This document shows positions 1 through 64,000 of a stretch of 64,000 bases of DNA, piece after piece. The first letter of the stretch is position 1. Every line of letters begins with the position of its first letter. Source of the stretch: a virus; the IMG/VR virus record IMGVR_UViG_3300008448_000014, positions 49,910-113,909 of that record; one strand, given 5' to 3'. Position numbers and translations under genes: made by a program. Below the pieces are notes generated by a model that was not told the origin of the DNA, did not search any database, and worked only from the letters and a program-made list of their open reading frames with translations.

Positions 1-189
1 ACCTAAGATTTCATATTGTTTCTTTTCCATTGTTATATCTCCAAGTAAAAACACTACATCTTTTTTAGATATAGTGTTATTCCAGTTCTTTACAATAAGC
101 TCATTCATTTCTTCTGCAGAGCTAAATCCTCTTCTGATAGCCATATTCTCATGATGAAAATGTGGATCACTAAATAAATATGTACTCAT
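1..189 (-). CDS. metallophosphoesterase (partial, C-terminus outside window)
   Basis: The reading frame starts with ATG at 189 on the minus strand and runs off the window after 63 codons. It shows the opening motifs of phage calcineurin-like phosphoesterases: SDPHFHHEN near residues 7-15 (D and H metal ligands), a middle stretch EEMNELIVKNWN, and LLGDIT near residue 53 (the GD metal ligand). Such enzymes hydrolyse phosphodiester or phosphomonoester bonds with two metal ions. The natural substrate in phages is generally unknown. It lies directly downstream of the secreted-protein gene in the minus-strand arm. The remaining motifs (GNHD, GHxH) would be outside the window and could not be checked. 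Confidence 0.85.
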   Translation of the reverse strand, partial: MSTYLFSDPHFHHENMAIRRGFSSAEEMNELIVKNWNNTISKKDVVFLLGDITMEKKQYEILG

Positions 190-192
190 ATA

Positions 193-570
193 TCAATCAT
201 TATGAAATTCAACCATATATCCTTTGGCTATTAGTATTCTAAGACATGTATCATCATCAAATAACTGTACAGCCACTTTATCTCCATCTTCATCAAGACA
301 TTCTACTATCTGATAACCAGCACCATCTGTAGTTTTACCTTCTTTAGCACCACTAATTTGATGTAATATTAATGTTTTACCACTAGAATAGTAAAACACA
401 ATATCTCTCACTCCTTTGGGATTAAATACAACTGTAACATCAGTTTCTTCCCATGGTTGCACTACATCATTTTTCTTTGATATAATAGAATTGTATTTCT
501 TAACAAATGTTTCTTGTGCAAACATTGATGCACTTAATAGCAATAAGCTACAAATTAATAATTTTTTCAT
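193..570 (-). CDS. small secreted protein with Sec signal peptide
   Basis: I place the start at 570 rather than the longer frame from 654. From 570 the protein begins with a textbook signal peptide (MKKLLICSLLLLSASMFAQ) with a likely signal peptidase I site after FAQ, the form common in Flavobacterium. The mature part of about 106 residues is mildly acidic, contains two Cys (ECLDEDGD and DDTCLRI) and predicted beta strands, and I recognise no domain. It is expected in the periplasm or outside the cell. The upstream neighbour ends just before this start. A phage gene for an exported protein outside the lysis or fibre genes suggests modification of the host envelope, but that is inference. Confidence 0.75.
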   Translation of the reverse strand: MKKLLICSLLLLSASMFAQETFVKKYNSIISKKNDVVQPWEETDVTVVFNPKGVRDIVFYYSSGKTLILHQISGAKEGKTTDGAGYQIVECLDEDGDKVAVQLFDDDTCLRILIAKGYMVEFHND

Positions 571-574
571 AATT

Positions 575-790
575 TTATTGTTTAAATGTTTCGTTGTAGT
601 ATTGTTCATCTTCTTTATACATAGCACCATTATCTCTAAAATCTTGCCGTCCATTATGTCTTGCTGATTTTATATTTTGCTTTTCCATTTCTTTGGCTTG
701 TTTTAAAATTTCTTTTTTAATGACATTACCTTTCATTTGATAATAATTATCTAATTCTTGAAATAACCATTCTACTACTGTTTGTTTCAT
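575..790 (-). CDS. small phage protein, VEWLFQEL / QAKEMEKQ type
   Basis: This 71-residue charged protein has the layout of a small family often met in Bacteroidota phages: TVVEWLFQEL at the N-terminus, then EILKQAKEMEKQNI, then a polar tail. The family's function is not known to me. It sits three bases from the neighbouring gene upstream, so it is translated as part of the same minus-strand message. No membrane segment or signal peptide is present. Confidence 0.7.
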   Translation of the reverse strand: MKQTVVEWLFQELDNYYQMKGNVIKKEILKQAKEMEKQNIKSARHNGRQDFRDNGAMYKEDEQYYNETFKQ

Positions 791-793
791 ATC

Positions 794-1024
794 TTATTTG
801 TTTTTAAATTGTTTAAACCAATCTTTTGCAGTTATACAAGGTAATCTGTTTTGATTACACCTAATACAAAATTCTGCATACTCTTGCATATCTTCCTCAC
901 TATACATTCTTTCAGCTTGCCATTTAGCACCATCAATAACTAAATCCATTAATGCTTTATAATTATCATTGTCAAATGCTCTTGATACTTTTTCAGCAAA
1001 TTCTTCAAGTGTTTCTTTATTCAT
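794..1024 (-). CDS. small phage protein, TLEEFAEKV / GAKWQAERMYSEED type
   Basis: This 76-residue protein carries the recurring phage module TLEEFAEKV followed by DGAKWQAERMYSEEDM and ends in a lysine-rich segment. The same TLEE...GAKWQ module appears at the C-terminal end of the upstream neighbour (1041-2000), so the two genes share a domain. Function unknown. CIRCNQNRLPC gives three Cys, but they do not form a complete zinc site by themselves. Confidence 0.7.
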   Translation of the reverse strand: MNKETLEEFAEKVSRAFDNDNYKALMDLVIDGAKWQAERMYSEEDMQEYAEFCIRCNQNRLPCITAKDWFKQFKNK

Positions 1025-1040
1025 GTTATTTCTTTTTAAA

Positions 1041-2000
1041 TTAAAATTTATTATTCAGCCAAGTATAACATCTAAGTTTATATTGCGTATCATTTTCATG
1101 CTCAAATCTTTTAGGTAAGTTACCTAGTTCATTTTGTTCTTGTTGCCATTTTGCGCCAGCTATCCAATTAGGTTTCCTTACTTTATTTTGATAATCTAAA
1201 GATTCATCTCCAGTATTAATAGGAAATAATCTTTCAGCCACTTCCTCAAGCGTTTCTTGTTTATTAACTTTTATTCTTTTTCCTAAATGAATTATAGAAT
1301 TTCCACAAATTTTACATAGACCTTTCATTACATCAAAATCAGGTTCTTTACAAGTACAATCAGGTAATAAAAAACAATCTTGTTTAGGTTCTTCTTTTGG
1401 AATGATTTGCCCCATTTCTAAACCACCAGCATAATCCTCATTAATAATTTGTTGAGTTGTTCTTGGAATGATGATTTTGTATTCTCCAAATGTTTTAAGT
1501 ATTTTTTCAGCTCCTGTAATACCTCTATTATTAAACTTTACCTCAACACTCTTACAACTTGGATTCTTCACAAACCATTCAAGGAAATCATCTGGTATGG
1601 ATTGTATACCTTGTTTGATTAAATCTTGGTCTGTTGTAAGAATTACCTTTTTATCTCCTTCTTGAAAATATAGAAACGCAACACCATCAATGGTTTTAAA
1701 ACCTAAAACACCTTGACTGATTTCTGCTTTAGTTAATCTACCACTTTTAAGTATAACACTATCTCCTTCTTTAATTTCTTCATTGTTGGTGATGTATATG
1801 TTATGAGTTTTAAATGAAGAAGTAATATCTCTAAAACTACCATTTAAGGTAGTGTATTGAATAACATCATCAATAGTAATTGTTTCATTATATCTCCACC
1901 AAGATATACATTCATTTGAAGTTCCTCTCCAAAGATGTCTTAACAGTAAATCTCCTTTAATTGGATTTTTATCTGTTGGCAATACGTGTATGTTTTTCAT
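1041..2000 (-). CDS. modular phage protein with KNIHVLPTDK, TTDQDLIK and TLEE/GAKWQ modules
   Basis: This is a 319-residue mosaic of short modules that recur separately in Flavobacterium-type phages. It opens with an N-terminal KNIHVLPTDK segment followed by IYITNNEEIKEGD. Next come KVILTTDQDLIKQGIQSIPDDF and EWFVKNPSCKSVEV, then a Cys-rich stretch (CTCKEP and CKICG, residues about 216-233) that could bind zinc. A C-terminal TLEEVAERLF...AGAKWQQEQ module is shared with the gene at 794-1024. No enzymatic motif is visible. The protein is probably cytoplasmic and built by module shuffling. The function is not known to me. Confidence 0.75.
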   Translation of the reverse strand: MKNIHVLPTDKNPIKGDLLLRHLWRGTSNECISWWRYNETITIDDVIQYTTLNGSFRDITSSFKTHNIYITNNEEIKEGDSVILKSGRLTKAEISQGVLGFKTIDGVAFLYFQEGDKKVILTTDQDLIKQGIQSIPDDFLEWFVKNPSCKSVEVKFNNRGITGAEKILKTFGEYKIIIPRTTQQIINEDYAGGLEMGQIIPKEEPKQDCFLLPDCTCKEPDFDVMKGLCKICGNSIIHLGKRIKVNKQETLEEVAERLFPINTGDESLDYQNKVRKPNWIAGAKWQQEQNELGNLPKRFEHENDTQYKLRCYTWLNNKF

Positions 2001-2002
2001 AT

Positions 2003-2260
2003 CTATCTACATTGTCCTATCTCAGGAATTAAACTTGCATCTGTTGTGCTAAATGTTTTTTGTTTTTGAATATTAGTACATTCATTAATGGTAGTGTACA
2101 CAGTGTGATAAGTGATAGCTGGATTCTGTGGTGTGCCAAGTACATTGTAAGTTGTCTTAGCTACAACCTTATCACAATCACAATTCAATGCAGGAGTTTG
2201 CTCTTCTTCATTATTGCAAGACATTGCAACTAATGATAATAATAATAATACTTTTTTCAT
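2003..2260 (-). CDS. small lipoprotein
   Basis: This 85-residue protein begins MKKVLLLLSLVAMSC, with the lipobox VAMSC at residues 11-15, so Cys15 is the expected lipidated residue after signal peptidase II cleavage. The mature part starts NNEEEQ, an acidic stretch resembling the lipoprotein export signal of Bacteroidota, so surface exposure is possible. CDCDK and two further Cys could form disulfides. The stop of the upstream 59-residue gene overlaps its ATG (ATGA). Role unknown; superinfection exclusion is one possibility for a phage lipoprotein. Confidence 0.75.
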   Translation of the reverse strand: MKKVLLLLSLVAMSCNNEEEQTPALNCDCDKVVAKTTYNVLGTPQNPAITYHTVYTTINECTNIQKQKTFSTTDASLIPEIGQCR

Positions 2261-2436
2261 GGTTTTTTAAATTTAATTTCTAATGATTCCATTATTTCAT
2301 TAAAATCTTTTTGTTTTAATGTTTTAGGTTTGTTAATATATAATACATGTGTAGAATTTCCTTCTTCACTAATAAAAGATACAATACCTGTTTCTTTTTT
2401 TAATAGCACTCTTTTAGTTTCTTGTAATAAACTCAT
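2257..2436 (-). CDS. 59-residue hypothetical protein
   Basis: A short complete frame from ATG at 2436 to TGA at 2259-2257. It encodes a basic, soluble protein (starts MSLLQETKRVLLKKETG, ends EIKFKKP) with alternating hydrophobic residues suggesting a small beta sheet. Its stop overlaps the ATG of the lipoprotein gene and its start overlaps the stop of the membrane microprotein upstream. Both overlaps are of the ATGA type seen throughout this arm, which supports it as a real gene despite its size. Confidence 0.6.
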   Translation of the reverse strand: MSLLQETKRVLLKKETGIVSFISEEGNSTHVLYINKPKTLKQKDFNEIMESLEIKFKKP

Positions 2437-2531
2437 AATTTATTTTTAAATGTATTTAATAATATTTTGTTAATAATTGGTACTATTAAAAAACATATTA
2501 TAATAGCTAAACTTAATCCTTGATTTTCCAT
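2433..2531 (-). CDS. 32-residue membrane microprotein
   Basis: ATG at 2531 opens a 32-codon frame ending in TGA that overlaps the next start. Residues about 6-21 (LSLAIIICFLIVPII) form one hydrophobic helix, followed by a basic tail NTFKNKL, so an N-out, C-in single-pass protein is likely. It lies just after an intrinsic terminator, so it would need read-through or its own promoter. The call rests on the ATGA overlap and the clean membrane segment. Confidence 0.45.
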   Translation of the reverse strand: MENQGLSLAIIICFLIVPIINKILLNTFKNKL

Positions 2532-2545
2532 AATTTAAACTTTTT

Positions 2546-2573
2546 AAAAAGAAAAAGCCCTATTTCTAGGGCT
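2546..2573 (-). terminator. intrinsic terminator
   Basis: On the minus strand AGCCCT, a six-base loop and AGGGCT form a perfect 6-bp stem followed by TTTTCTTTTT. It lies just after the stop of the 2584-2730 gene and would end that transcript. Confidence 0.75.
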
Positions 2574-2583
2574 AATTCAAGAA

Positions 2584-2730
2584 TTAATAACCTAATTGTT
2601 CTAAAGATAACTTATCAGCTGTCACCTCGTATACTCCTTTTGTTATTTTACAATCAAACCAAATTTTAAATTCATTTGCTTTTTGTTTAAACTGATAAAA
2701 AGCTGTGGGTTGCATTTTAATTTTTTTCAT
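2584..2730 (-). CDS. 48-residue hypothetical protein (start revised)
   Basis: The open frame could begin at 2787, but those first codons lie inside the perfect hairpin and T-run of the terminator at 2762-2795. The internal ATG at 2730 (MKKIKMQPTAFYQFKQKANEF) is therefore the better start. The product is basic at the N-terminus with a likely amphipathic helix (FYQFKQKANEFKIWF) and an acidic end. No family recognised. An intrinsic terminator follows directly. Confidence 0.55.
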   Translation of the reverse strand: MKKIKMQPTAFYQFKQKANEFKIWFDCKITKGVYEVTADKLSLEQLGY

Positions 2731-2761
2731 GTGTTCTATGTTTAATTTGTGATTAAGTGTT

Positions 2762-2795
2762 AAAAAATCCCTACACACTTGAGACATGTGTAGGG
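2762..2795 (-). terminator. strong intrinsic terminator closing the putative ncRNA
   Basis: On the minus strand CCCTACACA (2795-2787) pairs perfectly over nine bases with TGTGTAGGG (2777-2769) around a nine-base loop, followed by A and six T. On the plus strand no T-run follows the stem, so the direction is unambiguous. Confidence 0.9.
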
Positions 2796-3390
2796 AAATG
2801 GTAAAATTTTACATTCAAAGAATGCAAGCCTCATATGTATGAGCACTTATCAGTTAGTTGTGTATAAGTTAATCAAACCAATGATTACTATTTTAGCACC
2901 TTCTTTCTTATATAAACTGCCTATTATGGTACCTAAATATAAGAGTAAGGTCACGTAGTTTATTGTAATAAGAAGTAAATGTTTCATTACATCCCAATAG
3001 AACTACTTGCTGAGAACTCATTACGTGAGTGTGGAGCCATTCATTATCCACCATAACTAGCACTTTCCTTTCTCAAGGGAACTCACGTTCTAGGATTACT
3101 CCTTGCTACTCTATAGGGTTCTTATGGTTTCCTATTTCACATCTCTCTGGCAATTCAGGATTAGTATCTTTATGTAAATAACAACTTCATAGATGCTACG
3201 TTAACTGTAGAGAAGTTTAATCATCATTTTTATTTACAAACCATCAATGTTTAGGGCTAACTTCTATCAGATTATCAGTTCTGACGCTTTACACAGCTTA
3301 GCTATTGTTTGAGAGTTTTTCATTACAACTCACAAGTGTTGACTTTTCTTCAGTCACCAATAGCACCCATTTAACCTTGGGTACACCAGG
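2765..3390 (-). ncRNA. putative large structured non-coding RNA, about 620 nt
   Basis: About 600 bases with no plausible gene on either strand, visibly richer in G and C than the flanks, in an otherwise gene-packed arm. Read on the minus strand it holds many complementary segments (plus coordinates). These include 3378-3384 with 3363-3369; a nested pair 3230-3238 with 3173-3181 (9 bp) enclosing 3212-3217 with 3183-3188 (6 bp); and 3079-3090 as a GAAC stem with a GUGA (GNRA) loop. Further pairs are 3047-3051 with 3031-3035, 3016-3030 (5-bp hairpin), 2864-2868 with 2846-2850, and 2830-2843. It ends at a strong terminator. The 8-base segments ACGTGAGT and ACTCACGT at about 3081-3088 and 3023-3030 are also complementary, giving an alternative pairing. 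No tRNA, tmRNA or clear RNase P or group I core was found. The 5' end is unknown. Large phage RNAs such as GOLLD or ROOL are a comparison, not an identification. Confidence 0.65.
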
Positions 3391-3395
3391 ATTTA

Positions 3396-3749
3396 TTATT
3401 CTTCTAACAAAGCAGCTTGTTTTCTTAAGAAATCTAGCTTAGCATTGTGTAATTCAAGAGCTTCTTCAGCATCAACTAATTTGTTTTGAGCTAATAATAA
3501 ATTAGAAATATAATAATTTCTATCAGTGATTAAATTACCATTGTTTAATCTAGCAAGTCTTAATGACTCTTTTGCTTCTTCTACAGCATCTTCTAAAGAT
3601 ATAGTATCTCCTGTTAATGATGCAATTTGTGTTTTGAAAGCTGAATCAGCTTGTCTTAAGATTTTTTGTGCTGTTGCTTCTGCATCATCTCCTTTAAGTA
3701 AACAAACAATTTCTGTTACAAATGATTTTACAATTTTTTTAGTTGTCAT
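3396..3749 (-). CDS. coiled-coil hypothetical protein
   Basis: A 117-residue, mostly helical protein with heptad-like spacing over residues about 50-115 (LEDAVEEAKESLRLARL, then LLLAQNKLVDAEEALELHNAKLDFLRKQ). It has no signal peptide or membrane segment, so it is probably a cytoplasmic oligomer. It lies immediately upstream, in transcription order, of the putative ncRNA, so the RNA may share its promoter. No family recognised. Confidence 0.7.
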   Translation of the reverse strand: MTTKKIVKSFVTEIVCLLKGDDAEATAQKILRQADSAFKTQIASLTGDTISLEDAVEEAKESLRLARLNNGNLITDRNYYISNLLLAQNKLVDAEEALELHNAKLDFLRKQAALLEE

Positions 3750-3754
3750 GATTT

Positions 3755-5044
3755 TTAAAATTTAAATTTGTTATTAATTGTTTTTGTGCTTAATTTAACA
3801 CTAACAGAATGCACATTTTCTATTAGTGGTTTTGTTTTTACTGTTTCATATGAATCATGTACATATACAGAGGATTCTTTTTTAATAATATCATATACAT
3901 CTATAGGATGTACATTATCATAAAATTGTTGAAGAGTTATTTCTGTATACCCAACTGGAACACTATTATTCCAATGTGTATATGTTCCATCATGTGCATC
4001 AGAAAGTAACCAACCTGTAAAAGCAATACTTTGTTCAAAAAAGTTAGGTTGTCTTTTTCTCCATTTATTTAATACTTCTTGATTACTTGATGTAATTTTT
4101 AAACACCATTTCTTTGGTAATATAGATAAAGTGGCTACAAACTGAGCATCATATGCTTCTTTAGAAGAAGGTTTGAAACAATCTTTTTCTTTTCTTACTT
4201 GTTGACCACCTTTACCATCTCTTTTATCAAATTGTAGCCTAAAATAACCATTATTAACATCAAAAGAATCAATTTTATATATTCTTCCTTTTTTAGTAAT
4301 ATTCCAACCATAAGGTACTTCAATACATTCTACATATTCAGGAATACTAATAGATGTATCTACAGAAACTTTATCAGAAACTAGTTCCCACTTTGATAAA
4401 TCTAGTGGATTTTGTATAATCATACCATTATTACCTTTAGGAGTTGTATTTAAAACATAAGTTTTTAATCTTTCTAATAAAATTTTAACTGTTTCACCTT
4501 TTTTCAGACCTGTATTATCAGGATTATCAAATAAAGCTTTAATAGTTCTTCCATTGTAACTTTCAGATGTTGTTTTACCAAGAAAATCTTTAGATAAAAC
4601 TACACTTGTATAATAAAAACTGTGATGATTTTTTCTAGCTACTGTCCATTCTTTTCTTGTTCTATTAAACCCAACAAAATACCATTCAGTATTGGCAGTT
4701 TTAGTAGCATACTTATAATAATTAGGATTAATATTTTCTTCTTTTGATTCTAAATAATCAAATACTTTTTTAGAATCAGTCTCAGAGCTACACTCTATTA
4801 ATAAATTTCTATCTATATTTTCCATACTAACTGTTTTTGTTACAAATTTAGATAATTCTTCCCACTTATATTCAGTTTTTGAAGAACTTTGACAAAACCA
4901 ATAAAATTTACTGTTCCAACCAACAAAAATAGCATATGTACTTATAATTTCATTAGATGTTCTATTTTCTTTTAAATATGTTATTAAATCATTTTGGTTT
5001 TTTCCATCAAATTTAAAACAACCTTGAATTGGAAACTCTTTCAT
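3755..5044 (-). CDS. multi-module hypothetical phage protein
   Basis: A 429-residue protein made of several short blocks. The N-terminal half has IFVGWNSKFYWFC and TEWYFVGFNRTRKEW, two similar aromatic-rich repeats. A middle block PYGWNITKKGRIYKIDSFD resembles small beta-barrel modules. A C-terminal block LPKKWCLKITSSNQEVLNKWRKRQ followed by TEITLQQFYDNV is a module I associate with many Bacteroidota phage proteins. No catalytic motif is visible. It overlaps the upstream gene by four bases (ATGA at 5041-5044). Probably cytoplasmic; function unknown. Confidence 0.7.
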   Translation of the reverse strand: MKEFPIQGCFKFDGKNQNDLITYLKENRTSNEIISTYAIFVGWNSKFYWFCQSSSKTEYKWEELSKFVTKTVSMENIDRNLLIECSSETDSKKVFDYLESKEENINPNYYKYATKTANTEWYFVGFNRTRKEWTVARKNHHSFYYTSVVLSKDFLGKTTSESYNGRTIKALFDNPDNTGLKKGETVKILLERLKTYVLNTTPKGNNGMIIQNPLDLSKWELVSDKVSVDTSISIPEYVECIEVPYGWNITKKGRIYKIDSFDVNNGYFRLQFDKRDGKGGQQVRKEKDCFKPSSKEAYDAQFVATLSILPKKWCLKITSSNQEVLNKWRKRQPNFFEQSIAFTGWLLSDAHDGTYTHWNNSVPVGYTEITLQQFYDNVHPIDVYDIIKKESSVYVHDSYETVKTKPLIENVHSVSVKLSTKTINNKFKF

Positions 5045-5205
5045 AACTCTTGTTTTACATATCTAGAAATTCTTTTATATGTCAAAGAGTTATAACTCTG
5101 TAACACAACCAATGCTTTACAACAAGCATATTGTAATGGATTAGTAGAAGCAACTACTTGTCCTACTACCACTTTTGCTGGAATTCTTGGTCTACCTTTC
5201 TTCAT
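5041..5205 (-). CDS. 54-residue basic hypothetical protein
   Basis: I use ATG at 5205 (MKKGRPRIPAKVVV) rather than 5232, because the upstream 56-residue gene covers the extra codons in another frame. GRPRIP looks like an AT-hook-like minor-groove motif, which would suit DNA binding, and the C-terminal part is basic (YKRISRYVKQEL). Function is inference only. Its stop overlaps the start of the 3755-5044 gene by ATGA. Confidence 0.55.
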   Translation of the reverse strand: MKKGRPRIPAKVVVGQVVASTNPLQYACCKALVVLQSYNSLTYKRISRYVKQEL

Positions 5206-5362
5206 CTTTTTTCTTGTTAAGAGAAAATCCAAATATCACAGGAGCAACAATAGGTGCTAATATAAAACAAATAATATCATTCCATGACCAATCTTCTAAA
5301 TGGTCATACTCATTTAATAATATTCCAAATACTATTAAATAACAAACTATACAATATAACAT
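5192..5362 (-). CDS. 56-residue two-helix membrane protein
   Basis: ATG at 5362 opens a 56-codon frame ending in TAG. Two hydrophobic stretches, residues about 2-16 (LYCIVCYLIVFGILL) and 29-46 (DIICFILAPIVAPVIFGF), flank an acidic loop NEYDHLEDW, and the tail is basic-acidic (NKKKDEER). The layout suggests a small inner-membrane hairpin protein. It overlaps the start of the next gene. No family recognised. Confidence 0.55.
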   Translation of the reverse strand: MLYCIVCYLIVFGILLNEYDHLEDWSWNDIICFILAPIVAPVIFGFSLNKKKDEER

Positions 5363-5380
5363 AATTTTTAAATTTTTAAA

Positions 5381-5587
5381 TTAAACATCTTCTGCTTCAT
5401 CAGCAAACATCATATCCCAATCTTCATCAGTGTTACCACTGATTATAAATTCTCTTTCACTAGCATTAAGCTTAGTAAATACATCTTGAGCTAATTCACC
5501 TTGTTCCCAACGTGAAATCTGCTCTGGTGTAACATTTAAATCTTTACTTCTTGTTACACCAAATACAGAGGTTCTAGTTATTATCAT
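5381..5587 (-). CDS. small phage protein, VTPEQISRWEQGE type
   Basis: This 68-residue acidic protein contains DLNVTPEQISRWEQGELAQDVF and later LNASEREFIISGNTDEDWD, a pattern familiar from small hypothetical proteins of many phages. It may hold a helix-turn-helix-like fold, but the binding target is unknown. It overlaps the upstream gene by ATGA (5584-5587), so the two are probably translated together. Confidence 0.7.
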   Translation of the reverse strand: MIITRTSVFGVTRSKDLNVTPEQISRWEQGELAQDVFTKLNASEREFIISGNTDEDWDMMFADEAEDV

Positions 5588-5814
5588 ACTCCTATTAATT
5601 TATTTAAATGTCCTTCTTCAATTAATTTTGATAACACTTTTTCATCTTGATTGTTTAAATCATTAAGTTGACTAACAAGTCTTATTCTATCATGAGTGAT
5701 ATTATCACCATATATAGTTTTAACTTTATTACCTAATTCTATTAATTCTGACCAATTACGTTCATCTATTGGATTGAAATTATTATCAACCCATCTTCCA
5801 TTAACAATTCTCAT
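5584..5814 (-). CDS. small hypothetical phage protein
   Basis: A 76-residue, mainly helical protein starting MRIVNGRWVDNNFNPIDE. No membrane segment or Cys. It overlaps the coiled-coil gene upstream by 14 bases and the downstream gene by four, forming a three-gene translationally coupled set (5962 to 5381). Function unknown. Confidence 0.7.
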   Translation of the reverse strand: MRIVNGRWVDNNFNPIDERNWSELIELGNKVKTIYGDNITHDRIRLVSQLNDLNNQDEKVLSKLIEEGHLNKLIGV

Positions 5815-5962
5815 ATTTTTCTATTTTTTGTTTGTACAATAATATAATTTGTTCTTGTAATAATATTCTTTCTTGGTAACTACTAATAAGTCTATTATTA
5901 ACATCATTCAAATCTTTTAATATTTGATTTTGTTCTTCTAATGCTTTTGTATATTCTTCCAT
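5801..5962 (-). CDS. 53-residue coiled-coil protein
   Basis: ATG at 5962 to TAA at 5803-5801. Nearly the whole product is a predicted coiled coil (KALEEQNQILKDLNDVNNRL, then ERILLQEQIILLYKQK). Its leader contains the long hairpin at 5975-6022. The frame overlaps the next start by 14 bases. It has no recognised family but is consistent with a small oligomeric adaptor. Confidence 0.5.
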   Translation of the reverse strand: MEEYTKALEEQNQILKDLNDVNNRLISSYQERILLQEQIILLYKQKIEKYENC

Positions 5963-5974
5963 AATGTTATTTTA

Positions 5975-6022
5975 GCTTACAGATTGTAACCATTTTTGTT
6001 TATATAGTTATAATCTGTAAGC
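5975..6022. promoter_or_regulatory. 11-bp perfect inverted repeat in leader
   Basis: GCTTACAGATT (5975-5985) and AATCTGTAAGC (6012-6022) are perfect complements around a 26-base A+T-rich loop. It sits 12 bases before the start of the 5801-5962 gene on the minus strand and could control its translation. Read on the plus strand it is followed by AGTTTTT, so it could instead stop antisense transcription. Confidence 0.5.
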
Positions 6023-6061
6023 AGTTTTTGTTAATACTTGCAAATTAAAAAATTTTAAACT

Positions 6062-6082
6062 AGCTTTGAGCAAGCTTTGAGC
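6062..6082. repeat. tandem direct repeat AGCTTTGAGC x2
   Basis: Two exact 10-base copies (6062-6071 and 6073-6082) one base apart, giving an 11-base period close to one DNA turn. They lie just upstream, on the minus strand, of the hairpin leader at 5975-6022. Paired sites on one face of the helix suggest an operator or activator site; this is inference. Confidence 0.4.
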
Positions 6083-6195
6083 TATAAAAGTATTGGAACA
6101 ATATAACACATATCTAATAATAGACATATACACAGAGCAATACTTAATTCTTTTCTTGTTCCTTTAAAGTTAGGAATTACAAATAATGTTATCAT
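6082..6195 (-). CDS. 37-residue membrane microprotein
   Basis: ATG at 6195 overlaps the stop of the upstream gene (ATGA, 6192-6195) and the frame ends in TAG at 6082. Residues about 17-36 (LSIALCICLLLDMCYIVPIL) form one Cys-containing hydrophobic helix after a basic N-terminus (NFKGTRKE), predicting N-in topology. Only the overlap and composition support it. Confidence 0.4.
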   Translation of the reverse strand: MITLFVIPNFKGTRKELSIALCICLLLDMCYIVPILL

Positions 6196-6419
6196 AAGTC
6201 TATTAGTTTTGCTTCATCTCTTGATAACCATTTAATAGAATACCCATATTCTTTAAGATGATCAAAAGGTAAACCATCTCTTTCACTTTCTGTTTCCATA
6301 CCATATAGGAGAGAATCAATAAATTGTTCTTCATCATCATAATTAAGTGAATAATTAGGATATACTTCTGATATATTATCAGCAATAGATATTTCTACTA
6401 AAACTGTTAGTTTTTTCAT
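6192..6419 (-). CDS. 75-residue hypothetical protein
   Basis: Starts MKKLTVLVEISIADNISEVYPNY and contains the acidic segment DDEEQFIDSLLYGMETE. It looks like a small alpha-beta protein without export signal. The ATGA overlap with the microprotein downstream suggests coupled translation. An in-frame alternative at 6385 exists only in another frame and is a shadow. Function unknown. Confidence 0.65.
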   Translation of the reverse strand: MKKLTVLVEISIADNISEVYPNYSLNYDDEEQFIDSLLYGMETESERDGLPFDHLKEYGYSIKWLSRDEAKLIDL

Positions 6420-6433
6420 ATAATGCTATATTA

Positions 6434-6628
6434 TTATGGGATTAAATCTTCCCAATTAATACTCTTTATTTTATGTTGCTCATTAGCTAAATAATCATCT
6501 TCATCTTTTAATTGTATAATAGCTGAATATAATTCATCAACATTAGCTTTTGACATTGGTTTATTAAACATAATACCAACCATATCCTCCATTCTTTGTA
6601 ATGTAATTGTTTCTTTTACTTTTGCCAT
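6434..6628 (-). CDS. 64-residue hypothetical protein
   Basis: Two starts are possible, 6637 (MKHMAKVKET) and 6628 (MAKVKETITLQ); I prefer 6628, where the protein begins like many small phage proteins. It contains LQRMEDMVGIMFNKPMSKANVDELYSAI, a helical segment, and ends acidic. No motif recognised. Confidence 0.6.
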   Translation of the reverse strand: MAKVKETITLQRMEDMVGIMFNKPMSKANVDELYSAIIQLKDEDDYLANEQHKIKSINWEDLIP

Positions 6629-6657
6629 GTGTTTCAAGTTTTAATTTATTACTATTT

Positions 6658-6894
6658 TTATTCATCTACAGAATTTAAATACACTGTATCTCCATTTGTA
6701 GTTAATTGTAATTTCCTAATACCATCTGCAGGTATATCTTTATCAAGTCCTTCCCATTCAAATTTAATATTTGATTTAAGGTTTTCATTAGTGTTGCTCA
6801 AGATATATTCATTAGTAATATAACCACCAACAGCCATACCAAAAAATAATCCACTAATCCATACCCAAATTAAGGAATAATCTATTTTTTTCAT
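6658..6894 (-). CDS. single-pass membrane protein
   Basis: A 78-residue protein with one N-terminal membrane helix, residues about 7-25 (LIWVWISGLFFGMAVGGYI), after a short basic start MKKID. The remaining 50 residues are hydrophilic and would be periplasmic (NTNENLKSNIKFEWEG, then LTTNGDTVYLNS). The layout is that of a membrane-anchored envelope protein. Role unknown; it belongs to the cluster of envelope-targeted small genes in this arm. Confidence 0.65.
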   Translation of the reverse strand: MKKIDYSLIWVWISGLFFGMAVGGYITNEYILSNTNENLKSNIKFEWEGLDKDIPADGIRKLQLTTNGDTVYLNSVDE

Positions 6895-6928
6895 ATAATT
6901 TTATTTGTTTGTTATTTAAAATTTTTTA

Positions 6929-7120
6929 TTAATAACAATAAAAATCACCAACTTTATAAATTAATGAATTAATATATATAATTGTATTATTTTCTAATGT
7001 TAAATAATGACCTGATTCTTTAGATTCAACTTTTGTAATTTTTAAACAATCTTGTGTGTCTTCTATTGTACAACTTGATAAAGTAAATGACAATATAAAT
7101 AATATTATTATTTTTTTCAT
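6929..7120 (-). CDS. small lipoprotein
   Basis: A 63-residue protein with signal peptide MKKIIILFILSFTLSSC; the lipobox LSSC places the lipidated Cys at residue 17. The mature part (TIEDTQDCLKITKVESKES) is short and beta-rich, with a second Cys and a C-terminal CY. Expected in the outer or inner membrane facing the periplasm. A terminator-like hairpin lies upstream, separating it from the next gene. Confidence 0.7.
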   Translation of the reverse strand: MKKIIILFILSFTLSSCTIEDTQDCLKITKVESKESGHYLTLENNTIIYINSLIYKVGDFYCY

Positions 7121-7132
7121 TGTTATTTTATT

Positions 7133-7173
7133 TAATATAATCAGTCAATCCAGCACTACCTGTAATTGACTGA
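7133..7173 (-). terminator. probable intrinsic terminator
   Basis: TCAGTCAAT (minus 7173-7165) pairs perfectly over nine bases with ATTGACTGA (7149-7141), followed by TTATATTAAAT. The stem begins directly after the stop codon of the 7174-7467 gene. The T-tract is poor, so termination may be partial. Confidence 0.55.
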
Positions 7174-7467
7174 CTAAAGTTTTGTTATTAAATTTAATGC
7201 TTTTTCATGTCCTTCAAGAGCATCTTTGTGTGATGTATATCTCTCTTGATATTGATCGTGTTCTCCTCCAAATATCATAGTTTCCCATAACACTGGTATT
7301 TCACTATTCCAACTATGGTTAAGACCTAGGAATACAGTAGATACAAAAACTGTATCAATATGATCTTTAGCTACAGTTTTTATTATACCACCATCTGACC
7401 ATTTTAAATAGTCATGAACATCAATTGCCTTAACAGGTTTATTGTTTTCATCTAATTTGTACCACAT
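7174..7467 (-). CDS. phage protein, VSTVFLGLNHSW / ETMIFGG type
   Basis: This 97-residue protein matches a widespread small phage family by eye: MWYKLDENNKPV at the start, then VSTVFLGLNHSWN, VLWETMIFGG, and a tail RYTSHKDALEGHEKAL. The family is common in accessory regions of phages of many hosts. Its function is not established as far as I know. It is followed by a terminator-like hairpin, so it likely ends a transcription unit that began near 8086. Confidence 0.8.
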   Translation of the reverse strand: MWYKLDENNKPVKAIDVHDYLKWSDGGIIKTVAKDHIDTVFVSTVFLGLNHSWNSEIPVLWETMIFGGEHDQYQERYTSHKDALEGHEKALNLITKL

Positions 7468-7499
7468 AATTTTGTTATTTAGTCAGTTAATAATTTGTT

Positions 7500-7808
7500 T
7501 TAAAAATCATCTGCTACACCATTGTAAGCAAATGTACCATCCATAGAACATTCATCATACCAATCATTATAAGACATAACTGGTTTTCTAATGATTTTAT
7601 TCTTGTTATATATTCTTTTAAAAGAAGCAAAATCTTGTTGAGCTAACTCTGATATAATTAAATACCAATCAGCATCAACTCTCTTTGGTCTTTTAATACT
7701 ATGCACCTCAAGTGCATACAATGACAATAGTCTTCTCATATCATGAATAGAACATCCATGATTAATGAGAAAACTAAATACACCACTATCTATTTTAATC
7801 TTTTTCAT
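7500..7808 (-). CDS. 102-residue hypothetical protein
   Basis: A mixed-charge soluble protein beginning MKKIKIDSGVFSFLINHGC, with a segment HDMRRLLSLYALEVHSIKR that could be a DNA- or protein-binding helix pair, and an acidic end (ECSMDGTFAYNGVADDF). Two bases separate it from the upstream gene. No family recognised. Confidence 0.65.
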   Translation of the reverse strand: MKKIKIDSGVFSFLINHGCSIHDMRRLLSLYALEVHSIKRPKRVDADWYLIISELAQQDFASFKRIYNKNKIIRKPVMSYNDWYDECSMDGTFAYNGVADDF

Positions 7809-7810
7809 AA

Positions 7811-8086
7811 CTATACCTCAGTTATATTAATTAAAGAACAAAACCATACTTCTTTATTACTATTATTCTGTATAAGAATATTATTAGAGTATTTATTAGC
7901 TCTCTCTATCAACTCTCCATCTAAATACATAGGAAGAGGAATATTAAACAATAATACAGTCCATTCATCTCTATTCCATCCTATAACAGGTATAAGAGGA
8001 GAAGAATGACTAATAGATCCATTACTAAGTTGTGTAGTCATATAAGACCCATCTATAATCCTAACTTGTGTTCCTTTTGTTATCAT
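7811..8086 (-). CDS. small beta-rich phage protein, VRIIDGSYM type
   Basis: A 91-residue protein starting MITKGTQVRIIDGSYMTTQL with alternating hydrophobic residues throughout and IPLPMYLDGELIERAN. The pattern suggests a small SH3-like or OB-like barrel; similar short proteins occur in phage accessory regions. No catalytic motif. It is the first gene of its set, preceded by about 300 bases of A+T-rich non-coding DNA. Confidence 0.65.
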   Translation of the reverse strand: MITKGTQVRIIDGSYMTTQLSNGSISHSSPLIPVIGWNRDEWTVLLFNIPLPMYLDGELIERANKYSNNILIQNNSNKEVWFCSLINITEV

Positions 8087-8387
8087 AATGCTATATATAT
8101 CTGATTAAAATTTGATTTTTGTTGTTTATTTTTGACCTGTTTGATTGCAGAATGGTCTACACTGCTCTTATTTTACCCACACAAACACATAATATTTTAG
8201 TCTATGTATATCTATTTTACATCATTCTATATGTATTCTCTTACAAAAACATACAATTTAGTATAATAAGTGAACTTTTACCCCTATGTAAATACAAACT
8301 TTTTTCACATTATTCTCTCAATATGTATATATATGCTAATTTGGTATACATACTCCTTATTATGTATATATATATATATTAAGGTAT
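8087..8387. other. A+T-rich intergenic stretch
   Basis: About 300 bases with no supported gene. It contains two copies of TATGTATATATAT (near 8320 and 8360) and long alternating TA runs. It probably holds the promoter for the leftward gene set starting at 8086, but I found no clear TAnnTTTG box on the minus strand. The plus-strand frame 8119-8382 has biased hydrophobic composition from the TA repeats and looks spurious. Confidence 0.4.
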
Positions 8388-8507
8388 TTATTTATTTGTT
8401 TTAATAAACATATATAATAGTAATAACATTCCTAATATCATAAAGACTACATCATTCATTAGTAATAATGATATACATATAAATAGTATAAATAATAATT
8501 GTTTCAT
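8388..8507 (-). CDS. 39-residue membrane microprotein
   Basis: ATG at 8507 to TAA at 8390-8388. Two short hydrophobic segments (LLFILFICISLLL and VVFMILGMLLLLYMF) flank MNDV, followed by a basic tail IKTNK. It resembles small holin-like or toxin-like hairpins by size and topology only. No overlap with neighbours supports it, so confidence is low. Confidence 0.4.
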   Translation of the reverse strand: MKQLLFILFICISLLLMNDVVFMILGMLLLLYMFIKTNK

Positions 8508-8559
8508 TTGCTTTCTTTGTTTTTTAAATTACCCACCCTGAACAAGTTCTTTTCCCACC

Positions 8560-8595
8560 ACTATATATAATAACAGGCTCAAATTAATGAGCCTG
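8560..8595 (-). terminator. intrinsic terminator after 8612-9127 gene
   Basis: On the minus strand CAGGCTC (8595-8589) pairs perfectly with GAGCCTG (8580-8574) around an eight-base loop, followed by TTATTATATATAG. It lies 16 bases after the stop codon. Confidence 0.75.
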
Positions 8596-8611
8596 CTATT
8601 GTATTACAATA

Positions 8612-9127
8612 TTACATTGCAATAAGGTCTTCCAAATTAATGGCAACACTTTCAAGTTTCTTGTTAAGCATTTCTTCTGTAATACTAACACGAGTTTTTG
8701 ACATATCTTGTCCACCTTGGTTAGAGATTGTGTAAATAACAAGAGGTTTCATTTCTCCTGTTTCTTCGTCTGCTACCATAATTGGCTTACCAAAGTTAGG
8801 AGATGTTTCATCTCTGTCTACTTGTGGTAATTCAAGAATTGGTAACAAAGCAAGATTAGCAAGTTTTTTTTGTAGTTCATTTTCTGATTTAGAAGAACGT
8901 AAATCAGCACTTAATGGGTCAGAACAATTAACGTAAACACGTTGTCCTTTTGCATTATAGATTGCAATAGTAACACGATTAAGTTTACCTGTCTTTTCAT
9001 TAAGCACTCCTTTGAAGTTCTTCTTGCTTGATAGTTCGTGGTAACCACCTATTCCTGCATACTCTGCAACTGTACCAATAGTTTTTAATGTGCTCTCTTG
9101 TTGAGCAACGTCTTTAAATTGTAACAT
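8612..9127 (-). CDS. conserved-looking hypothetical protein, probably highly expressed
   Basis: A 171-residue soluble protein starting MLQFKDVAQQESTLKTIGTV, with repeated beta-strand patterns (VTIAIYNAKGQRVYVNCSDP) and a C-terminal helix EMLNKKLESVAINLEDL. It uses CGT for arginine and C-ending codons far more than neighbouring genes, like the capsid gene at 18010. That suggests high expression. It stands alone between a divergent control region and its own terminator. A single-copy abundant early protein such as a nucleic-acid-binding protein is plausible, but I see no diagnostic motif. Confidence 0.7.
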   Translation of the reverse strand: MLQFKDVAQQESTLKTIGTVAEYAGIGGYHELSSKKNFKGVLNEKTGKLNRVTIAIYNAKGQRVYVNCSDPLSADLRSSKSENELQKKLANLALLPILELPQVDRDETSPNFGKPIMVADEETGEMKPLVIYTISNQGGQDMSKTRVSITEEMLNKKLESVAINLEDLIAM

Positions 9128-9237
9128 AATTTCTAATTTTTAAATTGTTTTTATAATAGAGATAATACTCACGTTGTTAAAAGGGTTTTGGGATGGAGTT
9201 TGTTTTATTTCACAAAATAGCATTCCAACCATAAGAT

Positions 9238-9256
9238 TTGCACAAGTGATGTGCAA
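9238..9256. promoter_or_regulatory. inverted repeat, candidate operator
   Basis: TTGCACA and TGTGCAA are perfect 7-base complements five bases apart, a 19-base dyad in the divergent region. The size suits a dimeric helix-turn-helix repressor or activator. The binding protein is unknown; the helix-turn-helix-like product of the 9469 gene is one candidate. Confidence 0.45.
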
Positions 9257-9408
9257 TGTGTGGGGAGTACCCCAACTACTCAAATTGTATGGGGGGTCTT
9301 GATATGGAGTAACCCACCTTCTCACACATATGATGGCCTTCAAAATTTTGGGAAAAAAATTTTTTTGCATTTTGAAAAAACACATGGCAAAAAATATTCC
9401 TTTAAAAG

Positions 9409-9441
9409 TTTGGGAGAGATATAATTTTATATCTATATTTG
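9409..9441 (+). promoter_or_regulatory. Bacteroidota-type promoter of the late operon
   Basis: TTTG at 9409-9412, a 21-base spacer and TATATTTG at 9434-9441 match the Bacteroidota sigma consensus (TTTG, about 20, TAnnTTTG) exactly. Transcription would start near 9448, about 20 bases before the first ATG at 9469. Confidence 0.75.
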
Positions 9442-9468
9442 TGAGAATTATTTAAAACCAATTATATA

Positions 9469-9834
9469 ATGTTAGTACAAAAACTAAAAAAGGATGTAGT
9501 GGATGAGTTTCAACTTGCTGAAAAGTATTATGGAATCTTGTCTATTATAAACTCTCTTCAATTAACAGAAAGAGAAATACAGCTTATTGCTTTTACAGCT
9601 ATAAGAGGTAATATATCTAATATGAATTATAGAGAAGAGTTTTGTAAAAGGTATAATACAACAAGTCCTACAATTAATAATATTGTTAGTAAGCTTAAAA
9701 GGATTGGTGTGTTTGTTAAAACAGAGGATAAAGATTCTTCCTACCCAAAGAAGATTAGAGTTAATCCCTCTATTGCTTTAGATTTTAAAAAGGATTTAAT
9801 GTTAGCTATAAGTTTAAAACATGTTATCAGTTAG
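9469..9834 (+). CDS. putative winged-helix DNA-binding protein
   Basis: A 121-residue protein with a helical N-terminus (SLQLTEREIQLIAFTAI) and a segment MNYREEFCKRYNTTSPTINNIVSKLKRIGVFVK (residues about 52-84). That segment fits a helix-turn-helix with the recognition helix TSPTINNIVSKLKRIG, followed by a possible wing (KTEDKDSSYPKKIRV). It is the first gene after the late promoter and overlaps the next gene by 14 bases. A regulatory or terminase-accessory role is possible. No family name can be given with confidence. Confidence 0.6.
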   Translation: MLVQKLKKDVVDEFQLAEKYYGILSIINSLQLTEREIQLIAFTAIRGNISNMNYREEFCKRYNTTSPTINNIVSKLKRIGVFVKTEDKDSSYPKKIRVNPSIALDFKKDLMLAISLKHVIS

Positions 9835-10168
9835 AGAAACAATTATAAAACAATTAGCTATTAATAAAATAGCAGATAAATTAATTTCTGAGAAGATTAT
9901 TGATAAGGTTATTTCTCATCAATTTGATTCAGCTCTTAAAGCTACAGTAAAACATAATTCTGTTGAGATTTCTGGGTTTGGAAAGTTTTCTTTTAATCAG
10001 AAAAAAGCAATTAAACAAATGACAAAGTATAATGAGCAAATAGTTTATTATACAGAAAAATTAAATAGTAGTGATTCTGATGCAGAGAAAAGAAATTTAA
10101 GTATGAGAATTAATACAACTTTGCAAAATATAGAAGTGTTAAAATTAAAAATTAAATCTGATGAGTAA
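9821..10168 (+). CDS. HU/IHF-like DNA-bending protein
   Basis: A 115-residue protein. Residues about 25-62 (IDKVISHQFDSALKATVKHNSVEISGFGKFSFNQKKAIKQ) match the HU/IHF core, with helices followed by the hallmark GFGKF turn. The long DNA-binding arm is shortened and replaced by a C-terminal helical region. crAss-like phages encode such proteins near the packaging genes. Likely role: bending or compacting phage DNA during packaging or replication. It overlaps both neighbours. A second IHF-like protein is at 29422. Confidence 0.7.
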   Translation: MLSVRETIIKQLAINKIADKLISEKIIDKVISHQFDSALKATVKHNSVEISGFGKFSFNQKKAIKQMTKYNEQIVYYTEKLNSSDSDAEKRNLSMRINTTLQNIEVLKLKIKSDE

Positions 10169-10406
10169 ATTAGGAGAGATTGCTGAAGGATGGAAAAACA
10201 ACTTGACACCAGAAAGTATGTTAGATCCACACATTGTAGAGGTGTCTAAAAAAAGAATGTCTATATGTCAAAACTGTGAACACATTTCTACAAAGCATAA
10301 GGGATTAAGACCAGATGTACATTGTGTAGAATGTGGTTGTACATTGTCTGCGAAGACAAAATGTTTGTCTTGTGAATGCCCTAAAGAAAAATGGTTAGCT
10401 GAATAA
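10161..10406 (+). CDS. small zinc-ribbon protein
   Basis: An 81-residue protein with CQNCEH (residues about 36-41) and HCVECGCTLSAKTKCLSCECP (about 54-74), giving at least two CxxC knuckles and the CGC...K...C pattern of a small phage zinc-ribbon family. It is expected to bind zinc structurally and may contact nucleic acid or protein. It overlaps the HU-like gene by 8 bases. Function unknown. Confidence 0.7.
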   Translation: MSKLGEIAEGWKNNLTPESMLDPHIVEVSKKRMSICQNCEHISTKHKGLRPDVHCVECGCTLSAKTKCLSCECPKEKWLAE

Positions 10407-10414
10407 TTATAAAT

Positions 10415-10642
10415 ATGGAAAAGAATAGAATAATATTGAGAAAGATTCCTATAGAGATGGTGATAGAATTATTAGATTCTTTGTATGAAGCAGGTTATGA
10501 TTATTTTGATATAAAAGGTAGTGCAGGAGAAGAACAGGATATTATTCAGATTTTTATAAAGCCTGAATATTTTTCTGAAGAAATAGAAGAAGAAGATGTC
10601 CCTAGAAAGCTTTCTGATGAAGATTTAAATCAATTGATATGA
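10415..10642 (+). CDS. 75-residue acidic hypothetical protein
   Basis: Starts MEKNRIILRKIPIEMVIELLDSLYEAGYDYFDIKG, which looks like an alpha-beta fold, and ends strongly acidic (EEIEEEDVPRKLSDEDLNQLI). It overlaps the next gene by four bases (ATGA, 10639-10642). The family resembles small proteins next to packaging genes in Bacteroidota phages, but I cannot name it. Confidence 0.65.
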   Translation: MEKNRIILRKIPIEMVIELLDSLYEAGYDYFDIKGSAGEEQDIIQIFIKPEYFSEEIEEEDVPRKLSDEDLNQLI

Positions 10643-10893
10643 AAAGTTATTATAATAGAAGCCTGATTGTACTAGAAAGAATAAAAAAGTTTATTCCTAA
10701 CATCACTTTAGGAAAACATTTTGCTACAGCCTTAGAAGACTGTAACATAGAAAATATTTCAGATAAAGATTTATTTATTAAATTAAATGACTATCTTAGC
10801 ACGCTAGAAAGTGATGTCCCTCATTGCCAAGATCTTGAACAGATTATAAAGGAAGGCCTTGATTTAAATCACATTTTAGATAGTGAAGAATAG
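10639..10893 (+). CDS. 84-residue helical hypothetical protein
   Basis: Mostly helical (LIVLERIKKFIPNITLGKHFATAL), with an acidic C-terminus LDSEE. Coupled to the preceding gene by ATGA. In this position, just before the terminase genes, it is likely a packaging or morphogenesis accessory; that is inference from order only. Confidence 0.65.
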   Translation: MKSYYNRSLIVLERIKKFIPNITLGKHFATALEDCNIENISDKDLFIKLNDYLSTLESDVPHCQDLEQIIKEGLDLNHILDSEE

Positions 10894-10914
10894 AAATATA
10901 TAATAAACTACATA

Positions 10915-11301
10915 ATGGAAAACCAAGATTTAAGGTGGAATGAAATAACAAATTCATTTTATACATGGAATCAAATGACTTTTACAAAAGAAGATATAAC
11001 AATTCCTTATTTTTGTAATGGTGAAAGATTTGGAACATTTAGAAGAGCACATTTAAATGGTATGCAAGAATTTCTTTGTTCTGATGGTGAAGATGTTTAT
11101 CATTCACAAGAGGAAAGAAGAAGAGAAAGATTTAGAAAGCAGGAATTAGCATTTAAAAATAGACTTGCTGCAGACTCTGAAGAACAACTTAGATACAATG
11201 CTGTAGTAGATAGCATTGTTAATTATAAAGACCATAAGGAATATAAATATAAAACTAGTTTTAAATATAGAATGTTAAAGTTTTTTAAATTAGCTAAATA
11301 A
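10915..11301 (+). CDS. 128-residue hypothetical protein before terminase
   Basis: N-terminal half with aromatic beta segments (WNEITNSFYTWNQM, ITIPYFCNGERFGTF), C-terminal half a charged helix (QEERRRERFRKQELAFKNRL) and a basic end. It is linked to the next gene by a TAATG junction. No family recognised; conserved-position gene of the packaging cluster. Confidence 0.65.
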   Translation: MENQDLRWNEITNSFYTWNQMTFTKEDITIPYFCNGERFGTFRRAHLNGMQEFLCSDGEDVYHSQEERRRERFRKQELAFKNRLAADSEEQLRYNAVVDSIVNYKDHKEYKYKTSFKYRMLKFFKLAK

Positions 11302-11672
11302 TGGAAAATACACATGAGTTTAAAACTGTACATGATCCTTTATTTTGTGAAGAAGGAGATATTCCTTTTGATGTACATTTAGTAAATAAAGATGGTAGTA
11401 AATTTGTAACTATTCAAGAAGAATTTCATAATCCTAAAGATGTACCAGCTTGTAATCCAGAAAATACTTGTGAAGTGATACAAGACTTTTTAAAAGAAGG
11501 TGAAGATGATAAATTCTATACATTTCGAGCAATGCAACAAAGTTATTACGAAGAAATATATCAATGTCAAAATAGAATAGAGTCTTATAAAAAGAAAATC
11601 AAAGCGGAGATTCAAGATATAATAGCTTACAAACAAAAATTGGATGAAGCATTTAACCAATATTTAGAATAA
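11301..11672 (+). CDS. 123-residue hypothetical protein with C-terminal coiled coil
   Basis: Residues about 1-75 form an acidic domain (CEEGDIPFDVHLVNKDG). Residues about 80-122 are a coiled coil (MQQSYYEEIYQCQNRIESYKKKIKAEIQDIIAYKQKL). Start and stop both lie in TAATG junctions. It may partner with the 11672 product or TerL; no direct evidence. Confidence 0.65.
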   Translation: MENTHEFKTVHDPLFCEEGDIPFDVHLVNKDGSKFVTIQEEFHNPKDVPACNPENTCEVIQDFLKEGEDDKFYTFRAMQQSYYEEIYQCQNRIESYKKKIKAEIQDIIAYKQKLDEAFNQYLE

Positions 11673-12004
11673 TGGCAGTAAAGAAGAATACATATGTATC
11701 AGCTGAGTTAGATTGGGCAGAACAACAGCTTTCTTCTTGGAAAGAATATGTTGATGCTAATCCTTTACATTTGTTAAAAGATAGGATAGAGTGGAAACCT
11801 ACAGCTAAGGGAGGAATGCTTCCAATGGTTATAGCTTCTATTGAAAGTCAAGGTAAATTTGTACAAGAGACAATGAAGAACTATTTAGCTCTTCTTGAAC
11901 AAGTTGATAAGCTACGTGAAAAAGAAGAAGCTAAAACAGTACCTGTAAGAGGAGATGTACAACTTGGAAGTATGGCTGAAGATTTCTTAAAAAGAAGAAC
12001 ATAA
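11672..12004 (+). CDS. candidate small terminase subunit (position-based)
   Basis: A 110-residue, largely helical protein (LDWAEQQLSSWKEYVDANPL, then QETMKNYLALLEQVDKLREKEEAKT) immediately upstream of TerL and coupled to it by TAATG at 12002-12006. Small terminases are short helical oligomers that recognise the packaging site, usually with a helix-turn-helix and a coiled coil. Here the coiled-coil part is visible (residues about 68-93) but an HTH is not obvious. The assignment rests mainly on position. Confidence 0.45.
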   Translation: MAVKKNTYVSAELDWAEQQLSSWKEYVDANPLHLLKDRIEWKPTAKGGMLPMVIASIESQGKFVQETMKNYLALLEQVDKLREKEEAKTVPVRGDVQLGSMAEDFLKRRT

Positions 12005-14025
12005 TGAAATTACATAATATAGAATATAAAGATTGGTTTATTAATCAAGCAAGGATTCCTGATGAAACATCAGATGAATACAAAGCATTCTTTAATTTTC
12101 ATAAAGAACTATGTATGAATGGTGCTATGATGGATGGACAATATATTAATCCATTTCTATATTGGCATTTAAACATATGGCATACAGAGGTGGATGTTAT
12201 AGATGAATATGGACGTATTAATCAGAAATATGCCAACCCATTATTAAGAGATAATGAATGGCTTGTTACAAACGAAATAGATAGAGCACATAAAGAAAAG
12301 AAAGGCCTAGTTATACTAGGTATTAGACGTTTTGCTAAAAGTGTTATTGAAGCTTCATATATAGGACAAGGAGCTACGTTTGATGAAAACTCACAGAATA
12401 TTATTGCAGGACTGAATGCTCCTGATATTAAGCTGATTACAGATAAGATTGATAAGGGATTAAACTTCCTACCTAAAGCTTGGAGATGGCAAAGAGTTGA
12501 AGACAACTGGGCTAAACAAGTTACATTAGGGATTAAAACAAAAGCAGGAGAGAGAATACCTTTTTCTCAGATTCTTATAAGAAACTTAGATGGTGGTAAT
12601 AATGAAGAAGCTATTGCAGGATCAAAACCTAGAAGACTTATTATTGATGAGATAGGTAAAGGAAGCTTTCTTAGAGGACTTCAAGCTGCTATACCAGGGT
12701 TTACAACACCATTTGGTTGGGGATGTTCTCCAATTCTAACAGGTACAGGTGGAGATATGAAGATGTTTATGGATGCAAAAAGTTTAATGTTTGACGTTGA
12801 AAACTTTAACTTCCTAGAATATAACAATGCTAAAGATGATAAGAGAGTTCATGGACTTTTTATATCACATAAATATAGAATGGAAGCCAAAGAGGAAAGT
12901 TCTCTTGGTGCATTTTTAGATAAACCAGCAGGTTCTTCTTTACATCAAGTGAAGATGATGGTGAGTAATGAAGAGAAAGCTACAGAAATCACTAACTCTA
13001 ATTTAGAAAAACTTAAGAAAGCTGGTGATAGAATGGCCTATCTTAAGGAGAAGATGTACTACCCACAAGAAGTGGATGATATATTTTTAAATGAAGATAC
13101 TAATATATTTGATATAGAAGCAGCTAAACGTCAGAAAGCTAGACTACTATATAATGAAAAGGTGGGAACATCTGTTGTGTTATTTGATGATGGTAATGGT
13201 GTTAAACATGAAGTTTCACAAAAACTACCTATATCAAATTTTCCATTAAAGAATAGTGATTTAAAAGATGCTCCTGTAGTTATATATGAATTTCCATTGC
13301 CTGATCCTCCATTTGGATTATATGTTGCAGGGATTGACCCTTATAGACAAGGTAAATCTGCATATTCAAGCTCCTTAGGATCTGTGTATATATACAAACG
13401 TATGCATAGTATATCAGGAGAAGATTATCAAGATATGTTTGTAGCTAGTTATTGTGCTAGACCAGACAAAAAAGAAACATGGGAAGAACAGGCAAGATAT
13501 TTGATAAAGTATTATAATGCTAGAGCTCTCTGTGAAAATGATGAAATTTCTTTTATAGACTATATGATAGCTAAAGGAGATGCACATTATTTAGAAAAAC
13601 AACCAGATTGGTTAAAAGAAATAGTTCCAAATACTACTGTTAGGCGTGATTATGGAATACATAGATCTTCTGAGAAAATTAGAGACTTCTTACATGGAAG
13701 TTTAAAGAAGTATACAGAAGAAGTTATTAATAGAGAACTAGATGATAATGGTGATGTTAAATCTGAAACAAAAGGTATGTCTAAAATACTTGACCCTGTA
13801 CTTTTGGAGGAGATGATACAATATAATGAATCAGGAAACTTTGATAGGATTATTGCTGCAGAATTAGCAATAGCGTTAGCTATGAAAATGGATCCTATAT
13901 ATGGAAGAATAGAAGGAAAGAAAGATGTTAGACTAGAATCTATGTATTCTAAGAAAACAAAAAAGAAATTATTCTCTGAATCATCAGGGATGTTTAATAA
14001 TAACAAACGTAAATTGTTTACATAA
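12004..14025 (+). CDS. terL: terminase large subunit
   Basis: A 673-residue packaging motor and headful nuclease. ATPase domain: Walker A variant G106-I-R-R-F-A-K112-S113, Walker B LIIDE with D215 and E216, then GWGCSPILTGTGG as the likely coupling motif. RNase H-like nuclease domain: D445 in AGIDPYRQG, E511/D513 in LCENDEI, and D614 in NFDRIIAAELAIALAM, forming the acidic triad. TerL docks on the portal, translocates DNA using ATP and cuts concatemers. It lies between the possible small subunit and the portal with TAATG couplings on both sides. Order and size agree with crAss-like phages. Confidence 0.95.
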   Translation: MKLHNIEYKDWFINQARIPDETSDEYKAFFNFHKELCMNGAMMDGQYINPFLYWHLNIWHTEVDVIDEYGRINQKYANPLLRDNEWLVTNEIDRAHKEKKGLVILGIRRFAKSVIEASYIGQGATFDENSQNIIAGLNAPDIKLITDKIDKGLNFLPKAWRWQRVEDNWAKQVTLGIKTKAGERIPFSQILIRNLDGGNNEEAIAGSKPRRLIIDEIGKGSFLRGLQAAIPGFTTPFGWGCSPILTGTGGDMKMFMDAKSLMFDVENFNFLEYNNAKDDKRVHGLFISHKYRMEAKEESSLGAFLDKPAGSSLHQVKMMVSNEEKATEITNSNLEKLKKAGDRMAYLKEKMYYPQEVDDIFLNEDTNIFDIEAAKRQKARLLYNEKVGTSVVLFDDGNGVKHEVSQKLPISNFPLKNSDLKDAPVVIYEFPLPDPPFGLYVAGIDPYRQGKSAYSSSLGSVYIYKRMHSISGEDYQDMFVASYCARPDKKETWEEQARYLIKYYNARALCENDEISFIDYMIAKGDAHYLEKQPDWLKEIVPNTTVRRDYGIHRSSEKIRDFLHGSLKKYTEEVINRELDDNGDVKSETKGMSKILDPVLLEEMIQYNESGNFDRIIAAELAIALAMKMDPIYGRIEGKKDVRLESMYSKKTKKKLFSESSGMFNNNKRKLFT

Positions 14026-16613
14026 TGGCAATAATTAGATATACAAAAGATGCAACTATAAGGTATGCATACTTAAACATTTTTCCTGATCAATTTAAGA
14101 CTGAAAAAGAAAAAAAAGATGAGAGTTGGATAAAAAATACAATGGACTATTTTGCCAACAAAGCTTATGCTGAATATGTCAAAAATAGAGACACATTTGT
14201 GAAGAACTATGACCTTGTAAAAGGTATATTACATCAAGAAGATTTTTATCAAGAACCTGATGTAAAAAGTTTTACAGATATATTAGAAGCAGATCTTGCA
14301 CTTCCAGCTTATGTAAAACACTATTCTATTGTTACCACTCCTATTAATGAACTTATTGGTGAGATTAGTAAACGTCCTGATACTTACAGAGTTAAAGCAT
14401 TTGATGATGATAGTCAAGCAGAAGAATTACAGTTTAAAACTGAAACTCTTCAAAATTATATTATGGCTCAAGCCAAACAAAAGATTATTGAAAAAATAAC
14501 TTTGTCTGGACAAGAGATGCCAGAAGAAGAAGAATTACAACAAATGACAATGGAGCAAGTAAAAGAACAATTAGATTCTTATACATCTATTGCAGAGAAA
14601 TGGGCTAACCATATTCTTACATGTCAAAAAGCTGAATTTAATCTTAAAGAAAAATCAGAAGATGCATTTAGAGACTTGTTAATTTCTGCGAGAGAATACT
14701 ATCATATATATGAAGATAATTCAAAACTTGGTTTTAATATTGAAGTGGCTAATCCAAAGAACACTTGGTTTTTGTCTACACCTGATAGAAAATACATATC
14801 AGATCCAACTGGTAGAGCTCAAGGAGCCTATGCTGCTGGTACTGTACAAGTTATGGAATTATCTGAGATTATTGAATCTATTCCAGATATTACTAAGGAA
14901 GAGATTGACCACTTAAGAAGTTCATTGCAAGACTATGGACTGATTAATGTACGTGAATCTAATCTTGGAAATCCTAATGCTCCAGAAGGTATAGACTCTG
15001 TAAATTATGATACATATGATCCATTAGTGTTACAAACAAGAATGATGATTGAGTCTGAGATGAAAGAGAACAATGATGGACTTAAAGATTTTTTAGGACT
15101 AACAAACAATGTTAGTAGCTTTGGGTATAAATATGTTGTTGTAAGAGCTTACTGGATAAGTAAAAAGAAAATTGGTAAGCTGATATATTTAGATGAATTA
15201 GGTAATGAGCAGTCTACACTTGTAGATGAAAATTACAAGTCTGGAACAATGCCTACACAACAATCATTAGAGTGGGGTTGGATTAACCAATGGTATCAAG
15301 GAACAAAGATTGGTCCAGATATATATCACATTAAACCTTTTAACTTATTAAACTACTGTCCTATTATAGGAACAGTTCATGAAGTTAAAAATACAGAAGC
15401 AAGAAGTCTTATAGATATTATGAAACCTTTCCAGGTTATATATAATGTTTGTATGAATCAATTATTTAAACTACTTGAAAAAGAAGTTGGTAAAGTACAA
15501 CTTATGTCATTAAGACATATTCCTATTCCTAAAGATGGAGATGCACAAGATGCTCTTGATATATGGGAAATGGAAGCACGTAACAGAGGAGTTGTATTTA
15601 TTGATGATTCTCCAGAGAATTTAAAATCTCCTAGTTCATTTAATCAATTTACATCTCTTGATCTTACAAGAACACAAGAAATACAATCAAGATATACATT
15701 AGCACAACAAATTAAAGCTGAGTGTTGGGAGTTAATAGGTATGTCAAAACAACGTATGGGCTCTGTAGCAGCATCAGAAAGTGCTACAGGTGTAAATACT
15801 GCTGTACAACAAAGTTATTCCCAAACAGAGCCTCTATTTGTGGCACATGAATATGTAATGGGACAATTGTATCAAGCTATTATAGATGCTGCTCAATATA
15901 TAGAAAGTGATAAACCACAAAGTACGCTATCATATATAACATCAGAAGGACTTTCTGCTTTTATACAAGTGAATGGTAATGATCTTAAGTTTAGAGATTT
16001 AAAAGTGTTTACAACTAATAGACCAGAAGACACTCAAATGTTTAATGAACTTAGACAGCTAGCTCAACCTTTAATGCAAAATGGTGGAAGCTTATATGAT
16101 GTTATTGAATTGTATGGTACTAAGTCTATGAGAGAAATGAAGAAAGTGTTCAAAGATCTTAGAGACCAACAACAAGCTCAACAAGAGCAAGCAATGCAAC
16201 AAAAACAACAACAACTTGATCAACAAAATGAACAAGCACAAGCTGCATTACAACAAGCTGCTCAAATGGCACAAGAACAACAAGCTAATGAAAATTATCA
16301 AAAAGAACTTGATAGACTTTCTAGAAAAGAAATTGCTATTATACAAGCTTCAGGATTTGGTAAAGTTGGTACAGAAGATGTTAATGAAAACTCAGTTCCA
16401 GATATAATGGAAATGAATAAGCTATCCCTAGATCAAGACAAAGCTGCTAAAGACTACCAAACTAAAATGGCAGATATATCTTCTAAGAACAAACAGTTTG
16501 ATACTAAAATGGCTATTGAACAAGAGAAGATAAAAGTAGCTAGAGAGAACATGCAAAATGATTTAGCAGTGGCTAAAGAAAATGCAAAAGGGCGAAATAA
16601 CAAAAAATTGTAA
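14025..16613 (+). CDS. portal protein
   Basis: An 862-residue protein directly after TerL. The body is typical of large crAss-like portals: an early region with ADLALPAYVKHYSIVTTPINELIGEISKRPD, a long central helical region, and a stem/crown region before residue 700. Residues about 705-862 form a glutamine-rich coiled coil (QQQAQQEQAMQQKQQQLDQQ), like the barrel extension reaching into the capsid. Portals form a 12-mer ring at one capsid vertex, the gate for DNA and cargo. No catalytic motif. The identification rests on position, length and the Gln-rich tail. Confidence 0.9.
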   Translation: MAIIRYTKDATIRYAYLNIFPDQFKTEKEKKDESWIKNTMDYFANKAYAEYVKNRDTFVKNYDLVKGILHQEDFYQEPDVKSFTDILEADLALPAYVKHYSIVTTPINELIGEISKRPDTYRVKAFDDDSQAEELQFKTETLQNYIMAQAKQKIIEKITLSGQEMPEEEELQQMTMEQVKEQLDSYTSIAEKWANHILTCQKAEFNLKEKSEDAFRDLLISAREYYHIYEDNSKLGFNIEVANPKNTWFLSTPDRKYISDPTGRAQGAYAAGTVQVMELSEIIESIPDITKEEIDHLRSSLQDYGLINVRESNLGNPNAPEGIDSVNYDTYDPLVLQTRMMIESEMKENNDGLKDFLGLTNNVSSFGYKYVVVRAYWISKKKIGKLIYLDELGNEQSTLVDENYKSGTMPTQQSLEWGWINQWYQGTKIGPDIYHIKPFNLLNYCPIIGTVHEVKNTEARSLIDIMKPFQVIYNVCMNQLFKLLEKEVGKVQLMSLRHIPIPKDGDAQDALDIWEMEARNRGVVFIDDSPENLKSPSSFNQFTSLDLTRTQEIQSRYTLAQQIKAECWELIGMSKQRMGSVAASESATGVNTAVQQSYSQTEPLFVAHEYVMGQLYQAIIDAAQYIESDKPQSTLSYITSEGLSAFIQVNGNDLKFRDLKVFTTNRPEDTQMFNELRQLAQPLMQNGGSLYDVIELYGTKSMREMKKVFKDLRDQQQAQQEQAMQQKQQQLDQQNEQAQAALQQAAQMAQEQQANENYQKELDRLSRKEIAIIQASGFGKVGTEDVNENSVPDIMEMNKLSLDQDKAAKDYQTKMADISSKNKQFDTKMAIEQEKIKVARENMQNDLAVAKENAKGRNNKKL

Positions 16614-16683
16614 TAAAATTTAAAGGAAAAACTAAGTTAATGCTATATTATGTTAAAAATCTTTAGCTAAAGTGAAATTTTTC

Positions 16684-16714
16684 TTTGAAATTAGATATAT
16701 ACATTATATTTTTA
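16684..16714 (+). promoter_or_regulatory. probable promoter before scaffold and capsid genes
   Basis: TTTG at 16684-16687, 19 bases, then TATTTTTA at 16707-16714 resembles the box pair used at 9409 and 27408, with the last base A instead of G. The 138-base gap before the scaffold gene is the first sizeable gap since 10893. It also contains a CTTTAGCTAAAG palindrome (near 16661) flanked by A and T runs, perhaps a weak terminator of the packaging genes. Confidence 0.5.
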
Positions 16715-16751
16715 CACTAAATAAAACCAATTATTAAATACAAACTACATT

Positions 16752-17972
16752 ATGGCTGATAATACAGAATTGTCAATGGATAACTTTTCTATTCAAGACA
16801 CTATGGAAATGGGTATGGGTAATCAAGAATTGTTACAAGGTTTATTTGAACCTGAAACAGCATCTAGTAATCCTGAAGATGTTACACCTATTATTAAAGA
16901 GGCAGAACCTGCTAAACCAGATGCTGTTCCTGAAAAACCTAAAGGTAAAACAATTACTCCTACTAATGAGGATGATGATGAAAAAACAAAAGCTCAATCT
17001 GCTATATCAAATTTTTTAGGAAATGATGATGAAGAAGAAGATGATGATGTTTCTCCACCTACAACTCCTACAACAGATGAAGAAGAGGGTGCTCCAGAAG
17101 GAACACAGTTTTCTGCTTTAGCAAATGATCTTTATAAACTTGGAGTTTTTAGTAAAAATGATGAGGATGAAGAAGAGATTTCTACACCAGAACAATTTTT
17201 ACAAAAGTTTGAATCTGAAAAGAAAAAAGGTGCTACTGAAATAGTAGAAAATTTTATTGGACAATTTGGTGAAGATTACCAAAATGCATTTGAAGCTATA
17301 TTTGTAAAAGGGGCAGATCCTAAAGAATATTTTGGTGCTTACAATTCTATTGTAAATTTTGCTGAAATGGATTTAGCACAAGAGAGTAATCAAATTACAA
17401 TCATGAAACAAGCATTAGCTGATCAAGGTTTTGATGCTGATGATATTAATTCAGAAATTGAAAGATTACAAAACTATGGAGATCTTGAAACTGTTGCTAC
17501 TAAACACCATAAAGTATTAGTTAAAAAAGAAGCAACTAAGTTAGAACAAATTGAACGCAAAGCTGAACAAGCTTTACAATATAAGACACAAGTTAGAAAT
17601 CAGTATATATCTAATGTACAGTCTATATTACAAGACAAAATGAAAACTAAAGAGTTTGATGGTATTCCACTAAACCCTAAATTAGTAAATGAGTTACAAG
17701 ATTTTCTTTTAGTAGATAAATGGAAAACTCCTTCAGGAGAAACATTATCAGATTTTGATAGAACTATACTGGATCTTAAAAAACCAGAGAACCACGCTAT
17801 GAAAGTTAAAGTGGGACTTCTTCTTAAGATTTTAGAAAAAGATCCAACATTATCAACCATTCAAAAAACTGGTATAACAAAAGGTACAGATAAATTATTT
17901 GGTGAAGTTGTAAGACAAGTTACAAGAGAAAAACAAACAAACAAATCAAACCCTAGTTCTTGGTTTAAATAA
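16752..17972 (+). CDS. putative scaffolding protein
   Basis: A 406-residue, very acidic protein between portal and major capsid protein, the usual place of scaffold genes. Residues about 75-150 are disordered and acidic (EDDDEKTK, DDEEEDDD, TTPTTDEEEG). Residues about 200-330 are helical (IMKQALADQGFDADDINSEIERLQ, then KKEATKLEQIERKAEQAL). The C-terminus is basic (VRQVTREKQTNK), like the capsid-binding end of known scaffolds. Such proteins guide capsid shell assembly and then leave. Identification is from position and composition. Confidence 0.75.
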   Translation: MADNTELSMDNFSIQDTMEMGMGNQELLQGLFEPETASSNPEDVTPIIKEAEPAKPDAVPEKPKGKTITPTNEDDDEKTKAQSAISNFLGNDDEEEDDDVSPPTTPTTDEEEGAPEGTQFSALANDLYKLGVFSKNDEDEEEISTPEQFLQKFESEKKKGATEIVENFIGQFGEDYQNAFEAIFVKGADPKEYFGAYNSIVNFAEMDLAQESNQITIMKQALADQGFDADDINSEIERLQNYGDLETVATKHHKVLVKKEATKLEQIERKAEQALQYKTQVRNQYISNVQSILQDKMKTKEFDGIPLNPKLVNELQDFLLVDKWKTPSGETLSDFDRTILDLKKPENHAMKVKVGLLLKILEKDPTLSTIQKTGITKGTDKLFGEVVRQVTREKQTNKSNPSSWFK

Positions 17973-18009
17973 ACATAAATACAATTATTAAACATAAAAA
18001 TTAAATAAC

Positions 18010-19566
18010 ATGAGTAGTATTCAAACTATCCCTGGATTAACAGGGTTTACCTACGCCAGAGTGGCTTCTATGGATAAGCGTGCTGTAGGTAAACTTACAG
18101 ATTCCAATCACTTAGAGAGTTTTCACTCTACTGAGCCTGCTGACTATGACAAGAAAATCATCAGTTTGTACACACAAAGTTCATTATATAGTAATGACTT
18201 TTTAGACATGATTAACAAAAGCACACCTTATTACATTGATAATAATAGTGATGCTTGGAAATGGCAAATTGCTGTTCCTTACAAATTTCCAAAAATCATT
18301 GACATTCCTGCGTCAACACAAGCTTTACAAAAGCCAGGTATTGATGGACAAGAATTTCAATTAGTATTAGATACTAATGAATTTTCTAAAAATGCAATTG
18401 TTTCTGTAGGTACACGTCAATATGGTCCACGTTTTTATGTAATTAAAGATCCACAACCATGGAACATGGGATTCTTATACACATTTACATTGGTAACTGA
18501 CAATCCAACAGTTGATTTTGTAACTTCTACATTTTTACAAGTTGGTATTGAATTAGAATTGGTTGATGCTGCTATTGGTGAATTTGACCAAGATTTATTA
18601 GGGCTTCCTAGATTAGGGGAGCAAATCACTATGTTTGAATCATTAGGTTCAGGATATGGATATGAACACAAAATTACAGAATGGGCTGATGACAAAATGA
18701 TGAGAGATGCTTCTGGTAAGCCACTTGATATTTTAGTATATGCTCCACAAAGACGTAACCAATTACCTTTAACTCGTAATGATGTTAAATGGGAGCCATT
18801 TGTTGAATTCTGGATGCGTAAATCTATGTTAGAATTAAAAGTTAAACGTATGATCTGGGCTAAACCAGGTACAGTTAAAACTGGAGGTTCTCAACAAAAT
18901 GTTAAACGTACTTCTGCAGGTGTATACCACAGAATGAGAAACAATGGAAACTTAGTTCAATATAACAGAGGTGAATTCTCTGCTAACTTATTACGTTCAG
19001 TATTTGGAGATTTATTCTACAGAAGAGTGGATGTAAAAGACAGAGCAGTTAAAATGTACACTAATGAAGCTGGTTTTGACGTATTCCAACAAGCTTTGAA
19101 AAATGATGCATTAAACTCTGGTCTTACATTTATGGCAGATTCTGGTAACAGATACTTACAAGGTGAAGGACAACACATTACATATAACTTTGCATTTGAT
19201 GCAATGGTTACACGTGAGACAGGTCGTATTGAATTAATTCACTTGAAAGAATTAGATTTACCACAAACTAACTTAGAGTTTGGACAAAACAAAAAATCTA
19301 CTCCAGTATTTATGGTGTTTGATGTTTCTCCAATGTCTGATGGTTCAATGGTGAATAACATTAGAGAAGTACGTATGAAAGGTGCTCCTTCTATGACTTG
19401 GGGTTATATTGATGGTACAAGACACCACTTAGGTTTTGCTAAATCTCAAGGAATGTCTTCTGCTAACAAATTCCCAGGATACGAAATCTGGATGAAAGAC
19501 AGATGTGATGTATTCATTGAAGACTTATCAAGAACTGTTCTTATAGAAGAGATACCACAGTTTTAA
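18010..19566 (+). CDS. major capsid protein
   Basis: A 518-residue protein after portal and scaffold, the expected place and length for the HK97-fold capsid protein of crAss-like phages. It shows an even mix of strands and helices, no signal peptide, and aromatic-rich strands such as SGYGYEHKITEWADD and GAPSMTWGYIDGTRHHL. Its codon use is biased (CGT for Arg, many C-ending codons) compared with neighbours, as for the most abundant phage protein. A terminator-like hairpin follows, and an HNH endonuclease gene is lodged after it. Confidence 0.88.
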   Translation: MSSIQTIPGLTGFTYARVASMDKRAVGKLTDSNHLESFHSTEPADYDKKIISLYTQSSLYSNDFLDMINKSTPYYIDNNSDAWKWQIAVPYKFPKIIDIPASTQALQKPGIDGQEFQLVLDTNEFSKNAIVSVGTRQYGPRFYVIKDPQPWNMGFLYTFTLVTDNPTVDFVTSTFLQVGIELELVDAAIGEFDQDLLGLPRLGEQITMFESLGSGYGYEHKITEWADDKMMRDASGKPLDILVYAPQRRNQLPLTRNDVKWEPFVEFWMRKSMLELKVKRMIWAKPGTVKTGGSQQNVKRTSAGVYHRMRNNGNLVQYNRGEFSANLLRSVFGDLFYRRVDVKDRAVKMYTNEAGFDVFQQALKNDALNSGLTFMADSGNRYLQGEGQHITYNFAFDAMVTRETGRIELIHLKELDLPQTNLEFGQNKKSTPVFMVFDVSPMSDGSMVNNIREVRMKGAPSMTWGYIDGTRHHLGFAKSQGMSSANKFPGYEIWMKDRCDVFIEDLSRTVLIEEIPQF

Positions 19567-19583
19567 TATAAAAGATCAAAGGA

Positions 19584-19626
19584 ACTTAGGAAGCATACCA
19601 TAAGAACTGCTCCTAAGTCTTTTCTT
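19584..19626 (+). terminator. terminator-like hairpin after capsid gene
   Basis: ACTTAGGA (19584-19591) and TCCTAAGT (19611-19618) form a perfect 8-bp stem with a 19-base loop, followed by CTTTTCTT. Likely partial termination that raises capsid transcript relative to downstream genes. Confidence 0.6.
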
Positions 19627-19635
19627 CAGAGAAAG

Positions 19636-19669
19636 TTCTTTCTAATTCCTCTCCCTTCGTTAGAAAGAA
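19636..19669. repeat. 10-bp perfect inverted repeat
   Basis: TTCTTTCTAA (19636-19645) and TTAGAAAGAA (19660-19669) flank a C+T-rich loop; the stem continues with AGT/ACT after a one-base bulge. No T-run follows, so it is more likely an mRNA-stabilising 3' structure or endonuclease-related site than a terminator. Confidence 0.5.
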
Positions 19670-19769
19670 ACTACTCAACAGAGTGATGAAACAGAAATGT
19701 AAGCATTAGTCATTTGATTGACACACTCTACAAATTATAAACCAATTTTTTAATTAAACTACATATATT

Positions 19770-20219
19770 ATGTCAAACAATTCTTCTAAGTATAAAGAAG
19801 ATATTATAAGATTAAGAAGTGAAGGTAAAAATTATCTTCAAATAGTAGAAATACTAAAATGTTCTAAGTCAATAGTATCCTATTATTCTAGTAATAAGCA
19901 ACAGGAGAATGCAAGACTAGCTAGAAAAAAGACTCTTCCTGTTAAAAAAATTAACAGAAAAATAGGAGTTTTTAGAAATAGAAATTATGTAGATAATTTT
20001 TTAAAAGGTAAATCTTGTGTTGATTGTGGTAATACTGATACTAGAGTATTAGAATTTGATCACGTAAGAGGAATTAAAGAAGGACACATTTCACATGCTG
20101 TAAAAAATGCTTGGAGTATTGAAAGATTACAAAAAGAAATAGATAAATGTGAAATTAGATGTTGTAACTGTCATAGAATAGTTACTATTGATAGACGTAA
20201 TAAATGTAAATTAATATAA
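19770..20219 (+). CDS. free-standing HNH homing endonuclease
   Basis: A 149-residue protein. The N-terminal part (residues about 5-40) is a helix-turn-helix (YKEDIIRLRSEGKNYLQIVEI, SKSIVSYY) for target binding. The C-terminal half is an HNH nuclease: CVDCG (zinc knuckle), LEFDHV (first H of the motif), and IRCCNCHRIVT with the second knuckle and catalytic region. Such enzymes nick or cut alleles lacking the gene and spread it by repair. It lies alone between capsid and downstream head genes, separated by leader hairpins. Unrelated to virion structure. Confidence 0.85.
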   Translation: MSNNSSKYKEDIIRLRSEGKNYLQIVEILKCSKSIVSYYSSNKQQENARLARKKTLPVKKINRKIGVFRNRNYVDNFLKGKSCVDCGNTDTRVLEFDHVRGIKEGHISHAVKNAWSIERLQKEIDKCEIRCCNCHRIVTIDRRNKCKLI

Positions 20220-20255
20220 ACCAATGAGAAGAAATTCTCGCAAATAAACTAAATA

Positions 20256-21224
20256 ATGGGCAAGTTAGGCAAAATCTCTACAATCAAAAGAGAGTTTAAT
20301 AGTTCACAATTGCAAACAATGCAAAGTGAGCTTTCAAGAAACAATATGACCAGAATTCCTGGTACAGGAGTGTTTAAATATCCTTATAAGGAGTTAGATG
20401 GTCAATATAGAACAGGATTAGATGCAAATGCTGCATACATTAAAAGAATTCAAGATCCAACTGAAAGAGAGTTAGAAATTGCTAGAGTTACAGCATTGCG
20501 TGAAAAATTAGAATATGCTCTTGGAGATATTGATCTTGGACCACGTTCTAAGTTTTGGAATTATGGGTTATCAACATCTACAGATGATGTCACTCACGTA
20601 CAACCTTACAAATTACTTGATGGTGATAACTTTTTTGATTTATCTATTCCTTTTCAAGAATTATCATTTGCTTGGTTAAGAGTTCATCCAACAATTGCAA
20701 GTTCATTTGGAGCTTGGGAAAGAGGAGAATATCCAGCAGATACACAATTTTATATTGTAGATGATGATATTGAAAATGAAATTGTATTTAAGAAAAAACA
20801 ATTAATCAATAGAGCAATTGTTAAATTTGAGGATATGACTCCTGATAAGAAAAAGAAAATTGCAAGATTATTAGGATTACCAGTTACAGAAGACACTAAA
20901 GAAGAAGTTGTATATAACCAAGTGGATAACTTATTAAAACAAACAGAATTCAAAAGTGGTAAACATTCAGGATTAAATCCTATTGAAGTGTTTAATAGAT
21001 TTGCTAACATGAAAGAAGACTTGCTACATATACAAGATTTAGTTAAACAAGCTATTTCACATTCTGTTTATAGAATTAAACCTGATGGTAGGGTTTATGA
21101 AGGTGAGTTTGAAATTGCAAAAGATGAACAAGACTTAGTTAAATTTTTAATTGATGATGATCATCAAGATGAACTAATTGTTTTGGAACAAAAATTAAAA
21201 GGTAAAAAACTAGCTGCTTTATAA
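20256..21224 (+). CDS. virion-associated protein after capsid (hypothetical)
   Basis: A 322-residue soluble protein following the capsid gene apart from the inserted endonuclease. The N-terminal half has conserved-looking aromatic segments (SRNNMTRIPGTGVFKYPYKELDGQY, GPRSKFWNYGLST). The C-terminal half is helical (KKKIARLLGLPV, NRFANMKEDLLHIQDLVK), ending basic. A GAGAA-GAAA-TTCTC hairpin lies in its leader (20225-20238). In crAss-like phages this slot is filled by a conserved structural protein of uncertain role. No motif gives a function. Confidence 0.7.
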   Translation: MGKLGKISTIKREFNSSQLQTMQSELSRNNMTRIPGTGVFKYPYKELDGQYRTGLDANAAYIKRIQDPTERELEIARVTALREKLEYALGDIDLGPRSKFWNYGLSTSTDDVTHVQPYKLLDGDNFFDLSIPFQELSFAWLRVHPTIASSFGAWERGEYPADTQFYIVDDDIENEIVFKKKQLINRAIVKFEDMTPDKKKKIARLLGLPVTEDTKEEVVYNQVDNLLKQTEFKSGKHSGLNPIEVFNRFANMKEDLLHIQDLVKQAISHSVYRIKPDGRVYEGEFEIAKDEQDLVKFLIDDDHQDELIVLEQKLKGKKLAAL

Positions 21225-21250
21225 GTGGCTAGTTTATAAAAATATAAAAT

Positions 21251-21982
21251 ATGATACCAGTAGATAGTTTATTATATAAAATTGATCAAAGATTAAATAA
21301 GCTATCAACTAATGAGCATCAACAGATTCAGCTTGAAGATAAAATTTTAGCTCTTAATGAGGCTCAAATTAAGTTGATAAAGCAAAAGATTGATGGTATG
21401 AGTGTTGCTAATGGCATGGGAATGGACTCATTTAAAAAACGTTATGAAGATTTACAAAGTCTTGTATTAAATTATAACCATCAACCTTTAGAATTAGTAT
21501 TAGAAGATGCTGATTTAAATCAATGGAGAGCTAATATACATCAACTTGAACCTAAATATATGTTCTATATAGATTCATATGTTTTAGCTGATAAAGGAAA
21601 ATGTAAAGATAGAAAGATTTGGATTAATAGAGATTTAGCAAAACATGGTGATTTACAGTTTATATTAAATAACAGTCATTACAAACCAAGTTTTGAATAT
21701 CAAGAAACCTTTAATTTATTATCTTCTGATGAAATAAGTATATTTACAGATGGAACATTTACTCCTACAACTATAAATATAATGTACATGAGATATCCAG
21801 TGTACATTGATAAAACAGGGTATATAAAATTTGATGGTACACCTTCTACAGATGTAGATTGTGAACTTGAAACATATTTAGAAGATGAATTGTTAGATTT
21901 AACAGTACAAAACCTAGCTATGTATACAGAAAATCAAAGTGCTACACAAAGTGCAGCATACAGAATACAAACAAATGAATAA
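21251..21982 (+). CDS. putative head-completion or neck protein
   Basis: A 243-residue protein. Residues 1-60 are helical (LLYKIDQRLNKLSTNEHQQIQLEDKILALNEAQIKLIKQK), like the N-terminal helices of adaptor or ring proteins. The middle is beta-rich (MYFIDSYVLADKGKCKDRKIWI-like strands, MYMRYPVYIDKTGYIKF). The C-terminal part LDLTVQNLAMYTENQSATQSA is helical. The layout suits a head-tail connector component, but this is from position and secondary-structure reading only. Confidence 0.6.
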   Translation: MIPVDSLLYKIDQRLNKLSTNEHQQIQLEDKILALNEAQIKLIKQKIDGMSVANGMGMDSFKKRYEDLQSLVLNYNHQPLELVLEDADLNQWRANIHQLEPKYMFYIDSYVLADKGKCKDRKIWINRDLAKHGDLQFILNNSHYKPSFEYQETFNLLSSDEISIFTDGTFTPTTINIMYMRYPVYIDKTGYIKFDGTPSTDVDCELETYLEDELLDLTVQNLAMYTENQSATQSAAYRIQTNE

Positions 21983-22008
21983 GTAATTAATAATTAAATC
22001 TAAATAAA

Positions 22009-23151
22009 ATGGCAGATTTTTCTTTAACCACGCTCTTCGTAGTGCCAGCAGCCCAAACAGCTTTGTCTGGTAGTGCTACGCAAGACCTTGCTCCTGGAAT
22101 CATAGGAGTTTATGACAACAACTATAGAGCTGTTCCAGCAGGTACAACAGCTTTTGATGCTAGTGTAGGACCTTATTTCTACATTGCACAAGGTAGAACT
22201 AATAACTATTTACAAGGGTCTAAAAGATCTGACAAAATTGCTGGTTGTAATCAAGCAGTTTCTTGTCAACCAAATGTATTTGAATGGTATAAAGTAGTTG
22301 GATGCCCTACGCCTGTAAACCAAATTACATTAGTGGATAACTTCACTGTACAATGTGGAGAAAGCATTACATTAACTTTACGTGCTCACTCTTCTTACAT
22401 TGATACATTGTATTTCAATGGGTTTACACGTTCAGTAACAATCCAAGCTCCTTGTTGTGCTTGTGATGAAAATCCTTGTGATACTGTATCTCCTGAGATT
22501 ATCATTGACTTGTTAATTGCAAAATTAACTCAACAAGCTCCTGGTATTAATCCTGATAACATTTCTTTTAACAACTTCTTTACCTTTACTAAAATAGGTA
22601 CTACAGGTTTACAAATTGAAGGAAAAGCTTTAACTAAATATGGTCAACCATGTGATGTTGCTGCGTTCCCATTTGAGTATGATAGACTATGGTTTAACAC
22701 ATTTGTATATGCAGGTCCTGCTACAACAGCTGACTTTATTGTTGCTGATGCTTGTAACCTTGTTGCTGATGCAAATGTAGTTCAAACATCAAATTATGCT
22801 AGAGGTACTTCAGAAGAAATTATTCAATTAGAGAAAAATTTCTATAGCTACCAAACAGGTTTCTTGAAACATTTATATAGAATGGCTGGGTACAACCAAG
22901 CATTTGAATCATTTGTTACTCCAGGTACAACTTATACAACTTACTACATTAGATTTAATGAGTATGGTAAAGGTCAGTATAACTTTGGTGATTATATTAC
23001 TATGGATTCTACTGTTATTATTGCTGTACCAACTACTAGTACTGCATTGATTGCTGATCTTGAAAATACATTAGTTCCTGCTTTAGGTGCTGTTGTGAGT
23101 GATGGTGCTGTATGTATTACTACTACTAGTACTACTACTGCTGCACTGTAA
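22009..23151 (+). CDS. abundant virion protein candidate (auxiliary capsid or head decoration)
   Basis: A 380-residue protein. The N-terminal half has surface-like strands (GIIGVYDNNYRAVPAGTTAFD, GPYFYIAQGRTNNYL). A Cys cluster CCACDENPCDTV lies at about residues 158-169. The C-terminus ends in the threonine run TTTSTTTAAL, related to the linkers of the fibre genes downstream. It shares the biased codon use of the capsid gene and is followed by a strong terminator, both pointing to high copy number. I therefore suggest a capsid-surface or collar protein; sequence alone does not prove it. Confidence 0.6.
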   Translation: MADFSLTTLFVVPAAQTALSGSATQDLAPGIIGVYDNNYRAVPAGTTAFDASVGPYFYIAQGRTNNYLQGSKRSDKIAGCNQAVSCQPNVFEWYKVVGCPTPVNQITLVDNFTVQCGESITLTLRAHSSYIDTLYFNGFTRSVTIQAPCCACDENPCDTVSPEIIIDLLIAKLTQQAPGINPDNISFNNFFTFTKIGTTGLQIEGKALTKYGQPCDVAAFPFEYDRLWFNTFVYAGPATTADFIVADACNLVADANVVQTSNYARGTSEEIIQLEKNFYSYQTGFLKHLYRMAGYNQAFESFVTPGTTYTTYYIRFNEYGKGQYNFGDYITMDSTVIIAVPTTSTALIADLENTLVPALGAVVSDGAVCITTTSTTTAAL

Positions 23152-23178
23152 TTAAAATAAAATTTAATACTTAATCAA

Positions 23179-23210
23179 GGGGAAGGAACATCAATTCCTT
23201 TCCCTTTTTT
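23179..23210 (+). terminator. intrinsic terminator
   Basis: GGGGAAGGAA (23179-23188) pairs with TTCCTTTCCC (23195-23204) over ten bases with one G-U, a six-base loop and six T. It lies 27 bases after the stop of the 380-residue gene, well inside the late operon, so it probably attenuates. Confidence 0.85.
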
Positions 23211-23226
23211 ATTAAAACTAAATGAC

Positions 23227-23790
23227 ATGCCAACATTAAAATTAGATTTTTTAGTAGTTCCTACATATAATACATTAACTCTTGGAGTTATTGATTCTTC
23301 TATATACCCAACAAATCCACCTTCTGTAACTTCTCCTTTTATAGAAATTACACCACCTGGTTTTGATAAAATAGGAATTGTATTTAATGTTGATGAATAT
23401 AATATTTTTACATCAGCAAATTTAGGAATATCACCAGTAGGTGTTAATCAACCTTTACCTGATGGTATATACCATATAAAATATTCTGTTACTCCTGCAT
23501 TTACTAATTTTGTAGAAAAATCTATTATACGTACAGATAAATTACAAGAAAAGTTTGATGAAGCTTTTATGAAGTTAGATATGATGGAATGTGATAGAGC
23601 TATTAAAACTCAAAGTAAAGTTGAATTGGATTCAATATATTATTTTATTCAAGGAGCTATTGCTGCAGCTAATAATTGTGCAATAGTACAATCAACAAAA
23701 CTATATAACCAAGCAGAGAAAATGTTAAATCATTTTATGAAAAATGATTGTGGATGTTCAGGAAATAACTATATAATTAATTTTCCATAG
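23227..23790 (+). CDS. putative neck or tail protein
   Basis: A 187-residue protein with two parts. Residues 1-100 are beta-rich and fibronectin-like (SPFIEITPPGFDKIGIVFNVDEY, PDGIYHIKYSVTP). Residues 105-187 are helical (KLQEKFDEAFMKLDMMECDRAI) and end in a Cys-rich tail NDCGCSGNNY. It is followed with two bases' gap by the Cys-rich microprotein. A structural role in the neck or tail is likely from position; family not recognised. Confidence 0.6.
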   Translation: MPTLKLDFLVVPTYNTLTLGVIDSSIYPTNPPSVTSPFIEITPPGFDKIGIVFNVDEYNIFTSANLGISPVGVNQPLPDGIYHIKYSVTPAFTNFVEKSIIRTDKLQEKFDEAFMKLDMMECDRAIKTQSKVELDSIYYFIQGAIAAANNCAIVQSTKLYNQAEKMLNHFMKNDCGCSGNNYIINFP

Positions 23791-23792
23791 AT

Positions 23793-23924
23793 ATGGCAAA
23801 CTGTAGACAATGTGGTATCAACGTAGGTTGTGGCTGCAATTTAATAAATGGATTATGTGCTTCTTGTAATGCACTATCAAAAACTATTAAAAACTTTATA
23901 ACATCATGCTTACACCCAGATTAA
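23793..23924 (+). CDS. 43-residue Cys-rich zinc-knuckle microprotein
   Basis: ATG at 23793 to TAA at 23922-23924. The product has CRQCG (residues 4-8), CGC (13-15) and CASC (22-25), a compact pattern that could bind one zinc ion, followed by a helix. It starts two bases after the previous stop and overlaps the next gene by 19 bases, so it fits the coupled operon. Too small for usual gene finders. Role unknown; perhaps a structural minor protein like its Cys-rich neighbours. Confidence 0.6.
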   Translation: MANCRQCGINVGCGCNLINGLCASCNALSKTIKNFITSCLHPD

Positions 23925-24172
23925 CAAATTGTCCAGAATGTGCTGATATACCAACTTTAATTGCAGAGATTGATTGTAAAATAGCAGATATAAGTAATGC
24001 TTTATATAACAACGTTGTATTTATGTTGAATAAACCATTTGCTTCTGAAACCATATCAGATCTTTTAAAGTATAGAAGAATATTAACTTTTAAAGTTTGT
24101 AATCCAAATTATGCTGGGCATTATTCTGTAAATATGATTTCAAATAAAATCAACCTTTTAAAATTTAAATAA
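23906..24172 (+). CDS. 88-residue hypothetical structural protein
   Basis: Starts MLTPRLTNCPECADIPTLIAEIDCKIADISNALYNN, with a CPEC knuckle and a helix carrying a further Cys, and ends in basic residues (NKINLLKFK). Linked to the fibre gene by a TAATG junction at 24170-24174. The Cys-rich N-terminus resembles those of neighbouring genes 23793 and 24172. Function unknown. Confidence 0.6.
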   Translation: MLTPRLTNCPECADIPTLIAEIDCKIADISNALYNNVVFMLNKPFASETISDLLKYRRILTFKVCNPNYAGHYSVNMISNKINLLKFK

Positions 24173-25293
24173 TGAGTTGCAATAATTGCTTTAATGGATG
24201 TACTGAAACTGTATCAGATCAGTGCGTAAAATATACAGGAAATGATATTCCTGCTTTGGGTATTCTACATGGTGATACTTTACTATCTGTAGAAAATGCC
24301 ATAACATCTTTTTTGACTACAATACTTACAGGAGAGAGTATTACACCTATTATTGATCCAAGTATTATTTGTGAATTAGTTAGTTCTAATTTACCAAATT
24401 GTACTGAGTGTGATGGTATATCTTTAAATGATATTATCACTGCACTTATTAAATCAACATGTAGTTTACAAGCTCAAGTCACTGTAATAAACCAAACATT
24501 AACAACATTAAATTCTCCATATACAGTAGGATGTTTAACAGGTATTGCAAACACTTCTGATACACATGAAGTGTTACAAACTGTTATAACAAAATTATGT
24601 GCAGTTAGCTCAGACCTATCTGCGTTAATTACTAATATTGATGTAAACTATTCTAGTAATGGTGCTGAATTAAATGCACAAATTGCAAACTATTTAAGTT
24701 CTGTACCAGGAGCAAACTTTGTATATAACAAAATGGTTCCATATTCTATAGTTGCTTTTTATCCAACTCCAGCATTTTTAGCTGGTAAATTTAGTTCTAC
24801 AGGAGCTGGTTTAGGAGATTGGCAAAAAATATATTTATGTAATGGACAAAACAATACACCTGATTTAAGAGGAATAACACTTGTAGGTGCTAATTCTATG
24901 GGAACAAATGCTTACACTAATCCTGCAACAAATCCAGCAGTTTCTGGTAATCCAACATATTCTCAAGGTACGTTTCAAGGTGCTAATACAGTTACATTAG
25001 GAATATCACAAATTCCTAATCATACACACCTTAATACTGTTAATACTGTTTTAACTGATCCTGGACATACTCATGCAATATTAGGTTCCACTACTACTTC
25101 AGGGGGTAGCGGAAATTTTGCTGTTAATAATGTAAATAATACTGGAGTATCATTTAACACACAAAGTAGTGGAGTTAATGGTACAGGAATTACAGCAACA
25201 ACAACAATTACAAATGCTGCACAAGGAGGAGGAGAAGCTCATTCTAATATTCAACCTAGTATAGGAGTAAATTATATAATGTATATACCTTAA
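24172..25293 (+). CDS. tail fibre with collar-type C-terminal domain
   Basis: A 373-residue protein. The N-terminal Cys-rich anchor (VKYTGNDIPALGILHGDTLLSVENAI, residues about 18-45) is shared with the next two genes. Residues about 210-373 form a phage tail-collar domain: GDWQKIYLCNGQNNTPDLRG, then IPNHTHLN, PGHTHAI and the ending SNIQPSIGVNYIMYIP, the usual signature of this receptor-binding tip domain. It probably attaches to the tail by the N-terminus and binds a host surface sugar or protein by the tip. First of the fibre block. Confidence 0.82.
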   Translation: MSCNNCFNGCTETVSDQCVKYTGNDIPALGILHGDTLLSVENAITSFLTTILTGESITPIIDPSIICELVSSNLPNCTECDGISLNDIITALIKSTCSLQAQVTVINQTLTTLNSPYTVGCLTGIANTSDTHEVLQTVITKLCAVSSDLSALITNIDVNYSSNGAELNAQIANYLSSVPGANFVYNKMVPYSIVAFYPTPAFLAGKFSSTGAGLGDWQKIYLCNGQNNTPDLRGITLVGANSMGTNAYTNPATNPAVSGNPTYSQGTFQGANTVTLGISQIPNHTHLNTVNTVLTDPGHTHAILGSTTTSGGSGNFAVNNVNNTGVSFNTQSSGVNGTGITATTTITNAAQGGGEAHSNIQPSIGVNYIMYIP

Positions 25294-25297
25294 AAAT

Positions 25298-26404
25298 ATG
25301 TGGTCATTCCTACCAAAAAAATGTGATTGTGCTGAAACTCCAACAAATCCTGCAACACCTTGTAATGAAAATTTACAAGTGGCTAGTGATTATGTTTATA
25401 ATGGAGAAGATTTATCTTGTATAGGAGTAAACCAAGGAGATGATTTAACAACTGCTTTACAAAAAATAGATTACTATTTATGTAGTAGAGAATTTACAGA
25501 ATATTTTTTAACTTATGTAGAAAATAATATAGTATTATTTACTGAGTTTATAGAATTAGTTAATGGTGTTATTAATTGTGAAACTATACAAGCTTGTGGA
25601 CCATCGACTACAACTACTACATCTTCTTCTACATCTACATCATCTACTACTACTACAACCACTACATTAGCATGTAATTGTATTGAAGTGTTTGCTACTA
25701 ATGGAGATGAAGTAAATTATACAGATTGTAACGATTTAAAACAAATAGAGTTATTTGCAGGATCTCCGTCTACTATTCCTCCTTATGTTGGGGCTAATTC
25801 TAAACTATATTGTGCAAAATCTGTAATTGTGTTTGGTTCTTTCTTTACTGTAAATCATGGTTTATGTGAATTAGGTAGTTATTGTAATCCTATTACAACA
25901 ACCACCACCACTACATTAACACCTACAACTACAACTACTAGTTCTAGTTCTACAACTACAACAACAAGCACTAGTTCAAGTACAACAACTACAACTACAA
26001 CAATTAATCCTGATTTATTTCCTTTAAGTGGCGAATGGTTAATAAATAGTGTTAATAGTAATGTAAATATTAATAGTATAAATAATTTAAGTGGTAGCTC
26101 TGTAAGTTGTGTAAATGCTTTATGTAATTTTCCTATTAATGCAAGTAGTGGTACTTATGCAGCAACTCCACCAACATCTGATGGATTTACACCTATTATT
26201 ACATCACTTATCACAACATTAACTTTAAATTTAAGTTGGGGTACAGTAATTCCTGGAGCTACATATTATTTTGAAATATATGTAAATGGGGTATTAATAA
26301 CACCAGTAAATGACACTTTTTATGGTACACCTGTTGTAACATTAAATATACCTTTAGTAACAGGTAATGAAGATGTATCAATTGTGTTTAATGGTACAGT
26401 TTAA
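25298..26404 (+). CDS. fibre-like protein with two Thr/Ser-rich linkers
   Basis: A 368-residue protein. Residues about 1-100 form the shared anchor (DYVYNGEDLSCIGVNQGDDLTTALQKIDYYLC). A first Thr/Ser tract follows at about 104-123, then a small Cys-containing domain (CNCIEVFATNGDEVNY). A second Thr/Ser tract lies at about 200-235. The C-terminal domain of about 130 residues is beta-rich and Ig-like (LTLNLSWGTVIPGATYYFEIYVNGV). The mosaic of anchor, linkers and exchangeable domains suggests host-contact fibre or decoration. The linkers could be O-glycosylated; inference. Confidence 0.7.
   Translation: MWSFLPKKCDCAETPTNPATPCNENLQVASDYVYNGEDLSCIGVNQGDDLTTALQKIDYYLCSREFTEYFLTYVENNIVLFTEFIELVNGVINCETIQACGPSTTTTTSSSTSTSSTTTTTTTLACNCIEVFATNGDEVNYTDCNDLKQIELFAGSPSTIPPYVGANSKLYCAKSVIVFGSFFTVNHGLCELGSYCNPITTTTTTTLTPTTTTTSSSSTTTTTSTSSSTTTTTTTINPDLFPLSGEWLINSVNSNVNINSINNLSGSSVSCVNALCNFPINASSGTYAATPPTSDGFTPIITSLITTLTLNLSWGTVIPGATYYFEIYVNGVLITPVNDTFYGTPVVTLNIPLVTGNEDVSIVFNGTV
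25607..25666 (+). repeat. ACN-codon (Thr/Ser) repeat tract
   Basis: Imprecise repeats of ACT, ACA and TCT codons encoding a Thr/Ser linker, first of two in the 25298 gene. The same low-complexity DNA recurs in the genes at 22009, 26429, 27042 and 30853. Confidence 0.8.
25894..26002 (+). repeat. ACN-codon (Thr/Ser) repeat tract
   Basis: Second and longest Thr/Ser tract of the 25298 gene, with internal GTTCTAGTTCT and GCACTAGTTCAAGT breaks. Possible recombination joint between fibre modules. Confidence 0.8.
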
Positions 26405-26428
26405 ACTAATAAAATAATAATAAAAAAT

Positions 26429-27025
26429 ATGTGCACAAATAATTCAAATTGTAATTGTACTGACAATACATGTGGATGTAAAACATCTACAGATGAAGTA
26501 GTATACCAAGGACCACCACTATCTTGTGTTGGTATAAATAATTGTGATACTATGACTGATGTATTACAACAATTAAATTCTTATATATGTAGTGAAGAAT
26601 TAGTAACTATTATTATAAATAACATTATAAATAATGTAGAGTTATATCAACAATTTACAACTATAGTAAATAACAGTGTAGATTGTAATACTGTATGGGG
26701 CTGTGAAACCACATCTACAACTACAACAGGTATACCTACGACTACTACTACAACAACAATTCCTTTATTAATTGAATTAAAAATAAGTCCTACAAGTGCT
26801 GGTGATGACACAGATACATGTTTACTAGACACTGATAACCCAGTTTTTATATCAATGGTAATTCCTCCAACTTTACAAATTGGTGATACATTATATACAG
26901 ATAATTTAGGAATAATTCCTTTTATAGGTGGACTTAAATGGTGGAAAATTGCTCAAGGAGTTAATAGATATTCTTGTCAAGTTTCTGATACTGGAGAAAT
27001 ATTAACTAAATTTGTTTGTGTATAA
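26429..27025 (+). CDS. fibre-like protein, anchor plus Thr linker plus small domain
   Basis: A 198-residue protein. Residues 1-90 repeat the anchor seen in the 25298 product, opening with CTNNSNCNC and CGCKTS. The matching segment is YQGPPLSCVGINNCDTMTDVLQQLNSYIC, followed by FTTIVNNSVDCNTVWGC. A Thr tract follows at about 93-111, then a domain of about 85 residues (IGDTLYTDNLGIIPFIGGLKWWKI). It looks like a paralogue of its neighbour with a different C-terminal module. Probably a virion surface protein. Confidence 0.68.
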   Translation: MCTNNSNCNCTDNTCGCKTSTDEVVYQGPPLSCVGINNCDTMTDVLQQLNSYICSEELVTIIINNIINNVELYQQFTTIVNNSVDCNTVWGCETTSTTTTGIPTTTTTTTIPLLIELKISPTSAGDDTDTCLLDTDNPVFISMVIPPTLQIGDTLYTDNLGIIPFIGGLKWWKIAQGVNRYSCQVSDTGEILTKFVCV

Positions 27026-27041
27026 TTTAATATAAAAAAAT

Positions 27042-27296
27042 ATGACAGTATTAATAACATTAACAACAGCAGGATCTGATTCAGGACCATTTGATTTATA
27101 TTCAAATTTAGATGGGTATACATCAGCATTTGAGTCAGGAGTTTCTAAAGCAGCATTACTTGCAGGATATTCTTCTGCACTTGTACCTGATTATACAACA
27201 ACTATTAGAGTTAAATCTAATGGGGTATTATGTACAAATTATGTAGATATAAATGTAGCTCTTTTACCTACAACCACTACAACTACTACGATATAA
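27042..27296 (+). CDS. small GPFD-module protein ending in a Thr tract
   Basis: An 84-residue protein: MTVLITLTTAGSDSGPFDLYSN at the start, then a beta-rich domain, then LPTTTTTTTI and stop. The AG-xxx-GPFD domain is repeated at the start of the gene at 36633. The Thr tract at the very end, where other fibre proteins have a linker to another domain, suggests a lost or exchanged C-terminal module. It closes the fibre block, followed by a strong terminator. Confidence 0.65.
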   Translation: MTVLITLTTAGSDSGPFDLYSNLDGYTSAFESGVSKAALLAGYSSALVPDYTTTIRVKSNGVLCTNYVDINVALLPTTTTTTTI

Positions 27297-27331
27297 AAAA
27301 AAAAACAAAGTTTGTTGGTTTTCTTAGTTTT

Positions 27332-27363
27332 CTCCTTAAGATTTTCTTGAGGAGTTTTTATTT
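27332..27363 (+). terminator. intrinsic terminator ending fibre block
   Basis: CTCCTTAAG (27332-27340) and CTTGAGGAG (27346-27354) pair over nine bases with one G-U around a five-base loop, followed by TTTTTATTT. A new promoter follows at 27408. Confidence 0.85.
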
Positions 27364-27407
27364 ATAACTATTTTAGTTATAAAGAATTACCTTAGTAATT
27401 AAAAATA

Positions 27408-27440
27408 TTTGTAATATTTAAAAAGTATTTTTTATCTTTA
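27408..27440 (+). promoter_or_regulatory. Bacteroidota-type promoter
   Basis: TTTG at 27408-27411, a 21-base spacer and TATCTTTA at 27433-27440. Spacing is the same as in the 9409 promoter; the last base is A instead of G. It lies between a strong terminator and the ATG at 27467. Confidence 0.65.
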
Positions 27441-27466
27441 CCTAGTTTTAACTAATATAAACACAT

Positions 27467-28687
27467 ATGTTTAATAATGAACATTTATTACAAAGATTAG
27501 AAGGTTTATTATCTAGGAAAAAAAGTAAGAAATTCTATGCCAATATGCTAGGAGTTACTGAAAAAGATATAAATGATTTACTTATACAATTAAAAGGAGG
27601 AAAAACACCAAGAGTTAATATAGTAAAAGAAGAAACTACATCTAAAACTACAAAAGTTAACAATGAAAAAGGAACTATTGAAAGTGTTATAGTTGCAAAT
27701 TTTGAACCTAAGAATGATATTGAATTAGCTAAATTACATAAAATTGATTTAACTAAATATGTAATTGTAAACTATTGGTCTAAGCTTCTTCCTAATGGTA
27801 AATTTACTTCTTCTTGTTTTAGTAAAAGAAAACAACCTGAAGATTATTCTCAAGAAGATTTTGTAAAGTTTTTAGAAGCATATATACCAAAAGAAATAAC
27901 AATTAATTTTAATAAATCTTCTGATAACAAAGAAGATGTAGATTTGGAAATATCCATAGCAGATTTTCATTTAGCTAAAAAAACTTTAGAAGGAGAAACT
28001 ATACAAGACAAAAAACAACAGTTTATATATGTTGTCATGGAATTGTTAGAAAAAGCAACAGCTTCTTTTAATATTAAAACTATTGTTTTTCCTATATCAA
28101 ATGATTTTTTTCATACAGATAATTATCAAAATCAAACTACAAATGGTACACCACAAGATGTTCTTACAGGGTATGATAATGAGTATGAAGAAGGGTTTGA
28201 TTTATTAGTTACAGCAATATCGTTATTAAATGTTTATGCAGATGATGTTGAAGTTATATTAGTACAAGGTAATCATGATAGGACTAAATCATTTTATTTG
28301 GCACATGCTTTGGAAGTGTTTTTTTCAAATAAATCTAGTATTAGATTTCAAAGAGAACATTCAACAACAAAAGTTACATTATTAGGAAATACATTTATTG
28401 GGTATCATCATGGTAATTGTAAAATAGAAGATTTGCCTTTAGTATTTGCTACAGGAAAACATAGTGAAGCTTTTGGCTGTTCTAAATACAGAGAAGTACA
28501 CACAGGAGATAAACATCATTATATGGCTAAAGAAGTCAAAGGTGTTAGAATTCAACAGATGCCAAGTTTGTCAGGTACAGATAGATGGCATTTAGATAAT
28601 AATTATATACATAATATAAGAGCTGGAATAGCTACAGTGTATCATCCTGTTAAAGGACGCATTGCAGAATTTGAGAGTAGAATATAA
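27467..28687 (+). CDS. metallophosphoesterase (late operon)
   Basis: A 406-residue protein with all metal-binding motifs of the calcineurin-like superfamily. These are D166 and H168 in IADFHLAK, N212-D213 in ISNDFFHTDN, N269-H270-D271 in QGNHD, H314/H315 in GYHHGN, and H350-H351 in GDKHHY. Residues 1-60 form a separate small domain (SKKFYANMLGVTEKDINDLLIQL) resembling a helix-turn-helix. Such enzymes cut phosphodiesters; relatives include DNA nucleases of the SbcD type. Placement among tail genes with its own promoter is notable. Whether it is packaged or acts on DNA during assembly is not shown. Confidence 0.88.
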   Translation: MFNNEHLLQRLEGLLSRKKSKKFYANMLGVTEKDINDLLIQLKGGKTPRVNIVKEETTSKTTKVNNEKGTIESVIVANFEPKNDIELAKLHKIDLTKYVIVNYWSKLLPNGKFTSSCFSKRKQPEDYSQEDFVKFLEAYIPKEITINFNKSSDNKEDVDLEISIADFHLAKKTLEGETIQDKKQQFIYVVMELLEKATASFNIKTIVFPISNDFFHTDNYQNQTTNGTPQDVLTGYDNEYEEGFDLLVTAISLLNVYADDVEVILVQGNHDRTKSFYLAHALEVFFSNKSSIRFQREHSTTKVTLLGNTFIGYHHGNCKIEDLPLVFATGKHSEAFGCSKYREVHTGDKHHYMAKEVKGVRIQQMPSLSGTDRWHLDNNYIHNIRAGIATVYHPVKGRIAEFESRI

Positions 28688-28692
28688 ATAAT

Positions 28693-29418
28693 ATGGCAAC
28701 AGGACGTAAATTAGTAAGTGATGTTAGAAGTATGCACAAAATACTATCTACAGATTCTTTAATCACAGATAGAGCTATTCTTTCTGAGATTAGGATAAAC
28801 ACTAACCTTTTGGTTAAAAGAGAAACAAATCTTAGAAAACTTTGGGCAACTGATACATTGTTTACTACAATTCCTTGTTTAGAAATGTGTGAAGTTCCTA
28901 TTTCTGAATGTTGTGATTATGTAGATGAATGTACAATTGCTAGAAGTAAAGAAAAATTACCACGTATATCAGAAGGAAATTACCAATATGTAATACAAGG
29001 AGTTTATTCAATTAATGCTTTGAGTGGTAAAGGAGTTAAATTAAAAGAAATAACTGTTAACAGATATGTTAATCTTTTAAAACTTCCTATTATAAAAAAA
29101 GAAGCTTATTATTGGATTGCAAATGGTTATTTATATATTAGTAATCCATTATTACAATCTATTAGATTTGTAGCTTTGTTTGAAGAAGATATTCCTAATG
29201 ATTTATTATATCCAGAATGTGATTGTGGAAAAGAATATACTCTTGAAGAGTTATGTATCAATCCTCTTGATAAGGAGTTTCCTTTACCTGGTTACTTAGA
29301 ACAACAAGTGTTACAACTTACATCTCAGAAATTATTATCTACATATTTTAGACTTAAAACTGATATGGCTGATCAAGGAATAGATGGACAAGCACCTAAT
29401 ACAACACCAACAGCTTAA
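28693..29418 (+). CDS. putative tail or ring structural protein
   Basis: A 241-residue protein with helical start (RKLVSDVRSMHKILSTDSLITDRAILSEIRINTNLLVKRE), Cys pairs (CEVPISECCDYVDEC, CDCGK) and strands (YYWIANGYLYIS). In crAss-like phages a ring protein precedes the IHF-like and second ring gene in just this order. I assign a neck or tail ring role on that ground. The C-terminus is disordered and ends TTPTA. Confidence 0.7.
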   Translation: MATGRKLVSDVRSMHKILSTDSLITDRAILSEIRINTNLLVKRETNLRKLWATDTLFTTIPCLEMCEVPISECCDYVDECTIARSKEKLPRISEGNYQYVIQGVYSINALSGKGVKLKEITVNRYVNLLKLPIIKKEAYYWIANGYLYISNPLLQSIRFVALFEEDIPNDLLYPECDCGKEYTLEELCINPLDKEFPLPGYLEQQVLQLTSQKLLSTYFRLKTDMADQGIDGQAPNTTPTA

Positions 29419-29421
29419 TAT

Positions 29422-29907
29422 ATGAGAGTAAAAGTTGAATGGAGGAGTGCTAGTAAAGAAAATTATAAAGATTTTTGTAAGAAGCATATAGACGTAGATT
29501 TAACTTATGTTGAATGGAAAAACATAATCTATCAATTTAATGAAGCTTTTAGAATACATATATTAGAGACAGGTGATAAAGTAAAACTTCCATTTGGTTT
29601 TGGAGAGTTTTCAATAGTAAAAAAGAAAAGAAGAAAAGTAAAAGGTGTGGATGGAAAAGAATTTATAAATCTTCCAGTTGATTGGCAAAAGACTAAAGAA
29701 AAAGGAAAGATTATATATAACTTTAATTACCACACAGAAGGATTCTTTTTTGGGTGGAATTGGTTTAAACTAACTTCTAGATTTAAACATTCTACTTTAT
29801 GGTTTTTTAAACCTTCTAGAACAACATCAAGACTTTTGTCTCACTATCTTAAAACTGACAATAAATATCAACATATTTATCGTGAGTGGAATTTAAAACA
29901 AATATAA
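29422..29907 (+). CDS. IHF-like protein of the tail cluster
   Basis: A 161-residue basic protein. The central part EAFRIHILETGDKVKLPFGFGEFSIVKKKRRKVKG (residues about 44-78) matches the IHF/HU strand and arm region, with FGFGEF in place of GFGxF and a basic arm. The C-terminal third (FKPSRTTSRLLSHYLKTDNKY) is an added basic tail. crAss-like phages keep an IHF-like gene at this point between ring proteins. Role unclear: DNA binding in the neck, or a recruited structural fold. Confidence 0.75.
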   Translation: MRVKVEWRSASKENYKDFCKKHIDVDLTYVEWKNIIYQFNEAFRIHILETGDKVKLPFGFGEFSIVKKKRRKVKGVDGKEFINLPVDWQKTKEKGKIIYNFNYHTEGFFFGWNWFKLTSRFKHSTLWFFKPSRTTSRLLSHYLKTDNKYQHIYREWNLKQI

Positions 29908-29908
29908 A

Positions 29909-30850
29909 ATGAGTTACTATTATAGATATAATTTTGTTAGTCCAGATCCTGTTTTTGCAATAGTAAAAGAGGAACTTAAAAGTTACTTTGATACAGGTGC
30001 AATAGATGATTTATTGTTTCCTACATACTTAGATAAATGTTTACAGAAATTAGGAAGATCTTCTTATATAATTACAACAACAGTATTACATATAGAGAAT
30101 TATGAAGCAAGACTTCCTGATAACTTTTTTGCTGTAAGAGAAGCTTGGATGTGTTCTGAGATTCCTTTAACATCTTATCAAGATGCTAATTCATTTTATT
30201 CTCAAGCAGAATCTTCTACAACAATACAAGTAAGTCCATTAACTATTGGAGGAACACCTTGTAATAATACACAATGTCAAAATCCACAATGTGATGGTAC
30301 ATGTATGCCTGAACTTATTCAAGCAGTGTATAAAACAAACCACACTACTCCAAGAGCATATAGAAGAAACTTTCTATTAAAACCAGGTAATATATCTAAT
30401 GATCAAAATTGTAATTTAGAATATAATAGAGAATATATACCTCATTCATCATCATTAGATTCTTTTGATATACGTGATAATAAATTTGTTACAAACTTTA
30501 AACAAGGTGTTGTACATCTTCTTATGTATGCTACAGAATATGATGAAATAGGAAATCAAATGATTCCAGATAATTATCGTATAAGAGAATACATAGAAGC
30601 TTTTATTAAATTTAAAGTGTTTGAAACATTATTTAATCAAATTAATGATGAAACATTTAATCAAATTGAAAAAAAATTAATGATGTATAAACAAATGTCT
30701 GATGAGGCATTCATTATGGCAAGCATTGAAATTAAAAAACAAGACTCTTGGGCTAAACAAAGAAGAGTTGAAAAAGATTTAAATAGATTTAATATGTATG
30801 AATTACCAAGATCTAATTATAGTAGATATGGTAGACGTAGAAATAATTAA
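29909..30850 (+). CDS. ring/tail protein before muzzle
   Basis: A 313-residue protein starting MSYYYRYNFVSPDPVFAIVKEELKSYFDTGAIDD, then strands (YIITTTVLHIENYEARLPDNFFAVREAWMCSE). A Cys-rich loop (CNNTQCQNPQCDGTC, residues about 115-130) and a helical C-terminus (MMYKQMSDEAFIMASIEIKKQ) follow. Position between the IHF-like protein and the giant muzzle protein, and length, agree with the crAss-like ring protein related to P22 gp4-type tail adaptors. Forms part of the short tail. Confidence 0.78.
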   Translation: MSYYYRYNFVSPDPVFAIVKEELKSYFDTGAIDDLLFPTYLDKCLQKLGRSSYIITTTVLHIENYEARLPDNFFAVREAWMCSEIPLTSYQDANSFYSQAESSTTIQVSPLTIGGTPCNNTQCQNPQCDGTCMPELIQAVYKTNHTTPRAYRRNFLLKPGNISNDQNCNLEYNREYIPHSSSLDSFDIRDNKFVTNFKQGVVHLLMYATEYDEIGNQMIPDNYRIREYIEAFIKFKVFETLFNQINDETFNQIEKKLMMYKQMSDEAFIMASIEIKKQDSWAKQRRVEKDLNRFNMYELPRSNYSRYGRRRNN

Positions 30851-30852
30851 TC

Positions 30853-33800
30853 ATGGCAGATAATACTCAAGAACAAGGGAATATTAGAAATGAATTTAAT
30901 CAAGCTTCTGCAGGGATGAATATGGATAATGCCATAAATCAAATTCCTAAAGGTCAGCTTACATATGCATTAAATGCAGCATTAGAAAATTTTGATTCTA
31001 ATTCAACTAGTTATCAAAATGAACAAGGTAATGAATTTTGTTTACAATTTCCTGCAAATTTTTTATTAATAGGTACTCATTTTATTCCTGAAAAAAATAA
31101 ACATTTATTTTTTATTACCAACCCTACTACAGAAGAATCTGAAATAGGATATATGGACAATAATGATTGTGTATATCGTACACTAGTTAACGCAGCATGT
31201 TTAAATTTTAAAATACAACATCCTATTCATAAAGTTGTACATAAAATTACAAATTGTCAAACAGAAATATATTGGACTGATGGATTTAATCCTAGGAGAT
31301 ATTTAGATATTGAAAATATTCCATATAAATTATCTGATGGTTCTACATTTTGTGATCCTATAGAAAGTAATCAATTAGATTGTAATCAATTAAAGTTACA
31401 ACCTGATTTTAATATTCCTGGTTTAGCTGTTGTTGATGTTATTACAGGAGGAAATTTAACTGCAGGTACATTACAGTTTGCTGTACAATATTGTGATGCT
31501 CAAGGTAATCCATATACATCATATTATTCTGTTACTAATCCTACACCTATTGCAGACACTTTTTTAACCACTGTTAATTTTAATTATCCAGTAGGTAAAT
31601 CTGTAATTGTAGAAGTTAGTAATTTAGATACTACAGGACAATTTCAATATTATAATTTAGCTGTAATTAAAACAGTTAATAATGTAACATCTGTTGAATT
31701 AGCAGGAACATATTTTATTGATAACTCAGTAATACAAATAACATATACAGGACAGATTGTAGATAATATAAGACTTTCTATAAATGATATATTTGAAAAA
31801 CAACCTTACTATGAAATTGCAGAAGATTTAACAGCTGTACAAGATGTTCTTGTATGGGGTGGACTTGTTTCTATAGATAGAATAAACTATCAATCTATTG
31901 CTAATCAAATTTTATTACAATGGGAAACATATAAAATTCCTGCTACAGAAAATTATGCTGATGAATTAAATGCTACAAACTTACGTGGATATTTACGTGA
32001 TGAGGTATATGCATTTGAAATTGTGTTCTTATTAAGAAATGGAAAACAAACAGATGGTTTTCATATACCTGGAAGAGCTGCTACATTATTAGATCTTACA
32101 CCTGTAGATAATACTAATAATGATTTTATAGGAGAACCTGATCCTAATACCACAACTAGTCCTTATTGGAAAATATATAACACAGCTTCTGTAGTTGGTT
32201 CTTCTACAGGTTTACCTATTGGTAATGCTACACCATATCAATATGGTGATTTTGCTTATTGGGAGTCTACAGAAGAATACCCTTGTAATACAGAAGTGTG
32301 GGGAGAACTTGCTGGTCAAAAAATTAGACATCATAAATTTCCAGATGTTCTTGTAAGTCCTATATATGAATCTGCTTTATTGACAGGTACAGGTCTTTAT
32401 AATATGGTGATGCAAAATGATGCAGTATATCCTATTGGAGTAAAGATTGACACAGATCAAATACAATCATTAATATCTTCATCTGATTTAACAGATTCTC
32501 AAAAAGAAGATATAGTTGGGTATAAAATAGTAAGAGGAGATAGAAGTACAAATAAATCTATTGTAGCAAAAGGAATGTTACGTAATGTAGGTAAATATAC
32601 AAGAGAGAATGAAGATTTTATATATCCTAACTACCCATATAATGATTTAGGGGAAGACCCTTTTATTTTAGAAAATAATAATGCATATTCTTTAATATGT
32701 GAAACATGGTTATTATATATAAGATTTTTAAATCCAGACCCTAATGGTGGTCCTGATTTTGTAGAAATAGAATATACAGATTGTAATACAAATAAAAGAA
32801 CTAAACAAAAATTTACAACAATAGGAGAAATAGAAATTTGTTCTATAAGTAAACCTATATTTATAGGAAATACAAAAGGACCTCTTGTTACTGTACCTTT
32901 TAATAGATATTTATATAATGAAGTTGGTTATGCTAATTATGATACATATGAATTAAGATCTGTAGGACTATGTAGAGGATGGAGAGCTGTATGGAATGAT
33001 ACTATTGCTGGTCCAAATACAACAGAATATTTACAAGGTTGGGGTTCTTGGGAGGGAAATAGATCTCTTACAGTTAATGTTGTAGTAGGTAGTGTTCCTG
33101 GCTGTATAGAGTTTTGTGATCGTTGTGGTAGAAGTATAGAATTTAGAGGTGGAAGAAGATCTACAAAAAATTGTAAAGATCCAGGACCACTACAAAGTAT
33201 TAGTGGAGAGGATTCTTTAAAATATAGACAAATATTTAATTCACCTGAAACTTCTTTTGGTCAACCATTTTTAGGAAATGTTCTAAAGCTTGAACAAGTT
33301 ATGTATGGTGCGGGTAAATCTCATTTTGTTGAAGTAAAAAATAATGCTAAATACAGACTTTTAACTTATGAAGCACAGCTTGATGCATTAAATAGCTCAA
33401 GAGATGTTGCGGGTATAACAGCTAGTTTTAATGTAGGAGCAATGTTTGCTGTTTACCAATCTTACTTAACTATATATATAAATGGTATAACAAGAAAGAA
33501 TTATGCTTATTCATTTAACTCTAGAGCTAACTATGATTATAGTGTATCTATTCCTAATAACCAGGGAATTAAACAAAGAGAAATTGATGTAGCTAGATAT
33601 TTAATTCCTGTTGTACAAAATGTTGGAGATAAAATAGGAATTAAAGACGTTAATATAAATAATTATCAAAGAGAAACCTCTGTTTACATAAAAACAAAAG
33701 GATCTGATAATAGTATACCTGCACTACCTTTTCCTAGTGACAGTCCTAATATGAGTGTTACAGGTATAAAAGATTACTCTAGATTTACTATTGGTGATTC

Positions 33801-36630
33801 TAATTTATGTGCTACACCTAATGCAGAACAAGACATTAGTGTTGTTTCTTATTATGCTTCTATGAAAAATATATTTGTAAACCAGTGGGGTCAAATATAT
33901 ACATATAGTACTATTGATACAGGGTTTCAAAAATTGTTTAATACAAATTCAACACAAGAAACTATATTTGGAGGGGATACATTTATATCTAGATTTGCTT
34001 TTAAAACAAAACTTCCTTATTTTATAGATAATAGAGTAAATGGTTTAGATGATTCAGATATATTTTATGATGAAATTGGTAATATAGGGTATCCAAAATA
34101 CTGGCATTCTGCTAGATCTATATTAAAAGATTGGAATGGTTCTGGTGTAGGAACTCTTGTTAATATAATTTCTTATAAAGCACATAATTTTGATTGTCCT
34201 AATAATCAAGAACCTGCTATAGGTAATCCTGATAGAACATTTTATGATGGATACTTCTATTTGTTTGCTTATGGTATTCCTAATTTTTATTGTGAAAGCT
34301 CTTACAATACAGATTTAAGACAAGCATTTAATAATAAAGAAGGAGATTTTTGGCCACATGTTAGTAATGGTATTCCTGATAACTGGTTACAAGAAAGTTT
34401 TGTATCTATAGCTAATGATAATACATATAACTATAACATAACATATTCTAAACAAAATAAAGAAAATTTCTTTAGTCATATACCTTTTGACTGGAAAGAA
34501 ACTTGTTATACATATTACCCATTTAGAGCTATATATTCAGATCCACAAAATACAGATGTTGATAATAGAGTTAATAACTGGTTGACATATAAAGCAGTTT
34601 CATATTTTGATTTTCCTCAAAACTATGGAAAACTTGTATCATTAGATGGTATTCAAAACAGAGCTGTATTAGCTAGATTTGAAAACAAATCATTAATGTA
34701 TGATAACCTTCTTACAATTGATACAAGTAACCCTCAAGCAGCATATATGGGTAATCCATTAATGTTTAGAAAATCTCCACCAATAGATTTTGCTGAAACA
34801 GATCTTGGATATGTAGGAAGTCAGAATAAGCTGTTATTAAAGATTCCTCAAGGACAACTTACAATTGATGCTAAAAGAGGACAAGTGTTTCTTATACAAG
34901 GAACACAAGCTATGGATCTTTCACAGTTTGGTTCTGGTATGAATAGATTTTTTACAGACCATTTAGCTTTTGAAATATTAAGATATTTTCCAGAAGTAGA
35001 TACTGATAATCATTTTAATGGTGTAGGACTTCATGCAGTATATGATAGCAAGTTTGATAGAATAATAATTTCTAAATTAGATTATATTCCTTTATATAAA
35101 GATATAAAATACTATAATGATAGTAAAGAATTTTATTTAGAAGAAGTACAATCTAATGGTGTTATTATAAAAACTCTTGTTTATTTAACAGATCCTGAGT
35201 ATTTTTGTAATAAATCTTGGACACTTTCTTATAATATAAACACTAAAAGTTGGGTTAGTTTCCATAGTTATATACCTAATTGGTATATAGCAGAAAATAA
35301 CTTCTTTTATTCAGGTATTAATGGGTGTTGTTCAGATATTGATTTAGATGTAACAGGCTCATTTGATGCTATTGTAGGAAGAACAGACTTACCAGAAACT
35401 ACTACAACTACTACAACTCTTATGTTTATAACAACTACTAGTACAACAACACTAGTTACAAATTGTGTTTTAAGAGGATATATAGAAGAAACAAGTTGTG
35501 TTTTAGATGGTACTGCTGTTATAACTGTAGAACCAATACCTACAACAACAATATGTAGTAGACCAGCAGGATTAACAATTTATTCATTTACATCAGGGTA
35601 TCAAATAGATGCTTTACCTCCTGTAGTTTCTTCAGGTAGTTATGAAGATGCTTGTAATGCTATTGCATTATTTGATTTTGCAGATCCTACAACAATTACA
35701 GTGGATGGTTTTAACATAATGGCATTTGATTTAAATGTTAATTCTACAGTTTATTTAAACATAAATTCAGATTGTAATTTAGTTCCTGATGGTTGGTATT
35801 TTACAGAAGAAAGTTCAAACGTTGGGGATGTTTATAATGTTGTAGGAGGAGTTATAGAAGGTGTATACAATTGTGATTGTACTCCTACTACCACAACTAC
35901 CACTACTATAAATATAGAACAATGTTGTAGTACATTATTTAATTCAGGTTCTAACATATATTATTATAATTCTAATGATACATCATTAACATTATTAGAT
36001 GTACCAGGATTTACAACAACTTACGGAATAGCAATGACTGCTAATTATTTGTGGTCTTTAGATACAGCTATAGAACAATGGGATATATTCTTAACACCAT
36101 TTAGTGCAACATATAATACATCAATTACATTACCTATAGGATTTGTTGCTTCAACTGGATTAGTTGCTAAAAATGATGATGTAATTATTACAACAGATAT
36201 TTCTACTTCACCAGTAAATGTAGTTGAACTAGATGTAACTAGTAGTGTAGCAGTGTTAACAGTTATGTTTGTACTTCCTACTGATAGAATTAATATAACA
36301 AATATGTTATATACTACAGATGAGAAACTTATTATGGTTACACAAAATACTGTTACATTTGATTATTACATTACACAATATGATTATACAACAGGAACAA
36401 TTGAACTTGATATTAATATTGGTATATTTGAGCCAACATCTATATTTGAGTGTGAATGTAGTATAATGTTAACAGATGCAGCAGGAAAAGTATATATAAT
36501 AGAAAAAACTAGTCCATACACTATATCAGAAATGTTAACCTTACCTATTCTTATAGATGGAGCAACACAAGTACAATCATGTATAGTGAGTTCTTTAATA
36601 GAAACTACCACAACAACAACAACTATTTAA
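30853..36630 (+). CDS. muzzle-like tail protein with fibre-type C-terminal extension
   Basis: A 1925-residue protein, the largest tail component. Residues about 1-1490 are beta-rich, beginning NEFNQASAGMNMDNAINQIPKGQLTYALNA, the usual start of crAss-like muzzle proteins, which close the end of the tail. A cluster CDRCGRSIEFRGGRRSTKNC lies near residue 757. From about residue 1515 there is an extension of modules separated by Thr tracts: tract (about 1516-1535), Cys-containing domain, tract (about 1678-1685), a propeller-like domain, and a final Thr tract at the stop. The extension resembles the fibre genes at 24172-27296 and is probably host-specific. Confidence 0.82.
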   Translation: MADNTQEQGNIRNEFNQASAGMNMDNAINQIPKGQLTYALNAALENFDSNSTSYQNEQGNEFCLQFPANFLLIGTHFIPEKNKHLFFITNPTTEESEIGYMDNNDCVYRTLVNAACLNFKIQHPIHKVVHKITNCQTEIYWTDGFNPRRYLDIENIPYKLSDGSTFCDPIESNQLDCNQLKLQPDFNIPGLAVVDVITGGNLTAGTLQFAVQYCDAQGNPYTSYYSVTNPTPIADTFLTTVNFNYPVGKSVIVEVSNLDTTGQFQYYNLAVIKTVNNVTSVELAGTYFIDNSVIQITYTGQIVDNIRLSINDIFEKQPYYEIAEDLTAVQDVLVWGGLVSIDRINYQSIANQILLQWETYKIPATENYADELNATNLRGYLRDEVYAFEIVFLLRNGKQTDGFHIPGRAATLLDLTPVDNTNNDFIGEPDPNTTTSPYWKIYNTASVVGSSTGLPIGNATPYQYGDFAYWESTEEYPCNTEVWGELAGQKIRHHKFPDVLVSPIYESALLTGTGLYNMVMQNDAVYPIGVKIDTDQIQSLISSSDLTDSQKEDIVGYKIVRGDRSTNKSIVAKGMLRNVGKYTRENEDFIYPNYPYNDLGEDPFILENNNAYSLICETWLLYIRFLNPDPNGGPDFVEIEYTDCNTNKRTKQKFTTIGEIEICSISKPIFIGNTKGPLVTVPFNRYLYNEVGYANYDTYELRSVGLCRGWRAVWNDTIAGPNTTEYLQGWGSWEGNRSLTVNVVVGSVPGCIEFCDRCGRSIEFRGGRRSTKNCKDPGPLQSISGEDSLKYRQIFNSPETSFGQPFLGNVLKLEQVMYGAGKSHFVEVKNNAKYRLLTYEAQLDALNSSRDVAGITASFNVGAMFAVYQSYLTIYINGITRKNYAYSFNSRANYDYSVSIPNNQGIKQREIDVARYLIPVVQNVGDKIGIKDVNINNYQRETSVYIKTKGSDNSIPALPFPSDSPNMSVTGIKDYSRFTIGDSNLCATPNAEQDISVVSYYASMKNIFVNQWGQIYTYSTIDTGFQKLFNTNSTQETIFGGDTFISRFAFKTKLPYFIDNRVNGLDDSDIFYDEIGNIGYPKYWHSARSILKDWNGSGVGTLVNIISYKAHNFDCPNNQEPAIGNPDRTFYDGYFYLFAYGIPNFYCESSYNTDLRQAFNNKEGDFWPHVSNGIPDNWLQESFVSIANDNTYNYNITYSKQNKENFFSHIPFDWKETCYTYYPFRAIYSDPQNTDVDNRVNNWLTYKAVSYFDFPQNYGKLVSLDGIQNRAVLARFENKSLMYDNLLTIDTSNPQAAYMGNPLMFRKSPPIDFAETDLGYVGSQNKLLLKIPQGQLTIDAKRGQVFLIQGTQAMDLSQFGSGMNRFFTDHLAFEILRYFPEVDTDNHFNGVGLHAVYDSKFDRIIISKLDYIPLYKDIKYYNDSKEFYLEEVQSNGVIIKTLVYLTDPEYFCNKSWTLSYNINTKSWVSFHSYIPNWYIAENNFFYSGINGCCSDIDLDVTGSFDAIVGRTDLPETTTTTTTLMFITTTSTTTLVTNCVLRGYIEETSCVLDGTAVITVEPIPTTTICSRPAGLTIYSFTSGYQIDALPPVVSSGSYEDACNAIALFDFADPTTITVDGFNIMAFDLNVNSTVYLNINSDCNLVPDGWYFTEESSNVGDVYNVVGGVIEGVYNCDCTPTTTTTTTINIEQCCSTLFNSGSNIYYYNSNDTSLTLLDVPGFTTTYGIAMTANYLWSLDTAIEQWDIFLTPFSATYNTSITLPIGFVASTGLVAKNDDVIITTDISTSPVNVVELDVTSSVAVLTVMFVLPTDRINITNMLYTTDEKLIMVTQNTVTFDYYITQYDYTTGTIELDINIGIFEPTSIFECECSIMLTDAAGKVYIIEKTSPYTISEMLTLPILIDGATQVQSCIVSSLIETTTTTTTI
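35398..35460 (+). repeat. ACN-codon (Thr) tract in muzzle gene
   Basis: Two close runs of ACT/ACA codons around a short hydrophobic break (LMFI). Similar tracts lie at 35881-35909 and at the very end of the gene (36604-36627). They mark domain borders of the C-terminal extension. Confidence 0.8.
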
Positions 36631-36632
36631 TT

Positions 36633-37502
36633 ATGGCAACAATAGATATAGTTATAAAATTAACAAAAGCAGGCCCAAGCACTGGGCCTTTTGATATATC
36701 TACTAATAGAGGAGATGTATTAGACACTAATGTTTCTTTTGCAAGACTTACACGTGGTATTGGTTACACTATAGATGATGATGTATCAGTTATAAATATA
36801 CAATCCATAGGAGATTGTAGAATTAAAAAAAGTTTTCCTATAGGTTCATATACAAAAAGTGAATACACTAATGCATCTTTTACACAAACTAAAACAGGAT
36901 GTATATGGAGACACTTAACAGATACAAAACACTATAATTTCTTTTATGGAAAAATAGCTCCATATATTATTGAATATCCTTTTGCTTATCAATATCAAGA
37001 TGAAATATTACAGAATGTAAAAGACTACACTAAAGCATATGAATACTTTCCTATGACTAATGGAGTATTTGATGATTTTGCAAAAGTTGAAACAAATAAC
37101 AAATGGTTTAATAAGGCTATTCTTTATAATGGTCAACAAAGCTCTGGTTTATTAGAATTAGTTGCAAAACCAATGAATAATTTGCAAGCTTATAATCAAT
37201 TTCCTATCTTTAACCCAAATAGTAAAACTATTACATATACTAAGAGTGATAACTTCTATCTTTTTAATAATTTTTGGGCACTTAATAAATCATCTCAAGT
37301 TCCAATGTTTTTAACTAGTTGTGAATCCATGTCAATTGATAAAATAATTAATCAATCTAATATGGATTACTCTGCAAGATCATTTAAAAAAGCTCCTTTG
37401 CGTGCTAAAGATTTAAAGGTTAGAATGATTTTAGACAATAGTGCTACAACTCATTTAGTTTCACAATTTATTATTACAGAAAGTCAAATAAGTTATAAAT
37501 AA
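36633..37502 (+). CDS. GPFD-module tail protein
   Basis: I place the start at 36633, two bases after the muzzle stop; the longer frame from 36579 would begin inside the muzzle repeat tract. The 289-residue product begins with a domain (MATIDIVIKLTKAGPSTGPFDISTN) clearly paralogous to the 27042 product. It continues with an unrelated part of about 200 residues (aromatic and helical, GKIAPYIIEYPFAYQYQDEILQNV). Probably attached to the tail tip next to the muzzle. Function unknown. Confidence 0.68.
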   Translation: MATIDIVIKLTKAGPSTGPFDISTNRGDVLDTNVSFARLTRGIGYTIDDDVSVINIQSIGDCRIKKSFPIGSYTKSEYTNASFTQTKTGCIWRHLTDTKHYNFFYGKIAPYIIEYPFAYQYQDEILQNVKDYTKAYEYFPMTNGVFDDFAKVETNNKWFNKAILYNGQQSSGLLELVAKPMNNLQAYNQFPIFNPNSKTITYTKSDNFYLFNNFWALNKSSQVPMFLTSCESMSIDKIINQSNMDYSARSFKKAPLRAKDLKVRMILDNSATTHLVSQFIITESQISYK

Positions 37503-37527
37503 ATTAGGAAAGTTACTAGAATATTAT

Positions 37528-37535
37528 TACATTTG
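37528..37535 (+). promoter_or_regulatory. possible -7 box TACATTTG before HNH gene
   Basis: TACATTTG fits TAnnTTTG and is identical to the box before the GIY-YIG gene at 44819. No good TTG is seen about 20 bases upstream, so the promoter is less certain. Confidence 0.4.
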
Positions 37536-37556
37536 GGAAATTAAAAAATCCAAAAA

Positions 37557-38231
37557 ATGAGTTCTAAAATAAATTATAATAGTGGTGAAAAAATAGGAGA
37601 GTGTGTTTTTATATCAGAAATATTACAAACTGATAATACAAAAAACTTTCGTAGACAAGCTATATTTGAATGTAGTTGCGGTAAACATTTTGAATCTAGA
37701 ATAAGTCATATAAAATCTAGGTGGACAAAATCTTGTGGATGTTTACAAAAAAAAGCTATGAAAGATGTAGGTGTTAAAAAAATAACACATGGAAAATCTA
37801 GACATCCTTTATTTGGAACATGGAGAAGTATGATTCAAAGATGTCAAGATAAAAAAAGTATTAATTATCCATTATATGGAGAGAGAGGTATTACTGTTTG
37901 TGACAGATGGTTGGATGTTAATAATTTTATTGAAGACATGTACCCTACTTATAAAAAAGAGTTACAGTTAGATAGGATTAATAATAATGGTAATTATGAA
38001 CCAACTAATTGTAAATGGAGTACTAAAAAAGAAAATTGTAATAATAGAAGATCTAATAGAATTATAGAATATAAAGAAGTAAAAAAAAATATTACTGAGT
38101 GGACAGAAACATTAGGAATAACAAAAGCTGTTCTTACTTATAGATTAAATAATTGGGAAGATATAGATAAGATATTTACACAAGTACCAAGACAAACAAA
38201 ACGAACTCCTAAAATAAAAAAGAATGAGTAG
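37557..38231 (+). CDS. free-standing HNH homing endonuclease
   Basis: A 224-residue protein. The N-terminal zinc-binding part has CSCGKHFESR and SCGCLQKKA. The nuclease core shows HGKSRHPLFGTWRSMIQRC, YGERGITVCDRW and LQLDRINNNGNYEPTNCKW, the HNH motif common in phage endonucleases of this type. The C-terminal helix-turn-helix (TEWTETLGITKAVLTYRL) is for target binding. It lies between tail genes and overlaps the next gene by 8 bases. A selfish gene, not a virion part. Confidence 0.88.
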   Translation: MSSKINYNSGEKIGECVFISEILQTDNTKNFRRQAIFECSCGKHFESRISHIKSRWTKSCGCLQKKAMKDVGVKKITHGKSRHPLFGTWRSMIQRCQDKKSINYPLYGERGITVCDRWLDVNNFIEDMYPTYKKELQLDRINNNGNYEPTNCKWSTKKENCNNRRSNRIIEYKEVKKNITEWTETLGITKAVLTYRLNNWEDIDKIFTQVPRQTKRTPKIKKNE

Positions 38232-41200
38232 TGGTAAAGTAAAATGCACATGTGGATGGAGCTGGAACAAATCTGATTCTAGTAAGAAAGATATGTATAT
38301 ATGTCATGAATGTGGTAGAGACAATAGCAACAACATGAAGAATGGTGGTTGGTTAGATAATTATGGAACACAAGAGAATTATAATGATTATAAAGTTTCT
38401 GCACCTGAAGGAATGGTAGGAGATGGATTCTCTAATGTAGGAAGAAATTATTCTCCTGCATGGGGAGGATCATTTCAAGAAGGAGGAGAAATCCCTAATG
38501 CACAAAGTGGTAGAGCTACAAGAGCTGATAGTCTTGCTGTATTTAATAACACAAGAGCTATAGATGATTATTATAGAAAACAAGGATATGTAAAAGAAAA
38601 AGTTAAAGATTCAAAAGATTATAAAGAAAGAATAAAAAATCGTAAAGAATGGGTTAATTCTTCTCAAAAATATTTAAAAGAAGCTAAAAATGTACCAGTT
38701 GATATTTTTTATACACAAACAGATAAAAATAAAAATATTGCAGAACAAAAAAAATATTTAAAAGAAGCACAAAAAAGACTTTCTGAGACTATTGATGAGA
38801 ATAACCCAAAAAACTATATTAAAAAATTAGAAGCTTCTAAAAAAATTTTTGAAACAAAAGCAAAAGATATAGGTAGATATGTAGATGAACAAAATAACCT
38901 TGTAGAAGGAAAGCCTTCTGTCGAAAAGTTTTATTCACCTATAGATGAAAATAAGTTTTATCAAAGAGAACAATCTCAAGGGTTTTTAGATTTAAGATCA
39001 CCAATGCCACTTTATGATAAAAGAATCACTCCTCAAGATTTATCTAGATTTAAATCTCCTAATTCAGTTTTAGGTGAACAGTTACTTGATAAAATAATTA
39101 ACTCAAAAAACAAAAAAGAAAGAGAAGCATTGGAAAAACAAATGGATGCTCTTGTTTATTCTGACAATGTAGAAATGTATGAATATGATCCTCTTGCTGT
39201 AATGCCTTTTGATATGGTTCCTCTTGAACAACAAGAGGAAAGAATTAGAAAATATGGTTCTAGTGGTGTGCCAACAAGTATTATACAACAACATCCTGAT
39301 TGGGTAAACTCTAACACTAAACCAATATCTAATCCAACAAAACATAACGTAGAAGGATTAAAACCAATGAATGTTGCAGGTTTACAAGATGTAGATAATA
39401 GATTTGAAACTAATTTAGATATTCCAACTCCTGTACAAAGAAAACCTAAGTATTATAACATAACAGATGTTAATAATCAATATGGTGGTGGAGATACATC
39501 ATATAGAGTTGATAGTTTAGATGAGCTAAGAGAACTTCCAAAAGAACAATGGGATAGAAAAATCACTCCTCAATATCAAATGGGTGGTAATATATATCCA
39601 GTTAATTATGTTCCTCAAGCACAAGGAGGAATGTCTATGCCAGGTGCTGTTGGTTTTTCATATGCAAGAATAGGAGCTCCTAGTAAAGGACCACGTAGAA
39701 ATCAAACTGATGTTACAGATGCTTCTGCACAGAATGGTAAAGAAATGCAATACTATAGAGAAGGACTTGATTGGAAACCTAAGAGTATTGGACAAGAAGG
39801 TACACAAGTAGTTAATTCTAGACAAAAGAGAGGACTTGATTTATTAGTCAAAGAAACTAACAATGCTAAAAAAGATAGAGAAGAATTAAATACAACAGGA
39901 CAAATAAAAAAACCACGTTCTTTACATTATAAAAAGCTTACTCCAAAACAACAACCTACATTATCACAAGATAAAATGTCAGTAGTTGATAGACAAAAAG
40001 CTAATAATGCTATGGAGCAAGTAAATAAAGAGCAATTAGGCGTATTAGAAAGACCTCTTATTTATCTAGCAAGTCCTGAAAAAGTTTTAGGTGATATAGG
40101 TGTACCAGGAATGGAAACTTCAGAAGAAGATAGACAGAAGATAATGGTTAATAGGTATAACCCTTATCAGTCAAATGAAGATAGGTTAAAGAATACCATT
40201 GAGATGGGCCTAGGGTATGTACCTGAAGCAACAGTAAATACAGGATTAGCTATGATGGGAATGGAAAACCCAACAGTAGGAAAATTAGCAAATGAAATTT
40301 TTAACCCTTTAGCAGGAATTAAAACAAGTATATCTCCTGAGTTAAGACAAGGATTACAAACTAATGGGTTTTTAGATATGTTTAAATCTAAAAAACCTAC
40401 AAATATATCAGGACAAGATTGGTTACATAAATGGAACAATGATCCAATTACATTAAATAAAATAGCTGAACGTGAAAAATTATCAGAAAGTTTTTCTCAT
40501 CCTCGTTTTGAAGAAGCTTTTCCTGAATATCCAGTTATTAGAGAAGGACAGTTAGCAGACAAAGAACTTAATGATATAAAAACTAAATTTATTAATAGTA
40601 TTAGTAATGAAAGAAGTTTTCCAATTAATACAGATGTAAAAAAAATTCCTGTATTAAGTTATGAAGATTTAAAAATAAATGACCCAAAAACATATGAAGA
40701 ATCTATAAATACAACTGTAGGTGTATCACCAGGAAGAGGTAAGGTATATATAGATGATGCACAATTTAAAAACCAACCTTCAAAAACAAAAGAATCAGCA
40801 ACTGTTCACGAACTTACACATTTTTTAGAAAATAATGGAAGTAATTTAACAATTAATGAACAAAAAGAATTGTTAGCACCTTTTGGTAAAAATAATTTTC
40901 AATTGGATAGACCAACTTGGGATGGTAAAATTTATGATGAATCATATTATACAGAACCAACAGAAATACATGCTAGAATGAATGAAGCAAGATTTCAGTT
41001 AGGGCTTTCTCCAAAAGACAAATTTACTGAAGAAATGTTTAATAAGGTATCTAAAGAAAATAATTGGGAAGGAATGGGTGAATATATAAAAGATAAAAAA
41101 GGATTTATAGATTTAATGAATAATTTTTGGGCTGTTCCACCAGTAGTAATAGGAGCTGGAGCATTACAACAAACTAATCAAGAAGAAGCTCCACAAATGA

Positions 41201-41511
41201 AAAAAGGAGGAATCATTAAAGATGATAGAGGACAATGGGAACACCCTGGAGAAATAACAGAAATCAATTCTCCATATATAACAATGAAAGGAGTACCTTA
41301 TCCTGTATTAGGAATATCAGATACAGGAGATATGCAAATGATGTACCCAGAAGAAGAATATGAATTTGATGGAGAGAAGGTTACAGAATACCCAATGGCA
41401 AAAAATGGAAGAAGACAAGAACAAAAAGGTTTGGTTAATCTAGACAATCTACTTAACTTTACAAATTATAATAAACCACAACCAGGTGGATGGTTGAACA
41501 AATACAATTAA
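38224..41511 (+). CDS. large virion protein with zinc ribbon and metallopeptidase motif
   Basis: A 1095-residue protein. N-terminal zinc ribbon (CTCGWSW, CHECGRDN, residues about 9-37) leads into NGGWLDNYG. A helical middle region follows (KKYLKEAQKRLSETIDENN). Residues about 800-930 contain HELTH in KESATVHELTHFLENNG and TEPTEIHARMNEARFQLG, an HExxH zinc site plus a candidate Glu ligand as in gluzincin-type peptidases. The end is GGIIKDDRGQWEHPGEITEINSP-type modules and GGWLNKYN. It is probably injected or head-associated and may process other virion proteins. The mosaic is typical of Bacteroidota phages. Confidence 0.7.
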   Translation: MSSGKVKCTCGWSWNKSDSSKKDMYICHECGRDNSNNMKNGGWLDNYGTQENYNDYKVSAPEGMVGDGFSNVGRNYSPAWGGSFQEGGEIPNAQSGRATRADSLAVFNNTRAIDDYYRKQGYVKEKVKDSKDYKERIKNRKEWVNSSQKYLKEAKNVPVDIFYTQTDKNKNIAEQKKYLKEAQKRLSETIDENNPKNYIKKLEASKKIFETKAKDIGRYVDEQNNLVEGKPSVEKFYSPIDENKFYQREQSQGFLDLRSPMPLYDKRITPQDLSRFKSPNSVLGEQLLDKIINSKNKKEREALEKQMDALVYSDNVEMYEYDPLAVMPFDMVPLEQQEERIRKYGSSGVPTSIIQQHPDWVNSNTKPISNPTKHNVEGLKPMNVAGLQDVDNRFETNLDIPTPVQRKPKYYNITDVNNQYGGGDTSYRVDSLDELRELPKEQWDRKITPQYQMGGNIYPVNYVPQAQGGMSMPGAVGFSYARIGAPSKGPRRNQTDVTDASAQNGKEMQYYREGLDWKPKSIGQEGTQVVNSRQKRGLDLLVKETNNAKKDREELNTTGQIKKPRSLHYKKLTPKQQPTLSQDKMSVVDRQKANNAMEQVNKEQLGVLERPLIYLASPEKVLGDIGVPGMETSEEDRQKIMVNRYNPYQSNEDRLKNTIEMGLGYVPEATVNTGLAMMGMENPTVGKLANEIFNPLAGIKTSISPELRQGLQTNGFLDMFKSKKPTNISGQDWLHKWNNDPITLNKIAEREKLSESFSHPRFEEAFPEYPVIREGQLADKELNDIKTKFINSISNERSFPINTDVKKIPVLSYEDLKINDPKTYEESINTTVGVSPGRGKVYIDDAQFKNQPSKTKESATVHELTHFLENNGSNLTINEQKELLAPFGKNNFQLDRPTWDGKIYDESYYTEPTEIHARMNEARFQLGLSPKDKFTEEMFNKVSKENNWEGMGEYIKDKKGFIDLMNNFWAVPPVVIGAGALQQTNQEEAPQMKKGGIIKDDRGQWEHPGEITEINSPYITMKGVPYPVLGISDTGDMQMMYPEEEYEFDGEKVTEYPMAKNGRRQEQKGLVNLDNLLNFTNYNKPQPGGWLNKYN

Positions 41512-41513
41512 TC

Positions 41514-44500
41514 ATGAAAGCACAAATTTTAAAAATCGCTGGTGTTAAATCTGAAAAGGAGTTCTACAAGAAGTATCCTTCTGAAGAAGCATTCATGAAA
41601 AAGCATGGTAAAGAGTTTAAGAAAGCTCAAACAGCTAATGCTATTGATAAAGCACAACTTGGTGCTGATATAAATAAAAATGGAATTCCAGATTATTTAG
41701 AGTTAAATCCTCCTACTTCTAATCAAGCATTTGGTCCACAGAATCAATGGAACTTTGGTAACAACATATCAAACACTCCTTCATTTGGTGCACCTAGTGT
41801 ACAACAAATGGCTGATAATACTTTCCAGCCTGCAGCAGATCCTTTTGCTATGCAAAACTATGGTAATCAATTTGTACAAAATAATCCATTACCAGCTAAC
41901 AATCCTAATTCACAATTTTCTAATAGTGTATTTCTAGAAGATAAATCTGTTACAGGTGGTTTAGGTGGTAAAGATTATGGTAAAGGAGATGGTATGTCAA
42001 AAGCTATGCCTTATGTTAATGCAGGTATGGATGTTATACAAGGTATTAGTGAGATTAAAAGACAAAAAGAAAGAAAAAGAGCAGCTAAACAAAATTCTTT
42101 AGTTACAGGTAAATTAGCAGAAGCTGAAGAAAGTGTTGATGTAGATGCTGAAAGACAACGTCAAGACTACGCTACTAGAAAAAGAAATGCTTTTATGGCT
42201 CCTCAAGTAGGAGAATCTTTATTTCCTGTAATAGGTGTAGGTTCTAACCCTCTTGCTCAATATGGTGGAGAGATACAAAATACATATGCTCCTAAATATG
42301 ATATATATGATGATGGAGGATATGAACCATTAAATGATAGTGATAAAGTTAAAACTTATCAAATGGGTGGAAACTTTTCTGAAAAATATGGAGAATATGC
42401 ACAATATGAGCCATATGCTACAGCATTAAGTAATAGATTCTTAAATCAAGGTGGACAACCTGATGCAGGTTCTATGATTGGTGGTGGAATTGGTAGTGCA
42501 GCAGGTACAGCTATTGGAGGACCATTAGGAGGAGCTATTGGTAAATTTGCTGGCAGTGCTATTGGTGGCCTTATTGATACTACTGATAGAGATATTAAAA
42601 AATTTCAAAATGAATCTCAAAGAAACATAGGTAGAGTAACAGGACAAGCTTTTCGTAAAGGAATACAAGACCAAAATCAATCTTATATGGAAGATGGTGG
42701 CTATGTAAGTAATGATTGGACTCCACAAGTGATTGCTAAATTTGGTGATCACACAGCAGAAGACTATTATAACTATGCTCATGAATATGATACACTAAGA
42801 GCAGGAGGACATGTTAAGTCTGAACAATACACACCTGTAAGTAATAGAGGAATGGAAACTGCTGCATTAGGTGGTAGTGTAAAAACATTATGGGGTGGTG
42901 AAGTTAAACCAATTTCTTATAATCCATATATGCCTAACTCTGGAGAAACAGTTAATTTCTATGGACAATCACATGATGATGGTGGTATAGGTGTTAAATA
43001 TGGACAAGGTGGTGAATCTCAACAAGGAGAAGAAGCTAGTGTAGAAGTAGAAAGAGGAGAACCTTCTTTTGAGATGATAGATCCTAATACAGGAAATCCT
43101 ACATTAAATGTTCTTGGAGATAGAAAGGTACATGCTAGCTTTGCAAAGCAATTAGGTGATCCAGATTTGATTAAAATTGCTAAACAATATGATGGTAAGA
43201 AATTTAAAAATATTGGCTTAGAACTCTCTAAAAAAGAAAATAAATATACTTCTGTAATTGATAAAAATACTAAAGAGTTAAATGATTTAACTCCTAAAAA
43301 TCAATTTGATAAATTAAAGCTTAATGCATTAGAAAAAAATATTGAAGGAGCTCATTTAGGTCTTAAGCAAATTGCTGATACTAAAATGACTCTTACACAT
43401 TTTCAAAATGCTATTAATGATACAGCTGATGAACTAGGAGAAAACTTAGGGAAAGATATTAGCTCAAGTAATCTTAATAAAGGAAAAGTTATGTTTGGAA
43501 AAGACAAAGGACAAATTGCTAAATATGGTGCTACAGTTAAAAAAGCACAAGATGGTACTACTACAAGTACACCTAAGTTAACAAAAGAACAATATCAAGA
43601 GTTACAAGATGCTTATATAAAATCTAAAGTTGCGCAGAAGGGTCCTGAAGTTGAAGGTTTTCAAAAATTGTTTCATAAATATTTTCCAAAAGAAGCTGTA
43701 GATATTATTAAGAAAGCTGGAAAAGATAGAGGTATTACAACAAGAGGTGTTGAATTAGGATTAACTAAGGAAGAGTTAGAAAAAGGAGAAAACTCTGCTA
43801 AGATATTAGGAAGTAATGAGGAAGGTATATTTGGTCCTAGAACTGAACAATATTGGAAAACAGCTAGTGATGCATATAATCAGTCTCTTACTACACCAGC
43901 AATTACACAAACAACTGCTGCTAAGCAAGAAGAAGATAAAGTTTATGATGTTAAAGCTAATAAGAGAAATCCTTATATTGATGCTGGTAATCAAATTCTT
44001 AGATATTTAAGACCTAGTGATGCTGAAGAATTAGATCCTAATCAATTATATGGAGAACTATATGGTTTAGCAAATAATCAAGTTGAACCTGTACAAGCAC
44101 AATTCTATCGTCCAGAATTAAATGTTCCTTATGATATTAATAGACAAGCTGCTAAGAATGATTTAGTAGCACAAACAAGAGCTGCTCAAAGAATGGTTGG
44201 ATATAATCCAGCTGCACAAGCTATGATTGCTGCACAGGCTTATAATCCTATGCAACAATTAAATGAACAAGATTTTATAGATAATCAAAGAATGAAAGAT
44301 CAGGTGTATTCTGGTAACAGAGCTACATTAAATGATGCTCAACTTAAAAACTTAGCTATAGCTGATAATCAATATACAAGACAAGAAGCAGCTAAGAGTA
44401 ATACTAAAGCAATTAATCAAGCTGCTCTTAATTCTATTGCTAGTAAATATGCACAAAACAAATTAGAAAACAGAACATTAAGAACATATGAGAATATGTA

Positions 44501-44753
44501 CAATTATAGATTTGGTGATGATTTTGTTGCAGATAATTACAATGGAATATTCCAAGCTAATATGCCTAGTGTATATGATAAAGGAAGTAAGAAAGCTAAT
44601 ATGGTTCCTGTACTTAACTCTAAAGGAGAAACTATACGTTTTCAAGAAGTTGATGCAACAGAAGATGAACTAACTCCTATCCCTTCTTTAGCTACCAACC
44701 CTATAAAAGCAGCTAAAAATGGTTCTATTGTTAGTGCATACAAAAAACTATAA
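41514..44753 (+). CDS. large virion or cargo protein (structural)
   Basis: Start set at 41514 (MKAQILKIAGVKSEKEFYKKY), two bases after the previous stop, rather than 41490. The 1079-residue product has an early DINKNGIPDYLE stretch (residues about 53-64), a calcium-loop-like sequence. A Gly-rich hydrophobic region IGGGIGSAAGTAIGGPLGGAIGKFAGSAIGG follows at about 322-352 and could insert into membranes. Charged helical regions and NPYMPNSGETVNFYGQSHDDGGIGVKYGQGG modules follow. Glycine-rich hydrophobic segments of this kind occur in injected proteins. No enzyme motif. Probably part of the head-cargo set. Confidence 0.68.
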   Translation: MKAQILKIAGVKSEKEFYKKYPSEEAFMKKHGKEFKKAQTANAIDKAQLGADINKNGIPDYLELNPPTSNQAFGPQNQWNFGNNISNTPSFGAPSVQQMADNTFQPAADPFAMQNYGNQFVQNNPLPANNPNSQFSNSVFLEDKSVTGGLGGKDYGKGDGMSKAMPYVNAGMDVIQGISEIKRQKERKRAAKQNSLVTGKLAEAEESVDVDAERQRQDYATRKRNAFMAPQVGESLFPVIGVGSNPLAQYGGEIQNTYAPKYDIYDDGGYEPLNDSDKVKTYQMGGNFSEKYGEYAQYEPYATALSNRFLNQGGQPDAGSMIGGGIGSAAGTAIGGPLGGAIGKFAGSAIGGLIDTTDRDIKKFQNESQRNIGRVTGQAFRKGIQDQNQSYMEDGGYVSNDWTPQVIAKFGDHTAEDYYNYAHEYDTLRAGGHVKSEQYTPVSNRGMETAALGGSVKTLWGGEVKPISYNPYMPNSGETVNFYGQSHDDGGIGVKYGQGGESQQGEEASVEVERGEPSFEMIDPNTGNPTLNVLGDRKVHASFAKQLGDPDLIKIAKQYDGKKFKNIGLELSKKENKYTSVIDKNTKELNDLTPKNQFDKLKLNALEKNIEGAHLGLKQIADTKMTLTHFQNAINDTADELGENLGKDISSSNLNKGKVMFGKDKGQIAKYGATVKKAQDGTTTSTPKLTKEQYQELQDAYIKSKVAQKGPEVEGFQKLFHKYFPKEAVDIIKKAGKDRGITTRGVELGLTKEELEKGENSAKILGSNEEGIFGPRTEQYWKTASDAYNQSLTTPAITQTTAAKQEEDKVYDVKANKRNPYIDAGNQILRYLRPSDAEELDPNQLYGELYGLANNQVEPVQAQFYRPELNVPYDINRQAAKNDLVAQTRAAQRMVGYNPAAQAMIAAQAYNPMQQLNEQDFIDNQRMKDQVYSGNRATLNDAQLKNLAIADNQYTRQEAAKSNTKAINQAALNSIASKYAQNKLENRTLRTYENMYNYRFGDDFVADNYNGIFQANMPSVYDKGSKKANMVPVLNSKGETIRFQEVDATEDELTPIPSLATNPIKAAKNGSIVSAYKKL

Positions 44754-44795
44754 TAATTTTAATTAAAATGAATTAACTAATTGCATTATGTAGTA

Positions 44796-44826
44796 TTGGA
44801 AGATTTAATTTTTTCTATTACATTTG
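44796..44826 (+). promoter_or_regulatory. promoter of the GIY-YIG gene
   Basis: TTG at 44796-44798, a 20-base spacer and TACATTTG at 44819-44826 match the Bacteroidota consensus. Start of transcription would be about ten bases before the ATG at 44843, giving a very short leader. Confidence 0.65.
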
Positions 44827-44842
44827 CTAATAAATATTTGAT

Positions 44843-45463
44843 ATGGCTTCATTTACAGGAATTATATATTTAACAACAAATTTAATAAATGGTAAAATTT
44901 ATATAGGACAAAGTTTTTCTACTAGTTGTTACTATAAAGGAGGAGGAAGTGCCTTAAAAAAAGCTATAGCTAAATATGGTAAATGTAATTTTAAAAAACA
45001 AATTTTAATAGATAATGTAGAAACAGCTAATCAATTAAATTGTTTAGAAAAATTTTATATTAAATTATATGATTCTTCAAATAAAACTATAGGATATAAT
45101 ATAAGAGAAGGTGGTGAAAATAAAGCTTTTAAACACACAAAAGAAGCAAAACTTAAAATTATAGAAAGAAGTAACCAATCAGATAATAAAAAAAGAATAA
45201 AAGAAATACAAAAATTAGCAGCAATTTCTAGAGTAGGAACACATCATACAACTTTTTCTAAATTAAAAATGTTAACAACAAAATTTGGAAGATTAAAAGA
45301 AATTGAAATTTATGATAAAGAAAATAATTTATTGTATACTTGTAATTTTTCTACAGAAGCTGAAAAATTAACTAATGTTAAATCATCTGGTATAAGAAAT
45401 AACCTATCTGGATTATCACAATCTGCAGGTGGATTTGTTTTCAGATATAAAAATATAAAATAA
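44843..45463 (+). CDS. free-standing GIY-YIG homing endonuclease
   Basis: A 206-residue protein. The N-terminal GIY-YIG domain has TGIIYLTTNLINGKIYIGQS (residues about 4-23) and the conserved Glu in CLEKFYIKLYD. Next comes a NUMOD3-like DNA-binding repeat (FKHTKEAKLKI, about 95-105). The C-terminal NUMOD1-like part is EIYDKENNLLYTCNFSTEAEKLTNVKSSGIRNNLSG. Such enzymes cut recipient genomes at a target between virion genes and spread by homing. Its stop overlaps the next ATG in a TAATG junction, so it is inserted tightly into the late operon. Confidence 0.9.
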   Translation: MASFTGIIYLTTNLINGKIYIGQSFSTSCYYKGGGSALKKAIAKYGKCNFKKQILIDNVETANQLNCLEKFYIKLYDSSNKTIGYNIREGGENKAFKHTKEAKLKIIERSNQSDNKKRIKEIQKLAAISRVGTHHTTFSKLKMLTTKFGRLKEIEIYDKENNLLYTCNFSTEAEKLTNVKSSGIRNNLSGLSQSAGGFVFRYKNIK

Positions 45464-48090
45464 TGAGTTCATTTACAGATAACCCTCAAGCACTTTCCAC
45501 ATTTAATCCATACATTCAACAGCTCCCTGTTGAAGCTATGGTTAAAGTTGGTATGCAAAAACAACAACAGTATGATGAGGGTATACAAAAAATACAAACT
45601 AATATAGATAACATTGCTGGTCTAGATGTTGTAAGAGATGTTGATAAAGCATATTTACAAACTAAAATTAATGAGCTGGGAAACAATTTAAAAATTGTAG
45701 GAGCTGGAGATTTTTCAGATTTCCAACTTGTTAATTCTGTTAATGGAATGACTACTCAAATAGCAAAAGATCCTAATGTTCAAAACGCTGTTTCTTCTAC
45801 AGCTAAACTTAGAAAAGAACAAGCAAGAAAAGAAAAAGCTATACAAGATGGTAAGTCTTCTCCAGATAATGAATGGTTTTTTGGTAAACAAGTTTCAAAT
45901 TATTTAAATGATTCAAATTTAGATCAATCTTTTAATGGCCAATATATAGAATATAAAGACGTAGATAAGAAACTTAGAGCTTTAGCATCTGATTTACAAA
46001 AAGCTGGAGTTGATACAACTATTGATAATCCTTTTAAAAGAGATAATTTAACAGGCAAAACTCTTTATTATAATAAAGATGGTTCTGTTTCTACAGACCC
46101 TTCTAAAGGGGGTACTCCTCAAATTGCTACTTCAATGCTTAAAACAACAGTGAGGGGGGTAGGTGCTGAAAAAATATTAAATAACTTTTATGACAGTTTA
46201 GATGAAGGAGATAAAAGACAATTAAACATTACAGCTCAGTATCACTATAGAGATTCTACTCCTGTTACTTTTCAAAATGATATTATTAGAACATATGATC
46301 AAAAGAAAAAAATATATTCAGAAGCTATTGTTGATGCTTCTGTAAAATTAGTTACAGCAGATCTCACGAAAGAACAAAAAACTATTCTTGAAAATGAAAT
46401 AAATAAAGCAAAAGCACTTGTTTATGATGGAGGTCTTGATAAACAGATGCAAGAAGATATAGCTGCTGTTGATACAGAAGCTGAAGCAGATGCTTACAAA
46501 TATAAAATATATACACAGAAGTATTTAACTAATCTTGCAAAAGATGTGGCTAATGAAACTGTATCTACAGAATATAAAGATAATCCAGATTTTAAAGCAA
46601 TGATGGATCAAAAAAGATTACAGTTTGATATTCAAAAACAAAATCAAGAACATCAAGAATGGTTAGCAGGGCATTTATTAGAAAAAGATAAATTTGCTTA
46701 TGAAAAATTAAAAGATGCTAAAGCTGATGCTGCTAATCAACCTTTAGTTACACCAGGACCTTTAGATACAAATACACCTAAAGTCTATTTAGATGATGTA
46801 TGGGCTGAGATTCAGAATTTAAACAAAGATAAGCAAGAAACTAATAATAAATATGGAAATGTTATATTTCCAAATTTAAAAGGGGAAGACAGACAAAAAG
46901 CTTTGGATAAGTTATATGATGATTACAAACTAAATCCTAAAAAATCTTTAACTCCTAACCAAAAAGAATATCTTAAAGAAAGAGGAATTTTAGAAACTAA
47001 CTTAGCAGATAAAAACAATTTATATAAAGGTGCAGTTAATTCTACTAAAAATTATAATGAATATATTGATAATATAGTAAATAATGAAAAAGGGGTTATA
47101 AATACAAGAACTGGAAAAGTTATGTATAGTGCTTCAACTATGTATAAATTGTTTAATGAAGCAATTAATAACCATTCTTCTACAGCATCTACAACAGATG
47201 CAATGGGAAATGTATATTCTACTAAAACGTTATCTCCAACATTTTTAAATAAATATAAAGGTACTGGAAATTATGCTTTAGCTAAGTCTATTTATAATGG
47301 ATATAATGGTGCTGGAATGAGTGGGGATGAAAAAGTAATATATAATAAAATTCAACAAATTTCTAAAAATGTTAATTCTAAAGTAAAAAGTACATTAAAA
47401 GAACAACAAGAAAAACAATCACAGTATATAATGTCCAAAATGCCAGAGTATCAAACTCAGGTAGGTACAATTAATTTAGCTAATGAAGGTGTAGTGAATA
47501 AATTAAATGCATTATTAACATTAAAAGCTACACAGTATGAACAATATGGAGATTTAAATCAAGAAAGACCAGATGATTATGATCCTGATGAAGTTGTTAA
47601 AATTAGAAAAAATGAATCTAAATCAGTAGGGTATCAGATAGTAAAAAAATATGATGGCTCTGCTACATTAATACTTACTGATGGTGCTAAAGTTCAAAAA
47701 GTTCCTGTGTCACAAGCAGAGATGAATATTTATTTTCCAGAATACTCTAGAAGAAATATTGTAAGTGATATAAAAAGTGCTGTAATAGCTTCTCCTAATA
47801 TGACAACAAACTTAGCTGGAACTATGGATCCAGTTAATGCAAGAATGACAGGATTTAGCTTACCTGGACTTTCAGGAAGTGGTCTAGAAGAAAAAACTAG
47901 ATATGATGTTATAGGAAGTCCTTTTAATAATGGTAGTGATAATGACAAATTTCAAGTTGTTATGTATTTTAATAGCTCAAAAGGATGGGTTACTAAAGTT
48001 GTAAATGAATCAGAATATGTAACAGAACAAGGGGTAAGTAATATAATAAACAATATTAGTCCTTATACAATTAATACAATGTTAAAATAA
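45463..48090 (+). CDS. cargo-type protein preceding RNA polymerase
   Basis: An 875-residue, mostly helical charged protein. The N-terminus (FNPYIQQLPVEAMVKVGMQKQQQYDEGIQKIQTNIDNIAGLD) is a sequence I associate with a conserved virion protein of crAss-like phages next to the RNA polymerase. Long helical stretches follow (residues 300-460), and a beta-rich C-terminal third (STASTTDAMGNVYSTKTLS). No catalytic motif. Position suggests a capsid cargo protein ejected with the polymerase. It ends six bases before the giant gene. Confidence 0.72.
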   Translation: MSSFTDNPQALSTFNPYIQQLPVEAMVKVGMQKQQQYDEGIQKIQTNIDNIAGLDVVRDVDKAYLQTKINELGNNLKIVGAGDFSDFQLVNSVNGMTTQIAKDPNVQNAVSSTAKLRKEQARKEKAIQDGKSSPDNEWFFGKQVSNYLNDSNLDQSFNGQYIEYKDVDKKLRALASDLQKAGVDTTIDNPFKRDNLTGKTLYYNKDGSVSTDPSKGGTPQIATSMLKTTVRGVGAEKILNNFYDSLDEGDKRQLNITAQYHYRDSTPVTFQNDIIRTYDQKKKIYSEAIVDASVKLVTADLTKEQKTILENEINKAKALVYDGGLDKQMQEDIAAVDTEAEADAYKYKIYTQKYLTNLAKDVANETVSTEYKDNPDFKAMMDQKRLQFDIQKQNQEHQEWLAGHLLEKDKFAYEKLKDAKADAANQPLVTPGPLDTNTPKVYLDDVWAEIQNLNKDKQETNNKYGNVIFPNLKGEDRQKALDKLYDDYKLNPKKSLTPNQKEYLKERGILETNLADKNNLYKGAVNSTKNYNEYIDNIVNNEKGVINTRTGKVMYSASTMYKLFNEAINNHSSTASTTDAMGNVYSTKTLSPTFLNKYKGTGNYALAKSIYNGYNGAGMSGDEKVIYNKIQQISKNVNSKVKSTLKEQQEKQSQYIMSKMPEYQTQVGTINLANEGVVNKLNALLTLKATQYEQYGDLNQERPDDYDPDEVVKIRKNESKSVGYQIVKKYDGSATLILTDGAKVQKVPVSQAEMNIYFPEYSRRNIVSDIKSAVIASPNMTTNLAGTMDPVNARMTGFSLPGLSGSGLEEKTRYDVIGSPFNNGSDNDKFQVVMYFNSSKGWVTKVVNESEYVTEQGVSNIINNISPYTINTMLK

Positions 48091-48096
48091 TAGATT

Positions 48097-51000
48097 ATGC
48101 CAATTTTTGATAATGAACTTTTAAATAATAATTCTGATAGAAACTATGATACTGGTATTGATAGACCTTTAGGTTCTGCAGATATAGGAGAAGTAAATGT
48201 AAACTTAGATATGTCAACAGGTGCATCTTCTGGATTTGGTGTAGCATTTAAAGATTTAGCAAAGTTGGGACAAGCTCCAACTTCTACAGGATTTGATGCT
48301 CCTTTTCAGATGGTTCCTAGAAGTGAGCTGATGGCTAATCAACGTTACCCATTATATGAGAGGGGTCTTGATCTTGAAAACGTATATGGACTACAACAAT
48401 CAGGACTTGCACAATTAGGAAATGGGTTAGTTAAAATGGGGGCATTTGCATTAGGTACATTTGGACAATCATTTGCTACAATTCCTAATACATTTTCTGC
48501 TATTAAAAATGGAAGTTTATCAGATTTATCAAATCCTGATGGATATGAAGCTTCTATAGATGATTGGATGAAAAATGTAGAAGACTACTTTCCAAATTAT
48601 GTAACAAATTATGAAAGATCAAGAGGACTTGCTACAGCTATTCCTTTTACATATGGATCAGCTAACTTCTGGGGAGATAAAATTTTAAAGAACTCAGGGT
48701 TTATGGTGGGTGCAATTGCAGGTGCAGTTGCTCAAGATTTTGCTATTGGTGCTGTTACAGAAGGAGTGGGTGCAGTTCCATTAGTTGCTGTTCAATTAGG
48801 AAAAGCTTCTTTATATTTAAATAAATTATTTTCAGGTGCTAATAAAGTTGATAGAGTGCTAGATCTTGCTAGAGCTACTGGTAAATCTGAACAAACATTA
48901 TTGAACATTGAAAGACTTGGACAACTTGCTGCTGCTACAAAATTAAATAATGGATTTAGATATGGAATGTCTATATATGGTTCTGCAAGAACAGAAGCAG
49001 CTATTGAATCAAGAGAATCTTATAGAACAATAAAAGAAGAACTTACAGAACAATATAAGTTAGATAACTTTGGTGATGAACCTACACCAGAAGCAATTCA
49101 ACAAATAGAAGAATATGCTACAGATGCAATGAATGCTAGATTTGGTATTAACATGGCATTACTCACTGTTTCCAACGCTGTACAGTTTGGTAATTTATTT
49201 AAATCATTTACAGGAGCACAAAAAGGTGTTACATCTTCTTCATTAAATGAATTTGGATCTGCTGGTAAAATAGGACTTAAAGAAGGAACACTTGATACAT
49301 TTGAAAAGAAACTTCCTCAAACATTTTCTGGTAAAGCTTGGGAGTTTGCAAAACCAAAAGCAATTAATATATTTACAGAAGGTGTTTACGAAGAAGGTGG
49401 ACAGTTTGCTGCACAAAAAGGTGTAGAAGATTATTACACAAGAAAATACAAAACAGGAAAAGAAAGTTGGGATTTTGTAAAAGAAGCAATGTATTCTACA
49501 AACAAAGGTTTGTCAGAACAGTTTGGTTCTTCTGAAGGTATAGAAAGCATGGTGATTGGTGCTATTACAGCTGCTATTACTGGACCTGTTGTAGATAGAA
49601 TTACAGGCAAATCAAAAGCAGATAATCAAAGACTTAATAGTACACTTAACATATTAAATCAATATGGAATGACAGGTGTGCTTTCTGATAAGTATGAAAA
49701 TACATCAAGAAGTGTTGAGATAGCAAAACAGATGAATGAAGCTGTTAATTCTGGAAACATCTTTAAATTTAAAAATTTAAAAGCTGACATGTTCTTTGGA
49801 TTTGTAAACTCTCGTATTCCTATAGGAATGCATGATGTTACAATTGAACAATTACAAATGTTGAAAGATCTTCCTAAGGCAGAATTTGAAAAAACATTTG
49901 GAATGGATTTTAATAGTTCAAATCAGTCTACTGTTAGTGGATATGTTGATGCATTAATAACAAAAGCTAATAACATTAATGATATAACAACATCTTTAAA
50001 TTCTACATTTAACAATCCTTATAATAGAATTATAGATCCTAAAACAGTAGAAGAAAAAAATGAAGGTAGAAAATATACAATGTTTGAGAGCTGGAAAACA
50101 GATCTTGCACATCTATCTTACATTCAACAAGATTCTAATCAAAGAATTACAGACATACAAACATCTATATCACAAGTAAATCCTCTTCTTACAAATAATC
50201 TTTTAACATTAGCTTCTAGTGAAAAAGGATTAAAAGAGTTAAGTAATTCTTATGAGCAAAAAGCAAATATGTTAAGTGAATCTCTTGCTAATCTTTCTCC
50301 TGTTGAGAGAACATCTAAACGTGAAGAGATTAAAAAACTTAGAACGCTATCTGAAAAAATAAGCATTTCTTTAAATTCTAATAAAATTGATGATCCAAAA
50401 TTATTTAATGAGTTAATTAATTTTGAATTAAACAATCAAGATTTTTCTCAATCAAATGCTTTAAGAATTGATGAAACTTCAAATCTTGCAACATATGCTG
50501 AAGACTTAAATAAAATAATAGATAGAAGAGAAAAAGCTGCTACACAGTTTGAAGATCTTTCTACAGAGAAAGGATTTGATAAATATTTTGCACAGGAAGA
50601 AGAAATTCAGAAAGAGAAAGAAGAAGAAGGACAACAATCATTATTTCCTCAAGATGAAAAGTTTGGATTTTTAAATAAATCTGGTAAAAAAGAAACAGCA
50701 GAAGTTGGTAGAGAATATCAGATTCCTAATATGTCTCCTGCTAAAGTCAGAAAAACAGGTGAACAATTTAAAGTGACATCACCTACAGGTGAAGTTAAAT
50801 ACTATGATACTAGAGAAGAAGCTAAGCAAGCTGCTGATGATCTTAATGTAGATTTTTCAGAACTAACCACTGTAAAAGTGATAGCTTTAAATGAAGATGG
50901 TACAATTAAAGTGGAAGACTTAGCTGGCAATATTCAAAACATTAATCTATCTACACTAAAAGGGTATGAAAGATTACAAACAGAAGAAGAAAAACTAGCA

Positions 51001-54000
51001 AAGGATAAAGAAACTCTTGATAGAGAATTAGAACAATTAGCACCTACAGGAGGATCTGTACAATCTATTTCTCCTACACCAGGAGAGTTTATTGGTACAG
51101 ATAATAAAGCTAAAGATGTTGATATAGTGTTCTTAGCTACAACATCTCCTTCTGAAGATACAGGAGGTGCTGAAACTAATAATCTTCCTCATATAAAAAG
51201 AGCTAGAACATTTTTAAATAATTTTAAATTCTTTAAGAATAGAAATAAAATAAAAACAATTATTGTCACTCCTAGTAATGTAAATGAATTAGGGTTAGAA
51301 GGACTTATACAACTTTCTTATAATAAAAACATAACTGATGAATTAACAGAAGATGAAACTAATGTTGAAACAGGGTTTATGGCTCAAGTGTTTATTATAC
51401 AAACACCTGAAGGGAACTTCTTTGTTAATGATAAAGGAGAGAAGTTAAATAAAATAGGAGAATCATCATCTACAATACTTGATAATGTTGTATTTCAAAC
51501 AATGACTTCTGCTAGTTTAGTTACAGAAGGAGGGTATACAAAAATTAGAAAAGGACAAGAAGAACAAGCTGATATAGCATTAGAAGCATATAAAATATTT
51601 AGACAAGAGCTGTTTGGACAAACTGGTTATACACCTTATCCATTTGCTATATCAAGAGGTATACCAAATCAAAATGTAGTTAATGGTGTATATGAAGACA
51701 ATCACATGTCTGATATACTTGGACCAAATGCAGAAAGAATAATAGCTGAACATAATGGATTGATTGAAGTTGTTACTACTGGTCAAGTAGAAAACAATGG
51801 AGAACTATTATCTTTTCCTGTAGGAACAACATTAATTAGATTTGGGGATTTGTTAGACTTTGCAAATAATAAAGTGTTAACTAACAAACAAGCTAATAAT
51901 GTATTCCATGTAATAAATGCAATGGCTAAAGATTTAATTGCTAAATCTAGTACAGCTAAAGCAGGTAAACCTGATTATGGATATATTACATTCTTAAAGA
52001 ATGTTTTATATTTTAAATTTAAAGGAAACCCAACTACTCCTAGTCAAATAAGTATTGACACTACAACAATGAATTTTAGAATAGGAAATAAATCTTTTCC
52101 TTTTTCTGAAATTGAAACTAGAAAACAAGAATTAATGGATGCTTTACAAGAAGCATTTATTAGTGTTAACAATAAAACCCTAACTGACTTAGGAACATCT
52201 AAAGAGTTTACAGAGTATGTAGCTGATAAAGATGGAAACTTAACAAAAGTTGTATGGGCAAATTATCAATCATTTTTATTATCTAGTAAAAATCCTGATG
52301 GTTCTACAAGATCTGTAGGAGAAACTCCTTTGATTACACATACATCTAAACCAACAGAAAATACAAATTCATATAAGCAAAAGTATTCCTATATAACAGA
52401 TACAGATATACTACCATATGATAGAGTTCCTGTTAAAGAAGTTAAACCAACTCCTACACAATCTCCAAATAAAATTGGAGAATATGAAGTTAATACATCT
52501 ACTGCTCAAACATTTCCTATTAACTCAGGACCAATATTGTTTACAGCAACATTATCTCCTGAAGGAGAAATTGCTGTCACTGTACAAAGCAATCAAACAA
52601 TCTCTGATCTTTCTACAGACCCTATAAAGATTAAAACTATTGATAGCTCATTAAAAGCAAATTTATCTCCTGAAGAAATTCAAGAATTTGATAAAAAATC
52701 AAATGAAGATAAAGCTAAATTGTTTATTGGAGCAGCAATAACACAATCATTAAACAAAACATTAGCAGAACAACAAACTACTCCTGCAGTAGAAGAAGTT
52801 GTACAACCAATGGCTCCACCAGAAGTTGTAGCTCAACAAGATATAGAAGCTAAGAAAGCTGATATAGAAAAAAGAAGACAAGAAGAATTAATATCTGCTG
52901 TAACTACTCTTATATCTTATGAAGATTTTACAAAAACTAAACCTAAAGAAGTTATAGTTAATAATTTTGATGTATATCAATATGATAAATATTTAAAAAA
53001 GTATGTATTAGTTGGTGCAGTTTCTTCAACAGATACAAGCTTAGAAAGTATTGCAGCAAGAGAAGAAGGAGCTAAAGATGTAGACTTTTTTAAAGATAAG
53101 TCTTTAAAGCTTGATACAGTAAGCTTTTTTTGGGCTGAGAGAACAACTGGAAGAAGTCCAATTACTAGATTAACTAACTATAAACAACGTACAAAACAAG
53201 GAAGAATAGATGAAAGAGTTGGTCAATTATTGGTAGATATCAATGCTAAATATGATGTAGAACTAGCTGCTTTAGAAGAAACTAAACCTGTAGAAGATGC
53301 CCCATATGATCCTTCTAAGAAAAAAAGAAGAGGGGAAGCTCCTGAGTTTAGAATGGTAGGAGCAGCAGATGTTTCTGATAGAATGACTGATGCTGATTTT
53401 GAAGCATTCAAACAATGGCATGCAGAAAAAGTTCCTTTCATTCCTTTTGAAGATCTTGAAAGAATGGTTAATGTGAATGACACTGAAGAAGCTTGGGGTG
53501 TATTTGAAAATGGTATAGCTAAGTTTGTAAGAGGTGGATTAAGAGGTACAGAGTATCATGAAATTGGTCATGGTATATGGACTATGTTGTCTACTGCAGA
53601 ACAAGAAGCTTTATTAAATGAATTTAGATCTAAACCTGGTACATTTACAGATAGAGCGTCTGGTAAGAAGATAGAGCATATAGATGCTACAGATACTCAA
53701 GCTGAAGAAAGAATATGGGATGACTTCTCTGATTTTAGACTTGGTAAACTTCCAGCTAGATCATTAGGAGAAAGAATTCGTAGATTATTTAAAATGGTTA
53801 TGGACTTCTTTAAATCATTTGGAAGTAAACCATCATTGAAAAATGAATTGTTTGAAGCAATTGAAGCTGGTAGATTTAAAGAAACAAAACTATCAGAAAG
53901 AGCTAAGACCATGGCTCCTAAATATAGAGCAATAGAAGGATTAACAGAAGAGCAAACTAACAACTATATCAATGATATGGTATTTCAAGTTAGTCGTATT

Positions 54001-57000
54001 ATATTTAGAGAAGGAAATAAAGATGCTTTATTTAATCCTGAACAATTGACAGGTGAACAAGTATTTAATCAAGTTAGAGAGAACTATGAAGAGCTTGGTG
54101 AAATAGATGCATTAGGAGAAAAGAGATATAATGAACTTGTTAAGAGAACTATTAATTCAATAAGAACAAGAGGTATATCATTTAACGCTGATGAGGTGGT
54201 AACTATAAATGATGAAAATGCTAATTCAAGAGATTATGCTCCAGAAGCTTTTTCTGTAGACTGGAAAAAACATTCTACAGGAGCTCTTAAGTTTTTACTA
54301 TCTACATTAGCAGAAAGAAAAGCATTAAATCAAACTAATGTTGAAAAATTAACACCATTAAAACCTGCTGCATATAATTTATCTAATGAAGGATTTAAAA
54401 TATTAAACTTTAATAGAGTGTTTGCTACATTGTTAGATAGACTACATAATACAAACAGTCCTGAAGAGTTTACTAAAAAGTTTATACAATTAGCAAAAGA
54501 AGATTCAAACTATCTTGCTTTGTTTGTATCATTAGGAGGTAATACAGTTACACATGAATTTGATTTTCCTAACTTTGGAGAGTCAGACTGGAAACTATTT
54601 ATACAATTTTTTAATACATTCTCTAGACAAAAACCAGAAGCATTAATTCAATATACCTCTGAAGAAGGAGATATATACACAGGCCCTGCAAATCTATTCA
54701 CAACAGTTAAACAAACTACTGAAGGATGGATTGATAACATGCGTACTATTGGTAAAGGTGAAGGTGGATTAATTAATTACGATAAAGCTAATAAAGTATA
54801 TAAAATAAACACTGTAAAAATTAAAGATTTATCTGTTAAAAAATCTACAGATCAAATTAAATTTTTAAATGAATTAGGTATAGAATTTAATCAAGGTACT
54901 TATAATGCTCTTAGTAATAAAGAAGCTATTATAAAAGGAGAAACAACTACAGAGGTAAAAGAATTTAATAAAGCTGTATCTAAAATATATACACAACTAG
55001 GAAAGAATAATGACTTAATGACATTTGATGCTAAAAGACTAGCTATTAATGGACCATTAAGAACATTAGCTGAATTATATACAAGAGTTAATAATCCTAA
55101 TCAAGATTCTACATATTTTGGTGTAGAGGGGCAACGCATTGGTTCATTCTCTGAAAACAATGCTCCTTCTTATTTTGAGAATACATTTAATGAGTCTAAC
55201 ACATTAACAGAGCTTTTAGAAAAAATGCCTCAATTAAATGATGTATATTCTAGAGGAAGTGAAATATTAAAACCAGGAGGATTATTTTTTGATAAAGATG
55301 GTAATAGAATAGCTGAACTTAAAGTTGGATATATACAAGGAAGTAAAAATCAATTAGATGGTACAGCAAAAACTACATCTAGATTATCTAGAGGACAAAG
55401 ATTTGTACAAGAAATAAATCAAAATATAAATGGTAATTACTATGTACTTATTCCTGGGGATAGTTCTACAGAGTGGATGATGAACTTAGGAAATGTCATT
55501 TCAATGGATGATGTATTAGATGGTAAGCATTGGGATAAAGTATATAGTATATATAACAACTATTTAAATGATGAAATTAATTTAGCATTATCAGATAGAA
55601 CACAAAACATTTATCAAAGAGCTAAGTCTAAAGAACTTAGAATAATGAAAGATGTACTTCCAGAAAAAATTGTTGAGAAAATAGAATCAATGATTGATAA
55701 TGGAAAAACTTACGATGCTATACAAGAATACATTTCTGATAATAGAACAGATATAAATTCTTCTATAAAAGATTTTATTGATGATATGTCAAAAGAAACA
55801 ATTGATATATTATTAAACTCTAGCCAAATTATAATGGTTGGAGAAAATGAATATGTTATTAATAAGTTTGATACAGAATTCTTAAAAAAATATAATTTAA
55901 ATGATAAAATAACTTTTGATGAGTTAATGAATGTTATAAACTTTGTTAACATTAATTATCAAATAAACAATCAAGAATATCACAAAGTATTATTTGGAGA
56001 TCCTTATCAGTTTAAAACTGCTAAAGGAAAACTAGATGAAACAAAACGTATTAAATCTTTCTTATCTCCTAGAAGAAGAACATTTAATATGACAGAATAT
56101 AATAACTTTTTAAATGATCAATATAACTCTATAGATGGTATTGAACTAGAAGAAGGTGTTCCAGGAAGTCATAAGTATAAATCATATACTAATACTGTAA
56201 CACTTAACACTGTAGAGATTGTTGGTAGTATTGCAACACTTCCTAATGTTCCTGAAAATATAAAAAGTACATTTGCTAAAACAGATGAAACAGATGCAAT
56301 GTCTTGGTTGATGGATAATACACATAAAGAAATTGCTCTTAAAGAAGGACAATGGACAGAACAAGCTGAGGCATTTCATCAATGGCATATGGCTTACACT
56401 AGAAGAGCATTTGATAAAAAAGGGATTAAAGCATACACAAGTGAACAATTAAAAGCAAAAGATGCTAAATTGTTAGAATCTCCTATACCTAAACATAAAC
56501 TTGCTGTAAGAAAACCTATTGTATCTGGTAACAAGTTTAACAAAACAGAAATAGATCTTGTATTAGATAAAACATCTCAGATTCCTTTATATTACAACAT
56601 GGTTGAAGGTACTAATTTAGAGAACATGTATATTCAAATGTTTAATCAAAACATTGGATATAGTATTGTTACAACTGGTAGAAAAGTAGGAGCTGAAGGA
56701 TTACATAATATATATAATAGTGATGGTACATTTAATACAGAACAATTTAATAATGTAATAGAAGTTCCTTGGATAGCGTATGGTACACAAGTGGAAACTA
56801 TGTCTGAAGGAGATAAAACCCAAACAAGAGGTTCTCAACTTACAAAATTAGCTAGCTCTGATTTATATAAAAATGGAGAAGCTATTACTGAAGAAGGTAA
56901 ACAAGCATATGAAAGAAACAATAAAGCATTAGATATGCTTAATGAGAATGCATATAATGAATTATTAAATAAGCTTGGTGTTGTAGATCTTGGAAATACA

Positions 57001-60000
57001 TATGCTCTTGAGAACAAACAAATAATATCAGAAACTCTTATGTATGAAATGATGCGTAGAGACCTTTCTGAAAATGCTATTGATACAATTCAATTAAATG
57101 AAAATGGTGAGTTTATTATGCCATTTGAAGCTTCTCCTTCTTATACACAAATAAAAAACATTCTTTATTCTATGGTGAATAAAGCATTAATTTCTCCTTC
57201 AATGAGTGGTGCTCCACATGTACAGGTTCCTGTAACAATGTTTGAAAAAGCTACAGAAGGAAGAAGTTTTGCTAGAAAAACTGATACAGGTTGGGAGAAG
57301 ATTTCTAAAGCTCAATATAAAGCTCTTACAGAAGAAGAAAAGAAATCTGTTATGCTTACAGATGATACACTTAAATTTTATGAGAATAAAGATGGCAAAC
57401 GCTATTGTGAAGTGATGCTTCCTCATTGGTTTAAGAATAAGTTTGGAGATATGACAGATAAAGAAATATTATCTTACTTAAATACTTCTGAAGGCCAAAA
57501 AATATTAACTGGTATAGGATTTAGAATACCAACACAATCTCTCTCTTCTATAGAAGTATTTAGAGTTAAAGGATTTCTTCCACAGTATATGGGATATACA
57601 GTTGTTGTTCCTTCTGAAATAACTACTAAAGCTGGATCTGACTTTGATATTGATAAATTAAACATGTATCTTAAATCTATATACACTGATAGAAATGGAA
57701 ATGTTAAATTAGTTAAATGGCAAGGAACAGAACAAGCTACAAAAGATTTCTTTGCAAAGGTATATGATGAATCAACAGAAAGAAAAGCTTTAAAGAAAGC
57801 AGAGCTTATAGAAGCTATTGATATATTAGTATATGGACTAGAAGACACTAAAGGATTATTAAACAAATATGGAGAGTATATTCTTTCTATACAAGATAAA
57901 TACGAAGATCCTTTTATGTTTAGAGCTGAAATGGAAAAAGAATTAGATAGATTAAATGATGCTAATCTAAATGCTGAACTAAGACAATCTTACATAAATA
58001 CAATGTATAAGAAATCTCTTGAGAATGAATACTATGATTCATTAGAAGAACTTCTTACACTTGAAGAAAACTTCAATAAACTTATTAGTCCTGTAGATGA
58101 TGCTGGTCTTGAAAAAATGTCTGAAGTATTAGATAGTGCTAGAGGATATAATGAATCTAGTGTTAAAGGAAGACTTATTAATAGAAATTACATGACTAAT
58201 TTACGTCATGCATTTATTACTGGTAAAAGATGGGTTGGTATTGCTGCTGTTAATATTACAAATCTTTCATTGAGACAGAAAAGTAAAGTGTATTTAAACC
58301 CTGCTAAACTTTCTTCTTTATCTGCACAAGAACGTAAGTTTGTACAAGACTTATCAATTGTTCTTCCACATAATAAAGTGAATATTGAGGGACAACAATA
58401 TGTTTCTTTATCTGGAACAAAAACTTCTGATGATAGTCAATTTATTTCAGAAAGATTATCTGGGTATGCTACAGCATTTGTGGATATTGCAAACAAACCT
58501 TTTATTACTAAGATTATAAAGAGTGATATAGTAGTTTCTACATTTATGTTTTTAGAATCTATAGGTGCTGGTAATTCAGGAATATATTTCTTAAATCAAC
58601 CTATTATAGAAAAGTATTTAGAATACTTAGATGGTATAGGATCAAAAAGTGTTATGGGAAAAGATAATCTTGCTTATATAAGAAACATGTTCCCTACAAC
58701 AGAAAAAGCAATAGAAGATGCTAGTATATCTGTAGAAGGATTATTAGATAATATAAAAGAATATTCTGAAAAAGGTGAGTTTTATAGTAACGCTAAATAT
58801 GCTGAACAACAATTAATATTGAATGAGTTTATTAAATACAAAATATTAGCAGATCAGTTATTTAGTTATACACAAGCTACAAACTATGATACAACAAAGT
58901 TTGGCAGTTCAGATTTATATTTCAAAAAACAATTAGGAACAATTGCTGCAAGTAATTTTAATTTGATTTCTAATGTTGATGATGTATTAAAAAATACATT
59001 TATAGGAAAGCAATCTGAGTTATTAGGAAAATCATTCAATGCTTTTGGAGCAATAATGAAAACAGAAGATCCTAAAATAAAAGCATACATGATTGATACT
59101 CTTAAGAAATATGCTTCAAGAAAATACATGTCTGCAGATGATTATATGAAGATTGCTAATTTGATTAACAATTCTTTTATAGATTACATTATACAGAACG
59201 ATAGAACTTATTACAATTTGATTAAGCCAGACCTTGTAGATTCTGCAACAGCTGTTGTAACTAAACTAGAACAAGCTAAACAAAAATATCCTTCTATAAA
59301 ACTATTACAAGACCTTGTTCCTGTACTTAGTAATAGAGAAGATGGAGCTAAATCTATTCAATTGAAAGCAAACGTCAAAGATGCATATAGTGAAAACTTA
59401 TATGTAGGAATGATGAGAGAGTTAAGAGATATTAATCCAGAACTTAATAGTCTATATAATAATATTATTAATGTTGCTATATTACAAGGAACTGCACAAT
59501 CAGCTATATCTTTAAGAAATATTATTCCTGTAGAAGATTATGCTGCTAAGATTACTCCTATTATAAATAATCTTCAACCAAACATAAACTTAGAATCTTT
59601 TTCTAATGGAATGTTTGAAAGAAATAATTTTAATAACAAAGATGTATTTATGGATTATACTCCTTTTGCTAATCCTTCACAAAGAGAAGCAGATGAAATA
59701 CTTAATCCTAATACAGGAGAAACTGAAATATTATATTATATACCAGCATTTAAACAAACAAAAGGTTCACAAAAAGGATTGCTAGTTTTAAATGATAAAT
59801 ACAATTCATTTCAATTAAGCTCTGATTTTATTAAAGTTCCTAAAGTTATAACAGCTAGAGATGGAAGTAAAGTTAATATAGCTACAAGAAGTGAAGTTAC
59901 AGCTAGAGATTATGCATTAATGAAACAAAAAGGTTCACAAGATCTTTATGATGCATACTATTATAAAAAAGTGTATACAACTAATATGGATGAGTTTGGC

Positions 60001-60897
60001 AATCTTCTCCCATTAGTAGTTCCTACTATTGATAAAAAAACAGGAGATGTTCTATATAACTATTATTATAAACAAGTTAATGTATATGGAGATGGTAATA
60101 GAGCTGTAGAATTTAATACAAACTTCACACCTTCTGTTATTGATAATGGTTCTATAACAATTCAAGAAGAACTATCAGACAGTGAAATAGTAAATCAATT
60201 TACTCCACAGATTGCAGAAGAAGTTGTATCTTTACCAATTAAACCAAGTATGCCTAGCAAACCAGCTATTATATCTGAAACAACTGTGACTCAACCTACA
60301 CAACCATTGACTGGAGAAAAAATTAATATCTATGCAGGTACAGGAGAGAATGCTGAGTTAAGTAATTTTGCTGACAGACCTTTTATAGATACAGATGGAG
60401 CAATAGGTTTTGGGTATTCAGAAGTTACAGGTAAGGATATTACTTTTAAAACAGTTGAAGGATATTTTCAAGCTACTAAACTTATATATACAGATGCTTC
60501 TGAATATTGGACAAAAGAAAATACATTAACAGAGCAGGGAATAAAACTTGTAGAACAGTTTGCTAATGCTACTGGAGCACAGGCTAAGTCTTTAGGCAGA
60601 ACTGTAAAAGAATTAAATAAGAAAGATTGGGATGATATTTCTTCTGCTGTAATGAGTGATGGTTTAAGAATGTCTTTTGAACAAAATCCAAATGCTCTTG
60701 CTAAGTTATTAGCTACAGGTAACTCAGAATTAACGCATACACAAGATAAAGGTAAATGGGGCAAAGAGTTTCCAAGATTACTTATGGAAGTAAGAGAAGA
60801 ACTTAGACCTGCGCAAATAGGAGAACAATTAGATTTGTTTACAGAAGAAGACTTAGGTCTTAATACAGATTTTAACCAAGATGATTTTAAATGTTAA
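48097..60897 (+). CDS. giant cargo protein: zincin-like protease, DFDID RNA polymerase, NADAR domain
   Basis: A 4266-residue protein. Residues about 100-235 hold hydrophobic segments (MVGAIAGAVAQDFAIGAV) that could form a membrane channel on entry. Residues about 540-850 are helical, followed by charged spacers. A zincin-like protease has HEIGH at 1821-1825 and a downstream Glu-rich helix (AEERIWDDF) for the third ligand. The RNA polymerase core has D3182-F-D-I-D3186 after TTKAGS, the catalytic double-psi barrel motif of the crAss-like single-chain polymerase (phi14:2 gp66 type). That enzyme is packaged and transcribes early genes after injection. Residues about 4075-4240 are a NADAR domain: ELSNF, TVEGYFQATK with E4121 and K4128, and WGKEFPRLLMEVREEL. 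Far longer than the single-function polymerase, so several cargo proteins appear fused. Confidence 0.88.
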   Translation: MPIFDNELLNNNSDRNYDTGIDRPLGSADIGEVNVNLDMSTGASSGFGVAFKDLAKLGQAPTSTGFDAPFQMVPRSELMANQRYPLYERGLDLENVYGLQQSGLAQLGNGLVKMGAFALGTFGQSFATIPNTFSAIKNGSLSDLSNPDGYEASIDDWMKNVEDYFPNYVTNYERSRGLATAIPFTYGSANFWGDKILKNSGFMVGAIAGAVAQDFAIGAVTEGVGAVPLVAVQLGKASLYLNKLFSGANKVDRVLDLARATGKSEQTLLNIERLGQLAAATKLNNGFRYGMSIYGSARTEAAIESRESYRTIKEELTEQYKLDNFGDEPTPEAIQQIEEYATDAMNARFGINMALLTVSNAVQFGNLFKSFTGAQKGVTSSSLNEFGSAGKIGLKEGTLDTFEKKLPQTFSGKAWEFAKPKAINIFTEGVYEEGGQFAAQKGVEDYYTRKYKTGKESWDFVKEAMYSTNKGLSEQFGSSEGIESMVIGAITAAITGPVVDRITGKSKADNQRLNSTLNILNQYGMTGVLSDKYENTSRSVEIAKQMNEAVNSGNIFKFKNLKADMFFGFVNSRIPIGMHDVTIEQLQMLKDLPKAEFEKTFGMDFNSSNQSTVSGYVDALITKANNINDITTSLNSTFNNPYNRIIDPKTVEEKNEGRKYTMFESWKTDLAHLSYIQQDSNQRITDIQTSISQVNPLLTNNLLTLASSEKGLKELSNSYEQKANMLSESLANLSPVERTSKREEIKKLRTLSEKISISLNSNKIDDPKLFNELINFELNNQDFSQSNALRIDETSNLATYAEDLNKIIDRREKAATQFEDLSTEKGFDKYFAQEEEIQKEKEEEGQQSLFPQDEKFGFLNKSGKKETAEVGREYQIPNMSPAKVRKTGEQFKVTSPTGEVKYYDTREEAKQAADDLNVDFSELTTVKVIALNEDGTIKVEDLAGNIQNINLSTLKGYERLQTEEEKLAKDKETLDRELEQLAPTGGSVQSISPTPGEFIGTDNKAKDVDIVFLATTSPSEDTGGAETNNLPHIKRARTFLNNFKFFKNRNKIKTIIVTPSNVNELGLEGLIQLSYNKNITDELTEDETNVETGFMAQVFIIQTPEGNFFVNDKGEKLNKIGESSSTILDNVVFQTMTSASLVTEGGYTKIRKGQEEQADIALEAYKIFRQELFGQTGYTPYPFAISRGIPNQNVVNGVYEDNHMSDILGPNAERIIAEHNGLIEVVTTGQVENNGELLSFPVGTTLIRFGDLLDFANNKVLTNKQANNVFHVINAMAKDLIAKSSTAKAGKPDYGYITFLKNVLYFKFKGNPTTPSQISIDTTTMNFRIGNKSFPFSEIETRKQELMDALQEAFISVNNKTLTDLGTSKEFTEYVADKDGNLTKVVWANYQSFLLSSKNPDGSTRSVGETPLITHTSKPTENTNSYKQKYSYITDTDILPYDRVPVKEVKPTPTQSPNKIGEYEVNTSTAQTFPINSGPILFTATLSPEGEIAVTVQSNQTISDLSTDPIKIKTIDSSLKANLSPEEIQEFDKKSNEDKAKLFIGAAITQSLNKTLAEQQTTPAVEEVVQPMAPPEVVAQQDIEAKKADIEKRRQEELISAVTTLISYEDFTKTKPKEVIVNNFDVYQYDKYLKKYVLVGAVSSTDTSLESIAAREEGAKDVDFFKDKSLKLDTVSFFWAERTTGRSPITRLTNYKQRTKQGRIDERVGQLLVDINAKYDVELAALEETKPVEDAPYDPSKKKRRGEAPEFRMVGAADVSDRMTDADFEAFKQWHAEKVPFIPFEDLERMVNVNDTEEAWGVFENGIAKFVRGGLRGTEYHEIGHGIWTMLSTAEQEALLNEFRSKPGTFTDRASGKKIEHIDATDTQAEERIWDDFSDFRLGKLPARSLGERIRRLFKMVMDFFKSFGSKPSLKNELFEAIEAGRFKETKLSERAKTMAPKYRAIEGLTEEQTNNYINDMVFQVSRIIFREGNKDALFNPEQLTGEQVFNQVRENYEELGEIDALGEKRYNELVKRTINSIRTRGISFNADEVVTINDENANSRDYAPEAFSVDWKKHSTGALKFLLSTLAERKALNQTNVEKLTPLKPAAYNLSNEGFKILNFNRVFATLLDRLHNTNSPEEFTKKFIQLAKEDSNYLALFVSLGGNTVTHEFDFPNFGESDWKLFIQFFNTFSRQKPEALIQYTSEEGDIYTGPANLFTTVKQTTEGWIDNMRTIGKGEGGLINYDKANKVYKINTVKIKDLSVKKSTDQIKFLNELGIEFNQGTYNALSNKEAIIKGETTTEVKEFNKAVSKIYTQLGKNNDLMTFDAKRLAINGPLRTLAELYTRVNNPNQDSTYFGVEGQRIGSFSENNAPSYFENTFNESNTLTELLEKMPQLNDVYSRGSEILKPGGLFFDKDGNRIAELKVGYIQGSKNQLDGTAKTTSRLSRGQRFVQEINQNINGNYYVLIPGDSSTEWMMNLGNVISMDDVLDGKHWDKVYSIYNNYLNDEINLALSDRTQNIYQRAKSKELRIMKDVLPEKIVEKIESMIDNGKTYDAIQEYISDNRTDINSSIKDFIDDMSKETIDILLNSSQIIMVGENEYVINKFDTEFLKKYNLNDKITFDELMNVINFVNINYQINNQEYHKVLFGDPYQFKTAKGKLDETKRIKSFLSPRRRTFNMTEYNNFLNDQYNSIDGIELEEGVPGSHKYKSYTNTVTLNTVEIVGSIATLPNVPENIKSTFAKTDETDAMSWLMDNTHKEIALKEGQWTEQAEAFHQWHMAYTRRAFDKKGIKAYTSEQLKAKDAKLLESPIPKHKLAVRKPIVSGNKFNKTEIDLVLDKTSQIPLYYNMVEGTNLENMYIQMFNQNIGYSIVTTGRKVGAEGLHNIYNSDGTFNTEQFNNVIEVPWIAYGTQVETMSEGDKTQTRGSQLTKLASSDLYKNGEAITEEGKQAYERNNKALDMLNENAYNELLNKLGVVDLGNTYALENKQIISETLMYEMMRRDLSENAIDTIQLNENGEFIMPFEASPSYTQIKNILYSMVNKALISPSMSGAPHVQVPVTMFEKATEGRSFARKTDTGWEKISKAQYKALTEEEKKSVMLTDDTLKFYENKDGKRYCEVMLPHWFKNKFGDMTDKEILSYLNTSEGQKILTGIGFRIPTQSLSSIEVFRVKGFLPQYMGYTVVVPSEITTKAGSDFDIDKLNMYLKSIYTDRNGNVKLVKWQGTEQATKDFFAKVYDESTERKALKKAELIEAIDILVYGLEDTKGLLNKYGEYILSIQDKYEDPFMFRAEMEKELDRLNDANLNAELRQSYINTMYKKSLENEYYDSLEELLTLEENFNKLISPVDDAGLEKMSEVLDSARGYNESSVKGRLINRNYMTNLRHAFITGKRWVGIAAVNITNLSLRQKSKVYLNPAKLSSLSAQERKFVQDLSIVLPHNKVNIEGQQYVSLSGTKTSDDSQFISERLSGYATAFVDIANKPFITKIIKSDIVVSTFMFLESIGAGNSGIYFLNQPIIEKYLEYLDGIGSKSVMGKDNLAYIRNMFPTTEKAIEDASISVEGLLDNIKEYSEKGEFYSNAKYAEQQLILNEFIKYKILADQLFSYTQATNYDTTKFGSSDLYFKKQLGTIAASNFNLISNVDDVLKNTFIGKQSELLGKSFNAFGAIMKTEDPKIKAYMIDTLKKYASRKYMSADDYMKIANLINNSFIDYIIQNDRTYYNLIKPDLVDSATAVVTKLEQAKQKYPSIKLLQDLVPVLSNREDGAKSIQLKANVKDAYSENLYVGMMRELRDINPELNSLYNNIINVAILQGTAQSAISLRNIIPVEDYAAKITPIINNLQPNINLESFSNGMFERNNFNNKDVFMDYTPFANPSQREADEILNPNTGETEILYYIPAFKQTKGSQKGLLVLNDKYNSFQLSSDFIKVPKVITARDGSKVNIATRSEVTARDYALMKQKGSQDLYDAYYYKKVYTTNMDEFGNLLPLVVPTIDKKTGDVLYNYYYKQVNVYGDGNRAVEFNTNFTPSVIDNGSITIQEELSDSEIVNQFTPQIAEEVVSLPIKPSMPSKPAIISETTVTQPTQPLTGEKINIYAGTGENAELSNFADRPFIDTDGAIGFGYSEVTGKDITFKTVEGYFQATKLIYTDASEYWTKENTLTEQGIKLVEQFANATGAQAKSLGRTVKELNKKDWDDISSAVMSDGLRMSFEQNPNALAKLLATGNSELTHTQDKGKWGKEFPRLLMEVREELRPAQIGEQLDLFTEEDLGLNTDFNQDDFKC

Positions 60898-60916
60898 AAC
60901 CAAAAAATAATAAATT

Positions 60917-63900
60917 ATGAGTTGTGATTTAGGTATACAAAGAATAACAAAAAAGGTTTTAAATAATAAGCCTTGGTTTGAATATCAAGAAGGGGATAAA
61001 TATATTCGTATAATAGATTCTCCTAGTGGAAAAATTAATCAAAGCAACTATAAAGGTGTAGCGGATACAACAGCTAGTGCTATTAATAAAGCAATAAACA
61101 AAGGTTATAAGAATATAGGAGATATTGCTTATTCTATATTTTTAAATGGAAAAGGTGTTGTTGAATTAAATCCTTCTAAAAAACAATTAGATTTATTAAA
61201 TGCTCAAAGAGAAGAAGAAATAGCAGAAATACAACAAGAAGTAGATGAAGAAAATCAAATAAAGGAATTTGATAAACTTAATCAAGAAGCTAATATAAAT
61301 ATTGAAGAAGGTGAAGTTTCACCTATGTTACAGTTACAGAAAGAAGGACAAAAAGCTGCTTCTCCAAAACTAATTAAATTAATGAAAGAATTCATTAAGC
61401 AAATTGGTGTTGATTACAAACTAGTTGAAAATATTGTTGTAAATGGAAAGAAGCAAGATGCTAATGGTGTAGCTCTCATAATGCAGAAACTTATTCAAGT
61501 GGTAGAAGGACAAGAAGATGTTGCTCTACCAGAAGAAGCTATGCACTTTGCTGTAGAGATTATAAAACAAACCAATCCTAAATTATACCAACAGCTTCTT
61601 AAAGAAATCAATGATCATTCCAAATTGAATGAAGTGATTGCTTTATATGGAGATCATCCATTATATCAAAAAGATGGTAGACGTGACATAGTTAAACTTA
61701 AAGAAGAAGCTATTGCTCAAGTGTTAGCAGATAGAATGGAAGATGTTGTTGCAAGAACTTGGTGGCAAAAAATTCTTGATTGGTTAACTCCTAGATTTTT
61801 AAAAGCTGGATTTGACAAAGCTTCTATGGATGTATTGGCAGGTAGACTAGCTAGTGTAGAAGACATTGATGTTTCTAAAGGAAGTGCTTATTTCCAATTA
61901 CAAAAAGGAGAACAAGTGTTCAATGATTTATTAGAAACTTCTAAAAGAATAGAAACAAAAGATGGTGGATATGAATTAGATGGAATAAAATCTGTACGAA
62001 GAGTTTCTGATTTTGCAAAAGAGTTTTACGAAAGAATATTTCCACAGATAGGCAAGACAGCATTTGAAGATGCTGTAAATACATTAAAGGCAGAAAAAGG
62101 AACTGCAGGGCATGCTGATATTGAACATGCTTTAAAGGTGCTTGTAGATCCAGAAACAGGGTTATTGAGAGATCAAATGTTAGATGATGAAGATTATGTT
62201 TCAGAACTTAATTCTAATGATAGAAGAATGTATGAGATACTTAGAGATAATCTAAAAGAACGTTTATTATCATTTAATGAAGGTAATAATAAAGGAACTA
62301 GATTTATGTCTGAGGTAAAGATATTTGATAAGAAAAGAAAAATAGCTGGAACTGTAGATTTTATTGCTGTCACTCCTGAAGGTAAAGTGACCATACTTGA
62401 CTGGAAGTTTATGGATCTTGATACAGATAAGTATGAAGACATTCCTTGGTATAAAGTGGAAGCTTGGAGAATACAGATGGGTAAATACAAAGACATTGTA
62501 GCTACTAATTATAATGTAAAGAGTCAAGACTTTGATCAAACAAGAATGATTCCTATATTAGCTAAGTATACAAAAGCTGATTTTGAAAAAGAAATTCTTC
62601 CTAGACTTTTAGAAATAAGAATAGGAAGTACGAATGTTCAGAACATCCAAGAAGATTACTTACTTCCTTTAGGAACTATGGATGAAAAGACAGGAAATAA
62701 AAAAATTGATAAGTTGATAGAAAAGTTCAATGCTACATATAGAAAACTTGCCGAAGAAAAAGTTAATGAAAATGAAAGAGGAAGTAAAGCTGAACAACTA
62801 AATTCTTTATATAAAGCTATTAGACATTTACAGATTAAAGGAAACATTGTTCCATTAATTAATCAGGCTAAAATATTGAACAAGCAAGTATCAATGTTGT
62901 TAAAAAGATATAAAACTGACTTTGAAGGTAAAGAACCTTCTGAAGTAGATAGTGATAAAATAAATGCATTTGCAGGAATGATTAGAGTGCATCTTGAAGC
63001 ATTACAACCTTACTTAGATCTTAAACAACTAGGAACATTGCTTACTGATGAAACAGAGGAAAATGATAAATTAAAGATAGAACTTAGTCTTACTAGAGAT
63101 AAAGTTGAAGATTTTATATCTGAACTTGTAGACTTAGATGAAACTTTTGGAGAAAAGTTTAATAATACTAGTAGTACACCAGAAAAAGTTGTAAAAGGTA
63201 TTAGTAAATGGTTTTCTAGTATTTCTACAATACAGGTTGCAAATATTCAAACATTATATAAACTTGCAAATAAAGCATTTGCTTTAGCTAATATAGAAAC
63301 TACTGAACAAGTAAAAAGATTAGAAAATCTAAAAGATGAATATCAAACATGGGCATCTTCTAAAGGTTTAAATGTTGGTAATTATTTTAATATTCTTATG
63401 AAAAAAGATAAGAATGAATTAATTGACCAATACTCTAATGAGTTTTATGATGAGTTAAAGAAAAGAATAGCTAAAAAAGATTATAATTGGATACTTAATA
63501 ATGTTAATCAAGATTTGTACAGAGCACATTTAGAAGAATTAACTGAAAAAGAAATACAAGAAATATTATCAAGGCCAAGAGTTGGTACAGAAGAAGACGT
63601 AAAGGCTTCTATAAAGAAAGATATGGCTAAGATTTATAATAAATATGATCTTACTACTAAAACTTCTAATGGTTGGTTAATATATAAACAAGTTAAACTA
63701 TTTCCAATAATAGATAAATGGGAGTCTGCAGAATGGAAAGAACTTAATAAACCAGAGAATGCTCCAGCTAAAAAATTCTATGATTATATAGTAGAAAGAA
63801 ATAAATATTTTCAATCAGTAGGATATTTAAATGGTAAAGCTGCTAAAAGATTTCTTCCTTGGATAAGACAAGGATTTACAGAAGGTCTTATATTTGATGG

Positions 63901-64000
63901 TAAATCAAGAGGACTTGGAGAACAATTTCTTAGAAATATATCAATGGATGAGAATGAAGCTGGATATGGACAAACAAATCCTATTACAGGTGAATTAATT
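60917..64000 (+). CDS. giant cargo protein with PD-(D/E)XK nuclease motif (partial)
   Basis: ATG at 60917 and 1028 codons without a stop; the gene continues past the window. Residues about 200-275 look like a degenerate zincin: E206-E-A-M-H210 in place of HExxH, followed by VKLKEEAIAQVLADRM. Residues about 455-500 carry a RecB/Cas4-like nuclease motif: E466 in FMSEVKIFD, G-T-V-D481 and I-L-D495-W-K497. The remaining part is helical. Such nuclease-bearing proteins follow the polymerase gene in crAss-like phages and are probably injected. They may cut host DNA or process phage DNA. No other domain recognised. Confidence 0.8.
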   Translation, partial: MSCDLGIQRITKKVLNNKPWFEYQEGDKYIRIIDSPSGKINQSNYKGVADTTASAINKAINKGYKNIGDIAYSIFLNGKGVVELNPSKKQLDLLNAQREEEIAEIQQEVDEENQIKEFDKLNQEANINIEEGEVSPMLQLQKEGQKAASPKLIKLMKEFIKQIGVDYKLVENIVVNGKKQDANGVALIMQKLIQVVEGQEDVALPEEAMHFAVEIIKQTNPKLYQQLLKEINDHSKLNEVIALYGDHPLYQKDGRRDIVKLKEEAIAQVLADRMEDVVARTWWQKILDWLTPRFLKAGFDKASMDVLAGRLASVEDIDVSKGSAYFQLQKGEQVFNDLLETSKRIETKDGGYELDGIKSVRRVSDFAKEFYERIFPQIGKTAFEDAVNTLKAEKGTAGHADIEHALKVLVDPETGLLRDQMLDDEDYVSELNSNDRRMYEILRDNLKERLLSFNEGNNKGTRFMSEVKIFDKKRKIAGTVDFIAVTPEGKVTILDWKFMDLDTDKYEDIPWYKVEAWRIQMGKYKDIVATNYNVKSQDFDQTRMIPILAKYTKADFEKEILPRLLEIRIGSTNVQNIQEDYLLPLGTMDEKTGNKKIDKLIEKFNATYRKLAEEKVNENERGSKAEQLNSLYKAIRHLQIKGNIVPLINQAKILNKQVSMLLKRYKTDFEGKEPSEVDSDKINAFAGMIRVHLEALQPYLDLKQLGTLLTDETEENDKLKIELSLTRDKVEDFISELVDLDETFGEKFNNTSSTPEKVVKGISKWFSSISTIQVANIQTLYKLANKAFALANIETTEQVKRLENLKDEYQTWASSKGLNVGNYFNILMKKDKNELIDQYSNEFYDELKKRIAKKDYNWILNNVNQDLYRAHLEELTEKEIQEILSRPRVGTEEDVKASIKKDMAKIYNKYDLTTKTSNGWLIYKQVKLFPIIDKWESAEWKELNKPENAPAKKFYDYIVERNKYFQSVGYLNGKAAKRFLPWIRQGFTEGLIFDGKSRGLGEQFLRNISMDENEAGYGQTNPITGELI

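Follow-up and report, generated by a model that had tools for sequence, protein, structure and literature searches.

Why does the giant RNA polymerase of a crAss-like phage end in a NADAR domain, and what could this domain do there? The locus lies in the final 64 kb (the window, i.e. the whole stretch of 64,000 nucleotides that was analysed) of a 113,909-base virus record, IMGVR_UViG_3300008448_000014. Terminase, portal and capsid families, characteristic of a crAss-type genome, were all found in the record by family search. Its portal shows 27% identity to that of cr6_1, and its TerL is closest to that of Leptolyngbya phage Lbo-JY46 and next to those of Cellulophaga phages phi4:1 and phi17:2; both proteins are crAss-like yet divergent in sequence. 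No named phage was matched when the polymerase region was compared by megablast, the clade being environmental and divergent. In Lbo-JY46, the nearest isolate by TerL, no polymerase core or cargo was recognisable in the three large proteins examined.

The polymerase and the gene that follows it are organised as follows:

48097..60897, + strand: giant RNA polymerase polypeptide of 4266 aa with no internal stop, the largest ORF of the window (ORF reading, homology)
53557..53571, + strand: HEIGH zincin-type (HExxH) metallopeptidase motif, residues 1821-1825, N-terminal half (motif reading)
56563..58776, + strand: RNA polymerase core, residues ~2823-3560, matching PDB 6vr4, the phi14:2 vRNAP (phmmer, E=4e-19)
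57640..57654, + strand: catalytic DFDID (DxDxD) motif, residues 3182-3186 (aligned with 6vr4)
60917..64000, + strand: next gene of the transcription block, at least 1028 aa, running past the record end (likely g065 counterpart; PD-(D/E)XK-like stretch by eye)

When the 4266-aa protein was used as a query, phmmer retrieved phi14:2 gp66 (6vr4, E=4e-19) and aligned the DFDID motifs of the two, and tblastn returned Crassvirales transcription proteins, among them phi14:2 g066, annotated as 'Catalytic RNA polymerase subunit' (3e-20). The two phages have in common the polymerase core, its DFDID motif and the transcription gene block, which runs g067-g066-g065 in phi14:2, where all three products are annotated from MS/MS. 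They differ in that the window chain has apparently fused the upstream protein in and gained a C-terminal cargo; indeed, judging from its length, it appears to unite g067- and g066-like proteins. The ORF from 60917 is likely the g065-like RNAP-associated protein. According to PMC7886860, large proteins associated with transcription have a PD-(D/E)XK-type domain in some phages. Since the polymerase homologues are virion components, as with phi14:2 g065-g067 and with phicrAss001, whose gp47, gp49 and gp50 are present in virions (PMC10172136), we infer by analogy with these distant relatives that the polymerase of the window phage is packaged and injected.

The C-terminal end of the chain contains the following elements:

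60319..60819, + strand: NADAR domain, residues 4075-4241 (family profile, Pfam, model)
60457..60459, + strand: E4121, equivalent of E43 (distal ribose) of P. nicotianae NADAR (alignment; invariant in 35 fused NADARs)
60478..60480, + strand: K4128, equivalent of K50 (pyrophosphate, essential) (alignment; invariant in 35 fused NADARs)
60736..60738, + strand: H4214, at the E125/D171 catalytic position, a phage-type histidine (alignment; invariant in 35 fused NADARs)
60820..60897, + strand: C-terminal tail GEQLDLFTEEDLGLNTDFNQDDFKC, common to the NADAR-less sister phage L047, 77/78 nt identical including the stop codon (DNA alignment)
60826..60840, + strand: QLDLF pentapeptide in this tail (sequence reading)

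NADAR is the sole Pfam family found in the 4266-aa protein and occurs once in the whole record. The match to PF08719 covers residues 4085-4223 (E=2.1e-14 with the whole protein, 5e-16 with the C-terminal piece) and scores 54.5 bits, the curated cut-off being 35.1. All 35 fused NADARs that we collected match the NADAR profile, and a profile built from them retrieves, among solved structures, YbiA 2b3w (7e-19) and P. nicotianae NADAR 8bau (9e-16). As modelled by AlphaFold2 (pLDDT 88.8), the domain has the YbiA/NADAR fold: Foldseek against the PDB matched it solely to 2b3w and to the ADP-ribose-bound 8bau (prob 1.00), the next match having E=1.4. The earlier note, made from the sequence alone, had proposed a NADAR domain at 60319-60860, fused to the end of a virion RNA polymerase. 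Its identification of the domain is borne out by the Pfam match and the model, and the C-terminal fusion to a crAss-type polymerase by the single open frame that holds both the NADAR and the core matching 6vr4. The start it gave is exact, whereas its end overshoots into the short C-terminal tail, as the domain stops at 60819. The catalytic residues, on whose retention the proposal hinged, are all in place.

The catalytic residues of NADARs have been defined as E43, K50 and E125, the third being D in DarT1-linked and H in phage NADARs (PMC11543638). H4214 at the third position makes the window NADAR one of the phage (His) type, to which T4 gp30.3 also belongs. It resembles the other members of the superfamily (YbiA, DarT1-linked NADAR, 8bau, T4 gp30.3) in fold, Pfam family and the catalytic E and K. 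The dN/dS between this NADAR and that of a related contig, L006, is ~0.42 (Nei-Gojobori), which suggests that the domain is under selection to stay functional.

The domain forms most of a cassette that is absent from the sister phage:

60236..60819, + strand: inserted cassette composed of linker and NADAR, 584 bp versus 23 bp in sister phage L047 (DNA alignment)

In L047 the same polymerase gene lacks the NADAR and then continues into the same short tail; identity to the window polymerase is 84% along the full chain and ~90% in the core region used for the tree. The net difference of 187 codons is in frame, and the flanks are nearly identical (265/300 nt on the left, 77/78 on the right); the NADAR is therefore a cassette that was inserted, and assembly did not create it. 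For a metagenome contig with the NADAR close to the gene end, it had been worth asking whether a neighbouring NADAR gene was joined to the polymerase by contig chimerism or by overlooking a stop. This was rejected, because the frame runs through the NADAR into the tail shared with L047, with matching empty and filled sites; similar fusions occur in ~30 further contigs and in phage records of GenBank, and the probability left to an artefact is negligible. A GGAGAA-type short repeat is found on both sides of the cassette and might, speculatively, offer a foothold for recombination.

Other close relatives, L046 and L050, carry an AlkB-like oxygenase (PF13532; 5e-14 and 3e-14) at the site of the cassette. 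Moreover, the window and L021 are ~68% alike in their polymerases and just ~54% in their NADARs, while the L006 NADAR is 79% identical to that of the window. These discordant identities mean that the cassettes have not just descended along with the polymerase.

To see how widespread such arrangements are, we scanned IMG/VR starting from the NADAR (39 loci) and from the polymerase (68 loci). About 30 other viral contigs hold a NADAR within the polymerase ORF, mostly after the core; it lies upstream in L023, L027, L030 and L036. Two weak NADAR-like matches (L057 and L099, E of 2e-5 and 6e-5, with the last part incomplete) were left uncounted. Cargo was counted in 59 non-identical polymerases that had been sampled by their core and had a complete C-terminus. 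After the core, 43 have no recognised domain, 7 have AlkB, 6 a helicase, 3 a NADAR, 3 DUF7831 and 2 DprA. Further cargo detected by Pfam comprises helicases of the RecD/UvrD type (AAA_30/UvrD_C_2), cpYpsA SLOG, ART-PolyVal and DUF1848. Some chains combine several domains, in the order core-AlkB-NADAR-helicase in L021 and L104 and core-NADAR-ART in L012, and SLOG adjoins the NADAR in five polymerases (L014, L015, L018, L031 and L044). In a tree built from 50 closer polymerases, from whose final change count chains cut by a contig end (e.g. L087) were left out, at least 6 changes are required to account for 7 C-terminal NADARs, and 5 for 6 AlkBs, so cargo turnover is rapid. Read from these sequences, the polymerase has an exchangeable cargo slot directly after its core, and NADAR is one of several interchangeable domains. 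Since most relatives are without NADAR, any benefit from it must be conditional.

The fusion had been taken to be unusual. It is indeed far from universal, as a C-terminal NADAR occurs in just 3 of the 59 polymerases; it is not, however, peculiar to the window phage, as ~30 further contigs have it too, along with named crAss-like phages of the gut. In the literature searched, of which the coverage is partial so that prior notice is possible, we found no description of a NADAR fused to a crAss-like polymerase, in agreement with what the earlier note had stated. NADARs, crAss polymerases and polyvalent polymerases of the N4 type are each known; that literature yielded no account of their combination, its recurrence or the cargo slot. 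Phage NADARs are typically standalone according to PMC9503650, while that of the window is fused to a polymerase of probable virion type, and a domain search found no NADAR in phi14:2 gp66. A close parallel is the N4-like vRNAP, also an injected polymerase joined to accessory enzymes, if the window polymerase is injected as supposed. As far as the accessible text of PMC5512222 goes, the N4 enzyme belongs to the unrelated single-subunit T7 class, its partners are zincin, lysozyme or RNase, no NADAR is described on it, and in such polyvalent proteins the polymerase delivers accessory enzymes ahead of phage gene expression.

These observations suggest a role for the fusion. Swappable repair or NAD-linked domains at one spot make the polymerase look like a delivery vehicle against host defences. 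We propose, with confidence that stands about midway, that the NADAR of an injected polyvalent polymerase strips off host-made ADP-ribose, most likely from guanines of the incoming DNA or of early RNA. The giant polymerase of the clade would be a polyvalent protein with a transcription core and an exchangeable slot just behind, filled in the window phage by a phage-type NADAR that keeps its catalytic residues. The chain would be packaged, then injected along with the genome, and the NADAR would hydrolyse N-glycosidic ADP-ribose adducts placed by host defence ADP-ribosyltransferases. As a consequence, the template could be free of blocks for the tethered polymerase, and for later replication, within the first minutes, ahead of phage gene expression. 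Phages must survive these minutes, and a polymerase equipped with swappable counter-defence enzymes would deliver them in time. The proposal draws on DarTG, which ADP-ribosylates phage DNA in the course of infection (PMC11543638). In DarTG1 (DarT1-NADAR), the NADAR likewise reverses guanine ADP-ribosylation; it is there a host antitoxin beside DarT1, whereas here it sits on a phage polymerase. The other slot cargo, AlkB-like oxygenases and RecD/UvrD-type helicases, handles nucleic acid, which we count in favour of a nucleic-acid substrate. We likewise count in favour of the proposal the L012 chain, with NADAR plus ART, and those of L021 and L104, with NADAR beside AlkB and helicase. T4 gp30.3, the sole His-type phage NADAR with an assay in the literature searched, hydrolyses ADP-ribosyl-guanosine in vitro (PMC11125620). 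Since gp30.3 did not rescue cells from DarT1 in the same study, a simple anti-DarT1 role is not to be assumed.

This failure to rescue also fits a different substrate: an injected NADAR could degrade soluble defence signals or toxic products derived from NAD or ADP-ribose, the fusion being mere packaging for early delivery. We regard this as the main competing reading and a strong one, though less probable than an act on nucleic acid. The earlier note had named both kinds of target, ADP-ribose on incoming DNA and an NAD-based defence, and the sequence is compatible with either. PMC9503650 argues that phage NADARs mostly act on soluble ADP-ribose derivatives, the SLOG domains that adjoin several NADARs belong to the same signal vocabulary, and the gut phage cr126_1 encodes a putative nicotinamide phosphoribosyltransferase and a ribose-phosphate pyrophosphokinase. 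The remaining slot cargo speaks against it by handling nucleic acid, and the best 25 families of the record's upstream ORFs include no other one of NAD metabolism. The NADAR-ART order in L012, which resembles ART-NADAR toxin-antitoxin pairs (PMC11543638, PMC11125620), raises the idea that the NADAR is a built-in immunity against the phage's own injected or early ADP-ribosyltransferases. This is quite improbable, as such a chain is seen in 1 of ~32 fusions, and neither a DarT1-type toxin nor any other ART was found in the 4266-aa chain by Pfam or among the best 25 families listed for those upstream ORFs. Finally, the domain might be a passenger without a role in infection, or a housekeeping N-glycosidase that detoxifies riboflavin-pathway intermediates, an activity E. 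coli YbiA has according to a work cited in PMC11543638. We consider this unlikely: the window NADAR is of the His (phage) and not of the Glu (YbiA) type, it appears to be under purifying selection, and it is repeatedly and independently present on polymerases. Slow housekeeping is also unlikely because the NADAR is expected in the virion.

A further reading is that the NADAR acts as a protein of its own. The HEIGH motif in the chain, in which Pfam gave no profile match to a zincin family, could point to release by a protease, zincin processing having been proposed for polyvalent proteins (PMC5512222), and an internal start could likewise yield a separate NADAR. We find such separate action very unlikely, since of 58 relatives whose N-terminal half is complete just 23 have HExxH; it is compatible with the proposed role and not exclusive of it.

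A broader and more tentative idea is that the slot is a docking site for swappable decontamination enzymes (NADAR for ADP-ribose, AlkB for alkyl groups, helicase for blocks), which would physically couple template clearing to first transcription at genome entry. The QLDLF pentapeptide of the tail resembles the sliding-clamp binding pentapeptide of bacteria, and such a clamp-like QLxLF motif, which some tails have, might hold the complex on the DNA. The cassette-free sister phage L047 provides a natural control for the NADAR cassette, and the list of cargo leads to testable predictions on the host defences met by these phages.

The arrangement extends to named phages of the gut. In the uncultured cr126_1 (Kolpuevirus hominis, human gut), a NADAR (residues 53-205, 49.7% identical to that of the window) and the core (from residue 1435, DFDID at 1509) form one protein, as in the window, but with the NADAR N-terminal to the polymerase. 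In cr130_1, core and NADAR share a single CDS, and a cr272_1 protein comprises core, NADAR, DUF7831 and DUF1848, whereas cr131_1 encodes its NADAR as a protein of its own, two genes downstream from the core. The cr126_1 polymerase CDS is labelled 'DUF1768 domain-containing protein' and not RNA polymerase. The analysis also shows that gut phage proteins recorded as 'DUF1768' or 'DprA-like' form part of a fusion with the main RNA polymerase.

Several polymerases carry more than one cargo domain in a single chain. In the surveyed locus L012, a single ORF of 4022 aa encodes the RNA polymerase (RNAP) at 1988, NADAR at 3334 and an ADP-ribosyltransferase (ART-PolyVal) at 3718, and it is possible that this chain represents an ADP-ribosylating enzyme carrying its own eraser, the NADAR domain. 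The order polymerase-AlkB-NADAR-helicase is observed in one chain at L021/L054 and L104, with a length of 5141 aa in L054, and the AlkB-NADAR-helicase arrangement is identical in L021/L054 and L104 although their polymerases are rather distant. A protein of the human gut phage cr126_1 (L117, 5509-12717), labelled in GenBank as 'DUF1768 domain-containing protein', combines an N-terminal NADAR with the DFDID core of an RNA polymerase; the same genome also encodes two putative enzymes, a nicotinamide phosphoribosyltransferase and a ribose-phosphate pyrophosphokinase. Two families of unknown function, DUF7831 and DUF1848, are likewise recurrent cargo of crAss polymerases (tails of L078, L082, L106 and L014; cr131_1; cr272_1).

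A motif search of the tails and a reading of motifs in the N-terminal half of the window polymerase revealed two short elements:

60826-60840, + strand, QL[DSN]LF-type pentapeptide near the polymerase C-terminus
53557-53571, + strand, HExxH motif in the N-terminal half

The pentapeptide, which resembles the bacterial sliding-clamp binding motif, is also present near the C-terminus in the tails of L007, L032, L047, L051, L077, L084, L090, L092, L095, L098, L099 and L106. When the motif is relaxed to Q[LM][DSGNEA]L[FWY], it occurs in 17 of 83 tails, with 0.3 expected from shuffling; these 17 include homologous tails and some in which the motif sits where the AlkB cassette begins.

Among 58 relatives whose N-terminal half is complete, 23 have HExxH in that half, with patchy gain and loss; this variability indicates that the N-terminal half is mosaic too. 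Around residues 1600-1800, the window polymerase and that of L047, the sister phage lacking NADAR, are only 38% alike.

Among named phages, the closest TerL (39.6%) belongs to Leptolyngbya phage Lbo-JY46 (PP438436), whose host is given as cyanobacterial. The other known crAss-like phages are those of Bacteroidota, and this host assignment may be worth checking. Many HNH/homing endonuclease family matches lie among the window ORFs between 1044 and 48087, and GIY-YIG/NUMOD3 matches are present in the upstream part of the record, before the window.
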